This document shows positions 1-64,000 of a stretch of DNA of 64,000 nt, piece by piece. The notes beneath the pieces are model-generated. The model searched no databases, had not been told where the DNA came from, and saw nothing but the letters and a program-made list of their open reading frames with translations. The position numbers and the translations under genes were made by a program. The stretch's first letter is position 1; each line of letters opens with the position of its first letter. The stretch covers positions 62,001 to 126,000 of the forward strand of contig NZ_BAABRS010000001.1 of the NCBI RefSeq assembly GCF_039545095.1. The letters are read 5' to 3'. The stretch is from Fodinibius salicampi (GTDB lineage: Bacteria > Bacteroidota > Rhodothermia > Balneolales > Balneolaceae).

Positions 1-2428
1 TGAGCTGAGTTTGTCGGTCTTCATCTTGTAAAACACCGGATTCAAGCAAAGCTCGGTTCGTTTCCGGCGTTCTGGGAAGTACCTGGATTGCTGCTTTTCG
101 TACTCCGGCTGCCGGGTGCTCAAGTGCTTGAGTAGCGATATCTAATGCTTCTTCATTTGCTCTGTCAAGCGCACCCAACCCATGAATTGTCCAAAGGGCA
201 TGCAAGGCTGCACTGTTTAACCCAAGTTCATCCACCTCGGTATTTTCAACGAGCTCATATAAATCCGGAAGTACATCTGTTTCTCCTCGCTCAACTAGCA
301 GTCGCTGAGCCGTTAACCGCCAGAACATGTTGTCGTTACTTAATGCTTCAACTAAGTCATCTGGATTCTCCTTTCTGAGACTCATCGATTCATTGGCAGT
401 GGACTCTTCCCCTTCTTTGTAAGTAAGGCGATAAATACGTCCGTGTTGGCGATCCCGGTTGGGATTTATATGGGCATTCCCTTCGCCAGTCTCGGCATCA
501 TAGCCTCCACGTTCTTCTGAGGGAGTGGGATTATGCTGAATAATAAAATTATACCAGTCAGAGATCCAGAGAGAGCCATCAGGACCAACTTTGGCCTGAA
601 CCGGAGATACCCACTCATCATGGCCGGCAAAGATATTCCAACCGTCTTTTTCGGAATATCCAGCTCCGTCGGGCTCAATGATTGCGCGATGTACCAAGCC
701 ACCGGTTGGTTCACTTATAAAAGCGATTCGATTCCAGTATTCTTTCGGAAATTGACGGGCCGTATAGAATTTAAAGCCGGATGCAGCCGTAAAACCACCG
801 AATACATCAACCTGGCGATAGTTCCGTGTAATCGGACGCATAGCATAGTGACCATCAATTTTCTTGGTTCCTGCATTCCAGCGTTCGCCTTCAGAACCTT
901 CGGGCCATTCATAGTCTTGATAGTATCGTCGCGGAATTCCCATATAAACGGCATGCTCATTATTGGCAGTAGAACCAAAGACATCAAACGTTTCATTGAA
1001 GCCGAGTCCCCAGGTATTATTGGTCGTAGAGGTTAAGAACTCAAAATCGATGTTATCAAAATCGGTACTGAAACGATAGAAGCCCTGACGAAAACGGAGA
1101 GAATCTCCATTGATTTCGCCCTCAAAGCCTGAGTATCCAACCGATCCCCAGATATTATTGTCGAATCCATACTGCAGGTGGGAGGGGCCGGCATGAGTAT
1201 CAAAGGTACCCCATCCAGACATTATCTTTTCTCTAATATCTGCTTTGTCATCTCCATCCGTGTCTTTCAGGAATATAATGTGAGGCGCTTGAGAAACGAT
1301 AATACCACCATTAACAAAGGCAAGGCTGGTTGGAATATTCAGGCTGTCTGCAAAGACCGTTACCTTATCAGCTTTGCCGTCATCGTTAGTATCTTCTAGA
1401 ATCTTAATTTTGTCATTACCGATTCCATCTTCTTCACGTACGGTATTGGGATAGTCAACCGTTTCTATGGCCCAAAGACGACCTTTTTCATCCCACGCAA
1501 TGTCGACAGGATTGATAATATCGGGCTCGGAAGCAAACAGTTCGAGCTCGTATCCCACCGGAACCTGTATATGTTTTTGTGATTCTTCAGGAGAGAGTGG
1601 AAGCTGGTATTTGGGGGCAGGGTCCCGTTCCTCATAGTTGGGTATGTTATCACGCTCTTCATATTCAAGTTCGGGAAGAGTTGAGACAAATTGTTCCCAA
1701 TTATCACGGACCTGATCACTTACCGACCATACAATACCATTTTTGATCAGTTTCTGAAATCCTTCTTTGGTCCAAGTCCGTTCATCGTGGCCGTAAGCAG
1801 TATAGAAGACCTTGCCGTCTCCATGCGTGCGTACCCAAGTCCATGGTTCTGTATGGTCTGCTCCTTCTCGCTCCATTAGAACCGTACGGTTATTTTCGTT
1901 GTGCTTAGTATGGATATACGTTTCATCCCATGTTTCAAATTCCTCCAGCCCTTCTGTTACCGGATGGTCACTGTTTATAATGTTAGCAGTAAAAGTGCCG
2001 GTGCCGTGTTCTTCAAACTGTGCACCAACAAGATCTACAAATTGTTCAGAGTTTCTGAAGCAGAAACTAGCCGAATGGATAGGGATAAAACCCTTTCCGT
2101 TTGACACAAAATCGAGTAGGGCTTGTTCCTGAGAATCAGTAATTTCCTCGTGATTGGCATAAAGCAGAAGCGCATCAAACTTGGCTAAATTTTCTTGATT
2201 TAAATCGCCCGGATTTTCCGTATATGTAAAGTTGATGCCATCATCAGCAAGGGCTGAGGCCAGAATAGGGGCATACGCCGCGCTGTTATGGTGTTCGCTG
2301 TCATGTCCGAGGAAGAGAACCTCAATTTTACGTGGCTGATCGTCAGTATTTTCTCTTTCTGTTGAATCGCAACCAACTCCCGTCAGTATCAAACAAGTTA
2401 ATAGAATCCATCCCGCTAATTTTCTCAT
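1..2428 (-). CDS. ThuA-domain / membrane-bound dehydrogenase-type lipoprotein, 3' end outside window
   Basis: I translated the reverse strand from the ATG at 2428. The frame stays open for 809 codons and runs off the left edge, so the C-terminus is missing. The N-terminus is a lipoprotein signal (MRKLAGWILL..., ending GVGC, Cys20). Residues about 33-270 read as a ThuA-like domain (EVLFLGHDSEHHN, YANHEEIT, HGDGKVFYTAYGHDERTW). Residues about 300-680 resemble the putative membrane-bound dehydrogenase / PQQ-like propeller domain found in PVC-type sugar-oxidising proteins (GYELELFASEPDIINPVDIA, DTNDDGKADKVTVFADSL, LWISDWYN). The last visible part is helical and HEAT-like (LVEALSNDNMFWRLTAQRLL). 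Family members often end in a CxxCH haem domain, which would lie beyond the window. The substrate is unknown. An arabinose-island operator copy lies 55 bp upstream, which suggests co-regulation with the sugar genes. Confidence 0.85.
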   Translation of the reverse strand, partial: MRKLAGWILLTCLILTGVGCDSTERENTDDQPRKIEVLFLGHDSEHHNSAAYAPILASALADDGINFTYTENPGDLNQENLAKFDALLLYANHEEITDSQEQALLDFVSNGKGFIPIHSASFCFRNSEQFVDLVGAQFEEHGTGTFTANIINSDHPVTEGLEEFETWDETYIHTKHNENNRTVLMEREGADHTEPWTWVRTHGDGKVFYTAYGHDERTWTKEGFQKLIKNGIVWSVSDQVRDNWEQFVSTLPELEYEERDNIPNYEERDPAPKYQLPLSPEESQKHIQVPVGYELELFASEPDIINPVDIAWDEKGRLWAIETVDYPNTVREEDGIGNDKIKILEDTNDDGKADKVTVFADSLNIPTSLAFVNGGIIVSQAPHIIFLKDTDGDDKADIREKIMSGWGTFDTHAGPSHLQYGFDNNIWGSVGYSGFEGEINGDSLRFRQGFYRFSTDFDNIDFEFLTSTTNNTWGLGFNETFDVFGSTANNEHAVYMGIPRRYYQDYEWPEGSEGERWNAGTKKIDGHYAMRPITRNYRQVDVFGGFTAASGFKFYTARQFPKEYWNRIAFISEPTGGLVHRAIIEPDGAGYSEKDGWNIFAGHDEWVSPVQAKVGPDGSLWISDWYNFIIQHNPTPSEERGGYDAETGEGNAHINPNRDRQHGRIYRLTYKEGEESTANESMSLRKENPDDLVEALSNDNMFWRLTAQRLLVERGETDVLPDLYELVENTEVDELGLNSAALHALWTIHGLGALDRANEEALDIATQALEHPAAGVRKAAIQVLPRTPETNRALLESGVLQDEDRQTQL

Positions 2429-3009
2429 AGCTGCTGTTGTTAATTAAATAAATTTATGTGAGTGCTATAGTGCAGAAATTTACAAGTGTATTAAATACAC
2501 TGAAAAGAGAGGAAATATTTTCGAAATTTGCAACATTTTTTTAATTGGGTGGGAATAAAGGAATAGAGTTTAAAGATACAGATAGATTGTCAATAGAGAT
2601 AAAGTTATAAATGCTCAGTTTAATTTATTTTGTATTGAGCGTTACCAGATGTTACAATATGATTATGCAATTTTACTTTGATATAAAAAAACTTTTTATA
2701 AGATTAGTAATCGTTTGCATAATTTTTTTTAAAAATGTATTTAGGATACGTTCGAAAATTGATTATGGGGTTCAACACAGGTCTGAATTATTATTCCCCA
2801 TAATACGCATTTTGGAATCAACGGGATTAGTTAGCTATAGGGATGTGTGAATTCTATTTGATAAATATTGTTTAAGAAAATTTTTGGGATCTGGTTTAAA
2901 AGACCTTCTGTTATACTATTGTTTTTTATTTCTGGATATATGCTGTAATTAATAATAAAAATACCAACTGACCATTTAACAACTTTGAAAATCAATTAAC
3001 CATACCATT
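2429..3009. other. AT-rich divergent intergenic region
   Basis: This 580-bp gap separates the ThuA-type gene (reverse) from the FucP-like permease (forward). It is very AT-rich. It holds one clear inverted repeat (2484-2502, listed separately). A 79-codon ORF at 2611-2850 has low-complexity composition with no recognisable domain and is probably spurious. I see no RNA gene. Confidence 0.6.
2484..2502. promoter_or_regulatory. Candidate arabinose-regulon operator, copy 1
   Basis: AAGTGT-ATTAAAT-ACACTG: a 6-7-6 inverted repeat with one mismatch to the consensus AAGTGT-N7-ACACTT. It lies 55 bp upstream of the ThuA-type lipoprotein start. The same element recurs upstream of susC (twice), araB and the distal GH43 pair. 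Confidence 0.65.
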
Positions 3010-4596
3010 ATGAATACATCTAATGAACCTTCTCCTCAAATTAATCGAAAAAAGTTGTTTTGGGGAATTTGTATTGCTTTGTTACCTACTGCTTTTTCGT
3101 TTGTTTTAGTCAGTAACATTCTGGGTCAGCTAAAAACGGAATTTATTTTGACCAATGCCCAGGTTGGATATATCGGAGGAGCGGCCTTATGGGGAATGGC
3201 AATATCACTATTAACCATTGGACCTTTCTTGGAAAAGTTTGGATTCCGAAAAGCCACAATCGGGGCCTTTATTGGTCACATTGCGGGGGTAACGCTCTTT
3301 TTAGCAGCTTATCCATTTGCAGGAGACCCTTTTGCCTATTGGATTCTCTTTCTTGGTGCCATTGGGTTTGGAGCCGGTAATGGCTTGATTGAGGTGGCCG
3401 GTAATCCTATGGTGGCTGCCCTGTTCCCAAAGAATAAAACAACTAAACTTAATCACTTCCACGCCTTTTTCCCGGGTGGCATGGTTGTAGGTGGTATATT
3501 GGGATGGTTAATGACTCAGACAGGAGTAATAGGACCCGTAGAAATCGGTCACTGGACATGGCAGATTGCCATTATCTATATTCCGATTTTTGCCTATGGC
3601 ATTATGATTTTTCCCGAAAAGTTTCCAAAGACAGAAACTGCCGAAGCAGGTATACCTTTTAAAGAGATGGTTCGGTATACCTTTACCCATCCGTTGGTTT
3701 GGGGGCTGATTTTGTTAAAGATGATCACTCTTTCACTTGAGATGGGTCCCAGCCGCTGGATTCCCAATATCCTGCAGGCTGCAGGCATGCATGGAATTCT
3801 TGTAGCGGTATGGATAAGTGCTATTATGATGGTATTGAGAATGTTTGCTGCTCCTTTTGTCGAAAGATTTTCACCTCCCGGTATCTTGCTGGGTTCCTCT
3901 GTGCTCACTGGAATAGGACTGTTGATGTTTGCTTTTATTGAATCAGGAACAATTTCGATTATGCTCGCAGCTACGGTATTTGGCTGTGGAGTTGCGTTCT
4001 ATTTCCCAACTATGGTTGGATTAATGAGCGAGAAATTTCCGAAGGCAGGGTCATTGGGTATTGTATTATTGATTGGCTTGGGCTTTTTTGCTGCAGGCGG
4101 TTCTAACGGAATTATGGGAGAAGTTGCTGATCAGTATTTGCCTGAAAAATTGGATGAACAGCAGACCCTATCTATTCTTGAACAGGTGGAGGATCGTTTC
4201 CCTACCTACGTAGCAAAAGCTGAGAGTGCATCCGGTAATCTGGAACAATTAGCAGAGTTGGGCTATCGTCCCACAGATGTACAGAATGTATTGGGACAGG
4301 CAGAAGATGCACTCGCGTACTACCGGGAACATGACGAGTTTGACGGGACGCTAACCGGAAATGCTCTGAGAGCATTGGTAGATACAGGTGTAGAACAAGA
4401 GCAAGAATTAATTAATGAAGCCGCATCGATACTGCGACCCGCTGACAATTATGGGGGAAGAATGGCCTTCCTTTGGATTGCACCGCTGGCCTTTTTGGTA
4501 GCACTTGTATTTTTGATCGTTTTTATCAACGACAAAAGAAAGGGCGGATACCAGGCAGTGTCGCTCACAGACGATACAACACCTGAGACAACTTAA
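3010..4596 (+). CDS. FucP-type sugar:proton symporter (MFS, FHS family)
   Basis: This 528-residue inner-membrane permease resembles L-fucose permease-type sugar transporters. It has 12 predicted membrane helices and the family feature of a polar, Asn/Glu-containing helix 4 (GAGNGLIEVAGNPMVAALFP, residues 121-140). The likely substrate is L-arabinose, L-fucose or a related sugar, inferred from the neighbourhood. It differs from E. coli FucP (about 440 residues) by an extra, mostly helical and acidic stretch at about residues 371-484, between the last two membrane helices. With the usual topology this stretch faces the periplasm. The gene is monocistronic by appearance: a long upstream gap and a strong terminator directly after it. 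No operator copy lies immediately upstream. Confidence 0.85.
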   Translation: MNTSNEPSPQINRKKLFWGICIALLPTAFSFVLVSNILGQLKTEFILTNAQVGYIGGAALWGMAISLLTIGPFLEKFGFRKATIGAFIGHIAGVTLFLAAYPFAGDPFAYWILFLGAIGFGAGNGLIEVAGNPMVAALFPKNKTTKLNHFHAFFPGGMVVGGILGWLMTQTGVIGPVEIGHWTWQIAIIYIPIFAYGIMIFPEKFPKTETAEAGIPFKEMVRYTFTHPLVWGLILLKMITLSLEMGPSRWIPNILQAAGMHGILVAVWISAIMMVLRMFAAPFVERFSPPGILLGSSVLTGIGLLMFAFIESGTISIMLAATVFGCGVAFYFPTMVGLMSEKFPKAGSLGIVLLIGLGFFAAGGSNGIMGEVADQYLPEKLDEQQTLSILEQVEDRFPTYVAKAESASGNLEQLAELGYRPTDVQNVLGQAEDALAYYREHDEFDGTLTGNALRALVDTGVEQEQELINEAASILRPADNYGGRMAFLWIAPLAFLVALVFLIVFINDKRKGGYQAVSLTDDTTPETT

Positions 4597-4624
4597 CTCT
4601 CTTCTTAACTTATTTTTCTTTTAC

Positions 4625-4656
4625 GGGTCAGGCAACCAATAGCCTGACCCTTTTTT
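4625..4656 (+). terminator. Rho-independent terminator after the FucP-like permease
   Basis: Perfect 9-bp stem GGGTCAGGC / GCCTGACCC with an 8-nt loop, followed by six T residues; 29 bp after the stop codon. Confidence 0.9.
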
Positions 4657-4936
4657 ATTTTTAGCACTTTTTACTGTGATTCAAAAAAAATTATACTTGA
4701 TGAATTGCAGTTCTTCCTCACTGCCCCATAGTTAAATATGCATTTGTGAACAACTTGCAGAAATTTACGACTGATTATAGAGAAAAATTATTCTATTTTT
4801 TTACAAAATTGATCAATTTTATTTAGGTAAATAAAGATAAATTTTTCGGTTGTAACCTGTTATGTAATATGCAGTTATAGTAAAATTATATATCAAACTT
4901 ATAATATTTATTCCCTTCTTTCTTACTTTTTTACAA

Positions 4937-4955
4937 AAGTGTATGAAAAACACTT
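4937..4955. promoter_or_regulatory. Candidate arabinose-regulon operator, copy 2
   Basis: AAGTGT-ATGAAAA-ACACTT is a perfect 6-7-6 inverted repeat upstream of susC. Its centre is exactly 50 bp from that of the next copy. Confidence 0.75.
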
Positions 4956-4986
4956 GCATAAAATTTTAATTATTCTTAAAAATAAG

Positions 4987-5005
4987 AAGTGTGAAAATAA
5001 CACTT
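4987..5005. promoter_or_regulatory. Candidate arabinose-regulon operator, copy 3
   Basis: AAGTGT-GAAAATA-ACACTT is a second perfect inverted repeat upstream of susC, 85 bp before the preferred ATG at 5090. The paired arrangement with 50-bp (about five-turn) spacing suggests cooperative binding. Confidence 0.75.
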
Positions 5006-5089
5006 GGGATGGGAGGTAATGTAGATATACTCTTCTGAGTGTTCAGTGACACTAAACACATAGTCAGATTAATCAAAAAAAGGGATACT

Positions 5090-8000
5090 ATGAAGAAAAA
5101 GTGGGATACTATAAACAAGAATATACGAAGCGGATTTTTTCTGTTTGGATTTCTGCTATTACTACTATCTGTACAGGAGGCCCAGGCCCAGCATGAGGTT
5201 TCGGGAACGGTATCGGATGCAAGTAATGGCGAGCTACTTCCGGGAGTTAATATTTTGGTAAAGGGAACGACTACCGGAACATCATCTAGTACAAATGGAG
5301 AATACAATTTAGCCGTGTCTTCCTCATCAGATACCTTGATTTTTTCTTTTGTGGGGTTTGAATCGCTAGAAGTACCGATCAATGGTAGAGATGAAATTAA
5401 TGTCAATCTACAACCTCAGGCTTATATGGGGGAAGACGTAGTGGTTGTCGGTTACGGCACACAACAGAAAGTGAACCTTACTGGTTCAGTGGCGTCGGTT
5501 TCGACTGATGAGATGGCTGAAATACCAGTCCCGTCAGTGACGCATGCACTGCAGGGTATGGCTCCTGGAATGCAGATTCTGGATGGCGGAGACATGCCGG
5601 GGCACAACCAACTGGACGTGCTGGTTCGGGGACAAGGATCCTTGGGTCGAGGAGGTGACACTGGAAGTGCTGAGGCCTCTCGTCCGCTGGTACTGATCGA
5701 TGGGATCGAAGGGAGCCTTGACAACGTCGATATAGAGGACGTGGAGAATATTTCTGTACTGAAAGATGCAGCATCGGCAGCGATCTACGGGTCACGTGCA
5801 GCGAATGGTGTGATTTTGGTTACCACAAAGCGTGGATCTGCTGGTGATTTGCAAGTCACCTACAATGGGTACATGGGAATGCAGGATATTACAGCATGGC
5901 CGGAGCGGGTTGACACTGAGACTCATATGCGGCTCGCAAACCTGGCCCGGGAGAACCTTCTGCGTTCATGTCTTGATGGTCGCGAAGGACAGACACAAGC
6001 AGAGTGCCAATCCAACACTAACTATGCCCCGCGCTATACGGAAGAATATATTCAGAACACACTAGCCGGAGATCAACCAGATAAGTATCCGGATAATGAA
6101 TTGGTGGATGAAATTTTCAATCGGGCACCGATTCAGGATCATTCACTTAGAGTTTCCGGCGGAAATGAGGCGGCGCGTTATTCCCTCTCGCTCAATTATA
6201 TGGCAGAAGATGGATTGATGGCGAACACCGGTACCAATCAGCACGGCATACGCCTCAACACCGACTTTCAGCTGAATGACGAAATCTCTGGTGGTGTAGA
6301 CTTGTCGGCTAATCGCAGTTGGGATATTAGGCCGGCAGAAGAATGGGCATCGAACTTCTACATCGTTCACGATACCCCGCCAACGGTTAGGACTCGTTTT
6401 TCGGATGGAACCTACGGTACAAATTTATTTGGTCGTAGTGCACTGGCCTCTGCCGAGGTTAGCGGTGATGAGCAGCGGGTATTCTGGGATGGTACCGTTA
6501 CAGGTCGTTTGAACTATCGAATAGCGTCATGGGCAGAAATACAGACGCAAGCTTCTTTCGACTACGGTAGTATGGACTGGGAGTTCTTTAGAACTGATCC
6601 CGATCTCATTGAAGAGTATCCCGATGATGGGTTTTACTGGGGGCCCAGTTACGGAGAAAACCGGACATTCACGGATAAGCAAACGACGCTCCGGGCGCTG
6701 ATTGATTTTGACCATACTTTTAGTGACAATCATCATATTTCCGGTGTGACCGGGTATGAACAGACGGAATCCAACTTTGAAGAGTTCCGGGCTTCGCGAG
6801 ATCAGTTTTATAATAACCAGCTACGCCAACTGAATTTGGGTAACGCAACGAACGATTCAAATGAAGGTTTTGGAAGCAGTTGGGCGTTGCGCTCAGTCTT
6901 CGGTCGTTTAAACTATGAGCTGATGGATCGTTATCTGTTCGAATTCAACGCCCGCTACGATGGATCAAGTAGATTTGCCGAGGGACATAGATATGGATTT
7001 TTCCCGTCATTCTCACTTGGCTGGCGAATTACGGAGGAGTCGTTCTTCAACGTCGACTGGGTGGATGAGCTGAAGATTCGTGGATCCTGGGGACAGCTGG
7101 GTAACCAGGACGTACCGCTGTACTCATACTATTCTTCCATCAATCTGGGAATACCATATCATTTGGGTAACGCAAGTAGTGCACAGTCTACAGGTGGCGC
7201 TGCTACGTCTCTCGTCAACGAAGAGCTTTCGTGGGAAACGACGACGGTTACCAATGTCGGCTTTGATGCAGCATTTTTAAATAATCGTCTGAGCGTGACG
7301 GGTGAATTGTACGAACGACGTACTGAGGATATCCTCCTGGCACTTTCGGTCCCTGATATGGTTGGCCTGAATGCACCTTTTCAGAACGCGGGTGTTGTCG
7401 AAAACAAAGGTTGGGAGGTGGCCGTCGGCTGGCAGGATAATATTGGGGAAGTTAGTTACGGTTTTGACGTCAACCTTTCCAACAACAAGAATGAGGTCAT
7501 CGACCTGTTCGACACCGGTCCATATATTGAGGGGGGTAACCTCGATCAAAACGTGATTCAGGAAGGCTCACCGATTGGTGCCTGGTATGGTTATGAGACC
7601 GAGGGGCTCTACAACTCGTACGAACAGATCGACAACCACGCAGACGTTCCGGGCGACGGGGCACGTCTGGGTGACGTGATCTTTAAGGACCAGAACGGTG
7701 ATGGGATTATTAATGATGAGGATCGGGTTGTAATAGGCAATCCCAATCCGCACTATATTTTTGGTGTGAATATCAACGCTGGCTGGAAAAACTTCGATTT
7801 TACTGCGTTGCTGCAAGGCGTGGGAGACCGACAGCAGTATATAGGTCTCGGCTTTGCCCAGGGTCCGGTGTGGGAAAACTACACTTCGCAGTGGCATAAG
7901 GATTACTGGACACCCGAAAATCAGGACGCACGACATCCCGCATACTACTCTAACGATAACAGGAACTATTACAATATGAATGATTGGTGGATCTTGGACG

Positions 8001-8221
8001 GAAGCTTTGTGAAGCTGCGTAATATCCAGGTCGGCTATACGCTGCCACAAGATGTTGTTAGCCAGATTGGTATTCAACGATTACGCTTATATGCCACCGG
8101 TAAAAACCTGTGGATGAAAAGTAATCTGGGTATAGGCTTGGATCCGGAGTATCCATGGACAACCGGTGACTACTATCCGCAGACGAAGGTGATTAGCTTA
8201 GGTGCTAATATCAGCTTCTAA
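5090..8221 (+). CDS. susC: SusC/RagA-type TonB-dependent outer-membrane transporter
   Basis: This imports oligosaccharides across the outer membrane, powered by TonB and capped by SusD. The frame is open from 5039, but I prefer the ATG at 5090. It gives a normal signal peptide (MKKKWDTINKN... ending VQEAQA before QHEV) and leaves the imperfect inverted repeat at 5038-5053 outside the gene. The order is: carboxypeptidase-D-like regulatory domain (VSGTVSDASNGELLPGVNI), TonB-box/plug region (VVVGYGTQQKVNLTGSV, LVLIDGIEG, SVLKDAASAAIYGSRAANG), then a 22-strand-type barrel. A calcium-loop-like motif, DQNGDGIINDEDR, lies near the C-terminal third. SusD follows at once. The substrate is inferred to be arabinan or arabino-oligosaccharides from the downstream enzymes. 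Base composition looks somewhat more GC-rich than the permease and araBDA genes. Confidence 0.95.
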   Translation: MKKKWDTINKNIRSGFFLFGFLLLLLSVQEAQAQHEVSGTVSDASNGELLPGVNILVKGTTTGTSSSTNGEYNLAVSSSSDTLIFSFVGFESLEVPINGRDEINVNLQPQAYMGEDVVVVGYGTQQKVNLTGSVASVSTDEMAEIPVPSVTHALQGMAPGMQILDGGDMPGHNQLDVLVRGQGSLGRGGDTGSAEASRPLVLIDGIEGSLDNVDIEDVENISVLKDAASAAIYGSRAANGVILVTTKRGSAGDLQVTYNGYMGMQDITAWPERVDTETHMRLANLARENLLRSCLDGREGQTQAECQSNTNYAPRYTEEYIQNTLAGDQPDKYPDNELVDEIFNRAPIQDHSLRVSGGNEAARYSLSLNYMAEDGLMANTGTNQHGIRLNTDFQLNDEISGGVDLSANRSWDIRPAEEWASNFYIVHDTPPTVRTRFSDGTYGTNLFGRSALASAEVSGDEQRVFWDGTVTGRLNYRIASWAEIQTQASFDYGSMDWEFFRTDPDLIEEYPDDGFYWGPSYGENRTFTDKQTTLRALIDFDHTFSDNHHISGVTGYEQTESNFEEFRASRDQFYNNQLRQLNLGNATNDSNEGFGSSWALRSVFGRLNYELMDRYLFEFNARYDGSSRFAEGHRYGFFPSFSLGWRITEESFFNVDWVDELKIRGSWGQLGNQDVPLYSYYSSINLGIPYHLGNASSAQSTGGAATSLVNEELSWETTTVTNVGFDAAFLNNRLSVTGELYERRTEDILLALSVPDMVGLNAPFQNAGVVENKGWEVAVGWQDNIGEVSYGFDVNLSNNKNEVIDLFDTGPYIEGGNLDQNVIQEGSPIGAWYGYETEGLYNSYEQIDNHADVPGDGARLGDVIFKDQNGDGIINDEDRVVIGNPNPHYIFGVNINAGWKNFDFTALLQGVGDRQQYIGLGFAQGPVWENYTSQWHKDYWTPENQDARHPAYYSNDNRNYYNMNDWWILDGSFVKLRNIQVGYTLPQDVVSQIGIQRLRLYATGKNLWMKSNLGIGLDPEYPWTTGDYYPQTKVISLGANISF

Positions 8222-8258
8222 AATGACCAAGATAATGCTTTCTAAAAAAAACAAGATT

Positions 8259-10013
8259 ATGACTTACAAGATAACCAGGACAACCAACATATTACTTTCA
8301 GGCATACTGTTTGTATGTATTGCTCTTGGAACCACAGGATGTAATGAGGATTTCCTAACAACTGTACCAACCGACAGGGTCTCTTCAGCGACATTTTGGT
8401 CCAACGAGCGTGATTTCAATACAGCTCTTAATGGTACCTATAACGAGATGACGGGGCAGGACCTTGATCCCCTTTACTTCGATGGAACCACCGATATCGG
8501 CTATTCCCATGCCGACTGGAGGCGCCAGCACGAGTACGTAATGGGTCGTGCCAACGCACAGTCTGGCTGGTCAGGAGGCTTGTGGGCGCAAATGTATACC
8601 GGGATCAGCCGCGCTAACGAGATTCTCTTTCAGCTCGAGGAGGTAGGCGGGGACGTTCTTTCTCAGGAAGCTGCTAATCGAATTCGCGGTGAGGCTCTGT
8701 TTCTGCGTGGCTACTTTTACCACGAGCTGTTGTGGATGTTTGGCGAAGTGCCTGTATTCACGAGCGTCCCAACCGTAGAGGAAGCTCGTAGCGTGAGCCG
8801 TTCTTCGCGCGAAGACGTATATACACGGATTACAACAGACCTTTCGGAAGCAGCGAGCCTGTTGCCTACTCGTGCTGAGCTGCCATCCTCCGACTTTGGT
8901 CGTGCCACCAGCGAGGCTGCTGTGGCTTATCATGCCCGCACCGCCCTGTACGAGGCCAGCTGGCAGGAGAACCACGAAGGCAATAACTCTCGTGCGAATA
9001 CCCTGTATGGTACCGCCAGAGATATGGCTGCGACTATCATGAATGATGCCGCATATTCTCATATCGACCTGCACCCTAACTTCCGGGACCTTTTTACTTA
9101 TGCAGGTGAACAAAGTCAAGAGATCATTTTGGACTATCAAAAGGTATCCGGTCAGAATGGCTGGTCGGCATGGGCCGATTTTGCTCCTAAATCTATGGGT
9201 AGCGAGGTCAACATTGCACCAACCCGAGAGCTGGTGAATCGATTCCCCATGGAAGATGGTCTGTCCATCGAAGAGTCGTCGATGTACGATGATTCTCCGC
9301 CGGAGATTACGTACGACGGCAACGGTAACCCAACAGTACAGACGCTCGGTATGTATGCCGACCGTGACCCGCGGTTCTACGGTACGGTCCTGTTTCCGGG
9401 TGCTCAGTTTAACGGTATCGTTTATAACTCATATCCGTCTTGCAGCGAGAGTAATGCACCAGATGGCTATTGTAGCCCAACAGGGGACCGGATACAGCTA
9501 ACGGACTATAACAATACCTACACTGGCTATACCGCCATGAAATATGTGGATCCGCAAGACGAATCGTCTCCGACCAACAGCGGTATCAACTTTATAAAGA
9601 TGCGGTATGCTGATGTTCTTTTGATGTACGCAGAGGCAAAAATTGAACTCGGTGAACAGGATCAGTCGGTAAACGATGCGATACAAGAAATCCGCGACCG
9701 GGTAGATCTGCCATATCCCCAGGATGTCACCACTATGACCCAACAGGAGGCTATCGACTTTATACGCAACGAACGGATTATCGAGCTGGCCTGGGAGGGG
9801 CTCCATCTGGCAGATATACGCCGGTGGAACACTGCTGAAAATGTGCTTAACGGTAATACACACGGAATTGATATCGCTGACGGGGGAAGTAATTTCTCTC
9901 CGGTGCCGGGACAGCATACACGTTCGTTTGAAGCTCCAAGGGATTACTTGTGGCCTATTCCGTCAAGTGAGCGAGACCTGAACTCTAATTTGGAACAGAA
10001 CCCGGGTTACTAA
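8259..10013 (+). CDS. susD: SusD/RagB-type nutrient-binding outer-membrane lipoprotein
   Basis: This is the surface glycan-binding lid of the SusC transporter. The frame is open from 8202, inside susC, with ATGs at 8223, 8235 and 8259. I chose 8259 because it gives a compact lipoprotein signal (MTYKITRTTNILLSG..., lipobox GTTGC, Cys28). Mature SusD features follow: the CNEDFLTTVPTDRVSSATFW start, the TPR-like N-terminal helices (EALFLRGYFYHELLWMFGEVP) and the typical C-terminal region (YADVLLMYAEAKIELGE, ELAWEGLHLADIRRW, YLWPIPSSERDLN). It sits 37 bp after susC in the same transcription unit. A stable hairpin follows before the GH43 gene. Confidence 0.95.
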   Translation: MTYKITRTTNILLSGILFVCIALGTTGCNEDFLTTVPTDRVSSATFWSNERDFNTALNGTYNEMTGQDLDPLYFDGTTDIGYSHADWRRQHEYVMGRANAQSGWSGGLWAQMYTGISRANEILFQLEEVGGDVLSQEAANRIRGEALFLRGYFYHELLWMFGEVPVFTSVPTVEEARSVSRSSREDVYTRITTDLSEAASLLPTRAELPSSDFGRATSEAAVAYHARTALYEASWQENHEGNNSRANTLYGTARDMAATIMNDAAYSHIDLHPNFRDLFTYAGEQSQEIILDYQKVSGQNGWSAWADFAPKSMGSEVNIAPTRELVNRFPMEDGLSIEESSMYDDSPPEITYDGNGNPTVQTLGMYADRDPRFYGTVLFPGAQFNGIVYNSYPSCSESNAPDGYCSPTGDRIQLTDYNNTYTGYTAMKYVDPQDESSPTNSGINFIKMRYADVLLMYAEAKIELGEQDQSVNDAIQEIRDRVDLPYPQDVTTMTQQEAIDFIRNERIIELAWEGLHLADIRRWNTAENVLNGNTHGIDIADGGSNFSPVPGQHTRSFEAPRDYLWPIPSSERDLNSNLEQNPGY

Positions 10014-10078
10014 ATCTTGGTAAAGTAATCTGCTTATTGATTTAGACAACAAAAAATCCCTTAGGTTAAATGATAGGT

Positions 10079-10112
10079 GGGAGTATCGGCAATTTGCTTT
10101 GCTGGTACTCCC
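10079..10112 (+). terminator. Intra-operon hairpin between susD and GH43
   Basis: GGGAGTA / TACTCCC outer stem with an inner CGGCAA / TTGCTG helix. No clean T-run follows (TACCTCATTTTAATTT). It may be a partial terminator or an mRNA-stabilising structure that keeps susCD transcript levels above the enzyme genes. Confidence 0.5.
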
Positions 10113-10187
10113 TACCTCATTTTAATTTATAACTGAGTAGAAAGCATTAGATCTCATAGTAATTATATTTGTGAATGGAAGCATAAG

Positions 10188-11795
10188 ATGAAAATTCTAA
10201 AGCTGCTCTTTATTGGAATAGGCCTATTATTGGTCCCGACCGGGTGCAGCGATGAGACCACTGGTGCTAATGGTGGGAGAAACGGAAACAATGGTGGGGA
10301 AGAAACCGAAACGTTTGACGGTCCGACTTATTCGGATGATTATACATCCAGAGCTTCTTGGTCTAATCGTTCGCAGTGGAATCTGGCAAATGTCCATGAT
10401 CCTACTGTAGTGAAGGATGGAGACTATTATTATATGTATCAGACCAACACTTCCTATGGAAATGTACATGAAGGACATGGAAATTATCCCTACCGACGGT
10501 CAAAGGATTTAGTGAACTGGGATTTTCAGGGAATGGCATTTCCCGATACTCCTTCGTGGGTAAAGGATTCGCTAAATAATATACGGGCTGAGATGGATCT
10601 GCCCCCTATTGAAAATCCCAATTATGGTTTTTGGGCTCCTCATATAACAAAAGTAAATGATACCTACAGGCTGTATTACAGTGTGATAATTGACAATCCG
10701 ATTGTACAAGACAATGATGGTGATGAAAATGATTATTGGACAGAGCGGGCTTTTATCGGTTTGGCTGAATCTGACGATCTTGCTTCCAATAACTGGGAGG
10801 ACAAGGGCATGGTGATTCATTCTGTTGCTGATGGAGAGGAAACCTATAATCGCGATGGGGGTAACGACTGGACTGCCTATTTTAAATACAATGCCATTGA
10901 CCCTTCTTACGTGGTTACGCCCGAAGGTGAACACTGGCTGATCTATGGTTCTTGGCATTCCGGTATAGCTGCAGTTGAGCTCGATCCGGATACCGGAAAA
11001 CCGTACGAGCTTAACACTCTCGAAGACTATGGCACCAGAATAGCAGGACGTGGAAATGTGAGCACGAACAGGTGGCAGGAGCTGGAAGCACCGGAAATAA
11101 TCTATAACGAGGAAACGGGCTATTACTATTTGTTTTTAGCTTACGATGAACTATCGGTCGCTTATAATACACGCGTAGCCCGGTCTGAAAACATAACGGG
11201 GCCGTATTATGGTATTGATGGAAACAATGTTACAGAAGGGGCCGAGGCGTGGCCGATGGTTACACATCCCTATAAGTTTGATGAACACTATGGATGGGTG
11301 GGTATTTCACATCCATCCATTTTCCAGGATCCCAAGAACGGGAAGTGGTTTTATTCATCACAGGGGCGCTTGCCTCCTGATATACCGACAATTAACGCAT
11401 CAAATGCCGTGATGATGGGGAATGTGCGCGAGATCTATTGGACCGACGACGACTGGCCGGTGGTTGCTCCCGAACGTTATGCAGGAGTTCCCGATAGTAG
11501 CATCACCGAAGAAGATATTGTTGGCACATGGGAAGAGATTACGCTGGAATATGAATACCAGAATATACAGACTTCCTACCAGGTTACGTTTAATGAAGAC
11601 AACACGCTTGAAGGAGCGCTGGAAGGGACATGGTCTTTTGATGAAAATTCCAATATGCTTACTGTAAATAATACAGAGCTTATTGTAGATAATGCCTGGG
11701 ACTGGGAGGCTTCTCCAAGGAGAACCACTATAACCTATGCCGGACTTACATCTGCTGGACGATCGGTCTGGGGCAAAAAAGTATCCGGTGGCTAA
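10188..11795 (+). CDS. GH43 arabinan endo-1,5-alpha-L-arabinosidase-like lipoprotein
   Basis: This predicted cell-surface or periplasmic glycosidase has a lipobox at PTGC (Cys20) and then a low-complexity Gly/Asn linker. It cleaves alpha-1,5-arabinan by inversion if it follows its family. The five-bladed GH43 propeller spans about residues 65-430. The three expected acidic residues are visible: Asp71 (NVHDPTVV, base), Asp238 (YNAIDPSYV, pKa modulator) and Glu300 (QELEAPEI, acid). A C-terminal module of about 90 residues (EEDIVGTWEEITLEYEYQN to the end) resembles the beta-barrel C-terminal domain seen in extracellular endo-arabinanases. It lies in the susCD operon, 174 bp after susD. The exact subfamily and endo versus exo mode are inferred. 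Confidence 0.88.
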   Translation: MKILKLLFIGIGLLLVPTGCSDETTGANGGRNGNNGGEETETFDGPTYSDDYTSRASWSNRSQWNLANVHDPTVVKDGDYYYMYQTNTSYGNVHEGHGNYPYRRSKDLVNWDFQGMAFPDTPSWVKDSLNNIRAEMDLPPIENPNYGFWAPHITKVNDTYRLYYSVIIDNPIVQDNDGDENDYWTERAFIGLAESDDLASNNWEDKGMVIHSVADGEETYNRDGGNDWTAYFKYNAIDPSYVVTPEGEHWLIYGSWHSGIAAVELDPDTGKPYELNTLEDYGTRIAGRGNVSTNRWQELEAPEIIYNEETGYYYLFLAYDELSVAYNTRVARSENITGPYYGIDGNNVTEGAEAWPMVTHPYKFDEHYGWVGISHPSIFQDPKNGKWFYSSQGRLPPDIPTINASNAVMMGNVREIYWTDDDWPVVAPERYAGVPDSSITEEDIVGTWEEITLEYEYQNIQTSYQVTFNEDNTLEGALEGTWSFDENSNMLTVNNTELIVDNAWDWEASPRRTTITYAGLTSAGRSVWGKKVSGG

Positions 11796-11910
11796 AAAAT
11801 ACAATTACCAGATGAAGTAAAATTTCTATGAAAGGAAACAAAGGATTTGTTATCCTTTTGAGGAATGAAATTCGAATTGAAAATCAGAAACGTTAATTAA
11901 TCGGAAAAAC

Positions 11911-13086
11911 ATGGCCAAAACAATATTTTATCAACAGGATATAGCATCATTTATGAGCATAGTATTAGCAGTTACCTTATTCGCGATGCTGATATCCGGG
12001 TGCGGTGGTGAAGATCAAAATTTGGAACAGGCAGAAGAGGACAGTGAAGAAATTATGATTCAGGAAGAAGCCTTTGGTACACTTGACGACGGAAGAGAAG
12101 TTTCGCTGTTTACACTAACCAACAGTAATGAGATGGAAGTAAAAATAACCAATTACGGCGGAATCGTTACTTCTATTCGTACCCCAGATGCAAATGGAAA
12201 TTTGGATAATGTGGTATTGGGATTCGAATCCCTGGATAAATATCTGGAGGGTACACCATACTTTGGAGCAATAATAGGTCGGTATGGTAACCGAATAGCA
12301 GATGGAGAATTTACGATTGATGGTACCCAGTATGAACTGGCTACCAATGACGGTAATAATCACTTGCATGGTGGGGAAGTAGGGTTTGACAAGGTGCTTT
12401 GGGATGCCGAAATACAGGATGACAATTCGCTAAAACTGACTTATCTGAGTGAAGACGGGGAGGAGGGGTATCCCGGTAATTTAGAGGTGGCCGTAGTTTA
12501 TTCGCTTACTAGTGAAAATGAATTAAAAATAGAATATGAGGCTACCACCGATAAGGCTACCCCAGTGAATTTAACCAATCACAGCTATTTTAACCTGAGT
12601 GGTCAGCCTGATAGTACCATTCTTGATCATGAGCTGATGCTTAATGCCGATCAATATACCCCGGTTAATGATGAACTTATCCCTACAGGTGAATTGGCAG
12701 ACGTAGAAGGAACCCCTTTCGATTTTAGAAATCCACATGCAATTGGTGCTCGCATCGATCAGGTTGAAGGTGGATACGATCACAACTGGGTGTTAAGTCG
12801 TTCGACAGATGATTCGCTATTCCATGCAGCTACGCTCTATCACGAAGAGAGCGGCCGTCAAATGAAAGTATTGACTAAAGAACCCGGTATTCAGTTTTAT
12901 TCCGGGAACTTTCTTGACGGTAGCCTCAAAGGGCCTGATGGAACGCCTTTTGTACAGCATGCGGCGCTGTGTCTGGAGACCCAGCATTTCCCCAATTCTC
13001 CTAATGAACCGGATTTCCCTTCGACCATTCTGGAGCCCGGTGAAACCTATGAGACTACAACCATTTATCAGTTTTCAACTCAATAA
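11911..13086 (+). CDS. galM: Aldose 1-epimerase (mutarotase), exported lipoprotein
   Basis: This interconverts alpha and beta anomers of free aldoses, here probably L-arabinose released by the GH43 and GH51 enzymes. It is exported: a hydrophobic stretch ends in LISGC (Cys31 from the first ATG; an internal ATG at 11953 would give a shorter signal). The mutarotase fold is marked by ITNYGGIVTSIRTPD, IIGRYGNRIADG, NHLHGGEVGFDK, the catalytic His in NLTNHSYFNLSGQ and the Glu-bearing CLETQHFPNSPN near the C-terminus. A small hairpin (AAAGGAT / ATCCTTT, 11840-11858) lies in the gap before it. The gene is followed after 20 bp by the GH51 gene. Confidence 0.93.
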   Translation: MAKTIFYQQDIASFMSIVLAVTLFAMLISGCGGEDQNLEQAEEDSEEIMIQEEAFGTLDDGREVSLFTLTNSNEMEVKITNYGGIVTSIRTPDANGNLDNVVLGFESLDKYLEGTPYFGAIIGRYGNRIADGEFTIDGTQYELATNDGNNHLHGGEVGFDKVLWDAEIQDDNSLKLTYLSEDGEEGYPGNLEVAVVYSLTSENELKIEYEATTDKATPVNLTNHSYFNLSGQPDSTILDHELMLNADQYTPVNDELIPTGELADVEGTPFDFRNPHAIGARIDQVEGGYDHNWVLSRSTDDSLFHAATLYHEESGRQMKVLTKEPGIQFYSGNFLDGSLKGPDGTPFVQHAALCLETQHFPNSPNEPDFPSTILEPGETYETTTIYQFSTQ

Positions 13087-13106
13087 CTCATTAAAAAATA
13101 ATAGTT

Positions 13107-14678
13107 ATGTCTTCTTTAATTAGCACACTTGGTATGCGAAAATTACTGCTTACACCGCTCATAATTTTGTTACTGGGCTGTTTTACCGTTACAGCACAAA
13201 ATAGCATGGTCATCACAGCTGATCAGCCACAAAGTACGATCAGTGAACATATTTACGGGCAGTTTTCCGAGCATTTGGGTACCGGAATGTATGGAGGACT
13301 TTGGGTCGGAGAAGATTCTGAGATTCCGAATACAGATGGATTTCGAAATGATGTAATAAAAGCACTAAAGGAGCTGCAGGTTCCCAATCTGCGTTGGCCG
13401 GGCGGTTGTTTTGCCGATGAGTACAACTGGAGAGACGGCATTGGGCCGCGCGATGAACGTCCTGTACGTATAAACACGCACTGGGGGATGGTGGAAGAAA
13501 AGAATCAGGTGGGTACGCATGAGTTTATGCGACTTACTGAGCTGATTGACACCGAGCCTTACATTTCTGCAAATGTGGGAAGCGGGACTCCCAGAGAAAT
13601 GGCAAACTGGATTGAATATATGACTTTCGATGGTAATAGTACCTTGGCGAACCTTCGACGGGAGAATGGCCAGGAAGAAGCCTGGGAAGTAAAGTTCTGG
13701 GGCATTGGAAATGAGAGCTGGGGCTGCGGAGGAAATATGCAGCCTGATTATTATGCCGATCTGTTCCGTCGTTATGCGACTTTTGCTAAGGACTATAGCG
13801 GAAACGAACTTTATAAAATAGCCAGTGGTTTTTCCAATGAGAATTACGGGTGGACAGAAACAGTCGTAGAGGAAGCCGGCGCTCATATGGATGCTATTTC
13901 ACTTCATTATTATACGCTCCCTACCGGTGATTGGGGTAACAAAGGACCCTCAAAAGACTTTGGAGAAGATATGTACTTTTCTACCCTGAAACGGGGACTC
14001 CGCATGGATGAGTTTGTTACCCAGCATTCTAATCGCTTGGATAAGTTTGACCCAGAAAAACGCATCACGTTGGCGGTAGATGAATGGGGCGTTTGGACGG
14101 ACCCGCTGGAAGGAACGAATCCCGGTTTTCTACAGCAGCAGAATTCCATCCGGGATGCCTTAGTGGCCTCAACCACTCTTGATATCCTGAACAAGCACAG
14201 CGACCGGGTACGTATCGGAAACATTGCTCAAACAGTGAATGTACTGCAAGCGATGGTGCTTACAGATGGAGAGCAAATGCTCAAGACACCAACTTACCAT
14301 GTCTTTGATTTTTATACTGTCCATCATAATACCAAGCTGTTGCCGCTACATCTGGATGCTGAACAGTACGAATACGAGGGAGAAAATATCCCTTCAATAA
14401 GTGCAACCGCCTCTAAAAGCGATGATGGAACGGTAAACCTTACGGTGACCAACCTGCATGCTTCCGAAACAAAAGAAGTAACGGCTGATATTCGCGGTGT
14501 GGATCTTTCATCAGTCAGTAACGCGCGCCTTTTAACAGGTGATGCTGTGGATGCCATTAATACCTTTGATAATCCGGATAATGTATCCCCGACAGATTTT
14601 AACGATTATACTTTAGACGGCAATAACTTAACATTGCGCATTCCCTCAAAATCTGTTATAGTTTTACGGATTAATTAG
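13107..14678 (+). CDS. GH51 alpha-N-arabinofuranosidase, exported
   Basis: This retaining exo-enzyme removes terminal alpha-L-arabinofuranosyl residues from arabinan or arabinoxylan. A signal peptide is present. From the ATG at 13134 it reads MRKLLLTPLIILLLGC and could be a lipobox (Cys) or be cut after TAQ. The (beta/alpha)8 barrel covers about residues 35-420, with the acid/base Glu203 in FWGIGNESWGCGG and the nucleophile Glu326 in LAVDEWGVW. Other family marks are LRWPGGCFADEYNWRDGIG and the C-terminal beta-domain (LTVTNLHASETKEV, SKSVIVLRI). Most GH51 enzymes are about 500 residues and intracellular, so the export signal is notable but common in this phylum. It closes the susC operon, followed by a hairpin. 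Confidence 0.93.
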   Translation: MSSLISTLGMRKLLLTPLIILLLGCFTVTAQNSMVITADQPQSTISEHIYGQFSEHLGTGMYGGLWVGEDSEIPNTDGFRNDVIKALKELQVPNLRWPGGCFADEYNWRDGIGPRDERPVRINTHWGMVEEKNQVGTHEFMRLTELIDTEPYISANVGSGTPREMANWIEYMTFDGNSTLANLRRENGQEEAWEVKFWGIGNESWGCGGNMQPDYYADLFRRYATFAKDYSGNELYKIASGFSNENYGWTETVVEEAGAHMDAISLHYYTLPTGDWGNKGPSKDFGEDMYFSTLKRGLRMDEFVTQHSNRLDKFDPEKRITLAVDEWGVWTDPLEGTNPGFLQQQNSIRDALVASTTLDILNKHSDRVRIGNIAQTVNVLQAMVLTDGEQMLKTPTYHVFDFYTVHHNTKLLPLHLDAEQYEYEGENIPSISATASKSDDGTVNLTVTNLHASETKEVTADIRGVDLSSVSNARLLTGDAVDAINTFDNPDNVSPTDFNDYTLDGNNLTLRIPSKSVIVLRIN

Positions 14679-14696
14679 AAAAAAGAGTAGATATAA

Positions 14697-14722
14697 AGGC
14701 TGCCGATAAATGCAGGCAGCCT
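14697..14722 (+). terminator. Hairpin after the GH51 gene
   Basis: Perfect 8-bp stem AGGCTGCC / GGCAGCCT with a 10-nt loop, 19 bp after the GH51 stop. Downstream is ATTGGCTAAATTTTT, so the T-run is displaced. It may end the PUL operon just before the regulator start at 14743. Confidence 0.6.
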
Positions 14723-14742
14723 ATTGGCTAAATTTTTAAATT

Positions 14743-15447
14743 ATGACAGAGCAATATAAGAACCATGACCATATACTGGTTGCACTTGATTGTATCATTT
14801 TCGGATTTGATCGCAGTGGACTAAAACTCTTGCTTATTAAAAGAGATTTTGAGCCTGAGAAAGGGAATTGGTCGTTGATGGGGGGATTTCTGAATCGCGA
14901 TGAAAGCCTGGATGATGCAGCCAACCGAATCTTACATAAACTTACCGGACTTAAAAATGTTTATCTCGAACAGCTCTATGGTTTTGGAGAGGTAGATCGT
15001 GATCCCGTGGAGCGGACTATTTCTATCGCCTACTACGCTCTCATTAATATCCGGTCGCATGATAAGGAACTAATGGACAAATACGATGCCCGATGGTTCC
15101 CCATCGATGATTTGCCGGATCTTATTTTTGATCATGGTGAGATGGTCAAAGCAGCTAAATCACGACTTAAGTATCGCGCTTCTCACGAACCTGTTGGCTT
15201 CGAGTTGCTGCCTGAAAAGTTTACTATGCCGGAATTACAGATTTTGTATGAAGGTATTTATGAAACGGAACTCGATAAACGCAATTTTCGGCGTCGTATT
15301 TTATCGATGGATATTTTAACTAAGACAAACGAAAAGCAGAAGAAATACTCCAAGAAAGGAGCCTTTCTTTATAAATTCAATGAAGATAAATACGAAGAGA
15401 AGGTTGATCAGGGAGATAGTCTGACCTTCAAGCCTATAAAACTGTAA
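14743..15447 (+). CDS. araR: NUDIX-domain transcriptional regulator (AraR/NrtR type), candidate L-arabinose repressor
   Basis: This is a 234-residue regulator with an N-terminal NUDIX-fold sensor (residues about 8-140) and a C-terminal winged-helix region (about 150-234; LQILYEGIYETELDKRNFRR). Nudix regulators of this architecture are known to control NAD or sugar genes, including arabinose genes in Bacteroides. The Nudix box is degenerate. In G48 F L N R D E54 ... R62 I63 L H K66 L67 the Arg remains, but the catalytic Glu positions hold Ile63, Lys66 and Leu67. It is therefore predicted to bind a ligand, not hydrolyse one. It lies between the polysaccharide genes and araBDA and is the natural candidate to bind AAGTGT-N7-ACACTT. 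The ligand (L-arabinose or a phosphorylated intermediate) is inferred. Confidence 0.88.
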   Translation: MTEQYKNHDHILVALDCIIFGFDRSGLKLLLIKRDFEPEKGNWSLMGGFLNRDESLDDAANRILHKLTGLKNVYLEQLYGFGEVDRDPVERTISIAYYALINIRSHDKELMDKYDARWFPIDDLPDLIFDHGEMVKAAKSRLKYRASHEPVGFELLPEKFTMPELQILYEGIYETELDKRNFRRRILSMDILTKTNEKQKKYSKKGAFLYKFNEDKYEEKVDQGDSLTFKPIKL

Positions 15448-15499
15448 CAAAACGTTGACTGATAAACCATTATTTGAACATATTGCACCTAAATTTATA

Positions 15500-15518
15500 A
15501 AGTGTATATTTGACATCT
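15500..15518. promoter_or_regulatory. Candidate arabinose-regulon operator, copy 4 (araB)
   Basis: AAGTGT-ATATTTG-ACATCT has a perfect left half and four of six matches on the right, 68 bp upstream of araB. The right part overlaps TTGACA (15510-15515), a possible -35 element, so binding there would fit repression. Confidence 0.6.
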
Positions 15519-15585
15519 ATTACTGATTGCGGACCTTTAAAATCTTTCTCTGCAATATAAATACAAGTAAGAAGAAATACGTGAA

Positions 15586-17286
15586 ATGAATGCTCAACAA
15601 AATTTTGTAATAGGCATCGACTATGGGACCGATTCTGTGCGTTCTGTATTAGTCAATACCGACGGTAAACAGCTGGCAGAAGCAGTTCATTATTATACCC
15701 GTTGGAAAGATGGATTATATTGCAAGCCAACCCAAAATCAATTCCGGCATCATCCATTAGATTATCTTGAGGGCTTGGAAAATACCCTTAAAGAAGTTTT
15801 GGATAGCGTAGATGATGAGGTGGCAGCCCAAGTAAAAGGCATTGCTGTAGATACAACGGGCTCCACGCCTGTTGCGGTAGATAAAACCGGAACCCCCTTG
15901 GCGCTGAAAGAAAATTATGCTGAAAACCCCAACGCGATGTTTATACTGTGGAAGGATCATACTGCGGTGGAGGAGGCCGAAGAAATCACGGATTTAGCGC
16001 GTTCATGGAATGGACCCGATTACACCAAATATGTAGGGGGTATCTATTCTTCGGAGTGGTTTTGGGCAAAGATTCTGCATACTCTACGTAATGATGACAC
16101 CATACGTGAGGCAGCCTACTCATGGGTGGAACTCTGTGATTGGATTCCCTACACGCTTACCGGGGGAGACGATATCCATGAAATGAAACGTAGCCGCTGT
16201 GCAGCGGGACATAAAGCAATGTGGCACGAAGAGTTTGACGGGTTGCCTAGTAAAGAATATTTGGGACAACTCGATCCGGAGTTAGCTGATTTGCGAGATC
16301 GCTTATTTACAGATACTTACACTTCAGATCAATCCGCCGGTACACTGTCGAAAGAGTGGGCAGAAGAGCTCAGCTTGTCGGAGGATGTGGTTGTGGCTGT
16401 TGGTGCTTTTGATGCTCATATGGGCGCCGTGGGTGGAGAGATTGAACCCTATTATTTGAGCAGGGTTATGGGTACCTCAACCTGTGATATTTTAGTGGCT
16501 CCATACGAAGATGTGCAGGATAACCTTGTGCAGGGTATTTGTGGACAGGTAGATGGTTCGGTCATTCCGGGAATGGTAGGACTCGAAGCGGGTCAATCGG
16601 CCTTTGGAGATGTTTACGCTTGGTTTCGGGATATTATATTAGGTCCTTTTACTGAACTCGTAGAAAAATCCGATTTGCTTTCTGATGAACACAAGGAGGC
16701 TTTGATTGAGGAGGCTGAAGAAAAAATGATTCCACTGCTTTCAAAACAGGCAGCAGCTATTGAGGAAGTGGATACCGGTGTCGTGGCTCTGGACTGGCTT
16801 AATGGCCGCCGGACGCCAGATGCTAATCAGTTGTTAAAAGGCGCTATTGAAGGTTTGGATTTAGGAACGGATGCAGCGCGTATTTTTAAAGCTCTTGTTG
16901 AGGCTACCTGTTTCGGGGCAAAAGCAATTGTAGAGCGTTTCCGGGATGAAGGAATTAAAATTGAAGGGATAATTGGCCTGGGAGGAGTTGCTAAAAAGGC
17001 ACCGTTTGTTATGCAGACACTGGCAAACGTATTGGATATGCCCATTAAAATCGCGAAGTCAGATCAAGTTTGCGCTACGGGCGCGGCGATGTTTGCTGCA
17101 ACTGCAGCCGGGCTTTTTGATGATGTAACGGCAGCAAAGCAATCCATGGGTAATGGGTTCGGAGAAATTTATGAGCCTGAAGCTGATAAAGCTAAAAAGT
17201 ATAAAGGGCTGTACGAGCAATATCAGACGCTCGGACAAACAGTTGAAGAACGAATTGCAAGAAAAATACAAGCAGTAAAAAAATAG
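15586..17286 (+). CDS. araB: Ribulokinase
   Basis: This phosphorylates L-ribulose to L-ribulose 5-phosphate with ATP, the second cytoplasmic step of L-arabinose use. It is a FGGY-family kinase of 566 residues, the expected length for AraB. The N-terminal ATPase motif is VIGIDYGTDSVRSVLVNTDG. The central region has VAVGAFDAHMGAVGG and a catalytic-type Asp in this segment. The C-terminal signature is GLGGVAKKAPFVMQTLANVL with DQVCATGAAMFAA. It is the first gene of araB-araD-araA and sits downstream of an operator copy and the regulator gene. It is 4 bp from araD. Confidence 0.96.
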   Translation: MNAQQNFVIGIDYGTDSVRSVLVNTDGKQLAEAVHYYTRWKDGLYCKPTQNQFRHHPLDYLEGLENTLKEVLDSVDDEVAAQVKGIAVDTTGSTPVAVDKTGTPLALKENYAENPNAMFILWKDHTAVEEAEEITDLARSWNGPDYTKYVGGIYSSEWFWAKILHTLRNDDTIREAAYSWVELCDWIPYTLTGGDDIHEMKRSRCAAGHKAMWHEEFDGLPSKEYLGQLDPELADLRDRLFTDTYTSDQSAGTLSKEWAEELSLSEDVVVAVGAFDAHMGAVGGEIEPYYLSRVMGTSTCDILVAPYEDVQDNLVQGICGQVDGSVIPGMVGLEAGQSAFGDVYAWFRDIILGPFTELVEKSDLLSDEHKEALIEEAEEKMIPLLSKQAAAIEEVDTGVVALDWLNGRRTPDANQLLKGAIEGLDLGTDAARIFKALVEATCFGAKAIVERFRDEGIKIEGIIGLGGVAKKAPFVMQTLANVLDMPIKIAKSDQVCATGAAMFAATAAGLFDDVTAAKQSMGNGFGEIYEPEADKAKKYKGLYEQYQTLGQTVEERIARKIQAVKK

Positions 17287-17290
17287 TGTA

Positions 17291-17995
17291 ATGAGTGAGT
17301 TTGAAGAACTTAAAGAAGTTGCCTACCGAAGTAACATGAGGTTGCCGGAACTGGATCTGGTGCTCTTTACTTTTGGCAATGCCAGTGTTGCAGACCGGGA
17401 ACGGGAAGTATTTGCAATCAAGCCCAGTGGCGTTCCTTATGAGGAATTGAATCCGGCAAGTATTGTTATTGTCGATTTTGATGGCAATGTGGTCGAAGGA
17501 GAAATGCGGCCCTCTTCTGATACGCAAACGCATGCGGTCTTGTATAAGCATTGGGAGAATATTAAAGGTATTGTCCATACCCATTCTACTTATGGTACAG
17601 CGTGGGCACAGGCACAAAAGGATATCCCGATAATGGGAACTACACACGCCGATCATCTGACCAACGATATTCCTTGTGCTCCTCCAATGGCTGATGATAT
17701 GATCGAAGGTGATTACGAGGTGCAGACTGGTTATCAAATAATAAATGCCCTTAAAGACCGGGATTTATCCCATGAGGAAGTCGAGATGATTCTGGTTGGC
17801 AACCACGCTCCATTTACATGGGGTGACTCTGCCCAAAAGGCCGTCTATAATAGTGCGGTATTAGAGGAGGTGGCCAAAATGGCCTATTTGTCCCTACAAA
17901 TAAATCCAGATGCTCCGCGACTGAAAGATACGCTCATAAAAAAGCATTGGGAGCGCAAACACGGTGACGATGCATACTACGGACAAGAAAATTAA
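17291..17995 (+). CDS. araD: L-ribulose-5-phosphate 4-epimerase
   Basis: This converts L-ribulose 5-phosphate to D-xylulose 5-phosphate, feeding the pentose phosphate pathway. At 234 residues it is a class II aldolase/epimerase fold of standard length. Zinc-ligand histidines are visible in IVHTHSTYGTAWAQ and in GTTHADHL, and near the C-terminus in LVGNHAPFTWG. The start is 4 bp after the araB stop, so the two are translationally close. The frame is intact. Confidence 0.96.
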   Translation: MSEFEELKEVAYRSNMRLPELDLVLFTFGNASVADREREVFAIKPSGVPYEELNPASIVIVDFDGNVVEGEMRPSSDTQTHAVLYKHWENIKGIVHTHSTYGTAWAQAQKDIPIMGTTHADHLTNDIPCAPPMADDMIEGDYEVQTGYQIINALKDRDLSHEEVEMILVGNHAPFTWGDSAQKAVYNSAVLEEVAKMAYLSLQINPDAPRLKDTLIKKHWERKHGDDAYYGQEN

Positions 17996-18031
17996 AACTC
18001 ATAAAAATTTAACATTAATATTTATTAGCAA

Positions 18032-19432
18032 ATGATTGAACAGCGAAAGCCCCGAATAGGCCTCTTAGGTATTATGCAGGAATTGTACGACGATGATATT
18101 CCCGGTATTACAGAACACCAGGAAGAATACGCCAGGGAGATATGTGAAGAACTAAGCGCTGTAGCTGAGTGGGATTTTCCACGGGCGGCACGTAATCGCG
18201 ACGATATTGAAGATATTTTAGGTGGTTTTAACCAGAAAAACCTGGACGGTGTAATGATCGTGATGTTGACCTATGGACCGGCTATGCGAACCGTTCGGGC
18301 ATTGCAAAATAATAATTTGCCCCTCTTGCTTGCAAATATTCAACCAGTACCCGAAGTCACAACCGACTGGGATATGGATGACTTAACTTATAATCAGGGC
18401 ATCCACGGCGCACAGGACATGGCAAATGCAATTTTGCGAACCGTGGGAGATAATTTTGAGGTCATTTCTGCAGATTGGAAAAGTGATGAATTTGAGGAAT
18501 ATGTAGGAGATTGGGCCAGTGCTGCTCAGGCAGCCTCGGAACTGAAAAAAATGAAGATCGCTTCTATTGGAAAGATGCACGGCATGGGCGATACGCTATC
18601 CGATGAAGCTGCTTTCACAAGAATCATTGGCCCCGAAGTTAATCGTGAGTATATCGGGCAGGTATTTCGAAATATGGAAACCATCACAAAAAAAGAGGTT
18701 GAAAAGCAGATGGCCGTTGATCGTCAGCGTTTTGATGTGGATGACGACATGCCCGATAAGAATTTTCGGTATGCAGTACGTATGTATCTTGGATTCAAGA
18801 AGTTCTTGGAAGAAGGGAATTATCGAGGGTTTTCTGCTCATTTTGATACCTTCAAAGGGGATGGACGATTTGAACAGATCAATATGCTAGCGGCCTCAAA
18901 CCTGATGGCTGAAGGGTATGGATATGCCGCAGAAGGGGATACAAATACCGCAAGTATGGTTGCCGCGGGACATATCCTGGATAGTGATGCACACTTTACC
19001 GAAATGTATGCCATGGATTTTAAACGTCAATCAATGTTGATGAGTCACATGGGCGAGGGGAACTGGAAAGTGGCACGAAATGATGAGCCCATTCGACTGG
19101 CAAATCGGGAATTAGGTATTGGTGATTTAGATAACCCTCCTACTACCGTATTTCGAGCGGAACCAGGTCCGGCTACTATCGTTTCGCTGGTACACCTGGT
19201 AGGCGAGGAATTCCGACTCGTTGTTGCTCAGGGAGAAGTGTTGGACTCACAAAAATATCCGACCATTGAGATGCCATATTTTCATTTTAAACCCGATTCC
19301 GGACTTAGAAAATGTAATGATGCCTGGTTGAAAGCTGGTGGAACGCACCATCAAACCCTCCTGAAGGGCGATCAGCGCCGGAAATGGAAGATGCTTTGCA
19401 AGATGTTGGATATCGAATATGTAGAAGTTTAA
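18032..19432 (+). CDS. araA: L-arabinose isomerase
   Basis: This interconverts L-arabinose and L-ribulose, the first intracellular step. Candidate metal and catalytic residues are visible in FKGDGRFEQINMLAASNLMAEG, GYAAEGDTNTA, LMSHMGEGNWKVARND and GGTHHQTLL, matching the Glu, Glu, His, His set known for AraA. It is 466 residues long, shorter than the roughly 500 of the E. coli and Bacillus enzymes, with the C-terminal region still complete. It probably belongs to a shorter AraA subfamily. It is third in araB-araD-araA, 36 bp after araD, and is followed by the symporter. Confidence 0.93.
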   Translation: MIEQRKPRIGLLGIMQELYDDDIPGITEHQEEYAREICEELSAVAEWDFPRAARNRDDIEDILGGFNQKNLDGVMIVMLTYGPAMRTVRALQNNNLPLLLANIQPVPEVTTDWDMDDLTYNQGIHGAQDMANAILRTVGDNFEVISADWKSDEFEEYVGDWASAAQAASELKKMKIASIGKMHGMGDTLSDEAAFTRIIGPEVNREYIGQVFRNMETITKKEVEKQMAVDRQRFDVDDDMPDKNFRYAVRMYLGFKKFLEEGNYRGFSAHFDTFKGDGRFEQINMLAASNLMAEGYGYAAEGDTNTASMVAAGHILDSDAHFTEMYAMDFKRQSMLMSHMGEGNWKVARNDEPIRLANRELGIGDLDNPPTTVFRAEPGPATIVSLVHLVGEEFRLVVAQGEVLDSQKYPTIEMPYFHFKPDSGLRKCNDAWLKAGGTHHQTLLKGDQRRKWKMLCKMLDIEYVEV

Positions 19433-19574
19433 CAATATATCTTAACTGTAAAAATTTTTAAAAAGAGTTAAAGTTTTTTCTATAATTAAATCGCACTTTT
19501 AAATAGTGGGATAAGGGAATGAATCACGAGTGATCATAAATAGAATTATAATTTAAATATCTATGTAGGATTAT

Positions 19575-21326
19575 ATGGGAACATTAGCGGTAATTGACTG
19601 GGTAGTTATTGGACTATACTTTCTGCTTATTGCAGGACTTGCGTGGTGGGTAATAAAGCAAAAGACGGATACGACCACCGATTACTTTTTGGCGGGTCGA
19701 CATCTGGGATGGATAATCGTCGGAACCTCAATTTTTGCATCTAATATTGGATCCGAGCACTTGGTAGGACTAACCGGGACGGGCGCTACAGATGGTGTAG
19801 CAATGGCCCATTACGAACTTCACGCTTGGTGTTTGTTGATTTTGGGATGGGTAATGCTCCCTTTCTATATACGTTCAAGAGTATTTACCATGCCTGAATT
19901 CCTGGAGAAGCGGTTTTCTCCTTTAGCGCGAACTTTATTATCAGGAGTATCGCTTCTTGCATATGTATTGACGAAAATTGCAGTTGGTATTTTTGCCGGT
20001 GGAATTGTTTTTAGCGTACTCATACCCGAGCTTTCTTTTATGGGGATGAACAGCTTTTGGATAGGTTCGATACTTGTAATTTTGTTTACTGGGCTATATA
20101 CCGTTTTAGGGGGGCTCCGTGCCGTTGCCTATACTGAGGCCGTGCAAACGCTTGTACTTATTTTTGGTTCAGTAATGGTGCTTTATTACGGACTGGATGC
20201 TATTGGTGGCTGGAATCGATTGTACGAAGTAGCAGGTCCCGAAATGTTTGATTTATGGAAACCCATTGTGCCTGACGGCTACAGCGCAACCTGGGCTCCG
20301 ATCATGGGAGATGGAGAAATGGCTTGGTATTTCAACAGTAACTATCCGTGGCTGGGAATGTTATTTGCTGCCCCTATTGTGGGACTTTGGTACTGGACAA
20401 CCGACCAGTATATTGTACAGCGTGCTCTGGGTGCTCCCAATGAAAAAGAAGGTCGCCGTGGAACTATTGCCGCTGCATTCTTAAAGTTATTGCCGGTTTT
20501 TCTCTTTATTATTCCAGGTATTATTGCTTTTGCACTTGCGAAATCAGGAGAAGTGCAAATCCTGCAGGAACAACTGATGAATCAGCAGGGAGAGATTATT
20601 AATGAGAATGCTCAGGCATCTTTTCCCTTACTGGTCGCACACATCTTACCTATAGGGATACGGGGTATTGTGGTTGCCGGGCTTTTGGCTGCGTTGATGA
20701 GTTCTCTTGCCGGAGTATTTAACGCCTCTTCTACACTCTTTACGATGGACTTCTACAGTAAATTTAAGCCCGATGCCTCCGAACAGCACTTGGTATGGAT
20801 GGGGCGTTTGGCAACGGTTGTTATGGTAATTATTGGCTTACTTTGGATACCGGTTATTCAGGGAAGCCGAGGATTGTATGATTACCTACAGGGAGTACAG
20901 GCATATTTGGCACCGCCTATATTTGTAGTATTCTTCTTCGGAATATTTTTTAAACGGCTCAATAAACAGGGGGCATTATCGGCCCTTATTATAGGACTAT
21001 TTCTGGGAGTTTTCCGTTTAGCTATTGATACACCAGTAATGCTTGGAGATGGCTTTACCTATGCGGAAGGATCCTTTTTCTGGATTGTTAATAACATCTT
21101 TTTCCAATATTATAGCTTGTTGATTTTCTTAGTATGCATCGCGGTAATGTTTGGAGTGAGCTATATGACGGATCCTCCGAAGTACGAGAAGATTTCTGGA
21201 TTAACGTACGGAACTCTTACCGATGAAGATAAACGAATGTCCCGAGAAAGCTGGAATTGGGTGGATGTCTCCCTTTCTGTTTTACTGGTTGCGGTTATAG
21301 GGTTCATCTACATCTACTTTAGTTGA
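19575..21326 (+). CDS. Sodium:solute symporter (SGLT-like), probable arabinose transporter
   Basis: This is an inner-membrane SSS-family transporter of 583 residues with about 14 membrane helices. It most resembles the vSGLT-type sugar branch: DYFLAGRHLGWIIVGTSIFA, SNIGSEHLVGLTGTGA, YTVLGGLRAVAYTEAVQT, WYWTTDQYIVQRALGA and AALMSSLAGVFNASSTLFTMD (the sodium-site Ser/Thr helix). It likely imports L-arabinose with sodium. It lies 142 bp after araA in the same direction and ends in a strong bidirectional terminator. Substrate specificity is inferred from position only. Confidence 0.92.
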   Translation: MGTLAVIDWVVIGLYFLLIAGLAWWVIKQKTDTTTDYFLAGRHLGWIIVGTSIFASNIGSEHLVGLTGTGATDGVAMAHYELHAWCLLILGWVMLPFYIRSRVFTMPEFLEKRFSPLARTLLSGVSLLAYVLTKIAVGIFAGGIVFSVLIPELSFMGMNSFWIGSILVILFTGLYTVLGGLRAVAYTEAVQTLVLIFGSVMVLYYGLDAIGGWNRLYEVAGPEMFDLWKPIVPDGYSATWAPIMGDGEMAWYFNSNYPWLGMLFAAPIVGLWYWTTDQYIVQRALGAPNEKEGRRGTIAAAFLKLLPVFLFIIPGIIAFALAKSGEVQILQEQLMNQQGEIINENAQASFPLLVAHILPIGIRGIVVAGLLAALMSSLAGVFNASSTLFTMDFYSKFKPDASEQHLVWMGRLATVVMVIIGLLWIPVIQGSRGLYDYLQGVQAYLAPPIFVVFFFGIFFKRLNKQGALSALIIGLFLGVFRLAIDTPVMLGDGFTYAEGSFFWIVNNIFFQYYSLLIFLVCIAVMFGVSYMTDPPKYEKISGLTYGTLTDEDKRMSRESWNWVDVSLSVLLVAVIGFIYIYFS

Positions 21327-21352
21327 TGATGTAATCTAATATTATAAATTTA

Positions 21353-21385
21353 AAAAAGGCTTACCGGTTACCGGTAAGCCTTTTT
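21353..21385. terminator. Bidirectional terminator between symporter and HAD gene
   Basis: Perfect 15-bp stem (AAAAAGGCTTACCGG and its complement) with a TTA loop, A-run on one side and T-run on the other. It separates the convergent symporter and HAD genes. Confidence 0.93.
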
Positions 21386-21427
21386 CTATTGCTATTAGAA
21401 AGTTAGAGAGTAAGAAATGGGAATTCC

Positions 21428-22093
21428 CTATTTCGTAGTAGCTAAATCAATAATTTGATTAAGCTCAAGATTTTTAAAGTTTTCAATCATCATTGAGCAT
21501 GGAGATAACTCTTCTTCAGTATGAGTAGTGGTTACTCCAATAACAGCTGCGCCGGCCTGCCGTCCCGCTTCAACACCCGAAACCGAATCTTCGAATACAA
21601 TACAAGACTCCGGATCTTTTCCAAGTGCTTTCGATGCTTTGATATATACTTCCGGATCGGGTTTACCGGTTGTTACGTGTGAAGAATCGAGAATAGCATT
21701 AAAATAATCGGTAATGGAAAGGCGAGATAGAATATAATCTGCGTTTTCTCCGGGAGCTGATGTGGCAACAGCCATTGGAATATTGTTCTCCCTAAGCATT
21801 TCCAGAAATTTGTGAATTCCTTCTACGATATTATTCTCAGGCACAAACATATCCCGGAACATCTGTTCCTTTTGATCTGCGAGTTTTGTTAGACGTTCAG
21901 CACTGATCTCTCCAAACAGTTCAGGAATCCATTCCTTGTTAGTACGGCCATAAAGTCGGTTTTCAAGGAAGGATTGGGAAACATCCTGATTATGTATTTT
22001 GCAAAAATCCTGAATAGCTTTTTTATGAGCTGGATTACTATGGACGATCACACCATCCATATCGAAAATAACGCCGGGAGTATCAGAAGACAT
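21428..22093 (-). CDS. Beta-phosphoglucomutase-like HAD hydrolase
   Basis: This is a 221-residue HAD-superfamily enzyme with a C1 cap, of the beta-PGM / sugar-phosphatase subgroup. Motif I is GVIFDMDGVIVHSNPAH (Asp nucleophile and acid), motif II is VATSAPGEN, Lys is in TTGKPDPEVY, and motif IV is CIVFEDSVSGVEAG. It may dephosphorylate or isomerise sugar phosphates; the true substrate cannot be read from sequence. It lies inside the arabinose island, convergent with the symporter. Only a lone AAGTGT half-site (22113-22118) lies upstream. Confidence 0.9.
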   Translation of the reverse strand: MSSDTPGVIFDMDGVIVHSNPAHKKAIQDFCKIHNQDVSQSFLENRLYGRTNKEWIPELFGEISAERLTKLADQKEQMFRDMFVPENNIVEGIHKFLEMLRENNIPMAVATSAPGENADYILSRLSITDYFNAILDSSHVTTGKPDPEVYIKASKALGKDPESCIVFEDSVSGVEAGRQAGAAVIGVTTTHTEEELSPCSMMIENFKNLELNQIIDLATTK

Positions 22094-22554
22094 ACGTATG
22101 CTTTTTACTTTAAAGTGTCATGATTAATTGGCTAACGATAAATAATTTTTCCCGTTTTCAAAAAGTAAAACAGGTTTTAAATATTATTTTGGAAGGTTTA
22201 GAAAAAAAAGTTTGAACGGATTTGTAAAGGACTTGAACTTTAAACGGGCCATGGTTCCTCTAGGATACTAGGATATTGGATGCAGAGGTTTTCTGGTATG
22301 CTACCGGGGGAGGAGGTAAGGGTATTATTACCATTTTGAAAGAGCAGCAGAGGCTGTTGGCAGCTTATGTGTCCGAAAAAACACTATTAGGAAATTGTCT
22401 TAGCAAGAAATACCAATGCTTAAAATAATACAATGGCAATTAGTCTATTGTTAATGCATGTTACCCTGATCCCCGGACGGTGGATCAGGGCATGGAATAA
22501 AGAGATGGTTATAAACATTTTAAATGTATATAAAGACTTGGCAAAATAGTAGCA
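22094..22554. other. Intergenic region with possible gene remnant and a hairpin
   Basis: This 461-bp gap holds no convincing gene. On the forward strand a 50-codon frame (22276-22428, TTG start) reads protein-like (DAEVFWYATGGGGKGII, ILKEQQRLLAAYVSEKT) and could be a decayed fragment. A perfect 9-bp stem CCCTGATCC / GGATCAGGG lies at 22464-22490 without a T-run; it may be a processing or termination structure for the GH43 transcript coming from the right. Confidence 0.4.
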
Positions 22555-23637
22555 TTACAGAGTAATGCTTGGCCAGTTTTTTTCCCATTTAATTTCCCTA
22601 ATAATCAGTTTAGCTTTGCCTTCATCAGATTTATCATAGCCGTGGAAAATTAAATAATCGGTTCCATCAAAAGTATAAGCTGCCTGGTGGCCAACTGCCG
22701 CCCAATCCTCATTTTCTTTGGCAATAAGGGTACCGCCGCCGTGAATCATTTTTTGACCGGACTTATCGAGAAAGGGTCCGGTAATATCTTTAGAACGTCC
22801 CACCTTAATTTTATAGGAGCTTTCCAGTCCGCGGCAGCATCGGTCCATCGACACAAACAAGTAGTAGTAGTCGTTCTTTTTAAAAATGAAAGGAGCTTCA
22901 ACGGCACCGTTTTCCATATTTCGATTGGCTTCGAGTAAATCATCGGAATATAGCTCTTCGTAGTTAAGTTCGGGGTTGGCTGCGTCACCTGCATCTCGCT
23001 CATCCACTTTCCAATGGCGGTGGCGGGCAGCGATAGTGTGCCATTCCCGATCTTGGGGAGCTTTAACAATTTCAGTCAGATTATCTTTCAGTTTTACGAT
23101 TTTTAATCCCATCCAAAAAGAACCAAATGACAGCCAGGGGGTTCCATTATCATCGAAAGCGAGGTTCGGATCAATAGCATTCCACATATCACGGCCGGGC
23201 ACGGATTGTACAAGAATACCGTGATCAGTCCATTCAAAATTTGGGTCATCGGGATTGAGAGTTTCGTTCGTCACGACCCCGATAGCAGAATTATTGCGAC
23301 CGAATTGCGAAACCGAGTAATACAAGTAAAAGGTACCATCCTGTTCTGCGATATCCGGTGCCCACATTACGTTGTTGAAGTCGGGAACCAGTTCAAGACT
23401 CCATTCCGGGGGAGAGTCGAATACCTGCTCTTCAGGACTCCAGCTTTTCATATCGGGGGAAGACCATACCGCAATGCCTTCGCCAGTGGCAAAGGCGTAA
23501 TAAGTACCCTCATGCTCAACCATGACTGGATCATGAATTGGAATTCGATCGTGTCCAATTTGGGCCTGTACTGTCGATGACAGCAACCCTACAATGAGAA
23601 ATGCACAAAGCATCATTGTGGTATACAAAGATTTCAT
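22555..23637 (-). CDS. GH43 arabinan endo-1,5-alpha-L-arabinosidase, exported (second of tandem pair)
   Basis: This is a secreted endo-arabinanase-type GH43 enzyme. The frame is open up to 23688, but the ATG at 23637 gives a proper signal peptide (MKSLYTTMMLCAFLIVG ... TVQA) and avoids overlapping the upstream gene. The catalytic acids expected in GH43 are visible: Asp in PIHDPVMVEHEG, Asp in MWNAIDPNLAFDD and Glu in VEAPFIFKKNDYYYLF. The family-typical CCRGLESSYKIKVGRS and MIHGGGTL segments are also present. It is a close paralogue of the gene immediately upstream but carries about 22 extra residues just before the acid Glu. It is 29 bp downstream of that gene and co-transcribed with it. Confidence 0.92.
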   Translation of the reverse strand: MKSLYTTMMLCAFLIVGLLSSTVQAQIGHDRIPIHDPVMVEHEGTYYAFATGEGIAVWSSPDMKSWSPEEQVFDSPPEWSLELVPDFNNVMWAPDIAEQDGTFYLYYSVSQFGRNNSAIGVVTNETLNPDDPNFEWTDHGILVQSVPGRDMWNAIDPNLAFDDNGTPWLSFGSFWMGLKIVKLKDNLTEIVKAPQDREWHTIAARHRHWKVDERDAGDAANPELNYEELYSDDLLEANRNMENGAVEAPFIFKKNDYYYLFVSMDRCCRGLESSYKIKVGRSKDITGPFLDKSGQKMIHGGGTLIAKENEDWAAVGHQAAYTFDGTDYLIFHGYDKSDEGKAKLIIREIKWEKNWPSITL

Positions 23638-23666
23638 ATCATATAGTGGATTAGTTGAAATTAATT

Positions 23667-24674
23667 TTATAGAGTTATCGTGGGCCATCCGTCTTCCCAG
23701 GTTATTTCTCTGATGATAAGCTTTGAATCACCGTCATCAGTTTTATCGTATCCGTGAAATACCAGGTAATCGGCATTATCAAAAGTATAGGCAGCGTTAT
23801 GTCCTACCGCTGCCCATTTTCCCTTACCTTTGGCCACCAGAGAACCCCCACCATGAATCATTTTTTGATCAGCTTTATCCAGGTAGGGACCTGTGATATT
23901 TTTAGATCGGCCAACCACAATTTTATAGGTACTTTCTTCATCAGCACAGCACCGGTCCCAGGAAGCAAATAGATAATAATACCCGTTTTTCTTGAAAACG
24001 AAAGGGGCTTCTATATCCCCACTGGAACTATTTCCGGCGGTTCGTTCATCTAACTTCCAATAGCGGTGCCGTGATGCAATGGTTCTCCAAGATTGAGGAG
24101 AGGTAGCAACCTCGGTTAGATTCTTCTGAAGTTTGACAATTTTTAATCCCAACCAATAGGAGCCAAATGATAGCCAAGGCGTGCCTTCATCATCAAAAGT
24201 CAGGTTCGGATCGATAGCATTCCACATATCACGTCCGGGTACGGATTGAACGACAGGTCCGTGATCAATCCATTCAAAATCGGGATCATCGGGGTTAAGG
24301 GTTTCATTCGTTGCCACTCCGATAGCAGAATTATTGCGTCCAAATTGTGAGACCGAATAATACAAATAAAAGGTACCCTCGTGTTCGGCGATATCCGGTG
24401 CCCAGATGTGATTTCGAAAATCGGGAACTACCTCTGAGGTCCATTCCGGGGCTTTTTCAAAGACCGGATCCTCCCGTGTCCTATCCTGCATATCGGGAGA
24501 GGAGCGAACTGATACACCCCGTCCGGTGCTAAATAGATAAAAGGTTCCCTCATGCTCAATCATAACCGGATCATGAACTCGCACATCGTTTGACTGTGCG
24601 GTTGTTGCTGGAACGATGCATAATGTCAGAAGAATAAAAAGGAATACCTTATGAATCCTTTTTTGTGATTCCAT
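23667..24674 (-). CDS. GH43 arabinan endo-1,5-alpha-L-arabinosidase, exported (first of tandem pair)
   Basis: This is a 335-residue secreted GH43 enzyme with a signal peptide ending in PATTAQ. Catalytic-site motifs are VHDPVMIEHEG (base Asp), MWNAIDPNLTFDDE (modulator Asp) and IEAPFVFKKNGYYYLF (acid Glu). It shares long near-identical stretches with the next gene (LYYSVSQFGRNNSAIGV, DHGxxVQSVPGRDMWNAIDP), so the pair is a tandem duplication that has since diverged. It is the first gene of a two-gene unit. A perfect operator copy lies 22 bp upstream of its start codon, which puts it in the arabinose regulon. Confidence 0.92.
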   Translation of the reverse strand: MESQKRIHKVFLFILLTLCIVPATTAQSNDVRVHDPVMIEHEGTFYLFSTGRGVSVRSSPDMQDRTREDPVFEKAPEWTSEVVPDFRNHIWAPDIAEHEGTFYLYYSVSQFGRNNSAIGVATNETLNPDDPDFEWIDHGPVVQSVPGRDMWNAIDPNLTFDDEGTPWLSFGSYWLGLKIVKLQKNLTEVATSPQSWRTIASRHRYWKLDERTAGNSSSGDIEAPFVFKKNGYYYLFASWDRCCADEESTYKIVVGRSKNITGPYLDKADQKMIHGGGSLVAKGKGKWAAVGHNAAYTFDNADYLVFHGYDKTDDGDSKLIIREITWEDGWPTITL

Positions 24675-24695
24675 CCCTAATTTTTATTGAATGCT

Positions 24696-24714
24696 AAGTG
24701 TTGTTAATACACTT
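24696..24714. promoter_or_regulatory. Candidate arabinose-regulon operator, copy 5 (GH43 pair)
   Basis: AAGTGT-TGTTAAT-ACACTT is a perfect inverted repeat 22 bp upstream of the first GH43 gene. It is identical in both half-sites to the two susC copies almost 20 kb away. Confidence 0.75.
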
Positions 24715-24850
24715 AATTAATAGGAAATTATTGGAATATTTGCAAGCGTGGCACCTGGAAAGGTTAAGAAAGTTCGGGAATGTAACTATATTCAATGCTG
24801 TTGTTGCTGTCGGACTGATCAGGTTAAATTATCCTTATGAAAAACATTAA

Positions 24851-26335
24851 ATGAATAACATTAATATTAATAGTAAGCGGGTTTTTTTTCGGAATGATCG
24901 CTCTCCGAATCCTGAGAATGGCTATGTCTTGTATTGGATGCAGGCCAATAGGCGGTTCCAGTATAATTATGCGCTGGAGTATGCCGTGGGTTGGGCTAAT
25001 AAACTGGATAAGCCGCTGCTAATTTATGAAGAACTTCGTTGTGATTCTCCGTGGGCTTCGGAGCGTTTTCATCATTTTATTATGGAAGGGATGCAAGAGA
25101 ACTTGGATTATACCCGGGAGCATCAGTTAAATTATTATGCCTACCTGGAAGAGGAGTCGGGGGCCGGTAATGAACTTGTGTACTCCTTGGCCGAGAATGC
25201 CTGTACAGTTATTACTGATGAATATCCTGTATTCATTATTAGAGATCGCAACAGGAAAATTAGCCAAGAGCTTAATATCCCGTATATTACCGTTGATTCG
25301 AATGGATTGATTCCTTTGGGACTGACTGAAAAAGCGCCCTATAACGCCTACTTTTTTCGAAAAATAATGCAGCAAAATTTTATCGACTGCTATACCCATC
25401 CTCCTCAAAAGAATCCATTACGGCAGCTGGAGAATCAGGAGAAAATAACATTCAGAGATGATTTATTAGAAAAGTATTCTCAGGCAGAAAAACATTTGAA
25501 GAATCGCGATTCATTTATCTGTAACCTTCCGATAAATCATAAGGTGATGAAAACTGAGTTAAAGGGTACTCGTCAGGCAGCGTTGGGCAAGCTTGGACAA
25601 TTTATCCAGTATGGACTTCCAAAATATGACGAGAAAAGGAACGATCCCGATGAAAATACAACCAGTGGATTGAGCCCCTGGCTGCACTATGGAAAGATTT
25701 CTGAATATGAAATTGTGGATGCTGTGCTGGATCATCAGCCGAAAGGGTGGAGTTTGGATAATATCACCTTTAACAACGGTTCTACAGGAGGCTTTTTTAA
25801 TGGAGACCCAAATATTAACAGTTTTCTGGATGAGGTGATAACATGGCGGGAGGTTGGATTTCATTTCGCACACCATGAGGAAAACTACGACCACTACGAG
25901 TCACTCCCGGATTGGGCTTTGGAGACGCTTCAAAAGCATAAAGACGATCCTCGGGAATACCTTTATACACTGGAGGAATTTGCGCAATCTCAAACCCATG
26001 ATGAGGTATGGAATGCGGCCCAAACCCAGTTGCGTGAGGAGGGAGTGATGCATAATTACCTGCGTATGCTTTGGGGTAAAAAAGTGCTTGAATGGACGCC
26101 TAATCCCGAATCAGCCTTGGCTTATTTGATCGAGTTGAATAATCGGTATGCGCTTGACGGTCGTGATCCCAATAGCTATTCGGGTATTTTTTGGATTTTT
26201 GGCCGTTTTGATCGAGCATGGCAGGAGCGTCCTATTTACGGAAAAGTGCGCTATATGACCAGTAAAAGCACCCGGAAAAAGGTAAAACTGAAGCAGTATT
26301 TGAAAAGGTACGGCAATCAAAAGCAATTGCTGTAA
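24851..26335 (+). CDS. phr: Class II CPD photolyase
   Basis: This is an FAD-dependent DNA repair enzyme that splits cyclobutane pyrimidine dimers with blue or near-UV light. Its 494 residues fit the class II group. The N-terminal Rossmann-like domain includes GYVLYWMQANRRFQYNYALE, a hallmark of that class. The FAD-binding helical domain includes LSPWLHYGKISEYEIVDAVL, DEVITWREVGFHFAHH, YLRMLWGKKVLEWTPNPE and WIFGRFDRAWQERPIYGKVR. A five-codon mini-ORF beginning at 24838 overlaps the ATG (ATGA). It is a stand-alone gene on the forward strand, convergent with the purine phosphorylase gene. Confidence 0.93.
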   Translation: MNNININSKRVFFRNDRSPNPENGYVLYWMQANRRFQYNYALEYAVGWANKLDKPLLIYEELRCDSPWASERFHHFIMEGMQENLDYTREHQLNYYAYLEEESGAGNELVYSLAENACTVITDEYPVFIIRDRNRKISQELNIPYITVDSNGLIPLGLTEKAPYNAYFFRKIMQQNFIDCYTHPPQKNPLRQLENQEKITFRDDLLEKYSQAEKHLKNRDSFICNLPINHKVMKTELKGTRQAALGKLGQFIQYGLPKYDEKRNDPDENTTSGLSPWLHYGKISEYEIVDAVLDHQPKGWSLDNITFNNGSTGGFFNGDPNINSFLDEVITWREVGFHFAHHEENYDHYESLPDWALETLQKHKDDPREYLYTLEEFAQSQTHDEVWNAAQTQLREEGVMHNYLRMLWGKKVLEWTPNPESALAYLIELNNRYALDGRDPNSYSGIFWIFGRFDRAWQERPIYGKVRYMTSKSTRKKVKLKQYLKRYGNQKQLL

Positions 26336-26356
26336 TTGAAATTGGGTTCCGTACTA

Positions 26357-27148
26357 TTAGAACTTTTGGATGAGTGCTTTAACCACCCTGGCAAAATCTT
26401 CCTTTCGCGCATCTGCGGTTGCCTTAACCTCTTTATGATCGAGTTTGTCGCCAGTAACGCCTGTAGACATATTCGTAATCAGCGAAATGGCTGCAGATTT
26501 AAGCTCTAATCGTGCGGCTTCGAAAAGTTCGGTTGTGGTGGACATTCCCACGGCATCAGCGCCCATGGTTCTGAAAGCCCGAATTTCGGCCTTAGTCTCG
26601 TAATTTGGACCGGTAACATACATATAGGTGCCTTGCTGGGTAATCAATCCCAAATCGGAAGCTATTTTACGTATTCTATTCACATATTGATGGTGCAGGT
26701 ACCGATGTTGTTTACGTCCCCGGGGAGCGATCGATAAGTTGTTGCGAATTACATCTTCAATTACCATGAGATCGCCCACAGAAAAGGAGGTATTAATAGC
26801 GCCAGCAGCATTGGAAATAATTAGTTTATTTACGTCCAGAGCCTTCGATATATAAACAGGGGTGGCGGTTTGCTCAAAAGAAAAGCCTTCATAGTGGTGG
26901 AACCGGCCGGAAAAAGCGATAATCGGATGATCATTAATTTTCCCAATGATCAGCTTTCCGTCATGTCCTTCTACTGAAGAGACAGGCATGCTAGGAATAT
27001 CCTCATAAGAAACTAAAAATGGATTTTCTATGTGGTCCGTAAACGTACCTAGTCCAGAGCCTAAAATAACCGCTGCTTCAATATTGGAAGGGAGCTCTTT
27101 TTGTTTTAAATAATGGATTATTTCATCGGTAAAATCCGGTAACTCCAT
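26357..27148 (-). CDS. punA: Purine nucleoside phosphorylase
   Basis: This is a 263-residue trimeric-type (PNP/MTAP family) enzyme that cleaves purine (deoxy)ribonucleosides with phosphate to base and (deoxy)ribose 1-phosphate. Family marks are ILGSGLGTFTD (phosphate loop), VEGHDGKLIIGKI, IAFSGRFHHYEG, NAAGAINTSFSVGDLM, TGPNYETKAEIRAFRTMGAD and VGMSTTTE. It follows the MBL-hydrolase gene by 5 bp in the same direction, so the two are probably co-transcribed. Confidence 0.93.
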   Translation of the reverse strand: MELPDFTDEIIHYLKQKELPSNIEAAVILGSGLGTFTDHIENPFLVSYEDIPSMPVSSVEGHDGKLIIGKINDHPIIAFSGRFHHYEGFSFEQTATPVYISKALDVNKLIISNAAGAINTSFSVGDLMVIEDVIRNNLSIAPRGRKQHRYLHHQYVNRIRKIASDLGLITQQGTYMYVTGPNYETKAEIRAFRTMGADAVGMSTTTELFEAARLELKSAAISLITNMSTGVTGDKLDHKEVKATADARKEDFARVVKALIQKF

Positions 27149-27153
27149 ATCAT

Positions 27154-27945
27154 TTATATTGCTTCAATTTTGTATCCCCGTTGCTCGTCGTACTCCGTCA
27201 GATTAAAAAGGGGATGATGTGAATCGTGATAGCCCATAATGGTATAATTCTCCTTATATGCTTTCTGGGTCAGTTTTTCACGGATTTCCATGCTTCGTTC
27301 GCCGTCATAATCATATTTGGCAGCAAATTTACGGTTCACTTCTCCGCGGGTTGCAAGTACGTCACCGGCCATTAAGTATTTTTGATTTCCGTCATTAAAC
27401 AGCAGTAGCTGCGAAAATTCCGTATGTCCACCGATTGTTCGAACGGTAATCTCAGGATATGGTTGCTCTTCCTCATTAAGAAAGTTCAAATTAGCTTTGG
27501 CATCCAGGAAATGAGCAAATTTTGTTTTTTCTTCGTCGTAGTATTCCTCTTGATTAATCACTTGGCCCCAGCCTTTTTGGGAGACCCAAACATTAGCATC
27601 GGGAAAAGTGAGTTCCCAGAAGCCGGAAGAACGTCCGGCTAATCCACCAATATGATCGAAGTGAAGATGACTGAGAAAGATATCGGTAATATCGTATTCT
27701 GATAGTTCGTGCTCTTCAAGATTTTTTTTAATGGTTTCGGTGCTTGTATCTTCCCCAAAATCACCGATTCCCACATCAAATAGAATATTTTTTTCGTTCG
27801 TTTGGATTAAGAAAGGATTCAGGGAAATTTTAAGGGCTCCTTTAGCTGGAGAGGCATTACGGTCAATTCGATTAAATTTCTTGTCGAGTCCAACACTAAA
27901 CGTGCCTTCATACAAGGAGCTTGCGGAGGTTACTTTGGTATTCAT
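27154..27945 (-). CDS. Metallo-beta-lactamase fold hydrolase
   Basis: This is a 263-residue MBL-fold protein with the zinc motif FLSHLHFDHIGGLAG, the second His in TIGGHTEFSQLL, Asp in YLMAGDVLATRGE and the last His in MGYHDSHHP. It resembles the quorum-quenching lactonase / general MBL hydrolase group, but the substrate is unknown. There is no signal peptide. It precedes the purine phosphorylase gene by 5 bp. Confidence 0.85.
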   Translation of the reverse strand: MNTKVTSASSLYEGTFSVGLDKKFNRIDRNASPAKGALKISLNPFLIQTNEKNILFDVGIGDFGEDTSTETIKKNLEEHELSEYDITDIFLSHLHFDHIGGLAGRSSGFWELTFPDANVWVSQKGWGQVINQEEYYDEEKTKFAHFLDAKANLNFLNEEEQPYPEITVRTIGGHTEFSQLLLFNDGNQKYLMAGDVLATRGEVNRKFAAKYDYDGERSMEIREKLTQKAYKENYTIMGYHDSHHPLFNLTEYDEQRGYKIEAI

Positions 27946-28017
27946 GAATGATTAAGTCAAAATATATAAATTAAAAGATAGGAGAGGGAACCCGCTTAAT
28001 ATTACTTCGAATATGAA

Positions 28018-28866
28018 TTATTTCTGGTTTTTACTCTCATGCCGGTCGTAGGCTTCTATTATTTCGCGTACCAGGCGATGTCGTACGACATCCTCTTCAT
28101 CCAAGTACACAAACGAGATTCCTTCAATATCTTGTAGGATATTTTGGATAGAAATAAGTCCTGATTGTTGTTTCCGGGGCAGGTCGGTTTGCGTAATATC
28201 CCCGGTAATGATTGCTCGACTGTTAAAGCCGATACGCGTTAAGAACATTTTCATTTGCATGTTCGTGGCATTTTGGGCCTCATCGAGTATTACAAAAGCA
28301 TTATTGAGTGTACGGCCCCGCATATAGGCCAGAGGTGCGATTTCAATAGTGTTTTTAGTAAGATGAAGTTCCAGACGATCGTATTCAATCATATCCTCCA
28401 GTGCATCATAAAGGGGACGCAGATAGGGATCAATTTTTTCCCGAAGATCACCTGGCAGGAATCCAAGTGTTTCACCAGCCTCCACTGCGGGACGTGCTAA
28501 AATAATTTTTTTAACCTTGCGCTCTTTTAATGCTTTAACCGCCAGTGCTACCGATGTATAGGTTTTACCCGTTCCGGCGGGACCGATGGTAAACACAATG
28601 TCATTGGTAGCAGAAGCTTTGACAATCCGTTTTTGTCCTGGGGTCTTTGCCGTTATGGCATCTCCGGTATGGGTATGAAGGATGAAATCGCCCGATATAT
28701 TGGTATCGCGCAGGGGGTTTGGCTTTTTAGCGTCTCCGCCACTTTGTTTGAGTGCCAGTACAGTATCTACGTCCTGTGCGGTGAGATTCCCATTCTTCTG
28801 GGCCATGGATTCCAGCTCTGAAAATATTTCAACAAGTTCATCACTGTCCTTTTCCGGACCAGACAT
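28018..28866 (-). CDS. phoH: PhoH family ATPase (ATG-bounded part)
   Basis: This is a PhoH-like P-loop ATPase/RNA-binding-type protein. Walker A is TIGPAGTGKTYTSVALAV, followed by ARPAVEAGETLGFLPGDLREKIDPYL, YMRGRTLNNAFVILDEAQNA (Walker B), QMKMFLTRIGFNSRAIITGD and IQDIEGISFVYLDEEDVVRH-type C-terminal motifs. From the only ATG (28866) the product is 282 residues, short for the family (about 315-330). The missing piece is encoded in frame directly upstream (see next entry). The function is not firmly known; the family is linked to RNA metabolism and phosphate starvation in some bacteria. Confidence 0.9.
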   Translation of the reverse strand: MSGPEKDSDELVEIFSELESMAQKNGNLTAQDVDTVLALKQSGGDAKKPNPLRDTNISGDFILHTHTGDAITAKTPGQKRIVKASATNDIVFTIGPAGTGKTYTSVALAVKALKERKVKKIILARPAVEAGETLGFLPGDLREKIDPYLRPLYDALEDMIEYDRLELHLTKNTIEIAPLAYMRGRTLNNAFVILDEAQNATNMQMKMFLTRIGFNSRAIITGDITQTDLPRKQQSGLISIQNILQDIEGISFVYLDEEDVVRHRLVREIIEAYDRHESKNQK

Positions 28867-29019
28867 TTTAATCTGGCTGCCACGGGCTGTTAGCTTGGTT
28901 TTGGGATAGGCTTTGTCCAGTTTACTCAGGTGTTCATCTTGAAATCCCAGAACTAATACGGGCTCTACCTCTGTAATTTGATAGTTCTTTTCGCTAACTG
29001 TTGATTGTTTTGCGATAAT
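28867..29019 (-). other. In-frame PhoH N-terminal region lacking an ATG/GTG/TTG start
   Basis: The phoH frame stays open upstream of the ATG until a TAA at 29037-29035. It encodes a family-like N-terminal segment (VEPVLVLGFQDEHLSKL, TARGSQIKMSG) that matches the small KH-like domain of PhoH proteins. No ATG, GTG or TTG occurs in frame. The best start candidate is the ATT at 29019-29017, preceded 4 nt upstream by GAGGA. An out-of-frame ATG lies at the 5' edge, so a one-base indel is the alternative. Confidence 0.6.
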
Positions 29020-29096
29020 CCGTTCCTCATTTATTTATAGCTTAACAGTAAAGATAAGGAAGTTGTATGAAATATTTGTAAAGGAAAGATGATAAG

Positions 29097-29783
29097 TTAT
29101 ACTATGGTTCCTTTGCCTATTTGTGCTTCTTTCTGTAGTTGCTCAATGCGTTGGGGGATGTCTGGAGCTTTAAAGACCGCGCTGCCTGCTACCAGTATAT
29201 CAGCACCTGAATGAGCAATATCTCTGATATTATTTGGCTTAACCCCTCCATCTACTTCAATTAAAAAATTGTATCCCGATTTCTGTCGCATTTGTCGAAC
29301 CTTTTGCAATCGTTCATGCGTATTGGGAATAAAAGATTGTCCCCCAAATCCTGGATTTACACTCATGACCAACACCAACTCAACATCACCGAGTATAGGT
29401 TCAATGGCTGTTAGAGAGGTTGCCGGATTGACTGCTACTCCAGCTGATAAGCCGTGACTATGAATAGCCTGTATGGTTCTGTGCAGATGTTTGCAGGCTT
29501 CTTGGTGAACAGTGATTTGGTCAGCCCCTGCATCTACAAACGCCTGAATATACTGATCAGGATTTTCAATCATGAGATGTACGTCTAAAAAAGCTTCCGT
29601 GCTATTTCTGGCTGCCTGAACAACCGTTGGACCGTAGCTAATGTTTGGCACGAAGTGTCCGTCCATAATATCGCAGTGGATCCACTGAATTCCCGCATCA
29701 TTGCACTGTTCAATTTCTGCACCTAATTGAGTATAATCAGCTGCCAGAATGGAAGGGGCTAAGATGGGAGGCTTATGTTCCAT
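29097..29783 (-). CDS. rpe: Ribulose-phosphate 3-epimerase
   Basis: This interconverts D-ribulose 5-phosphate and D-xylulose 5-phosphate, so it also handles the product of the AraBDA route. It is a TIM-barrel of standard length: ILAPSILAADYTQLG at the start, HCDIMDGHFVPNISYG (metal His/Asp), FLDVHLMIENP, LVMSVNPGFGGQSFI, IEVDGGVKPNN and LVAGSAVFKA. The frame is open to an ATG at 29798, but the ATG at 29783 (MEHKPPILAPS) matches the family start better. It follows the PASTA gene closely in one transcription unit. Confidence 0.95.
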   Translation of the reverse strand: MEHKPPILAPSILAADYTQLGAEIEQCNDAGIQWIHCDIMDGHFVPNISYGPTVVQAARNSTEAFLDVHLMIENPDQYIQAFVDAGADQITVHQEACKHLHRTIQAIHSHGLSAGVAVNPATSLTAIEPILGDVELVLVMSVNPGFGGQSFIPNTHERLQKVRQMRQKSGYNFLIEVDGGVKPNNIRDIAHSGADILVAGSAVFKAPDIPQRIEQLQKEAQIGKGTIV

Positions 29784-29811
29784 AAAATGGGATATCAATT
29801 ATCTTCTAAAT

Positions 29812-30618
29812 TTAATTGTCAATGTTGGAAGTGTCTACAATAGCCCCCGACTCCGATTCTTCAACTACATCCTCATGTTCAGATACAATGAGCTTTAGTG
29901 TTTCTCCTTCAACAAGCTGATTTTTTTTGGGAGAGTAGTCAAGCACAATATTTGGAGCGGAATTTCTTGTAGGTTCAAATTCAATCTCATCAACACGTAA
30001 GCCTTTTTCCTGTAATTTTTGTTGGGCTTCGGATAAAGATAGTCCTGTGATATCGGGCATAGTTACGGTTTTTCCTCCAAGTCCGTCACTCACTGTCAAA
30101 TCGATGGTAGTTCCTTTTGGAACAACAGTCTCAGGTGATATTGATTGTCGTAAAACCACATCTTCAAATCGCGAAGGTTCATAGCTGATGGAACCTACCG
30201 TTAATCCACTGTTTTGGAGTTGTATCCGAGCATTTCTTAGAGAAAGATCAACAACATTAGGGATTTGAGCGGTTGGGTTAGATTCAGAGTTAACCGTTAG
30301 GTAGATTTTTCGATCGGGCTTGACAATTTTAGCTGCAGCCGGTGTTTGATCAATTACATAATCCGCGGGATAGGCTTCGTTGGATCTTCGTTCGGCTATT
30401 TCTACCCTTAGTCCATAATCCTTCAATACTTTTTCTGCTTCAATCAGAGAAACTTGAGACACATTTGGGACGGTGATTCCTTCATTGTAGTTTGTGTAGG
30501 CTGGCATAAATACAGTATCCAGAAGAAATAAAAAAAGGATACCAGCAACGACGATAGCTCCAAGTCCCATATGGAGTTTTCTATTGGTAAGAATTTTTTT
30601 GATTGACTGTTTATTCAT
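29812..30618 (-). CDS. Membrane-anchored protein with three PASTA domains
   Basis: This is a 268-residue protein with a short cytoplasmic basic N-terminus, one membrane helix (about residues 17-36) and three PASTA repeats: VPNVSQVSLIEAEKVLKDYG, IPNVVDLSLRNARIQLQNSG and MPDITGLSLSEAQQKLQEKG. It ends in an acidic tail. No kinase domain is attached, unlike PknB-type proteins. PASTA domains bind peptidoglycan or muropeptides in characterised proteins, so a cell-wall role is plausible but not shown. It lies upstream of rpe. Confidence 0.88.
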   Translation of the reverse strand: MNKQSIKKILTNRKLHMGLGAIVVAGILFLFLLDTVFMPAYTNYNEGITVPNVSQVSLIEAEKVLKDYGLRVEIAERRSNEAYPADYVIDQTPAAAKIVKPDRKIYLTVNSESNPTAQIPNVVDLSLRNARIQLQNSGLTVGSISYEPSRFEDVVLRQSISPETVVPKGTTIDLTVSDGLGGKTVTMPDITGLSLSEAQQKLQEKGLRVDEIEFEPTRNSAPNIVLDYSPKKNQLVEGETLKLIVSEHEDVVEESESGAIVDTSNIDN

Positions 30619-30768
30619 CCCTCAATGCTTAATGTGGAATTGTTTTTAGTGTTATACTAACAACGAAATTCAAGGAACTAAATTTTATCTGATTAGCTTA
30701 CGAAAAGTGATAGCACATTTATTAGATGATTGTGCCGGATTTTATCGGGTTTATCAGAAAGGAAAAGC

Positions 30769-31875
30769 TTAGAAGTTGAATAAAAGTCCAAAACGGGTTG
30801 TATTAGCTAATGGATGATTTTCATCACCCAATGTATAGATATAACTAAAGTCCACTCCAACAAAATCATAACGGAGCCCTGCTCCTAAAGTCATGAACTG
30901 TCGGTCCCCATTATTCGGATCTTCATGGTAATATCCTCCTCGTACGGCAAAGAGCTGATCATACCAATATTCAAAGCCGGTAGCAAACATCAGCTGCTGA
31001 AAAGTATTCAGGTTTGCTGTTCTCCCGCCACCAATATTGCGTTCATAGCTTCCCCAAGAAGAAAACAGGGCACTTAAGGAACCTTCACCCTCGCGAGCCA
31101 TAACCTTGGAAATGTCATTGGAAATCATCAGGGTGTTAATTCCCTTGCGATCCAGTTCGGTTTCAATAGCCCAGCCAATTCTAAACATGGTAGGGAGGGG
31201 ATCTTTTTCAGCATTGCTGGTATAACTGACTCCCGGACCGATATTGGAAATGTTAATCCCAGCATTTACGGAAGCTTCACGACCACTGAGAAGTTCAAAA
31301 GCATCAGACCGGTACATTCCGGCCAGATCAAACCCCACACTGGAACCGGGTTCAACCTTTTCGCCACCTTCCAGTTCTACGTCAGCTAAACTACTGTGAA
31401 TGAATCGGAGTCCCGTTCCCACTGACCAATTTGAATCAATTTGATAACCGTAAGAAACTCCACCGGCAAACTCGTAGCTATTGAAGCGTCCCAACCCTTC
31501 TCCTGTGGGATCCTGCAAAGAGGTTCGTTGCTGTTCTCCTAAATTCAGATAAGTTATATGAGCTCCAAAAGTACCAATATCCTCAACTTCATATTTTCCA
31601 ACAAGGTAGTCGTAAAACAGATCAGCATTAAATTGGGGGAGCCATTCACTGTGTGTTATACTGACTTGATTCCCACGTTGAAAAGCGAGTCCGGCTGGAT
31701 TCCAAAAAACGGCAGAGGCATTATCAGCAATAGCAACTCCCGTGTTACCCATTCCGGCTGCCCGTGAATCAGGTTCAATCTGGAGAAAGGGTACAGAAGT
31801 AATGCCTACTTGGGCGTGCGATACACCTGCTAAAGTTAATAGTAAAGCAAATGTAGTAAATATGGTCTTTTTCAT
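30769..31875 (-). CDS. PorV/PorQ-type outer-membrane beta-barrel protein
   Basis: This is a 368-residue exported protein with a signal peptide ending in VSHA and the typical PorV opening LQIEPDSRAAGMGNTGVAIADNASAVFWNPAGLA. The rest is alternating beta-barrel strands ending in an aromatic residue (FGLLFNF). PorV works with the type IX secretion system as an outer-membrane shuttle; PorQ and other paralogues are related. Whether this copy serves type IX secretion cannot be decided here. No other por genes are nearby. Confidence 0.85.
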   Translation of the reverse strand: MKKTIFTTFALLLTLAGVSHAQVGITSVPFLQIEPDSRAAGMGNTGVAIADNASAVFWNPAGLAFQRGNQVSITHSEWLPQFNADLFYDYLVGKYEVEDIGTFGAHITYLNLGEQQRTSLQDPTGEGLGRFNSYEFAGGVSYGYQIDSNWSVGTGLRFIHSSLADVELEGGEKVEPGSSVGFDLAGMYRSDAFELLSGREASVNAGINISNIGPGVSYTSNAEKDPLPTMFRIGWAIETELDRKGINTLMISNDISKVMAREGEGSLSALFSSWGSYERNIGGGRTANLNTFQQLMFATGFEYWYDQLFAVRGGYYHEDPNNGDRQFMTLGAGLRYDFVGVDFSYIYTLGDENHPLANTTRFGLLFNF

Positions 31876-32055
31876 AAGTAGAATATAATAAGTAGCCGAT
31901 GATAAACCTGCTTACCTTAAAAGGTGGTTATTTACCAGCTTTTATGCAAAAAAATGATTGTAATATTTTAATGTTTCAGGACTTTATTTGAATTAATAGG
32001 GTCGAGGGTTAATTCCCTTTGAATACAGAAATAAAATTAACGGAAGTTCAGCTGA

Positions 32056-33237
32056 TTAGCCTGTCATCTCAATAACCATAGCAGAAGCTCCGCCGCCACC
32101 ATTGCAGATGCCTGCACAGCCTAATTTACCTCCTGTTTTCTTTAAAGCATAAATTAAAGTAACTAAAATTCGAGCCCCGGAGCATCCGATAGGGTGGCCA
32201 ATACTTACAGCCCCTCCATGTATATTCACTTTCTCGGGATTAAGTTCCATAATTTTATTATTTGCCAGTGAAACAACGGAAAATGCTTCATTAATCTCAA
32301 ATAGATCGATGTCGCTTTTATTTAACTTAGCACGTTTTATGGCTTTGGGCATTGCATCAGATGGAGCCGTAGTAAACCATTCGGGCTTTTTTGCCGCACT
32401 TGCCTGACTAATAATCCGGGCTAATGGATTTAATCCCAGCTCTTTAGCTTTGGATTCCCTCATCAGCAGGAGGGCAGCGGCTCCGTCATTGATGCTACTG
32501 GCATTTGCAGCAGTAACCGTGCCTTTTTTATCAAATACAGGACGTAAGTCAGGAATTTTATCAAAATTAACACGCTCCAGCTCCTGATCCATTGTTATTT
32601 TTTCAACATTGCCTTTACGGTCGCTGACTTTCATTTCAATGATTTCATTTGCAAAAGCTCCTTCTTCATGAGCCTGAATGGCCCGTTTATAGGAACTGAT
32701 GGCAAATTCATCCTGCTGCTCACGATTTATATTACACTCTTCGGCACATATCTCTGCGGCATTTCCCATATGGAAATCATTATACACGTCCCAAAGTCCA
32801 TCTTTGAGAATACCATCTTCTGTCTGTGTATGACCAAGTTTAGACCCAAACCGGTGTTCATGCAGGTAGTAGGGCACATTACTCATGCTTTCCATACCGC
32901 CGGCTACGATTATGTCTGCTTCACCAAGTTGAATCTGATTGGCCGCTATCATCGCTGCCTTCATGCCTGAGGCACAGACTTTATTTACAGTAGTAGCAGG
33001 AGTAAGTTCAGAAAGTCCGGCTTTAAGTGCCGCTTGCCGGGCAGGTGCCTGTCCGATGCCGGCAGTCAGTACATTACCGAATACTACTTCTTGTACATCA
33101 TCCGGTCTAATCCCCGATTGCTTAATGACTTCCCGAATGGCAGTTGCTCCGAGTTCCGGTGCGGAGAAAGAGGACAGGTTGCCACCGAAAGATCCTATTG
33201 GGGTCCGTTTGGCTTCTACTATAACTACATTCTCCAT
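32056..33237 (-). CDS. atoB: Acetyl-CoA C-acetyltransferase (thiolase)
   Basis: This is a 393-residue thiolase that condenses two acetyl-CoA or cleaves 3-ketoacyl-CoA. The nucleophile is Cys88 in [12 protein letters not shown]. Other marks are [28 protein letters not shown], and the C-terminal [17 protein letters not shown] with the catalytic His and the second Cys, followed by [17 protein letters not shown]. It lies 42 bp downstream of the trans-sulfuration gene, in the same direction. The direction of use (biosynthesis versus beta-oxidation) is unknown. Confidence 0.94.
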
Positions 33238-33279
33238 AACTGTATTTTCTTTAAAAAATTATTTAGATAAAAGACTAAC

Positions 33280-34419
33280 CTATTCGAAGGCCTGCTGCAG
33301 ATCTTCAATCAGATCTTCAGCATCTTCAATACCTACAGAAAGACGGATAAGAGAGTCCTCGAGTCCTGCTTCTAATCTAACTTTTCTGGGAATTGATCCA
33401 TGCGTCATAGATGCAGGATGGCTTACTAAAGATTCTACGCCACCCAGACTTTCTGCCAATGTAAAAATAGAGGTTCTGCTCATAAATTCTTTGGCTTTTT
33501 CCTGAGAATCATCTTTCAGGGAAAAGGAAACCATGGCTCCGAAATCATCCATCTGTTTCGCAGCGATTTCGTGCTGGGCATGACTCTCTAATCCCGGATA
33601 TATAACGTTTCCGGTCTGGGGATGATCTTCTAAAAATCGAGCCACTTTTTTGGCATTTTCAACAGATTGTTGAACACGTACCGAAAGCGTTTTAATGCCC
33701 CGCAAAGTCAAGTAACAATCCATGGGACCGGGAACTGCCCCCGTTGTTTTAACCTGGAAGCGGAGTTGTTCCATGACTTCGTTGTTGGAGGTAGCCACAG
33801 CACCACCTATGACATCCGAGTGGCCTCCCAAATACTTTGTAGTAGAATGCAAAGTAATATCTGCGCCTAACTCAAGGGGGCGTTGCAAATAGGGAGAAGC
33901 AAATGTATTGTCAACCAATGAAAGGATATCATTATTTCGAGCGAAATCAGCAAGTAATTCAATATCTACTATGCGAAGCAGGGGATTGGTTGGCGTTTCA
34001 ATCCAGAGTAGCTTTGTCTGATCTGTGTGGGCTTTTTTGACTTCCTCCATATCGGTCATATCAATAAAGCTGAAGTCAACCCCCATGGGTTCAAATACTT
34101 CGGTAAATAATCGATAGCTGCCCCCGTATAGATCATTCGAAGCAATTATATGATCTCCCGGACGAAACATTTTTAAAACAGCATCCATGGCAGCACAGCC
34201 ACTGGCAAAACAAGCACATTGATCCGCTCCCTCAAGTCCGGCAATCATTCTTTCGAGAGCGGTACGGGTGGGATTGCCGACCCGGGCATAGTCATAACCC
34301 TTATTAACATTAGGGGCTTCCTGTGCATAAGTTGAAGTTTGAAAGATCGGAGGCATAACGGCTCCGGAGGTTTCTTCCGGTTGTTGACCGGCATGGATAG
34401 TCTTAGTATTAAATTTCAT
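33280..34419 (-). CDS. Cystathionine gamma-synthase / gamma-lyase family enzyme
   Basis: This is a PLP-dependent trans-sulfuration enzyme of 379 residues. Family marks are TKTIHAGQQPEETSGAVMPP, YDYARVGNPTRTALERMIA, CACFASGCAAMDAV, TLWIE-like TKLLWIETPTNPLLR, the Lys Schiff-base region LHSTTKYLGGHSDVIGG and SLGGVESLVSHPASMTHGS. The synthase, gamma-lyase and O-acetylhomoserine activities cannot be separated by eye. It lies 12 bp after the TPR lipoprotein and upstream of the thiolase. Confidence 0.9.
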   Translation of the reverse strand: MKFNTKTIHAGQQPEETSGAVMPPIFQTSTYAQEAPNVNKGYDYARVGNPTRTALERMIAGLEGADQCACFASGCAAMDAVLKMFRPGDHIIASNDLYGGSYRLFTEVFEPMGVDFSFIDMTDMEEVKKAHTDQTKLLWIETPTNPLLRIVDIELLADFARNNDILSLVDNTFASPYLQRPLELGADITLHSTTKYLGGHSDVIGGAVATSNNEVMEQLRFQVKTTGAVPGPMDCYLTLRGIKTLSVRVQQSVENAKKVARFLEDHPQTGNVIYPGLESHAQHEIAAKQMDDFGAMVSFSLKDDSQEKAKEFMSRTSIFTLAESLGGVESLVSHPASMTHGSIPRKVRLEAGLEDSLIRLSVGIEDAEDLIEDLQQAFE

Positions 34420-34431
34420 TTCAAAAATAGT

Positions 34432-35658
34432 TTAAAGATTATCTTTTACATTCATTGCTTCTTCCTCCATACCCAGATAGCTGTATGTTTGATATAGCTG
34501 TTGCCAAATTTGTTGTGGCGGCTGCTCTTCTTCGGCCATTTTTTCGAGCAGCGGAAGTGAGGTAGACAAATATCTATTAATAGTGTCTGATATTTCTTTT
34601 CTCATCTGATTGTTCAGATGAGGTAGCAATTTCTGATAATACGCAGCGGAATTTTGATAAAATTGAGCAGCCTCAAAATACAAATCCATATCTTCACTGT
34701 GATTGTCAATCAGGTAGCTATACTGTTGTTCAGCACTATTAAAAAGAGAATCTGCTTGAACAAAATTATTTTGATCCAGACTTTGATTCTCTTGTACATT
34801 ATCGACTATAGTTTGTATCTGTTTTTCTCCCCCTTGGTAAAGCTCTTTAGCAAGCAGCTTTCGGTACCTGACAGTATTCGGCTGTTTTTCAACAAGTTCT
34901 TGGAGAATATCAGCGGCCTTTTGATGCTCTTTTGATTCAATATAGGCATTGGCCAAGCCATGCATCAAATTAAAACTAAAGGTTACCTGACTGAGTGCCC
35001 GGTTGTAGATTTGAGCAGCCTTTTGAGGTTCTCCCGTTTCCATATACAGAAAAGCCAAAGACTCCAGGAGTTGAACAGGTGGGGGGTGCAGGCGTGATTG
35101 CGCTTCTTCAAGAAGGGTTATGGCTCTTTGCGATTCGCTTGCCTTATAAAAAGCACGGGTAGCCATTTCATATGAGGAGGAGCTATCGGGCATAATGGCA
35201 GAGGCATTAGTAAAATGTTCCCCGGCTTGCCGATATTGATCCTTTGACTGGGCATCCTGTAAATATTGGACTCCTTCATTATGCTCACTACTCCATACCA
35301 CTTGACGCAGCTGATTGATTTCATCCTCTAAACCACGGTTGGTTAAAGTATCAGAAAGGCTATCTGATTTTGTAAGCGCTAAGTCAGCTTGCTGATAAAA
35401 TTCTGTACGCTGTTGAGGATCAGATTGTAGTTGAGCCCATTCGATAAGGAGGTTTCCTTTACGTAAATAAAGATCAGCCGTTGGATTGGTACTGATTTGT
35501 TTTTCAACCTCACGAAGATACTCTTCAAATTCTTGTTCTGAGAGTATATCGGGAGATTCTGCGGATTGTTGTTCTGAAGAATTTTGTAAAACAGAGCATC
35601 CAATAAAGAACCCGAATGCAAGCACAAGGCCTGCTATTCGGGTGATAAAATTAATCAT
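34432..35658 (-). CDS. TPR-repeat lipoprotein
   Basis: This is a 408-residue exported lipoprotein (lipobox FFIGC, Cys21) made of degenerate TPR helices, for example FTNASAIMPDSSSSYEMATRAF, YMETGEPQKAAQIYNRALSQ-type units and AYIESKEHQKAADILQELVEKQP. It is paralogous to the next gene upstream: both share an EHN...Y.QD segment, a 'ATIIQPDSA'-like TPR and a closing LGMxEEAM/LGMDEKAQ motif. It probably scaffolds envelope proteins; the function is unknown. Confidence 0.8.
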   Translation of the reverse strand: MINFITRIAGLVLAFGFFIGCSVLQNSSEQQSAESPDILSEQEFEEYLREVEKQISTNPTADLYLRKGNLLIEWAQLQSDPQQRTEFYQQADLALTKSDSLSDTLTNRGLEDEINQLRQVVWSSEHNEGVQYLQDAQSKDQYRQAGEHFTNASAIMPDSSSSYEMATRAFYKASESQRAITLLEEAQSRLHPPPVQLLESLAFLYMETGEPQKAAQIYNRALSQVTFSFNLMHGLANAYIESKEHQKAADILQELVEKQPNTVRYRKLLAKELYQGGEKQIQTIVDNVQENQSLDQNNFVQADSLFNSAEQQYSYLIDNHSEDMDLYFEAAQFYQNSAAYYQKLLPHLNNQMRKEISDTINRYLSTSLPLLEKMAEEEQPPQQIWQQLYQTYSYLGMEEEAMNVKDNL

Positions 35659-35679
35659 AGGAATTGATGGCTAATGATT

Positions 35680-37086
35680 TTACTCCATTCCCGCTTTTTC
35701 CATCGCTTCCTGAGCTTTTTCATCCATACCCAAATTAGTATAGATGCTAAACAAACGCTGCCAATATTGTTTGTTATCTGGTTCTAATTCTGTGGCTTTC
35801 TCATAATATCCCATAGCCTCTTCAAGGAGTTCTTTACCCTGCTTATCAAATTCCGCAGCTTTAGCGTTGTCGTCAGTATTATTCCGCTTATCAAAAGCCG
35901 CTTTAGCTTTATTTTGATAGATAATTCCTAATGTATTATAGGCAGAAGCATCATTAGGACGTTGCTCAAGAACCTGCTGTAATTCGTTTTCAGCGCGATC
36001 TGTTAACTCCTCAACTTGAGCTCTCAACTGTTCATTTTCCTGCTCAAGAGATGATATTTGCTGTTTTATTTGACTGGCTTCTGAGTCACTAGCCCCACTA
36101 AGTTTCTTTTCAAGTTTAAATATTTGATCCGAATTTGATGATAGACTATCGTTAAGAACCAAGGCCTGCTGATATATTTGTGTCCCCAGCACTAAGCGGT
36201 ATTGTGGATTTTCAGGATCCTTTTCCACCAATTTCTCAACCGTTGCTATTGCTTGATCGGATTCTCCTGCTCTTTGATAAGCATCGGCCAGATTACTTAT
36301 GATTTCTTCATGTTCCGGATACTGTTCATTACCTGCTTCTAAGGCCTGAATTACCTGTTCTTCGTCTTCCAGCTGAAAGTAATAACTCGCAAGCTGCATA
36401 TAATCATTCGGCTCCAGTGTTGTATCAGGAACCATTTCGATATAACGTTCCTTGGCGTTAGCCGCATCTTCAAAATCTTCATTCATCCCCGCAACTTGAG
36501 AAAGAACATTCCAGGAAAGAGCACTATCCGGCTGGATAATAGTGGCATTTTGCAGGTGATGCTTTGATACTAGGGTAGGATTTTCCACTGTACCTTTAAG
36601 GCTGTCGTCCTGAACGTATTCAATAGCCCGGTTATGTTCGGTTTGCCACAAGACGTTCCGTACCGCATCTATACGCTCAATTTCGCCGGGAGTATTCTCC
36701 GCTTTTTGGGCTACTTCTTTAGCTTGAGCAAAAGCTTCATTCATCCTTTTATATGTTTCGGCTCTTTCTGCCGGATCTTCTTCTGCACCAGCTATTTCTC
36801 CCAGAGCAACTCCCTTATAATAGTAACCGAGCGGATCATTGGGATTTTGTTCTATCGATTTTTCCGCAGCAGCTATTTCTCCCAGAGCAACTCCCTTATA
36901 ATAGTAACCGAGCGGATCATTGGGATTTTGTTCTATCGATTTTTCCGCAGCAGCAAGTGCTTGTTCAAAGTTTTGGCTTTCGATATTAGATTGTGCTTCA
37001 TCGGCCAGTGGGTTTGAGCTTCCGCAGCCCACAATAACGCCTATAAGAAGTGTGAGAACTAGGTGTGGTAATTTTTTTATGAACAT
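35680..37086 (-). CDS. TPR-repeat lipoprotein with duplicated repeat unit
   Basis: This is a 468-residue lipoprotein (lipobox VIVGC, Cys21). It has TPR helices across its length and a predicted coiled coil at about residues 325-375 (KLEKKLSGASDSEASQIKQQ ... EQLRAQVEELTDRAENELQQ). Near the N-terminus a 27-residue unit beginning AAAEKSIEQNPNDPLGYYYK occurs twice in direct tandem, encoded by identical 81-bp DNA. It is 21 bp upstream of its paralogue and starts the transcription unit that continues to the trans-sulfuration enzyme and thiolase. Its role is unknown. Confidence 0.82.
   Translation of the reverse strand: MFIKKLPHLVLTLLIGVIVGCGSSNPLADEAQSNIESQNFEQALAAAEKSIEQNPNDPLGYYYKGVALGEIAAAEKSIEQNPNDPLGYYYKGVALGEIAGAEEDPAERAETYKRMNEAFAQAKEVAQKAENTPGEIERIDAVRNVLWQTEHNRAIEYVQDDSLKGTVENPTLVSKHHLQNATIIQPDSALSWNVLSQVAGMNEDFEDAANAKERYIEMVPDTTLEPNDYMQLASYYFQLEDEEQVIQALEAGNEQYPEHEEIISNLADAYQRAGESDQAIATVEKLVEKDPENPQYRLVLGTQIYQQALVLNDSLSSNSDQIFKLEKKLSGASDSEASQIKQQISSLEQENEQLRAQVEELTDRAENELQQVLEQRPNDASAYNTLGIIYQNKAKAAFDKRNNTDDNAKAAEFDKQGKELLEEAMGYYEKATELEPDNKQYWQRLFSIYTNLGMDEKAQEAMEKAGME
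36790..36951. repeat. Perfect 2 x 81-bp tandem duplication inside the TPR lipoprotein gene
   Basis: Positions 36790-36870 and 36871-36951 are identical base for base. The unit keeps the frame (27 codons) but is shorter than a 34-residue TPR, so it inserts a partial repeat. The identity implies a very recent event or an assembly artefact. Confidence 0.95.
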
Positions 37087-37239
37087 GATAGTAAGATTCC
37101 TGAGTATTCTATATTAAGGTCTCATTATAATTGAAACGGAAAAGTAACCATATATCGTCCTTTCTGCAATATAATCAATTAGAAATTATTATATTATAGC
37201 TCTGTATTCATAATATAATTAATCGAATTAGGGCAACGT

Positions 37240-38049
37240 ATGTTTGGAACCAGCGACTTTGAGGTATATGAAAGCAACGGCTATGAATATTTGCATATTT
37301 CATCTGACGAACAAGATTCGCAAAATTTAGTTTTTTTACATGGCATGTTCGGTGGATTGAGTAACTATGATCCGCTCTTAAAAGAGATACAGGGATATAA
37401 CATTTTTGTTCCCAAAATTCCTATTTATGAGATCAGCGCCCGTAAAATATCGATCAACAGACTTACCGAATGGTTACATTCTTTCTGTGAAGAGATTAAA
37501 GTTGAGAACCCTATCTTTTTGGGAAACTCAATGGGAGGGCACCTGGCACTTGATTACGCACGCCAATACCCTGATAACGTATCCGCTTTAGTTCTTACCG
37601 GCAGTTCGGGACTTCTCGAGATGGATTTTGGGTCTACTTTCCCACGCAGAAAAGATCGTAATTTTATCCGCAAACAGGCTAATCTTACTTTTTATGAAGA
37701 TTTGATTGATGATGCAGCCATGGAGGAGATTATGGCCGTTGTAAAATCACCCTCAAAGCTCACCAGTTTGCTTGCAATTACACGCGATACCCATGCTTAT
37801 AATATGGAAAAATATTTGCCGCAAATTACTCAGGATGTGTTGCTGGTCTGGGGTAAACAGGATGAGATAACACCACCGGAAGTTGCAGATATGTTTTTGG
37901 AAAAGTTACCCAATGCCGAATTACACTGGATTGATAAATGTGGGCATGCACCTATGATGGAACATCCTGAGAAATTTGCGGCCTTTTTGGAGGATTTTTT
38001 GATTAAGCTTAGAAATAAATCCAAATCAAAAAAGACCAAGACGTTATGA
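37240..38049 (+). CDS. Alpha/beta hydrolase
   Basis: This is a 269-residue cytoplasmic alpha/beta hydrolase. The oxyanion region is LVFLHGMFGGLSNYD, the nucleophile Ser lies in FLGNSMGGHLALDYA, the acid Asp in LLVWGKQDEITPPEVA and the His in IDKCGHAPMMEHPEKF. The substrate is unknown. Its stop overlaps the RidA start by 4 nt (ATGA), so the two are translationally coupled. Confidence 0.9.
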   Translation: MFGTSDFEVYESNGYEYLHISSDEQDSQNLVFLHGMFGGLSNYDPLLKEIQGYNIFVPKIPIYEISARKISINRLTEWLHSFCEEIKVENPIFLGNSMGGHLALDYARQYPDNVSALVLTGSSGLLEMDFGSTFPRRKDRNFIRKQANLTFYEDLIDDAAMEEIMAVVKSPSKLTSLLAITRDTHAYNMEKYLPQITQDVLLVWGKQDEITPPEVADMFLEKLPNAELHWIDKCGHAPMMEHPEKFAAFLEDFLIKLRNKSKSKKTKTL

Positions 38050-38423
38050 AGAAGATAATTCACACTGCAGATGCCCCGGATGCCATCGGCCCCTACAGCC
38101 AGGCGGTAGTGCATAATGATATTGTTTATTGTTCGGGCCAAATTGGTTTGGACCCTGAGAGTATGGAATTTGTAGGCGATGATGTTGCTTCTCAGGCAGA
38201 ACAGATTATGGAAAATCTGGAGGCGGTACTGCAAGAGGCCGGATCAAATTTTGGGAAGGTCGTTAAGTGCAGCATTTATCTGGATAATATGGACAACTTT
38301 ACTACCGTGAATGAAATTTATGGCCGTTACTTTAGTAATGAACCGCCTGCACGGGAGACCGTAGCAGTTAAAACACTGCCTAAAAACTGCAAAGTTGAAA
38401 TAGGCTGTACAGCTTATATTTAA
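38046..38423 (+). CDS. ridA: RidA family enamine/imine deaminase
   Basis: This is a 125-residue RidA-type protein that hydrolyses reactive 2-aminoacrylate and related imines. The family marks are complete: APDAIGPYSQAVVHNDIVYCSGQI at the start (here shortened by reading frame limits to the visible motif GPYSQAV), the active-site Arg in PPARETVAVKTLP and the terminal CKVEIGCTAY with the conserved Glu. It overlaps the upstream hydrolase by 4 nt. Confidence 0.93.
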   Translation: MKKIIHTADAPDAIGPYSQAVVHNDIVYCSGQIGLDPESMEFVGDDVASQAEQIMENLEAVLQEAGSNFGKVVKCSIYLDNMDNFTTVNEIYGRYFSNEPPARETVAVKTLPKNCKVEIGCTAYI

Positions 38424-38448
38424 GTTTTTGTCGATAAATTATTTTCAT

Positions 38449-38475
38449 AAAGGGGAGCAATGAAGGCTTCCCTTT
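38449..38475. terminator. Hairpin between convergent ridA and M23 peptidase genes
   Basis: AAAGGGGAGC / GCTTCCCTTT stem (one G-T wobble) with a 7-nt loop, located midway between the two stops. T-runs are short. Confidence 0.55.
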
Positions 38476-38491
38476 ATTATTTATCCCTATC

Positions 38492-40429
38492 CTACCTGGA
38501 AAGCTGAAAATACTTTTCCGTTTTATTACCCATTTGGTCATAAACCTCGATCTGAATATCCATTGAGGCGGAAGGAGTAAAGTCGGGGTGATAATAGAGG
38601 ATTCGCCTTTCTTCTGGTTCATACTCAGCAAGTCCACGCTGGCCATTTACCGTAATATTGGTCCGTTTGTGATCAATGCCGGATAGGTTATCCCGCGCCC
38701 CTATATAGATAAGCCATTGTCCATCGGGGCGTTGAGTCAGGCCTGGTCCCCTTAGTGTTGGCGGAGTATTATCTCGCATGGTAACAAAAGTCCCCAAACT
38801 GGAAGTTTCACCAATAATATGGTCGCCTGTAAAGCGAGTGGTAATCCTATACTTTGTATCATACCGGTCATTATATTTATAAAATGCCAGTTTAGACGTA
38901 TCTGTAAGCATTGAATCTCGTTTTATACGGAACTGGTAGGACTTTTTGAGGGGATAAACCTCCGGACCAATCGTAACTTTTACCGAGTCTGTTCTAAACT
39001 GTTGAGCGGTCATCGTAACCGAGACAGTATCATGGAAACTATCTTCCGGAAAAATGGCCATTGCTTCATGAGATAAGGCTGTAATGAGTCCACTCTGTGC
39101 TGGGATCATCCGATGAAATATTGTTGGTCCTATACCCGGAATATTCATAAATAAATTATCCAGTGATTCTAAATCAATAGTAATAAAATTTTGGTATGAG
39201 CTCACTTTGTTATAGTCCCAAATACCGGTTGTAATAGATCCAAAGCTTTTCTTAGGGATATTCACCCAGTTGTTAAACCACTGCCACCGTTCAATAGAAG
39301 GGGTAAAGTTTTGCTTAAGGGAAAATCTTGAATAAGGTGTTACGGGAATTCGTTCTTTCTGCTCATACACGATAAGATTTACGGTAGCCTCACTTTCGTT
39401 GCCGAAAAAGTCCGTCGCTTTGATTGTTATAGTATGTCGGCCCGGAGGTAAGTTCAGCTTTCCCTGTTTTCCATCTGTTTTGTAAAAAGGGAGGGTATTG
39501 CCATCTGCTATAAAAAGTCGCTGGTATCCCTGCCCGTATTGTCGGAGCAGAGGATATACGCGGTCGATAAACATTTGGTTAGTCTCATCGTAAGAAAAGC
39601 TGTCAACGCGGGAATAAAACCGTTGCTGCCCATTCACTGACATGGATAATTCATATACGGCATAGGCGTTGGTTACTTTATCTGCCTGGTCATATACATT
39701 GAGGCCAAGCCCCACGGGACCAGTTACTTCTATTGTTCCAAAGTCAAAGCGCCCGTTCTGAGCTTTTGGACTGCGCGTATAGACTTTTTTGTTCCCCTCA
39801 ACTATAGAATAGGGAGAAAGTGGCTCTACTGAAAGACCTGTGATACGAGGTGGAATATGATCCTGAACACTGAGATTAGTCAGCAGTGGGTTGAAGGGTT
39901 TATTGCTGGGTGTTCGCAGCTCAAAGTGGAGATGGGGAGGACCAATACCCGTAGCGCCTGAATAGGCAATAAGGTCTCCCTGTTCTATCCGGATGTTTTC
40001 ATCTTTAATAATACGGTCAAAGGAGGGTATATAATCTTCAGCAAATCGGAGTGAATCGGCGTACTGTTGAAGTTTGTCGTTAAAGCTCATTAAATGTGCG
40101 TAAACGGAGAACGATCCGTCGTCATGCTTTAAGTAGAGTACCTTTCCATAACCACGGGGACCAATAGCCATACGATATAATGTACCATCCCTGGTAGCAT
40201 AGATGTCATATCCACGCCGACCCCAAGTTTTAATATCGAGAGCTGCATGAAAATGTCGTGATCGTGTTTCGGCAAATGTTGAACTAAGATGACTGCTGGC
40301 GTTGGTAGGCCAAAGATAATGGGCTTCTGATGGGGCAAAGGCAGAGGAGGAGTCATTTAAAAATGGCTGAGCGACCACAACAATCGGAAATAATCCAGCT
40401 ATCAGCAGGAGATAGAAAAAGTGTCTCAT
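38492..40429 (-). CDS. M23 (LytM-type) metallopeptidase, exported
   Basis: This is a 645-residue envelope protein with a signal peptide (MRHFFYLLLIAGLFPIVVVAQ). The M23 domain lies at about residues 45-175: zinc ligands in SRHFHAALDIKTWGRRGYD (His, Asp) and GPPHLHFELRTP (His), plus YGKVLYLKHDDGSFSVYAHL. The remaining roughly 450 residues look like beta-sandwich repeats (TINVNGQ, LRGPGLTQRPDG). The domain cleaves or binds peptidoglycan cross-links in related proteins. It lies 9 bp after the FAH-family gene in one unit. Confidence 0.9.
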   Translation of the reverse strand: MRHFFYLLLIAGLFPIVVVAQPFLNDSSSAFAPSEAHYLWPTNASSHLSSTFAETRSRHFHAALDIKTWGRRGYDIYATRDGTLYRMAIGPRGYGKVLYLKHDDGSFSVYAHLMSFNDKLQQYADSLRFAEDYIPSFDRIIKDENIRIEQGDLIAYSGATGIGPPHLHFELRTPSNKPFNPLLTNLSVQDHIPPRITGLSVEPLSPYSIVEGNKKVYTRSPKAQNGRFDFGTIEVTGPVGLGLNVYDQADKVTNAYAVYELSMSVNGQQRFYSRVDSFSYDETNQMFIDRVYPLLRQYGQGYQRLFIADGNTLPFYKTDGKQGKLNLPPGRHTITIKATDFFGNESEATVNLIVYEQKERIPVTPYSRFSLKQNFTPSIERWQWFNNWVNIPKKSFGSITTGIWDYNKVSSYQNFITIDLESLDNLFMNIPGIGPTIFHRMIPAQSGLITALSHEAMAIFPEDSFHDTVSVTMTAQQFRTDSVKVTIGPEVYPLKKSYQFRIKRDSMLTDTSKLAFYKYNDRYDTKYRITTRFTGDHIIGETSSLGTFVTMRDNTPPTLRGPGLTQRPDGQWLIYIGARDNLSGIDHKRTNITVNGQRGLAEYEPEERRILYYHPDFTPSASMDIQIEVYDQMGNKTEKYFQLSR

Positions 40430-40438
40430 GACGATTAT

Positions 40439-41092
40439 TTATATAACCTCCATTTTAAGTTGAACTGAAGGTTGGCTGATCGCAGCTTCTATATGGTCCC
40501 CTTGATGCAGGGGAGAGACCCCTTTAGGGGTACCTGTAAAAAGTAGATCTCCGGGTCTTAGACGAAAAATTGTAGAGAGATAGCTAATAAGATCACTGAC
40601 TGAGAAAATCATTAAATTAGTACTATCCTTTTGCCTTAACTCATCGTTTACTTTTAGCGAGAGTTCAAGTGACTTGGGGTCATTTATTTCTTCAGCTAAT
40701 ACAAAAGGAGCAAGAGGAGCAAAAGTTTCAAAACCCTTGGCAACAGACCATGGATGCCCCTTCTCTTTAGCACGAGCCTGAATATCCCGGGCTGTAATAT
40801 CAATACCTACCGTATAGCCTGCTACATGGGTGAGGGCTTCCTCTTGGGGAATATTTTTCCCACCTTTTCCGAGGGCCACAACCAGTTCCACCTCGTGATG
40901 TACATCGGTACTCTCTTTCGGAAGCTGGATTGGACCTTCATAGGTAATGCTGGAAGCCGGCTTTAAAAATACAAGCGGTTTGTCCGGAACTTCGTTATTA
41001 AATTCGTGGGCGTGAGCTACATAATTGCGGCCGATACAGTAAACGGATCCGACAGAAAGTCCAGAGAGATTTTTTAGAGTGATATTATCCAT
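40439..41092 (-). CDS. Fumarylacetoacetate hydrolase family protein
   Basis: This is a 217-residue FAH-fold enzyme resembling acylpyruvases and oxaloacetate decarboxylase/tautomerase-type proteins. Motifs are YCIGRNYVAHAHEFNNEVP, the metal-binding Glu pair in VHHEVELVVALGKGGKN, GYTVGIDITARDIQ and DLLFTGTPKGVSPLHQGD. It likely acts on a C-C bond of a small keto acid; the substrate is not readable. It starts 16 bp beyond the rpmA terminator. Confidence 0.9.
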   Translation of the reverse strand: MDNITLKNLSGLSVGSVYCIGRNYVAHAHEFNNEVPDKPLVFLKPASSITYEGPIQLPKESTDVHHEVELVVALGKGGKNIPQEEALTHVAGYTVGIDITARDIQARAKEKGHPWSVAKGFETFAPLAPFVLAEEINDPKSLELSLKVNDELRQKDSTNLMIFSVSDLISYLSTIFRLRPGDLLFTGTPKGVSPLHQGDHIEAAISQPSVQLKMEVI

Positions 41093-41107
41093 ATAACTAA
41101 ATATAAA

Positions 41108-41139
41108 AAAGCCTTGGTCTCGTTAGAAACCAAGGCTTT
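41108..41139 (-). terminator. Terminator of the rplU-rpmA operon
   Basis: An 11-bp stem AAAGCCTTGGT / ACCAAGGCTTT; on the reverse strand it is followed by a T-run (TTTTTTATAT). It lies 20 bp after the rpmA stop and just before the FAH-family gene. Confidence 0.9.
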
Positions 41140-41159
41140 AAAAGTACAGTAAAAAAATG

Positions 41160-41417
41160 TTAAGCTACAGGCTCCACATTCACAAATTTACGTCCATTTG
41201 CACGAACACGGAATGTTACCTGCCCATCAGATTTAGCAAAAAGAGTATCGTCTTTTCCGCGACCTACATTTTCGCCGGGATGAAACTTAGTACCCCGCTG
41301 ACGAACAATGATATGACCAGCTTTGACGACTTCTCCGCCATACTTCTTTACACCAAGCCGCTTTGATATCGAATCACGACCGTTTTTCGTTGAACCTTGT
41401 CCTTTCTTATGTGCCAT
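41160..41417 (-). CDS. rpmA: 50S ribosomal protein L27
   Basis: This is an 85-residue L27 starting [20 protein letters not shown], so there is no cleavable N-terminal extension of the Firmicutes kind. Later marks are [20 protein letters not shown] and [18 protein letters not shown]. It sits near the peptidyl-transferase centre of the 50S subunit. It is 25 bp after rplU, in the usual rplU-rpmA order. Confidence 0.98.
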
Positions 41418-41442
41418 AACAGATTAAAATCTATGCCTTAAG

Positions 41443-41958
41443 TTATTCTTCTTGCTTGCTATTCCATGCATCTAAAACAGTTACTCGATCTTCATCATCC
41501 GTTACAAAACCCTTGAGTTCATCAAGAGGAGTGTTTTTGATATGTGAAATTGCTTCTTTCGCATTCATATCAGTAGATGTTTGAACGGAATCATCAGAAT
41601 CAGATTGATCAGCCGATTTCTTTTCAGTCTTTTTAGCAGTATTTCCGGAAATAGAAATAGCATTAATTTCTATTTGAGACATCGGCTGCCGGTGGCCACG
41701 TTTAACGCGATATCCTTTACGTCGCTTTTTCTTAAAAACAATGACTTTGTCAGACTTAACATTATCGAGCAGGGTGGCCTCTACCGTAGCTCCTTCAACA
41801 GCAGGCTTCCCAACTGTAACCTCACCATCATTATTGATCATTAATACACGATCAAAAGTAAGTTCCTGATCTGTTTCATCACTTTGCTTATCTACAAACA
41901 GGACATCGCCTTCGGAAACGCGATACTGATGCCCACCTATTTCTACAACTGCGTACAT
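41443..41958 (-). CDS. rplU: 50S ribosomal protein L21 with C-terminal extension
   Basis: Residues 1-103 are a normal L21 (MYAVVEIGGHQYRVSEGDVL, VIVFKKKRRKGYRVKRGHRQ). About 65 extra residues follow: a Ser/Asp-rich linker and then a compact helical segment (NAKEAISHIKNTPLDELKGF). L21 is usually about 103 residues. The tail resembles the small C-terminal additions seen in L21 of some Bacteroidota and could touch rRNA or assembly factors. The frame into the tail is intact, so it is not a read-through artefact. Confidence 0.96.
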   Translation of the reverse strand: MYAVVEIGGHQYRVSEGDVLFVDKQSDETDQELTFDRVLMINNDGEVTVGKPAVEGATVEATLLDNVKSDKVIVFKKKRRKGYRVKRGHRQPMSQIEINAISISGNTAKKTEKKSADQSDSDDSVQTSTDMNAKEAISHIKNTPLDELKGFVTDDEDRVTVLDAWNSKQEE

Positions 41959-42122
41959 CTAATTGGTTATTTATCGTTATTAAATATTCTTTTTGCAAGA
42001 GACTCCAAATATAAGCGTTTCATCGCTCAAAGCAAAGTCAAAATTCAGATGAACATAAGAAACAAAAATGGTAAGTTGTCCTCTTAACAAATTATCTTTG
42101 CCATCTTAACATCTAACAACCA

Positions 42123-42329
42123 ATGTCTAAAAAACTACCAGATCTGCACGAACAGGCTTTTATGTTTAAAAATACCAAGCGTTTTCAGCACGACGGGGGA
42201 CGTGCTTGGGTTAAAGATTCGCAACTCCATGAAGCTATAAAAGAAAAAAATGGGAGATTGACTACTGTCGATAAAAAGAAGGATGAAACAAAGATAGATA
42301 TAGATTCCCAAAAGAAGCTTTCTATTTAA
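42123..42329 (+). CDS. Small hypothetical protein
   Basis: This is a 68-residue, highly charged ORF (MSKKLPDLHEQAFMFKNTKR..., Lys/Asp-rich C-terminus) with no membrane segment or known domain. It lies alone between divergent rplU and the HEAT/cyclophilin gene, which starts 60 bp after it. Start context and codon choice look plausible, but I cannot name a family. Confidence 0.5.
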   Translation: MSKKLPDLHEQAFMFKNTKRFQHDGGRAWVKDSQLHEAIKEKNGRLTTVDKKKDETKIDIDSQKKLSI

Positions 42330-42389
42330 GAATCATTGGAATAATACGGGATATTATATCCTCTAATACACATCAATTAATAATTTTTT

Positions 42390-44450
42390 ATGCGATATAT
42401 TAGGCTTCGGGTATGGTTTCTTATTGGGGGGTTAGTACTCATTCTTTTCTTATTGTTAAAGTTTGCTGCAGATAGTTCAGGTATTTACGAAGGAGATAAT
42501 CCTATTACTGAGCAAGTAATTACAGAAAATTATCCAGAGTTATACAGCGGAGTTTTCGAACGAAATGTAGAAAAGTTAGAACCCTTTCTAACCCATAGCA
42601 ATGATGCGCTTCGTTCCCAGGCTTGGCGAGCATTTGCATCCACTCCCGTAGATTCCCTGGATCCCTATCTGGAGTTAGCCGTCCAACAAAATTCAGAAGT
42701 AGCCTGGTTTGCACTAAGTAAACATGAGGTAGGTTCAGATCAGTTAAAAGAATTAGAGAAGCTTTGGGAGCAGCGACCGGAGTTGAGGTCGGGAATCGCC
42801 CGGCTTTTGGGACAGCAAGGCGATGAAGAAAGCTTTACTTTTTTATTGGATGCCCTTGATACTGATATTGCAGGAGAATACCATTATGCACTGGCATTGA
42901 GCCGGCTGATACTGCGCTTTGAGCTTACAGAGGATCAACAGGTCCATCTGCTGCAAAATGCATTTGACACCAATAGTGACAAAGTACGACGGGCCTATTT
43001 GTATGGGTGGTACCGGGGTGCTGAGACACCTCTTCAGCCCGTTGCGCGAGATACACTGAAGGGAAGATGGCAGGCCCAGGGAATGGGTATTGATCGCACA
43101 CTGGATCAATACGTTAATAAAATGCTCCCGGAAGAAACGACCTACCTGCTGACTAATTTTTACAATGGAGAACAGGATCTCGAACATGAAGTATCTCTGG
43201 CTCTTGAGCTTGCGGCATCACTTGAGAAAATTGAAATGACCAGTCGCAACTCTCTGGCTGCAAGAATATTACTCATGCATCCAAATCCACATGTTAAGAG
43301 CCGGGTGCTAAGCAGTATAGAAGATAAACTTGAGCAAAATGATGACCTGTACCGGTATATCAGTAGTACGATGCTGGAGGAATCCGGACTCTCAAAGAGT
43401 GTTTGGTTAGAGGGAGTAAGAGTTATTGGACGTATCGATACAAGCTTTACGAATGAACGGCAGGAAGGAGTGGAGCAGTCTATTGAAGGGAATCCCTATC
43501 TCTTGCCCAAGGCTTTGGATCTTTGGAGAACTACCGAGTCGGGAGAAGAGTATCTTGATCGACTGTCGGGGTTTGTAGGTCAACAAGACACCCTCGCGAC
43601 GATGTACGCTCTTGAAGACCTGAATACTTTTTTAGAGAATGTAGAAGAGCCATCGGAGGAAATAATCCGACAAATTCGGGATATTACTTTTAACGCATTA
43701 AGTTATAACGACCGGGGAATTGTTTATATGGCTCGTCCTCTTCTTGAAAGGGAAAAACTGTTTCAGGAGAACGATTTCCAGCGAATTAACAGGGTAACTG
43801 ATGCCTTTACTTTGCCTAAGGATGTGGAGGCCCTACAACAGTTGGGAATCTTGTATAAAGAACGTTTTGAGGAGCAGGCGCGACCGGTAATCGATTCACT
43901 TGCGGCTTTAAAGTATGCCCCGCTAAACCGCTCTTTTGCAGAGGCAGGCTGGGATGTAGAGGTTCCAGAAGAGGCCACTCCAGAATTTCGGGAACCGGAT
44001 TGGGAAAGGCTTTGGGAATTGGGCGCAAATCCGAAGATGCGATTTCAAACGGTTAAGGGGACTTTCGATCTTGAATTGTATCCATTGAAAGCTCCGGCTA
44101 CCGTATCTGCAATAGACAGCCTTAGTCGTGCGGGAGCATATGATGGTGTACCCTTTCATCGGGTGGTACCTAATTTTGTGATACAGGGAGGAGATGTCGA
44201 ACGACAGGATGGCTTTGGAGGACCCGATTTTGTGCTTCCAACGGAAGCATCGGAACTGGAGTTTGAGCGGGGGGCTGCAGGTATTGCAAGCGCGGGGAAG
44301 GATACCGAAGGAAGTCAGTACTTTATGATGCATTTTTGGAAACCCCACCTTAATGGAAACTACACTCTTTTTGGCAAAGTAGTAGAAGGAATGGATGTTG
44401 TTGAACGTATTGAAGTTGGAGATCGGGTGCGGTCCATTTCTTGGTATTGA
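42390..44450 (+). CDS. Membrane-anchored HEAT-like protein with C-terminal cyclophilin (PPIase) domain
   Basis: This is a 686-residue protein with one N-terminal membrane helix (LIGGLVLILFLLLKFA), then about 500 residues of alpha-helical HEAT-like repeats (NDALRSQAWRAFASTP, LAARILLMHPNPHVKSRVL). A cyclophilin domain lies at about residues 548-686 (FHRVVPNFVIQGGD with the catalytic Arg, GSQYFMMHFW, NGNYTLFGKVVEGMDVVERI). It probably isomerises Xaa-Pro bonds in exported proteins. Joining HEAT repeats to cyclophilin in one chain is uncommon. Confidence 0.88.
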   Translation: MRYIRLRVWFLIGGLVLILFLLLKFAADSSGIYEGDNPITEQVITENYPELYSGVFERNVEKLEPFLTHSNDALRSQAWRAFASTPVDSLDPYLELAVQQNSEVAWFALSKHEVGSDQLKELEKLWEQRPELRSGIARLLGQQGDEESFTFLLDALDTDIAGEYHYALALSRLILRFELTEDQQVHLLQNAFDTNSDKVRRAYLYGWYRGAETPLQPVARDTLKGRWQAQGMGIDRTLDQYVNKMLPEETTYLLTNFYNGEQDLEHEVSLALELAASLEKIEMTSRNSLAARILLMHPNPHVKSRVLSSIEDKLEQNDDLYRYISSTMLEESGLSKSVWLEGVRVIGRIDTSFTNERQEGVEQSIEGNPYLLPKALDLWRTTESGEEYLDRLSGFVGQQDTLATMYALEDLNTFLENVEEPSEEIIRQIRDITFNALSYNDRGIVYMARPLLEREKLFQENDFQRINRVTDAFTLPKDVEALQQLGILYKERFEEQARPVIDSLAALKYAPLNRSFAEAGWDVEVPEEATPEFREPDWERLWELGANPKMRFQTVKGTFDLELYPLKAPATVSAIDSLSRAGAYDGVPFHRVVPNFVIQGGDVERQDGFGGPDFVLPTEASELEFERGAAGIASAGKDTEGSQYFMMHFWKPHLNGNYTLFGKVVEGMDVVERIEVGDRVRSISWY

Positions 44451-44501
44451 TACCAAAGTTTGATAAGATGACATAAACTTAAGATTTAAAGGGGGTCTTT
44501 T

Positions 44502-45473
44502 ATGTCTTATACGGCTAAGGTTTTGCTATTTATTGTTTCCAGTACGCTACTATTTTTGGCTTCAATTTTATTATCTCCGCTTCTTTCCTGCGCACAAGCA
44601 GTATCCTTCGGCCAGTCAGACAGTGTGTTAGTAAGCAAGCTTGAAACTTATAACATCGAAACTGAGGAGCGGAAGGTTGTTTATCGCACCAGGGGACATA
44701 TTGAGGCGCCGAATTGGTCGGTTGATGGTAGCTATTTTCTATTCAACAGTGAAGGAAAGCTTTATACCTTGCCTGTGACGGGAGGAGAACCAAAGGAACT
44801 GGATACCGGATTTGCTACAAATTGTAATAATGATCATGGTTTTTCTCCGGATGGGAAATGGCTGGCAATCAGTCATGCTCCTGAAAATGAGGGTTCGAAA
44901 ATATATGTTATGCCTGCAGAAGGTGGCCAACCACGTCTGATAACTCCCAACTATCCTTCTTATTGGCATGGCTGGTCCCCAGATAGTGATACCTTGGTTT
45001 ATCCGGCAGAACGAGATGGTGAATTTGATATTTATGCGATCCCGGTTGAAGGAGGGGAGGAAAAAAAACTCACGGATGCCCCGGGTTTGGATGATGGTTC
45101 GGAATATACCCCTGATGGAAAATGGATCTATTTTAATTCCGTTCGTACCGGTGTAATGAAAATATTTCGCATGCGGCCGGACGGTTCCGGCGTGGAGCAA
45201 ATAACCTATAACGAAGAGTATGCCGACTGGTTTCCACATATTTCTCCTGATGGAGAACAAATGGTTTTCCTTTCGTACGATGCAAATGTAGAGGGACACC
45301 CGCCATTTAAAGAGGTGGTACTGCGTCTGATGTCTATGGAGGGAGGGAAACCGGAGGTGATTGTTCAGCTTTTTGGCGGACAGGGCACGATTAATGTTCC
45401 ATCATGGTCGCCTAATAGTAAGAAATTTGCCTTTGTCAGCTATGAGTTTATTCAAGTGACTGGTAATAAGTGA
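44502..45473 (+). CDS. TolB-like beta-propeller protein, exported
   Basis: This is a 323-residue protein with an N-terminal hydrophobic export signal that ends in LLSC (possible lipobox, Cys30). The body is PD40/WD40-like repeats: [72 protein letters not shown] and [16 protein letters not shown]. The family is usually called TolB-like, but there is no TolB N-terminal domain and no Tol-Pal genes nearby. No enzyme domain is attached. The role is unknown, perhaps binding or scaffolding. Confidence 0.85.
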
Positions 45474-45493
45474 GTTGGGCCGGTATCGATTAA

Positions 45494-46090
45494 TCAACCA
45501 TTTTTATCCAGTTCTTTGAAAATTACTTTGGTATGAAACTCTCCATTTTCACCCATCGGATCAATTTCTTCCGGAAGATGACGAAGTTGGACAACCAGGG
45601 ATTGGTTGAAAGTTTCACCTACCTTGATTAGAGATTTATATTTTTCCTGAACGGCACTAATCTCAACTTTAACGGGTTGGAGCTTAAGCACCGGCAATAA
45701 ATCATGAATACTTTTTTCCCAAATTGGGAATATGCATTCATACCCCATTTCTCCAAACGTTTTTTCGCGCCATTGTCGAATATCTTGTAAATGCCAATCT
45801 CCAAATATAAGATATCGAACCGATTCATCCTGCTCAGCAAGTTTTTGTTCTATCTCTTTAAGATATACTTCATTAGGACAATTGGTGGGTAGCGGTACCA
45901 TAATGAGGGATAGCCCGAGATTTGATGCCTGCTTGCGAATATGTGATATTTCGATCTGTTGATGGGGAACAACATTTGTTGACTTTTCATAGGTAGTCAA
46001 CAGCCGGAGATCGGTTTCGGGATATTCCTGTCTGTAGAAATATAGGGCCAGCCAGGAATCTTTTCCGCCGCTCCAAAAAAGAATGTCCAT
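45494..46090 (-). CDS. Diphthine-ammonia-ligase-like ATP pyrophosphatase
   Basis: This is a 198-residue adenine-nucleotide alpha-hydrolase protein (Dph6/MJ0570-like). It opens with the PP-loop MDILFWSGGKDSWLALYF and has the family's GDWHLQDIRQWREKTFGEMGYE and FPIWEKSIHDLLPVL segments. Bacteria lack diphthamide, so a different amidation or thiolation reaction is likely. The product is unknown. Confidence 0.85.
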   Translation of the reverse strand: MDILFWSGGKDSWLALYFYRQEYPETDLRLLTTYEKSTNVVPHQQIEISHIRKQASNLGLSLIMVPLPTNCPNEVYLKEIEQKLAEQDESVRYLIFGDWHLQDIRQWREKTFGEMGYECIFPIWEKSIHDLLPVLKLQPVKVEISAVQEKYKSLIKVGETFNQSLVVQLRHLPEEIDPMGENGEFHTKVIFKELDKNG

Positions 46091-46219
46091 AAAACTATTT
46101 GATTAAATTTTATTTTTGATAAACATCTAAAATTTTTGGCTAAAATTCTGATTTCTCTGATCTGAATTCTATATTCCACCGTCCTAAAAGTTAATGTCCT
46201 CATACAACTTCCTAATTTG

Positions 46220-47446
46220 ATGGGTAATAAGAAGATGAGCAGCACTACACAAGAAGTTTATTTACGAACAAAAGGAATTCTTCCGATACAGAAGCTCCGG
46301 ATCTTATCCAAAGCGGGTATTATTTCTTCCAAAGAAGGATATCCGATACAGGATGATCAATTCCAGCCAAATTCGATCGACCTTCGATTGGGAGAAATTG
46401 CCTATCGTGTTCGCTGTAGTTTTCTGCCGGAAGATGAAACGGTGGACCAGAAGTTAAAAAAGCTTAGTCAATACGAAGTTGATATTACAGATGGGGCCAT
46501 ATTAGAGCCTAACAGTGTTTATATTATTCCTCTGTTGGAAATATTACATCTGCCTTCCCATATATCTCCACAGAAAACTCTTTTTGACGGCTCTGAAGAA
46601 GACACCAGTTATCGAATTGTCTCGGGCGAACATCTCGCTGCAAAAGCTAATCCCAAGAGTACGACGGGACGTCTGGACGTGTTTACACGTGTTATTACGG
46701 ATTACTCTCATCGTTTTGAAGAGATCAGATCTGGCTATAAAGGGGGGCTTTACTTGGAGGTCGTACCAAAGTCGTTTCCAATACGTGTAAAGACCGGACA
46801 CCGCCTTAATCAACTACGTCTGCGTCATGGCTACACGGTGCTTTCTGATCAGGATATTTTGCGTACTCATAGCTCTAATCCTTTGCTCTTTAAGGAAAAC
46901 GGCCAGCCAGTACCCGTCGATGATTTAAAAGTAAATGAAGGACTCTTTCTGAGCGTCAATCTACATGGTAATGAGGGTCAGGTTGTCGGTTATAAGGCAA
47001 AAAAGCACCGAGACTATATTGATTTGGATAATATCAACTACTACAATGTTCCTGAATTTTGGGAGCCGATTTATGCTCAGCAGGATGATCATCTTATTCT
47101 TGAACCGGAGGCCTTTTACATTTTTGCTTCCAAAGAACGCTGTCGTATTCCCGAGCACCTGGCTGCGGAAATGATTGCCTATGACACAGGGTCGGGAGAA
47201 CTTCGAACCCATTATGCTGGTTTCTTTGACAGTGGTTTTGGAGGAAGAATTGAAGATAAGGGAGCCCGTGCGGTGCTTGAAGTACGTTCCCATGATGTTC
47301 CTTTTTTAATTGAAGACGGGCAGACATTTTGTAGTATGAAATTTGAACCTAATACTGAGATTCCTGAAACAATTTACGGGAAGGATATTAAGAGTAATTA
47401 TCAGGGACAGGATTTGAAATTAGGTAAGCACTTCAAACAAGATTAA
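46220..47446 (+). CDS. dcd: 2'-deoxycytidine 5'-triphosphate deaminase (two-domain type)
   Basis: This is a roughly 408-residue protein of the long two-domain dCTP-deaminase family, made of two related dUTPase-like barrels; the ordinary Dcd is about 190 residues. Features include QDDQFQPNSIDLRLGEIAYR, AKANPKSTTGRLDVFTRVIT near the catalytic site of half one, and the second half AAEMIAYDTGSGELRTHYAG with FFDSGFGGRIEDKGARAVLE. It makes dUTP for thymidylate synthesis, complemented by dut at 59492. The start is ATG 46220; 46235 is also possible. It is followed after 2 bp by the BFD-like gene. Confidence 0.88.
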   Translation: MGNKKMSSTTQEVYLRTKGILPIQKLRILSKAGIISSKEGYPIQDDQFQPNSIDLRLGEIAYRVRCSFLPEDETVDQKLKKLSQYEVDITDGAILEPNSVYIIPLLEILHLPSHISPQKTLFDGSEEDTSYRIVSGEHLAAKANPKSTTGRLDVFTRVITDYSHRFEEIRSGYKGGLYLEVVPKSFPIRVKTGHRLNQLRLRHGYTVLSDQDILRTHSSNPLLFKENGQPVPVDDLKVNEGLFLSVNLHGNEGQVVGYKAKKHRDYIDLDNINYYNVPEFWEPIYAQQDDHLILEPEAFYIFASKERCRIPEHLAAEMIAYDTGSGELRTHYAGFFDSGFGGRIEDKGARAVLEVRSHDVPFLIEDGQTFCSMKFEPNTEIPETIYGKDIKSNYQGQDLKLGKHFKQD

Positions 47447-47448
47447 AA

Positions 47449-47676
47449 ATGTCATCGGCTACTGTTGATAAATGTATATGTCACCGCCGAAAGTTCAGCG
47501 ATATCAATAAGTACTGTCATAATCACGATATTTCTACCGTTGAGAAACTCCAGGATGAAGGAATATGCAGTACGGGCTGTGGACTTTGTATCCCGTATAT
47601 CAGGATGATGTTGAAGACCGGCCGTACTGCCTTTAAACCCGGAGAATCATTTAAAGAAAAAAGCGAAAGCACATGA
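47449..47676 (+). CDS. BFD-like [2Fe-2S] protein
   Basis: This is a 75-residue ferredoxin-like protein of the bacterioferritin-associated ferredoxin (Fer2_BFD) kind. Candidate cluster ligands are Cys9 and Cys11 (KCICHR) and Cys44 and Cys47 (CSTGCGLC), with Cys40 extra. BFD proteins usually help release iron from bacterioferritin, but no ferritin gene is next to it. Its stop overlaps the rsmE start by 4 nt (ATGA), so it is translationally coupled to rsmE and close to dcd. The C-terminus is lysine- and glutamate-rich. Confidence 0.8.
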   Translation: MSSATVDKCICHRRKFSDINKYCHNHDISTVEKLQDEGICSTGCGLCIPYIRMMLKTGRTAFKPGESFKEKSEST

Positions 47677-48371
47677 ATATTTTTTATGCACCTCCTTCGC
47701 AAATTCACGGAGATATGGCTGAGCTTTTAGATCAGGAAGCCCAGCATGCCTCAAAGGTGATGCGTATGAGAGAAGGAGATCGCCTGATAGTGGTTGATGG
47801 AAAGGGAGGTCGTTATGAAGGACCCATTCGAAGAATTACGAAGAAATCTGTGCAAATTGAGTTAGAAGAACATCAGCAATTTGATGAACCGGTACCTAAA
47901 ATTATATTAGGCATGGGGATCATCAAGAAGCGTGATCGCTTGGAATTTGCTATAGAAAAGGCTGTGGAGCTTGGGGCTTGGCATGTAGCGTTATTCCGGA
48001 GTGACCATGGTATTAAGGAAAATGTACGGATGGACCGCCTCAATGCCATTGCTATATCAGCAATGAAACAGAGTTTACATACCTATCTTCCCGCAATATC
48101 TATGCATTATTCAGTGGAAGAAGTAATGGATGAATTTTATGATGCTTATTGTCTGATGGCTCATGAAAAGGCGGATACAGACCGATCAGTTCGGTCTATA
48201 AGTAAGGATACAAAAGATAAATATTTATTATTGGTGGGACCCGAAGGGGGATTCTCTCCGGAGGAGGTCGAGAAGGCAACTGTAAAGGGGGCAAAGCTGG
48301 TATCTCTGGGTCCCTACCGATTACGCGCTGAAACGGCTGCTCTGGCTACTATGAGTCAGTTTGTTACTTAG
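47673..48371 (+). CDS. rsmE: 16S rRNA (uracil-1498-N3)-methyltransferase
   Basis: This is a 232-residue SPOUT methyltransferase that modifies U1498 of 16S rRNA. Motifs are EAQHASKVMRMREGD in the N-terminal PUA-like domain, MGIIKKRDRLEFAIEKAVELGA, LVGPEGGFSPEEVEKA and SLGPYRLRAETAALATMSQF (the knot and SAM site). It starts on the ATGA overlap with the BFD-like gene and ends before a strong terminator. Confidence 0.95.
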   Translation: MNIFYAPPSQIHGDMAELLDQEAQHASKVMRMREGDRLIVVDGKGGRYEGPIRRITKKSVQIELEEHQQFDEPVPKIILGMGIIKKRDRLEFAIEKAVELGAWHVALFRSDHGIKENVRMDRLNAIAISAMKQSLHTYLPAISMHYSVEEVMDEFYDAYCLMAHEKADTDRSVRSISKDTKDKYLLLVGPEGGFSPEEVEKATVKGAKLVSLGPYRLRAETAALATMSQFVT

Positions 48372-48411
48372 TGCTAAGAGACTTTGCTTAGAAGAGGGGA
48401 GATAAATAAAA

Positions 48412-48436
48412 GCCCGGCATCCCGCCGGGCTTTTTA
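48412..48436 (+). terminator. Terminator after rsmE
   Basis: AGCCCGGC / GCCGGGCT stem (8 bp, GC-rich) with a 5-nt loop and five T residues. An A-run on the other side means it could also serve the convergent protease gene. Confidence 0.93.
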
Positions 48437-48470
48437 TATTAGTTATCTTAAGCTTTTAAAAAAAGACTTT

Positions 48471-50372
48471 TTAATCGATTGCGGAATTAGCTTCCTGGGT
48501 ATGGTTTGCGGCGTACTCCCTAAGTGCCTGTACTTCATTCCACATATTCATGGATTCTTCAATGGTATTGTCAAAGACATCATTTAAAACGGGGAAGTAT
48601 TTTTTCATACCCCACACCTGTAGTGCCAGTCGGGCTTTCATAACACCTGCCGGCATCCAGGATACTTCCTCCCAATGTCCTTGTGGGATATAGAGGGTAT
48701 CGGATTTAAAGTCTGGTTCTTTAAGGGTATCGCTGTCGCTTACCACCATATTATTCTTCTTAAGCTCATTAAAGACATGAGCAATGTCGCCCTCTGACCA
48801 CTCAAATTCCTTGCGGAAGCGTTCATAATCATCTTCCCATTTCGATCGGAAAGCATCGCCATGATCGTCGAGGTATTCACGCACATAATCAAAACCTATA
48901 TTTTTGCGGCGCATAAAGTTTAACACTGCACCAGAGTGGGTTGTGTCTTCCTGTACAATATGATCAGGTACAATGCCCCCGCCTCCATAGACTGTTCGCC
49001 CTGCATCAGTAGTATATCGTAATGAATCGGGTACATGCGAAACGAATTCCTCTACATCACTTTCGGCATCAATCTCTCGCTGATAAATTTCATATGCATA
49101 ATTTTCTCCGCCTTCCTTGGAATAAGGTTTTTGGATCAAACGGCCGGATGGAGTGTAATATTTTGAGATAGTAACACGTATTTTGCTTGAATCGGCCAGT
49201 TCATACTGTTGTTGAACCAATCCTTTTCCAAAAGTACGCTGACCTACAATAAGTCCCCGATCATGATCCTGGATAGCACCACTTACAATTTCACTTGCAG
49301 AAGCTGAACCTTGATTAACTAAAACAATGATCGGCAGTTCTTTAAACTCTCCATCGCGACGAGAGTTATAGGCACTGGTAAAGCGACTGTGCCTGCTTTT
49401 AGTGGAGACAATTTTTGTTCCCCGGGGAAAAAACTCTTCAGAAATAGCAATAGCTTGTCCCAGGTATCCACCGGGATTTCCCCGCAAGTCTAAGACCATG
49501 CGATCCATACCCTGTTCTTCAAGTTCTTCTGCAGCCTCCATAAATTCCTCGTGGGTAGTTGCTGCAAACCTGTTGATCTTAATATATCCTGTTTGATTAT
49601 CCAGCATATAGGAAGTATCAACAGTATAAAGAGGGATATCATCACGCGTAATAGTAAAGTTAAGGAGAGCCCTGGTATGAGGACGTTTTATAGTAACATC
49701 TACTTTTGTGCCCTTTGGCCCGCGTAATGCTTTTAAAACATCTTCATTGCTGAAACCTATTGCACTGCTGTCCTCAATTTCTACAATACGGTCGCCAGAT
49801 TGTATGCCCAATTGATCGCTGGGTCCCCCGGAAATGGCTGTAATAACTGTAATTGTATCCTGTATAATATTAAACTGAATACCTACCCCCTGAAATTTAC
49901 CGGCAAATTCATCTTCTATTGCATCGCTTGTTTCCGGTTCTATATAGATTGAGTGAGGATCGAGAGAACTAAACATTTTCTCTATAGCATCCTCGGTTCG
50001 GGCCGTCAAATTTTCATCGGGATAGTTCTCTGCGAGATAGTTGTAGGCTTTTTCAAAACGCTGAATTGACTCTCCCAGCCCATCAATCTGTAAGTTTTCA
50101 AAATTGGTCGTATCAAGAGGGGTATTTGAAAACTCCGCAGTGGAATCCGTAAGGTTGGAGAGGAGCCCTCTTATACTATTCTTGTATAGTTTAGTGATAT
50201 CTACCGGATCCACATAGTTATCAATAATACGCTGCTGGGTCTGCGCAAATTTTTTAATATTGGTTTGGTTTTCATCTCCATTTTGAATCACAGATTCAAC
50301 GCCGGCAAACCAGAAAATGGAAAGGGCTAAGAGAACTGCGATATTTGGGGCCAACAGTTTTTTCACGCTCAT
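48471..50372 (-). CDS. ctpA: C-terminal processing protease (S41)
   Basis: This is a 633-residue periplasmic S41 protease with an N-terminal membrane/signal helix (LLAPNIAVLLALSIFWFAG). The PDZ domain is at about residues 145-230 (IVEIEDSSAIGFSNEDVLKA, LRGPKGTKVDVTIKRP). The catalytic core is DRMVLDLRGNPGGYLGQA, VLVNQGSASASEIVSGAIQD (nucleophile Ser) and LIVGQRTFGKGLVQQ (Lys). About 150 extra C-terminal residues follow. It trims C-termini of exported proteins. It is convergent with rsmE. Confidence 0.93.
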   Translation of the reverse strand: MSVKKLLAPNIAVLLALSIFWFAGVESVIQNGDENQTNIKKFAQTQQRIIDNYVDPVDITKLYKNSIRGLLSNLTDSTAEFSNTPLDTTNFENLQIDGLGESIQRFEKAYNYLAENYPDENLTARTEDAIEKMFSSLDPHSIYIEPETSDAIEDEFAGKFQGVGIQFNIIQDTITVITAISGGPSDQLGIQSGDRIVEIEDSSAIGFSNEDVLKALRGPKGTKVDVTIKRPHTRALLNFTITRDDIPLYTVDTSYMLDNQTGYIKINRFAATTHEEFMEAAEELEEQGMDRMVLDLRGNPGGYLGQAIAISEEFFPRGTKIVSTKSRHSRFTSAYNSRRDGEFKELPIIVLVNQGSASASEIVSGAIQDHDRGLIVGQRTFGKGLVQQQYELADSSKIRVTISKYYTPSGRLIQKPYSKEGGENYAYEIYQREIDAESDVEEFVSHVPDSLRYTTDAGRTVYGGGGIVPDHIVQEDTTHSGAVLNFMRRKNIGFDYVREYLDDHGDAFRSKWEDDYERFRKEFEWSEGDIAHVFNELKKNNMVVSDSDTLKEPDFKSDTLYIPQGHWEEVSWMPAGVMKARLALQVWGMKKYFPVLNDVFDNTIEESMNMWNEVQALREYAANHTQEANSAID

Positions 50373-50497
50373 AATTGCTTTATTATTAATCAGTTTTACG
50401 CCCTGTAACGTAATTAGTTGGGAATAAATTATCCACCAAAAAATATGTCACTTGAATTTAGGCTAAAAATAAGTTCTAAAAGGCTTAAATATTACCG

Positions 50498-51922
50498 TTA
50501 CAGTATATAATGGCTCAAATCTTTATCCTTAACCAAATCATTCAGCTGTTCATTCACATAATCCTTATCAATAGTGATATCGCCGCTGCTGATATCGTCG
50601 GGTATTGCGAATAACAGTTCATCCAGAAGGGAAGAAAGAATGGTATGCAGCCGGCGCGCACCTATATTTTCAACGCGCTCATTTACTTCTGCAGCTATAG
50701 ATGCGACTTCTTTTATGGCATCCTCAGTAAAGTCTACTTCCACGCCTTCTGAAGCTAACATCGCCTGATACTGTTTGGTCAATGCATTTTTTGGCTTGGT
50801 AAGAATATCAAAGAAATCTTCTTCGGTGAGTGAATTAAGCTCTACCCGAATAGGGAACCGTCCCTGTAGTTCAGGAATGAGATCCGAAGGTTTGGAAACG
50901 TGGAAAGCTCCGGAACCAATAAATAGAATATGATCCGTTTTAACCATACCGTGCTTGGTAGAAACATTGCTGCCTTCCACAATCGGGAGCATATCACGTT
51001 GAACACCCTGACGGCTGACATCAGGTCCACCGCCGCCTTTGCCATCACCAGATGATTCAGCAACTTTATCAATTTCGTCAATAAAGACGATACCGTGCTT
51101 TTGGACGCGTTTTAAGGCTTCCTGTACCGCCAAATCGTGATCGATCAGTTTTTCTGCCTCTTCATCGAGCAGTATTTTCCGCGCTTCTTCAATGGTAACG
51201 GTGCGCTTGGTTTTCTGCTGTCCACCGAGATTGCCCAACATATCCTGCAGGTTAATTCCCATCTCTTCCATGCCGCCCTGTGGGCCGAATACCTGCATCA
51301 TGGGAGATCGGTTTGATTTTTGGACTTCAATTTCTACTTCCCGGTCATCCAGTTCTCCACTTCGTAATTTTTTGCGAAATTTCTCACGCGTACGTTGGTT
51401 TAGCTCTTTATCCGAAGCCTGATCGGCATCAAAATTTTCACTATTCTGTGCCTGTGACGCATTGTTGGAAGGCTGTTTGACCGGCGGGATTAAAATATCC
51501 AGAATACGCTCTTCAACAATTTCCTTTGCTTCTTCTTTTACGCGTTCCTGCATCTCTGTTTTTACCATATCAATAGCGATGTCGGTAAGGTCACGAATCA
51601 TCGACTCTACATCACGGCCAACGTAACCGACTTCCGTAAACTTACTGGCTTCTACCTTGATGAACGGGGCTTCTGCCAGTTTGGCCAGCCGGCGGGCAAT
51701 TTCAGTTTTACCAACACCGGTAGGGCCAATTAGAAGAATATTATTTGGCAAAATCTCGTCTCTGATTTCCTCATCGGCATTCATTCGTCGCCACCGGTTT
51801 CTTAGTGCAATAGAAACCGATCGTTTGGCTTCATCCTGACCGACAATGTACTTATTCAGTTCTGCTACAATTTGTCGGGGTGTTAGGTTTTTATGCTTAA
51901 TAGTCTTCTTTATAGTGCTCAT
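50498..51922 (-). CDS. hslU: ATP-dependent protease ATPase subunit HslU
   Basis: This is a 474-residue AAA+ unfoldase that feeds proteins into HslV. Walker A is [16 protein letters not shown], Walker B is [15 protein letters not shown], and the conserved [20 protein letters not shown] and [18 protein letters not shown] segments lie in the C-terminal half. The I-domain insertion (about residues 110-240) is larger and more Gln/Asn-rich than in E. coli (443 residues). The C-terminus ends HYIL, suited to docking into HslV. Its ATG overlaps the hslV stop by one base (TAATG). Confidence 0.97.
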
Positions 51923-52470
51923 TACTCTTCAATTTCTAAAATGCTCAAATTATGATTCGTATAAATACAAATGTCGGCTGCTATGTGTAATGATCGCTCG
52001 GCAATTTCACGAGCCGAGAGTTCCGGGGCACTTTCTTTGAGGGCACGCGCGGCAGCCAGGGCATAGGAGCCACCACTGCCAATCGTAAGTATTTTGTCAT
52101 CGGGTTCTATAACATCCCCCTGGCCTGAAATTAGAAGTGCTCGTTCTTTGTCCATTACAATTAGCAGAGCCTCGAGCTTCCGCAGAAACTTGTCGTTACG
52201 CCATTCTTTGGCCATCTCAACTGCCGCGCGTTCCAAGTTTCCGTTATACTGCTTTATTTTTTCCTCGTATTTTTCAAACAGCGTAAAGGCATCGGCTGTA
52301 GAGCCGGCAAATCCGGCTGCAATTTTACCTTCATAGAGGCGGCGAACCTTGTTGACTGTGGCCTTCATAACGGTTTTATCCATTGTGGCTTGTCCATCTC
52401 CGGCAATAGCCGCCTCTCCGTTATGGATTATACCTATAACGGTTGTTGCTTTTAAATCTGTTATGCTCAT
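51922..52470 (-). CDS. hslV: ATP-dependent protease peptidase subunit HslV
   Basis: This is a 182-residue threonine peptidase, homologous to the proteasome beta subunit. The short propeptide MSITDLKA is followed by TTVIGI; Thr9 would be the mature N-terminal nucleophile. Other marks are [37 protein letters not shown] and [18 protein letters not shown]. It is in the usual hslV-hslU order, in one unit. Confidence 0.97.
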
Positions 52471-52519
52471 AGTATATACTTCCGTGCAGTTTCAGTGAAA
52501 AAGGGTGTTAAAATCAGAT

Positions 52520-54268
52520 TCAATTCTTATAGTATTTCGAGTTTGAACTTCCCGACCTGCTGGGACGTGGCTTACGCGTGTCTTTCTTTTTTTGCCCGTT
52601 TTTACCCTTTTTATAGTAATCCAAATCCGCTCGGCTTCTATTTCCTGTAGGAGCAGCCGAATCTTCCGCATTAGCAATAAGATCATCAATACTTTCTTCC
52701 TGCATTACGGCATCAGTAATGTCAATTTCTGAGCCAGCAATAGTCGCCTTGTATTCATTGAGAGAAATAGTATCATCTGCTACAAGTGAGATTTTAAGCC
52801 AGTAACGAAGCATCCATTTCCACTTTTTGCTCAGGAACCCCTTTTCGAGATATGATTTTAAATAGGGGTTAATATAAATGTCTACGGCGCGATAGTCGGT
52901 TGTAGTTCGGAATTTGCTAAGCCAGGCATCGAGATCAGCGATAATAGTATTCTGGGTAACTACGCTCCCGGATCCTCCGCAAGTGGGACATACTTTAGAT
53001 ACTGAGTTAACCACACTGGGTCGGATGCGCTGCCGTGTAATCTGAACAAGCCCAAAGTCGCTCATCCCGATCACATTGGTCTTTGCGGGATCTTTCTTGA
53101 ACTCTTTCTTCAGTTCATCATATATCTTCTTACGGTTTTTACCGCTTCGGAGATCAATAAAGTCTACGACAATGATCCCCCCGATATCGCGCAGCCGGAG
53201 CTGTTTTGCTACTTCACGGGCCGCCTCGAGATTCGTCTTAAGAGAGTTGTCTTCCTGTTTCTCTTTGGCGGCATATGGGCCTGAATTTACATCCACTACA
53301 TACATCGCTTCCGTCTGTTCAAAAATCAAGTAACCACCAGAAGGCATGCGCACGCGGGGACTAAAGATAGAGTCTACATCTTTAGCAATTTTCATAAAGT
53401 CAAAAATGTGTTCCCGACCCTTATACAGCTCCACATTCGGAATCATCTGAGGAGCAACCTGACTGACATACGATTTGATCTTTTTGTGCATTTCGGGATC
53501 GTCAACAAGTACCCGATCATACTGTTTTGCAAAAAGATCACGGACCAGGCTCTCGGTCATATCCAGATCTTTATAGAGCAGGGCGGGCGGCTTGGCAGTC
53601 TCCAGCCGTTCTAAAATGCCTTCCCATTTTTTGAGGACATTACGCATATCCTCTTCAATTTCCTCTTTGTCTTTTCCTTTAGCTACGGTGCGAATAATTA
53701 CTCCAAATCCATCGGGGACCATAGAGCCCACCACTTTCTTAAGGCGCCGGCGCTCTTTGCGGCTGTTAATTTTTCGGGATACCGCAATATATTCCCCCAT
53801 GGGAATAAGTACGAGAAAACGTCCTGCTACCGTAATATCGGTAGAAACCCGTGGACCTTTAGATCCAATAGGTTCCTTAACGATTTGAACAAGCAACTGT
53901 TGGCCGGGACGCAAAATTCTGCCCGCCCATTTCTGCTTTTCGTAGTTGGAAATTTTATTAAAGTCTGTCTTCTTCAGCTCATCACGGACGTTTTTGTGGA
54001 TGGCATCCTTGTCATTCAGCATCTGAACGTATTCTTTCAGATGATCGCCGGCATCAGAGAAGTGAAGAAAGGCGTCTTTCGGGGTACCCATATCGATAAA
54101 AGCCGCACGAATGCCGCTCATTACCTTGTGTACCCTTGCTAAGTAAATATTCCCAACCGTTCGCTGGTTTTCGTCAGATTCTATAAAAAGTTGGGCAAGC
54201 TCTCCATCTTCCAGCAGAGCTATTCGGGTCTGTTTGCCCGAAGCGTGAATTATAATTTGGTTCTTCAT
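52520..54268 (-). CDS. rng: Ribonuclease E/G family endoribonuclease
   Basis: This is a 582-residue RNase E/G catalytic region. S1 domain: VGNIYLARVHKVMSGIRAAF. The 5'-sensor / DNase I-like active-site regions include YVVDVNSGPYAAKEKQ and GGIIVVDFIDLRSGKNRKK with metal-binding Asp residues. The Zn-link is VCPTCGGSGSVV. The basic C-terminal tail (KKGKNGQKKKDTRKPRPSRS) is short, so this is RNase G-like rather than a full RNase E with a degradosome scaffold. It cuts single-stranded AU-rich RNA in rRNA and mRNA processing. It follows a long leader region and precedes hslV by 49 bp. Confidence 0.95.
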   Translation of the reverse strand: MKNQIIIHASGKQTRIALLEDGELAQLFIESDENQRTVGNIYLARVHKVMSGIRAAFIDMGTPKDAFLHFSDAGDHLKEYVQMLNDKDAIHKNVRDELKKTDFNKISNYEKQKWAGRILRPGQQLLVQIVKEPIGSKGPRVSTDITVAGRFLVLIPMGEYIAVSRKINSRKERRRLKKVVGSMVPDGFGVIIRTVAKGKDKEEIEEDMRNVLKKWEGILERLETAKPPALLYKDLDMTESLVRDLFAKQYDRVLVDDPEMHKKIKSYVSQVAPQMIPNVELYKGREHIFDFMKIAKDVDSIFSPRVRMPSGGYLIFEQTEAMYVVDVNSGPYAAKEKQEDNSLKTNLEAAREVAKQLRLRDIGGIIVVDFIDLRSGKNRKKIYDELKKEFKKDPAKTNVIGMSDFGLVQITRQRIRPSVVNSVSKVCPTCGGSGSVVTQNTIIADLDAWLSKFRTTTDYRAVDIYINPYLKSYLEKGFLSKKWKWMLRYWLKISLVADDTISLNEYKATIAGSEIDITDAVMQEESIDDLIANAEDSAAPTGNRSRADLDYYKKGKNGQKKKDTRKPRPSRSGSSNSKYYKN

Positions 54269-54953
54269 GGAAATATTCTTCTTTCACGCAGCTGTGGTCC
54301 TCCGGACTTTCAATCCTGATCAAATATGCATTAGGCATCATCATAACAGATAAAACAGTCTCAATATTCATAAGTCGTAGCGGAGGTCCATCAACCGCTA
54401 TATTAAAATTCCTGTTAGGAAAAAATTTTGTCGGTGTAGATCTTTGATATTCAGACAGAAAGGGGGTTTGCTGGTTGTCTTTACCAGTAAGTAAAGAAGT
54501 AATCCGCTCTACCATACCACATAATGACAACAGCAAATACTTAATAAAAGTGTTAAAAAGCGCTGAAAATTTTTCTGAATTTGTCAAAGGTTTCAAATAA
54601 ACCTGCAGTTAAATAATATTATCTGAATATAAGATAGACATCACTATAATATACAAGTTAGCCGCCACTTTTGTAAATGTTAAAAATAAGTAGTAGGAGG
54701 GAAAATATACGAAGAAGGGATATTTTCTATTTTTCCTCTTGGTTAACTCGCTTTATGCGTGCGCCTAAATTATTATTGGTTACGTAGTTCTGCTGCGTCT
54801 CTGATATGTTATATTATTTGTTAAGACGAAGCGCTTATATATTATTTCTTTCCTTTATAATTTAAATAAGTCGTATAACAATATTAATTCGTATTCGTAG
54901 GCTTAATGTATTGCCAATTCGAAATGGAATATTCAAATGGTAAAATTATAGAT
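54269..54953. other. Long divergent region upstream of RNase E/G
   Basis: These 685 bp separate rng (reverse) and the DUF5694 gene (forward). A 140-codon reverse ORF (54174-54596) overlaps the rng start by about 95 nt in another frame and has no family resemblance, so I doubt it. The region could instead hold a long rng leader. An inverted repeat GAAAATAT / ATATTTTC lies at 54701-54727. I see no RNA gene I can name. Confidence 0.45.
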
Positions 54954-55799
54954 ATGGTTTTGAAAACTGATTTAATTTTGAAACTCTCTCTACTGTTCAT
55001 CCTCTTGCGCGCAATTTCTGTATCTCCAATGCAGGCACAAGACCGAGAACCTATTAAAGTGATGTTCTTAGGGACTACCCACCTTGATAATCCAGGCAGG
55101 GATACGATAAATATGGACGTCCCCGATGTACTTACCAGGCAAAAGCAGAAAGAACTGAAGGAGGTTCGTGATGCGTTGGCTAAGTTTAGTCCCAACAAAG
55201 TAGCGCTGGAAGTTCAAATGAAGCATCAGTCTGCCTTTGATTCTTTATACCAAGAGTTTCGTAAGAGACAAATTGACACTTTTTCAACCGGTGATTTTGT
55301 ATCCAAGAGAAGTGAACAGTTTCAAATCGGATTTAAGTTGGCAGATCGATTCGGTCACGATCACGTTTATGCCCTGGATCATTATATACCGATGGAGATG
55401 GGTAAAATGATGGAGTTTGCCAAGAAACATGAGCCTGAATTTTTAGAATATTTCAAATCATATAAAAGCAGTCACCATATAACAGTAAAGGACAGCTTGT
55501 TGCAAAACGGGACTTTACTTGAGCTTTACCAATATATGAACACCGAACAGAGTGTGAAGAAGTATCACGAACCTTATGTGCGGTCATTATCATTGGCAGA
55601 TGACAGCTCTTATGTCGGAGCGGATGTGATAGCTGATTACCACCGAAGAAACCTGCGCATTTTTGCTAACTTGTTGAAAATTGCCGAACCGGGTGACCGC
55701 ATTTTTATGATGTTTGGTGCCGGCCATTCTCCTTTTATACGTCCTTTAATTAAAGATTCTCCACGTATCGAATTCGTTGATCCGATGGACTATTTGTAA
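54954..55799 (+). CDS. DUF5694 domain protein, exported
   Basis: This is a roughly 281-residue exported protein. The frame is open from 54906, but the ATG at 54954 gives a good signal peptide (MVLKTDLILKLSLLFILLRA ... MQAQ). The mature part opens with the family-typical VMFLGTTHLDNPGRDTINMD and has EVRDALAKFSPNKVALEV, YALDHYIPMEMGKMM and MMFGAGHSPFIRPL. The TraB/PrgY-like 'GTxH ... VALE ... GAGH' pattern suggests a metal site built from His and Glu, but no activity is established for this family. Confidence 0.8.
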   Translation: MVLKTDLILKLSLLFILLRAISVSPMQAQDREPIKVMFLGTTHLDNPGRDTINMDVPDVLTRQKQKELKEVRDALAKFSPNKVALEVQMKHQSAFDSLYQEFRKRQIDTFSTGDFVSKRSEQFQIGFKLADRFGHDHVYALDHYIPMEMGKMMEFAKKHEPEFLEYFKSYKSSHHITVKDSLLQNGTLLELYQYMNTEQSVKKYHEPYVRSLSLADDSSYVGADVIADYHRRNLRIFANLLKIAEPGDRIFMMFGAGHSPFIRPLIKDSPRIEFVDPMDYL

Positions 55800-55928
55800 T
55801 AGGGATTAATCTTTACTGGACACTTTGATAATAATCTATTAAAAATAGGTATAGGTAAGAGTTCTCATGGTTATGAAACTCTATTTCTTAAATATCAGGT
55901 TACGCATATCAGCTATATAACCTTATAA

Positions 55929-57200
55929 CTATTCCTCCTGTTGGGTTCTCCTGATTCTAGCTCCAACATTGGTAAGCTTTTCCTCTAGATCCTCATAGCC
56001 ACGGTCGAGGTGATAGATGCGCAAAACATCGGTTTTACCTTCAGCGACCATTCCAGCAAGGACCAGACTTACACTTGCACGAAGATCGGTGCTCATCACT
56101 GATGCCCCTTTAAGAGGAGTTTTTCCTTCAATATGTACTGTATTTTCTTCTACTTCCATATTCGCTCCCAAACGAGTAATTTCCGGTACATAACTGAAAC
56201 GATCGTAATAGATGGTGTCGGTGACCGAAGATTTGCCTTCTGCCTGGGTCATCATAGTCGCCCATTGTGCCTGAAGATCTGTAGGGAAGCCAGGATATAT
56301 TTCTGTTTTTATGGAAGTAGGACTTAGCTTCGCGGGGGCTTTAACGTAGACCGAATCTTCTCCTATCTCTACCTCAGCACCGACTTTGCGAAAAGTATCC
56401 GGAAACTCTCCGAGATCATCTACGTCTACATTTGTCAGCGTGACCTCCGATTCCGGATGCATAGCCGCAGCAATCATAAATGTTCCTGTTTCAATACGAT
56501 CGGCTGCATTCCGGGTTGAAATCCCATCGAGGCTGTCAACGGCCCGCACCGTAAGCGTACTGGTGCCAATGCCTTCGATGTCTGCCCCCATTTCAACCAA
56601 ACGCTTACAGAGTAGTACCACATCGGGCTCTTTTGCTGCGTTTTTAATCGTAAATTCTTTCACCCGCAATACAGAAGCCAGAACCAGATTTATAGTAGCT
56701 CCTACACTGCTGGGTTCCAGCTTAAAGGTGCCGCCCTCCATCATTTTAGGGGCACGCGCGATGACATAGCCCTCATCCAGCTTTATATCGGCTCCCATCT
56801 TGCGCATACCTTCCAAATGCAAATCGACGGGGCGAGGTCCCCATGCACAGCCACCCGGCAGAGAAACTTTCGCCTGACCAAATTTACCCAGTAGGGCCCC
56901 TAGCATGTAAAATGATGCCCGCATTTTGCGAACAAGCTCATAAGGGGCTTCCAGATGGGCCAGGTTCGCCGGATCAATGGTAAGCGTACTTTCCTCTTCA
57001 TCAAAGTTTACATGTGTTCCCGTGACGCGAATGACATTGTTAAAAGTATAGATGTCGCGAAGCTTGGGTACATTTTTGATGGTAGTGGGAGAATTACCCA
57101 AAATGGCCGCTGCCATCAGGGGAAGTGCCGCATTTTTTGAACCGCTTATAGGTATTGTTCCTTTAAGAGGGGTAGGTCCTTCTATAATAAACTTATCCAC
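55929..57200 (-). CDS. murA: UDP-N-acetylglucosamine 1-carboxyvinyltransferase
   Basis: This makes UDP-GlcNAc-enolpyruvate from PEP, the first committed step of peptidoglycan synthesis and the fosfomycin target. Key residues are Lys22 in ISGSKNAALPLMAA and the catalytic Cys118 in SLPGGCAWGPRPVDLHLEG (Cys, so fosfomycin-sensitive type). The inside-out alpha/beta barrel repeats and the DLRASVSLVLAGMVAEGKT C-terminal motif are present. Its start overlaps the biotin-carrier stop by 8 bp. Confidence 0.97.
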   Translation of the reverse strand: MDKFIIEGPTPLKGTIPISGSKNAALPLMAAAILGNSPTTIKNVPKLRDIYTFNNVIRVTGTHVNFDEEESTLTIDPANLAHLEAPYELVRKMRASFYMLGALLGKFGQAKVSLPGGCAWGPRPVDLHLEGMRKMGADIKLDEGYVIARAPKMMEGGTFKLEPSSVGATINLVLASVLRVKEFTIKNAAKEPDVVLLCKRLVEMGADIEGIGTSTLTVRAVDSLDGISTRNAADRIETGTFMIAAAMHPESEVTLTNVDVDDLGEFPDTFRKVGAEVEIGEDSVYVKAPAKLSPTSIKTEIYPGFPTDLQAQWATMMTQAEGKSSVTDTIYYDRFSYVPEITRLGANMEVEENTVHIEGKTPLKGASVMSTDLRASVSLVLAGMVAEGKTDVLRIYHLDRGYEDLEEKLTNVGARIRRTQQEE

Positions 57201-57702
57201 TTGTTTCTATTTCTAAAATTAGTGCATTTTTATCTAATGAATCCCCTTCTGCAGCAGCAATCGTACTTATTACACCGCTGATGGGGGCTTTTAATTCGTT
57301 TTCCATCTTCATGGCTTCAAGTACCGCTACGGGTTGACCCAACTCTACTTCATCTCCTTCTTTAACCAGGATTTCAAGAATTTTACCGGGCATGGGAGCA
57401 TTAAGTGCTCCTTCCCCGATCTCAGCTGCCGTTTTAAATCCAAGCCGGTCGAGCAGGAGATCCTGTTCATCACGAACTTCGACCGAACACCAGCGTCCGT
57501 TCAGGGTGAAGGTAACGGTATGTTTGTCATACTCTACATTATCGATCTTATATAATTTTGTTCCCATACGAAGCAGATAACGCCCGTTTTTTTGCTGGAA
57601 ATGATAGGGACGAGCCTCCTCATCATCAAACAGAACTTTAGAGGAGTCATCGGGAAGTTCTAATTCAATATTTTTACCGCGCACAATTGTTTCGAACTTC
57701 AT
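57193..57702 (-). CDS. Biotin/lipoyl carrier protein (BCCP-like)
   Basis: This is a 169-residue carrier with a C-terminal biotinyl domain (residues about 100-167). The biotin lysine is Lys132 in VLEAMKMENELKAP, preceded by NAPMPGKILEILVKEGDEVE. The N-terminal half is a beta-rich region of unknown role, as in carriers of pyruvate, oxaloacetate or acyl-CoA carboxylases. No carboxylase subunit is in the window. It is encoded 3 bp after a winged-helix-like small protein and overlaps murA. Confidence 0.9.
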   Translation of the reverse strand: MKFETIVRGKNIELELPDDSSKVLFDDEEARPYHFQQKNGRYLLRMGTKLYKIDNVEYDKHTVTFTLNGRWCSVEVRDEQDLLLDRLGFKTAAEIGEGALNAPMPGKILEILVKEGDEVELGQPVAVLEAMKMENELKAPISGVISTIAAAEGDSLDKNALILEIETSG

Positions 57703-57705
57703 GTA

Positions 57706-57975
57706 TCAGGTGGATTTTATTTCAGAAAGTCCCTTGCTGGTTGCTCGAAAAGTGAAATCCTGCAGGTTGTCGGCATCATAAAAAGCAGTCAGCGCAATTT
57801 TATTATTGTCTCGTTCGTAGGCTTCAATAAATCCATAGCTTAGCAGGTTAATAAGGTCATCGCGGAGCTCTCCATAAAGATGACCTGTTTCTTCGAGCAC
57901 TACCTGGAAACGCTCAGGGAATATGAGTTTCTCAAGAACTTTTTGTTCGGATTCGGTAATTTTTCGCTTACCCAT
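57706..57975 (-). CDS. Small hypothetical protein, possible winged-helix fold
   Basis: This is an 89-residue cytoplasmic protein from the preferred start MGKRKITESEQKVLE (the frame is open to 57996). Helix-rich first half (LYGELRDDLINLLSYGFIEAY) then beta-strands; it resembles a winged-helix layout but I cannot assign a family. It lies 3 bp upstream of the biotin carrier gene, so the carrier and murA form its operon. Confidence 0.7.
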   Translation of the reverse strand: MGKRKITESEQKVLEKLIFPERFQVVLEETGHLYGELRDDLINLLSYGFIEAYERDNNKIALTAFYDADNLQDFTFRATSKGLSEIKST

Positions 57976-58037
57976 GCAAAAATTGTTCAGATTCAAATCA
58001 AAAAGGAAAGATAGGAGGAGCTCAGCTATTTAACAAC

Positions 58038-58577
58038 TCATTGTCCACCCACTTGCACATCGCCATAACTGATTAAATTATCCCGTCCGTCATAAATGAG
58101 AATGCGATAGATGTTGGATGTAGACACGCCGGAATTATTGGCAAAATACCCGCTGTTTAAAAGGTAAGAGTCAAAACTAGCTAAATTCATAAATTCATCA
58201 ATTGGTTGTAGTTCCAATTTTGGGTCATTGGGGTCAATTGCATAGAAGGACAACCTTTCTACCGTATCTATAGAAAACCCGAGATCAATATCAATACGGA
58301 AATTCTGATCGAATTGTACTGGATTGGGATAGGCTGGGGTCTGTATTGTAATTAGTCCTGCAAAATGGGGACTGACCCGCCAATCATTTCTATCCTTTTC
58401 CCCGCCTTCCGTAGGTTTTCCATGGACAGTCATTTCTGTTATTCCCGTAAAAGGCGGGTTGAACGCTTCATTTTCAAATTGTCGTTGCTCATCGCTTTTG
58501 GAACAGCTTAAAAGGAGCACGGAACTGCAAATGAGCAGAGCAAGTATCGAAAATGAATTGATGAACGATTTGTGCAT
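58038..58577 (-). CDS. Hypothetical lipoprotein
   Basis: This is a 179-residue protein with a lipoprotein signal (lipobox LLSC, Cys25) and a beta-rich mature part (ITEMTVHGKPTEGGEKDRND, PNPVQFDQNFRIDIDL, IYRILIYDGRDNLISYGDVQ) that looks like an immunoglobulin-type or T9SS-adjacent fold. I do not recognise the family. It is divergent from the DUF3108 gene. Confidence 0.75.
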   Translation of the reverse strand: MHKSFINSFSILALLICSSVLLLSCSKSDEQRQFENEAFNPPFTGITEMTVHGKPTEGGEKDRNDWRVSPHFAGLITIQTPAYPNPVQFDQNFRIDIDLGFSIDTVERLSFYAIDPNDPKLELQPIDEFMNLASFDSYLLNSGYFANNSGVSTSNIYRILIYDGRDNLISYGDVQVGGQ

Positions 58578-58642
58578 GGAATACCTTCAATAATATTTCT
58601 AATTCTGGTTAATAATATCGAACTTTGGCTCCTTATTTAAAA

Positions 58643-59482
58643 ATGAATCTTCAAGAAAGGTGCCCATTGATACAAACGTTTAAATATCCCTTGTTATGCT
58701 TTTTTGTTCTGACAATAGCTATTTTGGGCAGGGCAGAGGCACAACAATCATCCATAAGTTACGAACATCCCGAACGACCTCCATCCCTGCAGGAACTGTT
58801 GGAGTGGAAAGAGAAATTTACTTACGAAGTTCGGTACAGTTTTTTTAAGGTAGGAGAAGTAGAGACTGAAATTGTGAGGGATACTACATACGAGGGTAAG
58901 CGCCTATGGTGGTTGCGCACGGTTATCACATCCAATTCTTCCATTCCTTTCGTAGGAGAGGAAGAAAATCATTACAACACTTTTTTTGTTGAAACGGATA
59001 CCCTGCCATATACCCGTTTATACTGGCGCGACAATGTGGACGAGGAAGAATACAATGCCGAGCGTTTTATTTTTAATTATGAGCAGGAAAAAGTATTTCT
59101 CTCGGAAAATGGAGAGCCTACCGATACCCTGGAATTGACAGAGCCCTCTACATCAGGGCAGTTGATTTTTATGTATAGCCGCTTGTTTGCCGGTACTGAA
59201 AAGGCGTATAGTTTACCGGTGTATCTGGAAGGTGAAAAGGGATATATAGATGTGATTAATAGTCGAAAAACTGAAATGCGGGAATACAAAGCTTTTCCCG
59301 AAGCAGTGACAACTTATTTTACCGAGGGCGATGCGAATATTGAAGGACCTTTTGGCTTTAGCGGAGAATTTAAGGCGTGGTATCGGGCGGATGATCTTCG
59401 CCTGCCACTTGAAGCTCATGCCAAAGTTTGGCTGGGTAATGTAAAAGTAAAACTTATAGATTATAAGAAAGAACGGAGATAG
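58643..59482 (+). CDS. DUF3108 domain protein, exported
   Basis: This is a roughly 279-residue exported protein; the ATG at 58643 is preferred over the TTG at 58625. A hydrophobic signal (YPLLCFFVLTIAILGRAEAQ) is followed by the DUF3108 beta-structure (EKFTYEVRYSFFKVGEVETE, LWWLRTVITSNSSIPFVGEE, FKAWYRADDLRLPLEAHAKV). Family members are envelope proteins of unknown function. It is 9 bp before dut, in one direction. Confidence 0.85.
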   Translation: MNLQERCPLIQTFKYPLLCFFVLTIAILGRAEAQQSSISYEHPERPPSLQELLEWKEKFTYEVRYSFFKVGEVETEIVRDTTYEGKRLWWLRTVITSNSSIPFVGEEENHYNTFFVETDTLPYTRLYWRDNVDEEEYNAERFIFNYEQEKVFLSENGEPTDTLELTEPSTSGQLIFMYSRLFAGTEKAYSLPVYLEGEKGYIDVINSRKTEMREYKAFPEAVTTYFTEGDANIEGPFGFSGEFKAWYRADDLRLPLEAHAKVWLGNVKVKLIDYKKERR

Positions 59483-59491
59483 AGATAGAAA

Positions 59492-59935
59492 ATGAAGATA
59501 CAGTTTAAGAAACTACCTCATGCAAAAGATTTACCTCTTCCATCGTATGAATCAAAATATGCGGCTGGAATGGATATAAGAGCTGCTCTGGAAAAACCTG
59601 TTACATTAAAACCCGGAGAACGGGCACTCATTCCAACGGGATTAAAAATGGCGATGCCGGAAGGGTACGAAGCCCAAATGCGTCCCCGCAGCGGGTTGGC
59701 ATACAGAAATGGGATTACCATGCTGAATACCCCGGGTACTATAGATGCCGATTATCGTGGGGAACTAAAGATGCTTGCTGTTAATTTCGGTGAGGAAGAC
59801 TTCGAAATTAACCACGGAGATCGTATTGCTCAGATGATTATTGCACCGGTTATACAAGCCGAGGTACACGAAGTCGAAGACCTGTCCGATACAGAGCGAG
59901 GAGACGGCGGGTTTGGCAGTACAGGAGTGAAATAG
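59492..59935 (+). CDS. dut: Deoxyuridine 5'-triphosphate nucleotidohydrolase
   Basis: This hydrolyses dUTP to dUMP, keeping uracil out of DNA and feeding thymidylate synthase. It is a 147-residue trimeric dUTPase with all five motifs: [42 protein letters not shown] and [10 protein letters not shown]. It works downstream of the dCTP deaminase at 46220. Confidence 0.97.
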
Positions 59936-60009
59936 CAATTAGTTAATAGTTAGTTTTTATTGGTAGGTGTTGCCAATTAACTAATACTAAATAACAGATA
60001 ACTAAAGAC

Positions 60010-61293
60010 TTGTTCGATAAAATACGTCCATATATCGACCTGGTTTCCCATAACCAAAACTATCGCCGGTTGTGGCTCAGCCAGATTGTATCCAATTTTG
60101 GCGACTGGTTCGGTATACTGGCCGTTTACGCCCTTATTACCCGTTACTCCGATTCCGAGTTTTTACTGGGACTGATAATCATCGTCAAGATGATGAGTCT
60201 GGCCAGCTTTTCACCTTTTGCCGGATACATTACCGATCGCTTTAATCGGCGTCGTATCATGATTGCCTGTGATCTGCTCCGGGCGGTTATAGTAGCGTGC
60301 CTTTTGCTGGTGGTTTCCTATGAAACCCTTTGGTTGGCTTATGTACTCACCGCACTGCAGATGATGCTCTCCGCAATCTTCGAGCCGGCCAAAACTTCTT
60401 CCATTCCAAATGTAACTACCAAAGAAGAACTGGTAGATGCCAACGTGTTATCGGCCGCCAGCTGGAGTATCATTTTTACTATTGGAATGGGGCTTGGGGG
60501 ATTGGCGACCGCCTGGCTGGGTACCGACCTTGTTTTTATTATTGATTCGGGTACGTATGTCCTCTCTTCCTGGTTTATTTACCGGGCCGTTATCCCACAG
60601 GATGAAATGTCTGATGCTGAGCGAAAGCGAACTCGCAACCCGCTTATAGGCATTAAAGAAGGCTTCCGGTATTTAAAGGATAATCACCAGGTTTTACGAC
60701 CCACTTTGGCTAAAGGATGCTTCACGATGTTTCTGGGCGCACTTACCTACATGCTAATACTGGTTTCCGAAGAAGTACTGATGATGGGAAGTATCGGGAT
60801 CGGATCACTTTATTCCGCCCGCGGAGTGGGAACCGGCATAGGTCCTGTTATCGGCCGTCGTATATTTAGCGACGAACAGGATTGGGTACGGGCGATGGGC
60901 TATTGTATGATTTTTGGAGGATTAATGTATATGGTGGTAGGCTTGACGACCAGTTTAATAGTTATGCTTCTTTTTGTCTTTATCGCTCATGCCGCCTCCG
61001 GTGCTAATTGGGTAATGAGTACTGTTTTACTACAGCGACGTACGCCCGATACATTTCGGGGTAGAGTTTTCAGTACAGAATGGCTGCTGTTTACGCTGGC
61101 CCAATCTGTTTCTGTTATGGTGTCATCGTGGATTTTAGAAAATGACTGGTTGACAATACAGCAGACGATGATTGTTTTTGCTCTTCTTTTAAGTATAACA
61201 GGCATTATTTGGCATACTACCATAACTCAGGAGGAACAGGCCTTTCAGAAAGAACGCAGGGAAAACTTGACAGCAGCTCATGTAGCAGAATAA
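60010..61293 (+). CDS. MFS efflux transporter
   Basis: This is a 427-residue permease of the MFS_3 (enterobactin exporter-like) group with 12 helices (YRRLWLSQIVSNFGDWFGIL, FAGYITDRFNRRRIMIACD, ASGANWVMSTVLLQRRTPDT). It starts with TTG: an in-frame stop lies at 59998 and no ATG occurs before the conserved first helix. The substrate is unknown. The gap after dut contains an inverted repeat, ATTAGTTAAT / ATTAACTAAT. Confidence 0.85.
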   Translation: MFDKIRPYIDLVSHNQNYRRLWLSQIVSNFGDWFGILAVYALITRYSDSEFLLGLIIIVKMMSLASFSPFAGYITDRFNRRRIMIACDLLRAVIVACLLLVVSYETLWLAYVLTALQMMLSAIFEPAKTSSIPNVTTKEELVDANVLSAASWSIIFTIGMGLGGLATAWLGTDLVFIIDSGTYVLSSWFIYRAVIPQDEMSDAERKRTRNPLIGIKEGFRYLKDNHQVLRPTLAKGCFTMFLGALTYMLILVSEEVLMMGSIGIGSLYSARGVGTGIGPVIGRRIFSDEQDWVRAMGYCMIFGGLMYMVVGLTTSLIVMLLFVFIAHAASGANWVMSTVLLQRRTPDTFRGRVFSTEWLLFTLAQSVSVMVSSWILENDWLTIQQTMIVFALLLSITGIIWHTTITQEEQAFQKERRENLTAAHVAE

Positions 61294-61659
61294 GGATGTC
61301 AGGTATAGTTCCGGATGTTTGAATAGCATATCGATAATTTTATGAGTACCTGTTTTTTACTGTTTTTATTTGGATATATATAAAAATATCGGATATTAAA
61401 GCTGCTTCAGGGTATTTTAAAGTATGTTTATATAGGTACAAAAGTACATCAGGCTCATATCTAAAAATAATTTATGGGGTTTACCGCTATCAGTAAGTTC
61501 GAAGTTAGGAATACTTTGGAAAATGAAGAGTTATTCCATTACTGGTACAGGCACTGTGGCAGTGAATCACACCCGTATATCCGCCGGGGATTAAAGCTTG
61601 TAAAGCGCAGCTTTTCTTTAGAGTATTTCAACCATATAACTTCTTAATTCTGAAATATC
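61294..61659. other. Region upstream of the cobalamin/kinase pair
   Basis: A 366-bp AT-rich gap. A 57-codon ORF (61474-61647, MGFTAISKFEVRNTLENEEL...) ends 12 bp before the cobalamin-binding gene. It has no recognisable family and codon use looks ordinary, so I leave it as a low-confidence small gene. No clear operator is seen. Confidence 0.4.
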
Positions 61660-62727
61660 ATGTCAGATTCAAATAGTTCTGTTGTACAGAGTTTGGAAGA
61701 ACATAAGCAAGCGCTGGCGCAAATTATGACAGATCTCTATTTCAAGAATCATCCTGAGTTGGTAGAAGAATACGGTGAAAAAGCAAAAGAGAAATGCTAT
61801 GAAGATGCGATTTATCACATTAATTATTTAGGTCAGGCTATTCGTGTTGACAGCCAAAAAATATTTAATAGTTATTTAGATTGGGCTCGTACAATGCTCA
61901 AAGAACGGGGCGAAGATGTAAATGATCTGATAGATAATATAAAGTTTTTAAAAAAGGCTATTTATCAAAGGATTCCCAGAGATGAAGCTTCTGAGCTAAC
62001 TCTTTATATCGATCGGGGACTAGCCGTCTTACAGAATGAGGAGGTAAAAGAGCAATCATTTTTTCAATCTGGTGATCCATTAGTGGAAGAAGCCCAAACC
62101 TATCTTGACTTTTTATTATCAGGTAAACGTACAGAAGCTGGTGAATACATTGATAAGTTGGTAAAAGAGGGTGTTGCTATAAAGGATATTTATGAGCACA
62201 TATTTCAAAAGAGTCAGTATGAAGTGGGAGCACTTTGGCAGTCCAATATAATTAGTGTGGCCCATGAACATTATTGTACGGCAGCAACCCAGCTTATAAT
62301 GTCGCAGTTGTACCCCAAGATATTTTCCACGAAAAAGAAAGGATACAAGCTGGTAGCTTGCTCAGTGGCCGATGAACTACATGAAATAGGTATTCGCATG
62401 GTGGCCGACTTCTTTGAAATGGAAGGGTGGGATACCTACTATATGGGTGCCAATATGCCGGCACATAACCTGGTTAGCGCTATAAAAGAGTATGAAGCCG
62501 ATGTCTTAGCCGTTTCGGTTACTATGCCACTTCATCTTGATAAAGCCGGTAAACTGATTAAAACTATCCGCTCCGATTCGGAAATTAACGACCTCAAAAT
62601 ACTGGTAGGCGGTTATCCATTTCGTATAGAACCTGAATTGTGGAAAAAGCTGGGAGCTGACGGATCAGCGACTTCTGCAAAAGAAGCTATCAAACTTGCA
62701 ACAAAATTATCTACCCAAAAGTCATGA
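61660..62727 (+). CDS. CarH-like cobalamin-binding (B12) sensor protein without DNA-binding domain
   Basis: This is a 355-residue soluble protein. Residues 1-130 are an unassigned helical domain (no MerR helix-turn-helix). Residues about 137-225 form the four-helix B12-binding cap, with Trp193-x9-Glu203-His204 (LWQSNIISVAHEHYC), the motif that in CarH photoreceptors contacts the adenosyl group. Residues about 228-350 form the Rossmann B12 domain with Glu239-x-His241-x-x-Gly244 (base-on His ligand motif), YMGANMPAH and LVGGYPFRIEPELW. It likely binds adenosylcobalamin and could sense light or B12. Its last codons overlap the histidine kinase gene (ATGA), so the pair is a sensor/kinase unit. 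Confidence 0.9.
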   Translation: MSDSNSSVVQSLEEHKQALAQIMTDLYFKNHPELVEEYGEKAKEKCYEDAIYHINYLGQAIRVDSQKIFNSYLDWARTMLKERGEDVNDLIDNIKFLKKAIYQRIPRDEASELTLYIDRGLAVLQNEEVKEQSFFQSGDPLVEEAQTYLDFLLSGKRTEAGEYIDKLVKEGVAIKDIYEHIFQKSQYEVGALWQSNIISVAHEHYCTAATQLIMSQLYPKIFSTKKKGYKLVACSVADELHEIGIRMVADFFEMEGWDTYYMGANMPAHNLVSAIKEYEADVLAVSVTMPLHLDKAGKLIKTIRSDSEINDLKILVGGYPFRIEPELWKKLGADGSATSAKEAIKLATKLSTQKS

Positions 62728-63914
62728 AACATATAGCTAAAGGAATCGCTTTACTTCTAGATGAAACGGGGTTGATTACAGAAGTTATACAGGATAACAT
62801 GGCGTTTTTTGAAGATAAAAACCCATGTGGAGCTCCGCTTACCGCCTATTTGTATGATGATAGTGTCCAAAAAAGCTTTGAACTTATTTACAGGATAAAA
62901 AAAGAAGGGGCTGCGTTTGATTGGGAGATGCATGCCAGGGTAGGTGGAGGAAACCATTTTCTTACGTTTTCTGGTATTAAAATCGAGAACGGCATTATTA
63001 TGGTTGGGACTACCAGCTCGGAAGACACCGAAACGTTTTTAAATGGACTAATGGAGATAAATAATGAGCAGCTTAATAAGCTGCGTTATTTTATAAAGAA
63101 GAAAGGGGGACAGGAAGCTAAAATTGGAAATGATTTTTCGATGTATAACAATATGTCCAGCCTTAATAATGAGCTGGCCAATACGAAGCGAAAACTGATC
63201 AAAAAGACAACAGAGTTGGAACGTATTAATAAGCTGAAAGATCAAATGCTGGGAATGGCTGCCCATGATCTGCGTAATCCCCTGTCAGTTATTCAAAATT
63301 ATGCAGATTTTTTGATGGAAGATATACGAAAAGGAAGTGTCGGAAAAGAACAATACGAGCTGGCGAAAGAGATCAAAGAATCCAGTGAATATATGGTACA
63401 GATAGTGGAGGGCATGTTAGATATATCAGCGATAGAAAGCGGGAGCATTTCGCTTGACAGGGAAGATGTTGATTTACACAGACTCATTCAACGGGCGGTA
63501 TCTCTCAATCGCCCCTCAGCGGAAAAGAAAAATATTCGTTTGGACATCAGTCTGTGTGATGAGTCTTGTGATAAGTTGATTGATTATCACAAATTTCAGC
63601 AAGTATTGAATAATTTGATTAGTAACGCTATTAAATACTCAGAAGCGAATACGACTACCACTGTTGGGATAGAAAAAGATGAAGAAGAAATAATTATTTA
63701 CGTAGCTGATGAAGGGCAGGGGATACCAGAGGAAGACCGGCATAAATTGTTTCAACCCTTCGCTAAAATTGATGTAGAGGCCACTGCAGGTGAAAAGAGT
63801 ACGGGCTTGGGATTGGCCATTACAAAAAAAATCGTAGAAGCCCACGGTGGCACAATAGATGTAAAAACAAAGGTAGGTGAAGGAACCACTTTTTACGTGC
63901 GCCTTCCCGGCTAA
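62724..63914 (+). CDS. Soluble histidine kinase
   Basis: This is a 396-residue kinase with no membrane helix. An N-terminal PAS-like region (residues about 1-100) and a coiled coil (about 145-175) are followed by HisKA (His181 in GMAAHDLRNPLSVIQNY) and the HATPase domain with the N box QVLNNLISNAIKYS, the G1 box VADEGQGIPEEDR and the G2 box STGLGLAITKKIVEAHGG. It starts on the ATGA overlap with the cobalamin-binding gene, which probably controls its activity. No response regulator lies in the window after it. Confidence 0.93.
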   Translation: MKHIAKGIALLLDETGLITEVIQDNMAFFEDKNPCGAPLTAYLYDDSVQKSFELIYRIKKEGAAFDWEMHARVGGGNHFLTFSGIKIENGIIMVGTTSSEDTETFLNGLMEINNEQLNKLRYFIKKKGGQEAKIGNDFSMYNNMSSLNNELANTKRKLIKKTTELERINKLKDQMLGMAAHDLRNPLSVIQNYADFLMEDIRKGSVGKEQYELAKEIKESSEYMVQIVEGMLDISAIESGSISLDREDVDLHRLIQRAVSLNRPSAEKKNIRLDISLCDESCDKLIDYHKFQQVLNNLISNAIKYSEANTTTTVGIEKDEEEIIIYVADEGQGIPEEDRHKLFQPFAKIDVEATAGEKSTGLGLAITKKIVEAHGGTIDVKTKVGEGTTFYVRLPG

Positions 63915-63924
63915 TTTTTAAGTA

Positions 63925-64000
63925 TCAGTTTTTTAGTTGAATGACCTCTTGTTGTAGCTGGATGTCAAAAAGAAGAAAACTGCTATACCTGATAAGAAAG
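63925..64000 (-). CDS. Possible C-terminal end of a reverse-strand gene, partial
   Basis: A reverse frame runs in from the right edge for 24 codons and ends in TGA at 63927-63925; the tail reads YSSFLLFDIQLQQEVIQLKN. Forward starts at 63940 and 63963 also stay open to the edge, so strand assignment is uncertain. No family can be assigned. Confidence 0.25.
   Translation of the reverse strand, partial: FLIRYSSFLLFDIQLQQEVIQLKN

Follow-up and report, generated by a model that had tools for sequence, protein, structure and literature searches.

Which signal is received by a B12-binding protein whose gene runs directly into that of a histidine kinase, and how does this signal reach the kinase? 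The question is raised by two genes in a 64,000-nucleotide stretch of Fodinibius salicampi DNA (the window; all positions below refer to it unless a locus is named), taken from a genome of 3.94 Mb in 11 contigs. The initial annotation had described a cobalamin-binding protein with two motifs of CarH and an unknown N-terminal helical domain in place of MerR, coupled to a soluble kinase, and had proposed that a light or cobalamin signal is passed on by protein contact.

The B12-binding protein is almost certainly a photocobilin

Both CarH motifs are present in the receptor: G190-A-L-W193 followed by nine residues and E203-H204 (W-x9-EH), and E239-L-H241-E-I-G244 (E-x-H-xx-G). W193, E203, H204, H241 and G244 are invariant in the receptor family (80/80 full-length sequences). 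As W-x9-EH is invariant in this set and absent from MetH of the same genome, its occurrence is not due to chance. Pfam assigned the region to B12-binding_2 (52.8 bits) and B12-binding (77.4 bits). The published signature of light-responsive B12 domains (SignatureFinder) consists of GxxW, EH, GxxH and GxxxP (PMC11796333); GxxW, EH, H241 and GxxxP are found in the window receptor, and the Gly of GxxH is Asp238, at a position that varies in the family. Q194 occupies the place of the bis-His ligand H132 of CarH, where SasPcob likewise has a non-His residue. A PduO-type adenosyltransferase encoded in the source genome provides a route from cobalamin to adenosylcobalamin.

The N-terminal domain, which had been taken as unknown, proved recognisable. 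Residues 8-119 match PF00502 (Phycobilisome) with 29.4 bits against a Pfam cut-off of 22.2, and a profile of the domain matches phycobiliproteins as well as the bilin domain of the photocobilins 8j2w, 8j2x and 8j2y. In a structural model of the receptor (pLDDT 93.9, built from 53 homologs), the N-terminal 127 residues superimpose on allophycocyanin 4po5_A (Z 17.5, 1.8 Å), and the best matches of the B12 half are the photocobilins 8j2y and 8j2w (Z 26, 2 Å). Photocobilins are also nearest to the receptor in a sequence search against the PDB (8j2x, E 6e-23; also 8j2w and 8j2y). Profile alignment places C46-Y-E-D49 on the CLRD of allophycocyanin, the CxxD motif with the attachment Cys. Sequence and profile alignments pair D49 and W75 with Asp270 and Trp296 of SasPcob, both of which are biliverdin contacts in that protein (PMC10979010). 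D49 is conserved in 77/80 and W75 in 79/80 full-length sequences; at position 46, Ser, Cys and Thr predominate, with Cys in 22/80 only. C46, D49, H53 and W75 are all intact in the window receptor.

The receptor thus unites in one protein the features of a photocobilin, namely a B12 domain with W-x9/10-EH and E/DxH, a photoglobin domain and the biliverdin-pocket residues, and it is almost certainly a photocobilin with inverted domain order rather than a CarH with a new sensor. With a photoglobin, a known type of bilin-binding domain, at its N-terminus, the receptor is likely to take its input through B12 together with a bilin. As the initial annotation had noted, the receptor has no N-terminal MerR-type DNA-binding domain, residues 1-127 being photoglobin by Pfam and by the model. 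CarH (5c8d and others) shares the adenosylcobalamin pocket motifs and the fold (Z about 19-20), but carries a MerR domain where the receptor has photoglobin. The solved photocobilins SasPcob (8J2W/8J2X) and AbDPcob (8J2Y), closest to the receptor by sequence and structure, resemble it in having a B12 domain with the W, EH and H ligand and a globin-like bilin domain with the pocket Asp and Trp (PMC10979010). They differ in the position of the bilin domain, which is N-terminal in the receptor and C-terminal in SasPcob/AbDPcob (both orders had already been noted among predicted models; PMC10979010), in the Cys at the attachment position, present in the window receptor and lacking in SasPcob/AbPcob, and in output, a separate HisKA kinase instead of a fused diguanylate cyclase.

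The closest relatives of the receptor are found in Aliifodinibius (Balneolota). In 2022, Schneider et al. reportedly described the pairing of photoglobin and B12 domains and predicted that it senses light in the signal transduction of prokaryotes. Elsewhere in the source genome, contig C4 (L005:9920-10804) encodes a separate MerR protein of 294 aa that resembles CarH and has W-x9-EH and ExHxxG; it lies close to PAS-containing histidine kinases.

Table 1. Features of the receptor-kinase locus and of related loci (window coordinates unless a locus is named)
Feature	Location	Strand	Basis
Receptor, photocobilin (photoglobin + B12-binding), 355 aa	61660..62727	+	ORF, Pfam, PDB matches, model
Photoglobin (phycobiliprotein-like bilin) domain, residues 1-127	61660..62040	+	PF00502, profile matches, model, conservation
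Pocket residues of the photoglobin domain: C46, D49, H53, Y72, W75			
Four-helix cap (W193, E203-H204) of the B12 domain	62083..62322	+	B12-binding_2; motif invariant 80/80
Rossmann B12-binding domain, cobalt ligand H241 (E-x-H-xx-G)	62344..62721	+	B12-binding; Z 26
Partner histidine kinase, 396 aa	62724..63914	+	ORF, Pfam, model
PAS-like domain at the kinase N-terminus, residues 1-112	62724..63059	+	Model secondary structure, alignment with LOV-PAS kinases
Conserved coiled coil LNNEL-xx-xR-x-L, residues 138-168	63135..63227	+	Kept in domain-shuffled partners; proposed contact element
HisKA, phospho-accepting H181	63237..63443	+	Pfam
HATPase_c catalytic domain	63582..63908	+	Pfam
ABM (IsdG-like) gene remnant	61474..61647	+	HMM; protein and DNA alignment to intact copies in close relatives
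Kinase-less partners, Adhaeribacter/Rufibacter	L013:7026-7520, L018:7070-7591, L019:6995-7564, L025:6972-7574		

The receptor is linked to a dedicated kinase across many phyla

The coupling to a soluble kinase was confirmed: both open reading frames lie on the same strand and overlap in ATGA (receptor stop TGA at 62725-62727, kinase start ATG at 62724-62726), and Pfam and the model agree on the domains. The kinase has a HisKA domain with the phospho-accepting His (57.8 bits) and a HATPase_c domain with N and G boxes (98.9 bits), and H181 is present in 52/53 aligned kinases. Its model aligns over the full length with 4gcz (YF1) and other LOV-PAS kinases, which have the same PAS-coiled coil-HisKA-HATPase layout, and the N-terminus is PAS-like, with residues 1-112 giving no Pfam match. 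In contrast to these kinases, the light sensor of the window pair would be a separate protein, and its PAS-like domain shows no sign of a chromophore of its own. The N-terminal module of the partner joins the PAS-like domain to a coiled coil in which LNNEL-xx-QREL is near-invariant.

Scanning 84,980 genomes yielded 80 receptor loci, and a further genome search added others. Adjacency was scored in 79 full-length homologs, two of which are duplicates of loci already counted. The partner gene lies directly downstream on the same strand in 73/79, many pairs sharing the 4-base overlap, and the range extends from Balneolota to Paenibacillus and Lokiarchaeota; the search for the pair in other genomes that the initial annotation had suggested thus found it in many phyla, archaea included. 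The kinase module occurs in ten of 198 genomes of the phylum, exactly the ten that encode a high-scoring B12 protein, and in 0/188 others; each of the ten has one copy, with coordinates adjoining the receptor. The fetched loci contain 79 kinases with the module and 34 without it: every kinase adjoining a receptor has it, and none of the 34 adjoins one. Adjacency and perfect co-occurrence exclude chance neighbourhood, and we hold it very likely that receptor and kinase form a functional pair.

The partners vary around the coil. It is present without the PAS domain in partners from Paenibacillus and Methanolobus. In Adhaeribacter and Rufibacter, the kinase domain is lost while PAS-like module and coil are kept, giving proteins of 164-200 residues that end after the coil; two of these (L013, L018) are among the 73 partners, and two more (L019, L025) were identified by profile, whereas L068 ends at a contig border. 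A different catalytic domain follows the same module in L009, L010, L012, L027, L034, L089 and L090, with 21-30% identity to the catalytic domain of the window kinase in the exchanged types where measured, compared with 47-66% in the usual type. Receptor relatives without photoglobin (L076, L079-L082, L085, L094) keep W-x9-EH and the partner, which points to a core consisting of B12 domain and coil, to which photoglobin, PAS and receiver domains have been added. The search for a response regulator had a mixed outcome, with none adjoining the pair in the window and a receiver domain fused or adjacent to the partner in 30/90 loci (about a third).

A model for signalling from receptor to kinase

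The domain anatomy, the motifs, the gene overlap, the conservation and the co-occurrence are direct observations. Their best explanation is probably a two-component input module made of a photocobilin and its kinase, for which we infer cofactor binding, a light response, the contact site and the direction of the response. Adenosylcobalamin would be bound between the four-helix cap and the Rossmann domain; W193 would cover the adenosyl group, E203-H204 would lie at the interface of the dimer, and H241 would be the lower ligand. The N-terminal photoglobin domain would very probably hold a linear tetrapyrrole, with C46 at the attachment cysteine of phycobiliproteins. Cleavage of the Co-C bond by light, green directly and red via the bilin, would change the arrangement of the receptor dimer. 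The receptor would then act on the kinase by touching the conserved coiled coil that precedes HisKA, and so set autophosphorylation of H181. Light is a probable input of the pair, contact through the coil is an evenly balanced proposition, and occupancy of the bilin site in this particular strain appears somewhat doubtful. We place the contact at the coil because it hardly changes even in partners that lack, or have exchanged, the PAS or the catalytic domain. Several observations count against the model: Asp238 stands where the light signature has Gly, many relatives belong to groups in which light is no obvious signal, the source genome has no evident bilin source, and the pair has no response regulator gene beside it.

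Standalone photocobilins can act by protein contact, the same route that we propose for the receptor, and photocobilins control a diguanylate cyclase in this way in vitro (PMC10979010). As contact of a photocobilin with a separate enzyme has a precedent, a contact route from receptor to kinase is plausible by analogy and would not be new in kind. Of the contact signalling proposed in the initial annotation, the functional link is supported by the adjacency, by the co-occurrence (10/10 versus 0/188) and by the restriction of the module to kinases beside a receptor; its reading of the input changes, from light or cobalamin to what is likely B12 plus bilin.

An upstream ABM-type gene probably supplies the bilin in relatives

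A gene for an ABM protein about 99 residues long lies immediately upstream of the receptor in 26/79 homologs, ending within about 60 bases of the receptor start (one at 212). It is fused to the receptor N-terminus in L053 and L056 and divergent in L010. This ABM-type enzyme upstream of, and in two cases fused to, the receptor is new in this analysis. The protein scores 52-54 bits with PF03992 and is similar to the heme-degrading IsdI, HmoB and HmuQ. IsdG-type enzymes have the catalytic triad Asn-Trp-His (PMC6018153); in the intact ABM copies neither Trp nor the axial His varies, and an invariant Ser stands in place of the Asn, so that the full triad is absent from the relatives' proteins and the relation is one of family only. 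The subfamily occurs in 3/198 genomes of the phylum, all three of them receptor carriers. Judging from this sequence context, the upstream enzyme probably makes the bilin in these relatives. IsdG-type enzymes form a product other than biliverdin (PMC6018153), so the receptors may carry an uncommon chromophore.

Cys46 and the ABM gene are associated in the raw count (17/21 versus 9/54, Fisher 3e-7). On the tree there are two independent contrasts for the association and none against, and with only two such contrasts we regard it as a lead, not a result. A more far-reaching proposal, which we consider speculative and rather unlikely as a whole, is that the upstream or fused ABM enzyme makes a bilin of the staphylobilin or mycobilin kind in place of biliverdin IXalpha. 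The enzyme would load this bilin into a B12 receptor that drives a dedicated kinase, with covalent attachment in receptors that have Cys46, and the whole would form a self-contained cassette over many phyla. BBAG-2 clusters (PMC10151467) are comparable in that a bilin globin, a B12 protein and a heme-degrading enzyme are genetically linked, but there the globin and B12 genes are separate and the enzyme is an HO-type heme oxygenase, whereas the window family has a fused receptor, an ABM-type enzyme and a dedicated kinase.

In the window itself, only a remnant of the ABM gene is left, with 57 codons in frame of about 99. Owing to an in-frame internal deletion, it matches positions 1-17 and 57-98 only of an HMM of the relatives' genes and lacks about 42 residues, the catalytic Trp among them. 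The related MAG L007, a congener, has no intact copy either, and L006 and L008 keep the gene, which suggests that it was lost repeatedly within the genus. Pfam profiles for the heme oxygenases PF01126 and PF10615 (HugZ-type) found no match in the source genome, nor was a phytochrome (PF00360) found. With neither heme oxygenase and a broken ABM gene in the operon, the bilin source in this genome is not evident. Canonical heme oxygenase was rejected as the source, since PF01126 is absent here and rare in genomes of the ABM group (2/26; 9/43 in other carrier genomes). The other ABM gene of the source genome (L116) was rejected as a heme oxygenase, being YgiN-like and without the axial His.

Alternative readings of the pair

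Instead of light, the pair might sense cobalamin status (adenosylcobalamin versus other forms, or the cobalt redox state), with the CarH-like fold serving as a ligand-gated kinase switch. Many relatives come from sediment or anaerobic groups (Methanolobus and Lokiarchaeota, Anaerolineae, Bacteroidales) in which light is no obvious signal, which counts against light, and methanogens, Lokiarchaeota, Anaerolineae and sediment Bacteroidales carry the full motif set together with the partner kinase. The relation of the B12 domain to the methyltransferase corrinoid proteins MtgC and MtbC and the retention of the kinase by photoglobin-less relatives point in the same direction. However, the W-x9-EH set of light-responsive B12 domains (PMC11796333) is invariant, and D49 and W75, neither of which a pure B12 sensor would need, are kept in nearly all full-length members; we regard cobalamin sensing as improbable. 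The weak similarity to corrinoid proteins would also fit an ordinary methyl-transfer carrier with the kinase as a chance neighbour. Every NCBIfam corrinoid score is far under its cut-off, though, the nearest solved relatives are photocobilins, no methyltransferase gene is apparent beside the receptor, and adjacency and co-occurrence are as described above, so the likelihood of this reading is negligible.

A photocobilin-kinase module remains our preferred reading, and the state of its bilin site in this strain allows a narrower version, compatible with it: after loss of the ABM gene, the photoglobin may be without bilin, leaving a green-light, B12-only photoreceptor or a protein en route to loss. 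We consider this quite possible, given the deletion remnant, the missing PF01126 and PF10615, a sole other ABM match of the wrong type and the congener that also lacks an intact gene; AbDPcob is reported to bind bilin weakly and yet to respond to light through B12 (PMC10979010). On the other hand, C46, D49, H53 and W75 are intact, with no sign of relaxed constraint yet, and the strain could import bilin or heme products or form them with an enzyme that escaped recognition.

Implications and variants

Standalone photocobilins, whose function is less clear according to the authors who described them (PMC10979010), gain in this kinase a natural partner with perfect co-occurrence. Two further components emerge from the locus and its relatives, a short coiled coil as the probable receiver of the signal and an enzyme as the probable source of the bilin. 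In optogenetics, the module could serve as a kinase with B12 gating and control by two colours. Its spread into organisms in which light is not an obvious signal raises the question of whether such B12 receptors always sense light. Neither a dedicated kinase partner nor a linked ABM enzyme was found in the literature consulted, a scope outside which the 2022 photoglobin study falls, so that a prior report of the kinase pairing or of the ABM neighbour is possible.

Several related loci depart from the common arrangement. The receiver proteins encoded right after the kinase at L061:2217-3011, L071:8226-9047 and L045:5322-6110 share a C-terminal helical domain, for which one of the three has a weak, below-cut-off score with the KaiA C-terminal domain. 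The receptor is split into two open reading frames by frameshift or decay, with the partner kinase open, at L075:5947-7025, L095:1019-2082 and L074:673-1527. In L098-L115, from genomes of the same phylum, W-x9-EH occurs in B12 proteins of only about 215 aa, mostly with no kinase module or photoglobin nearby.
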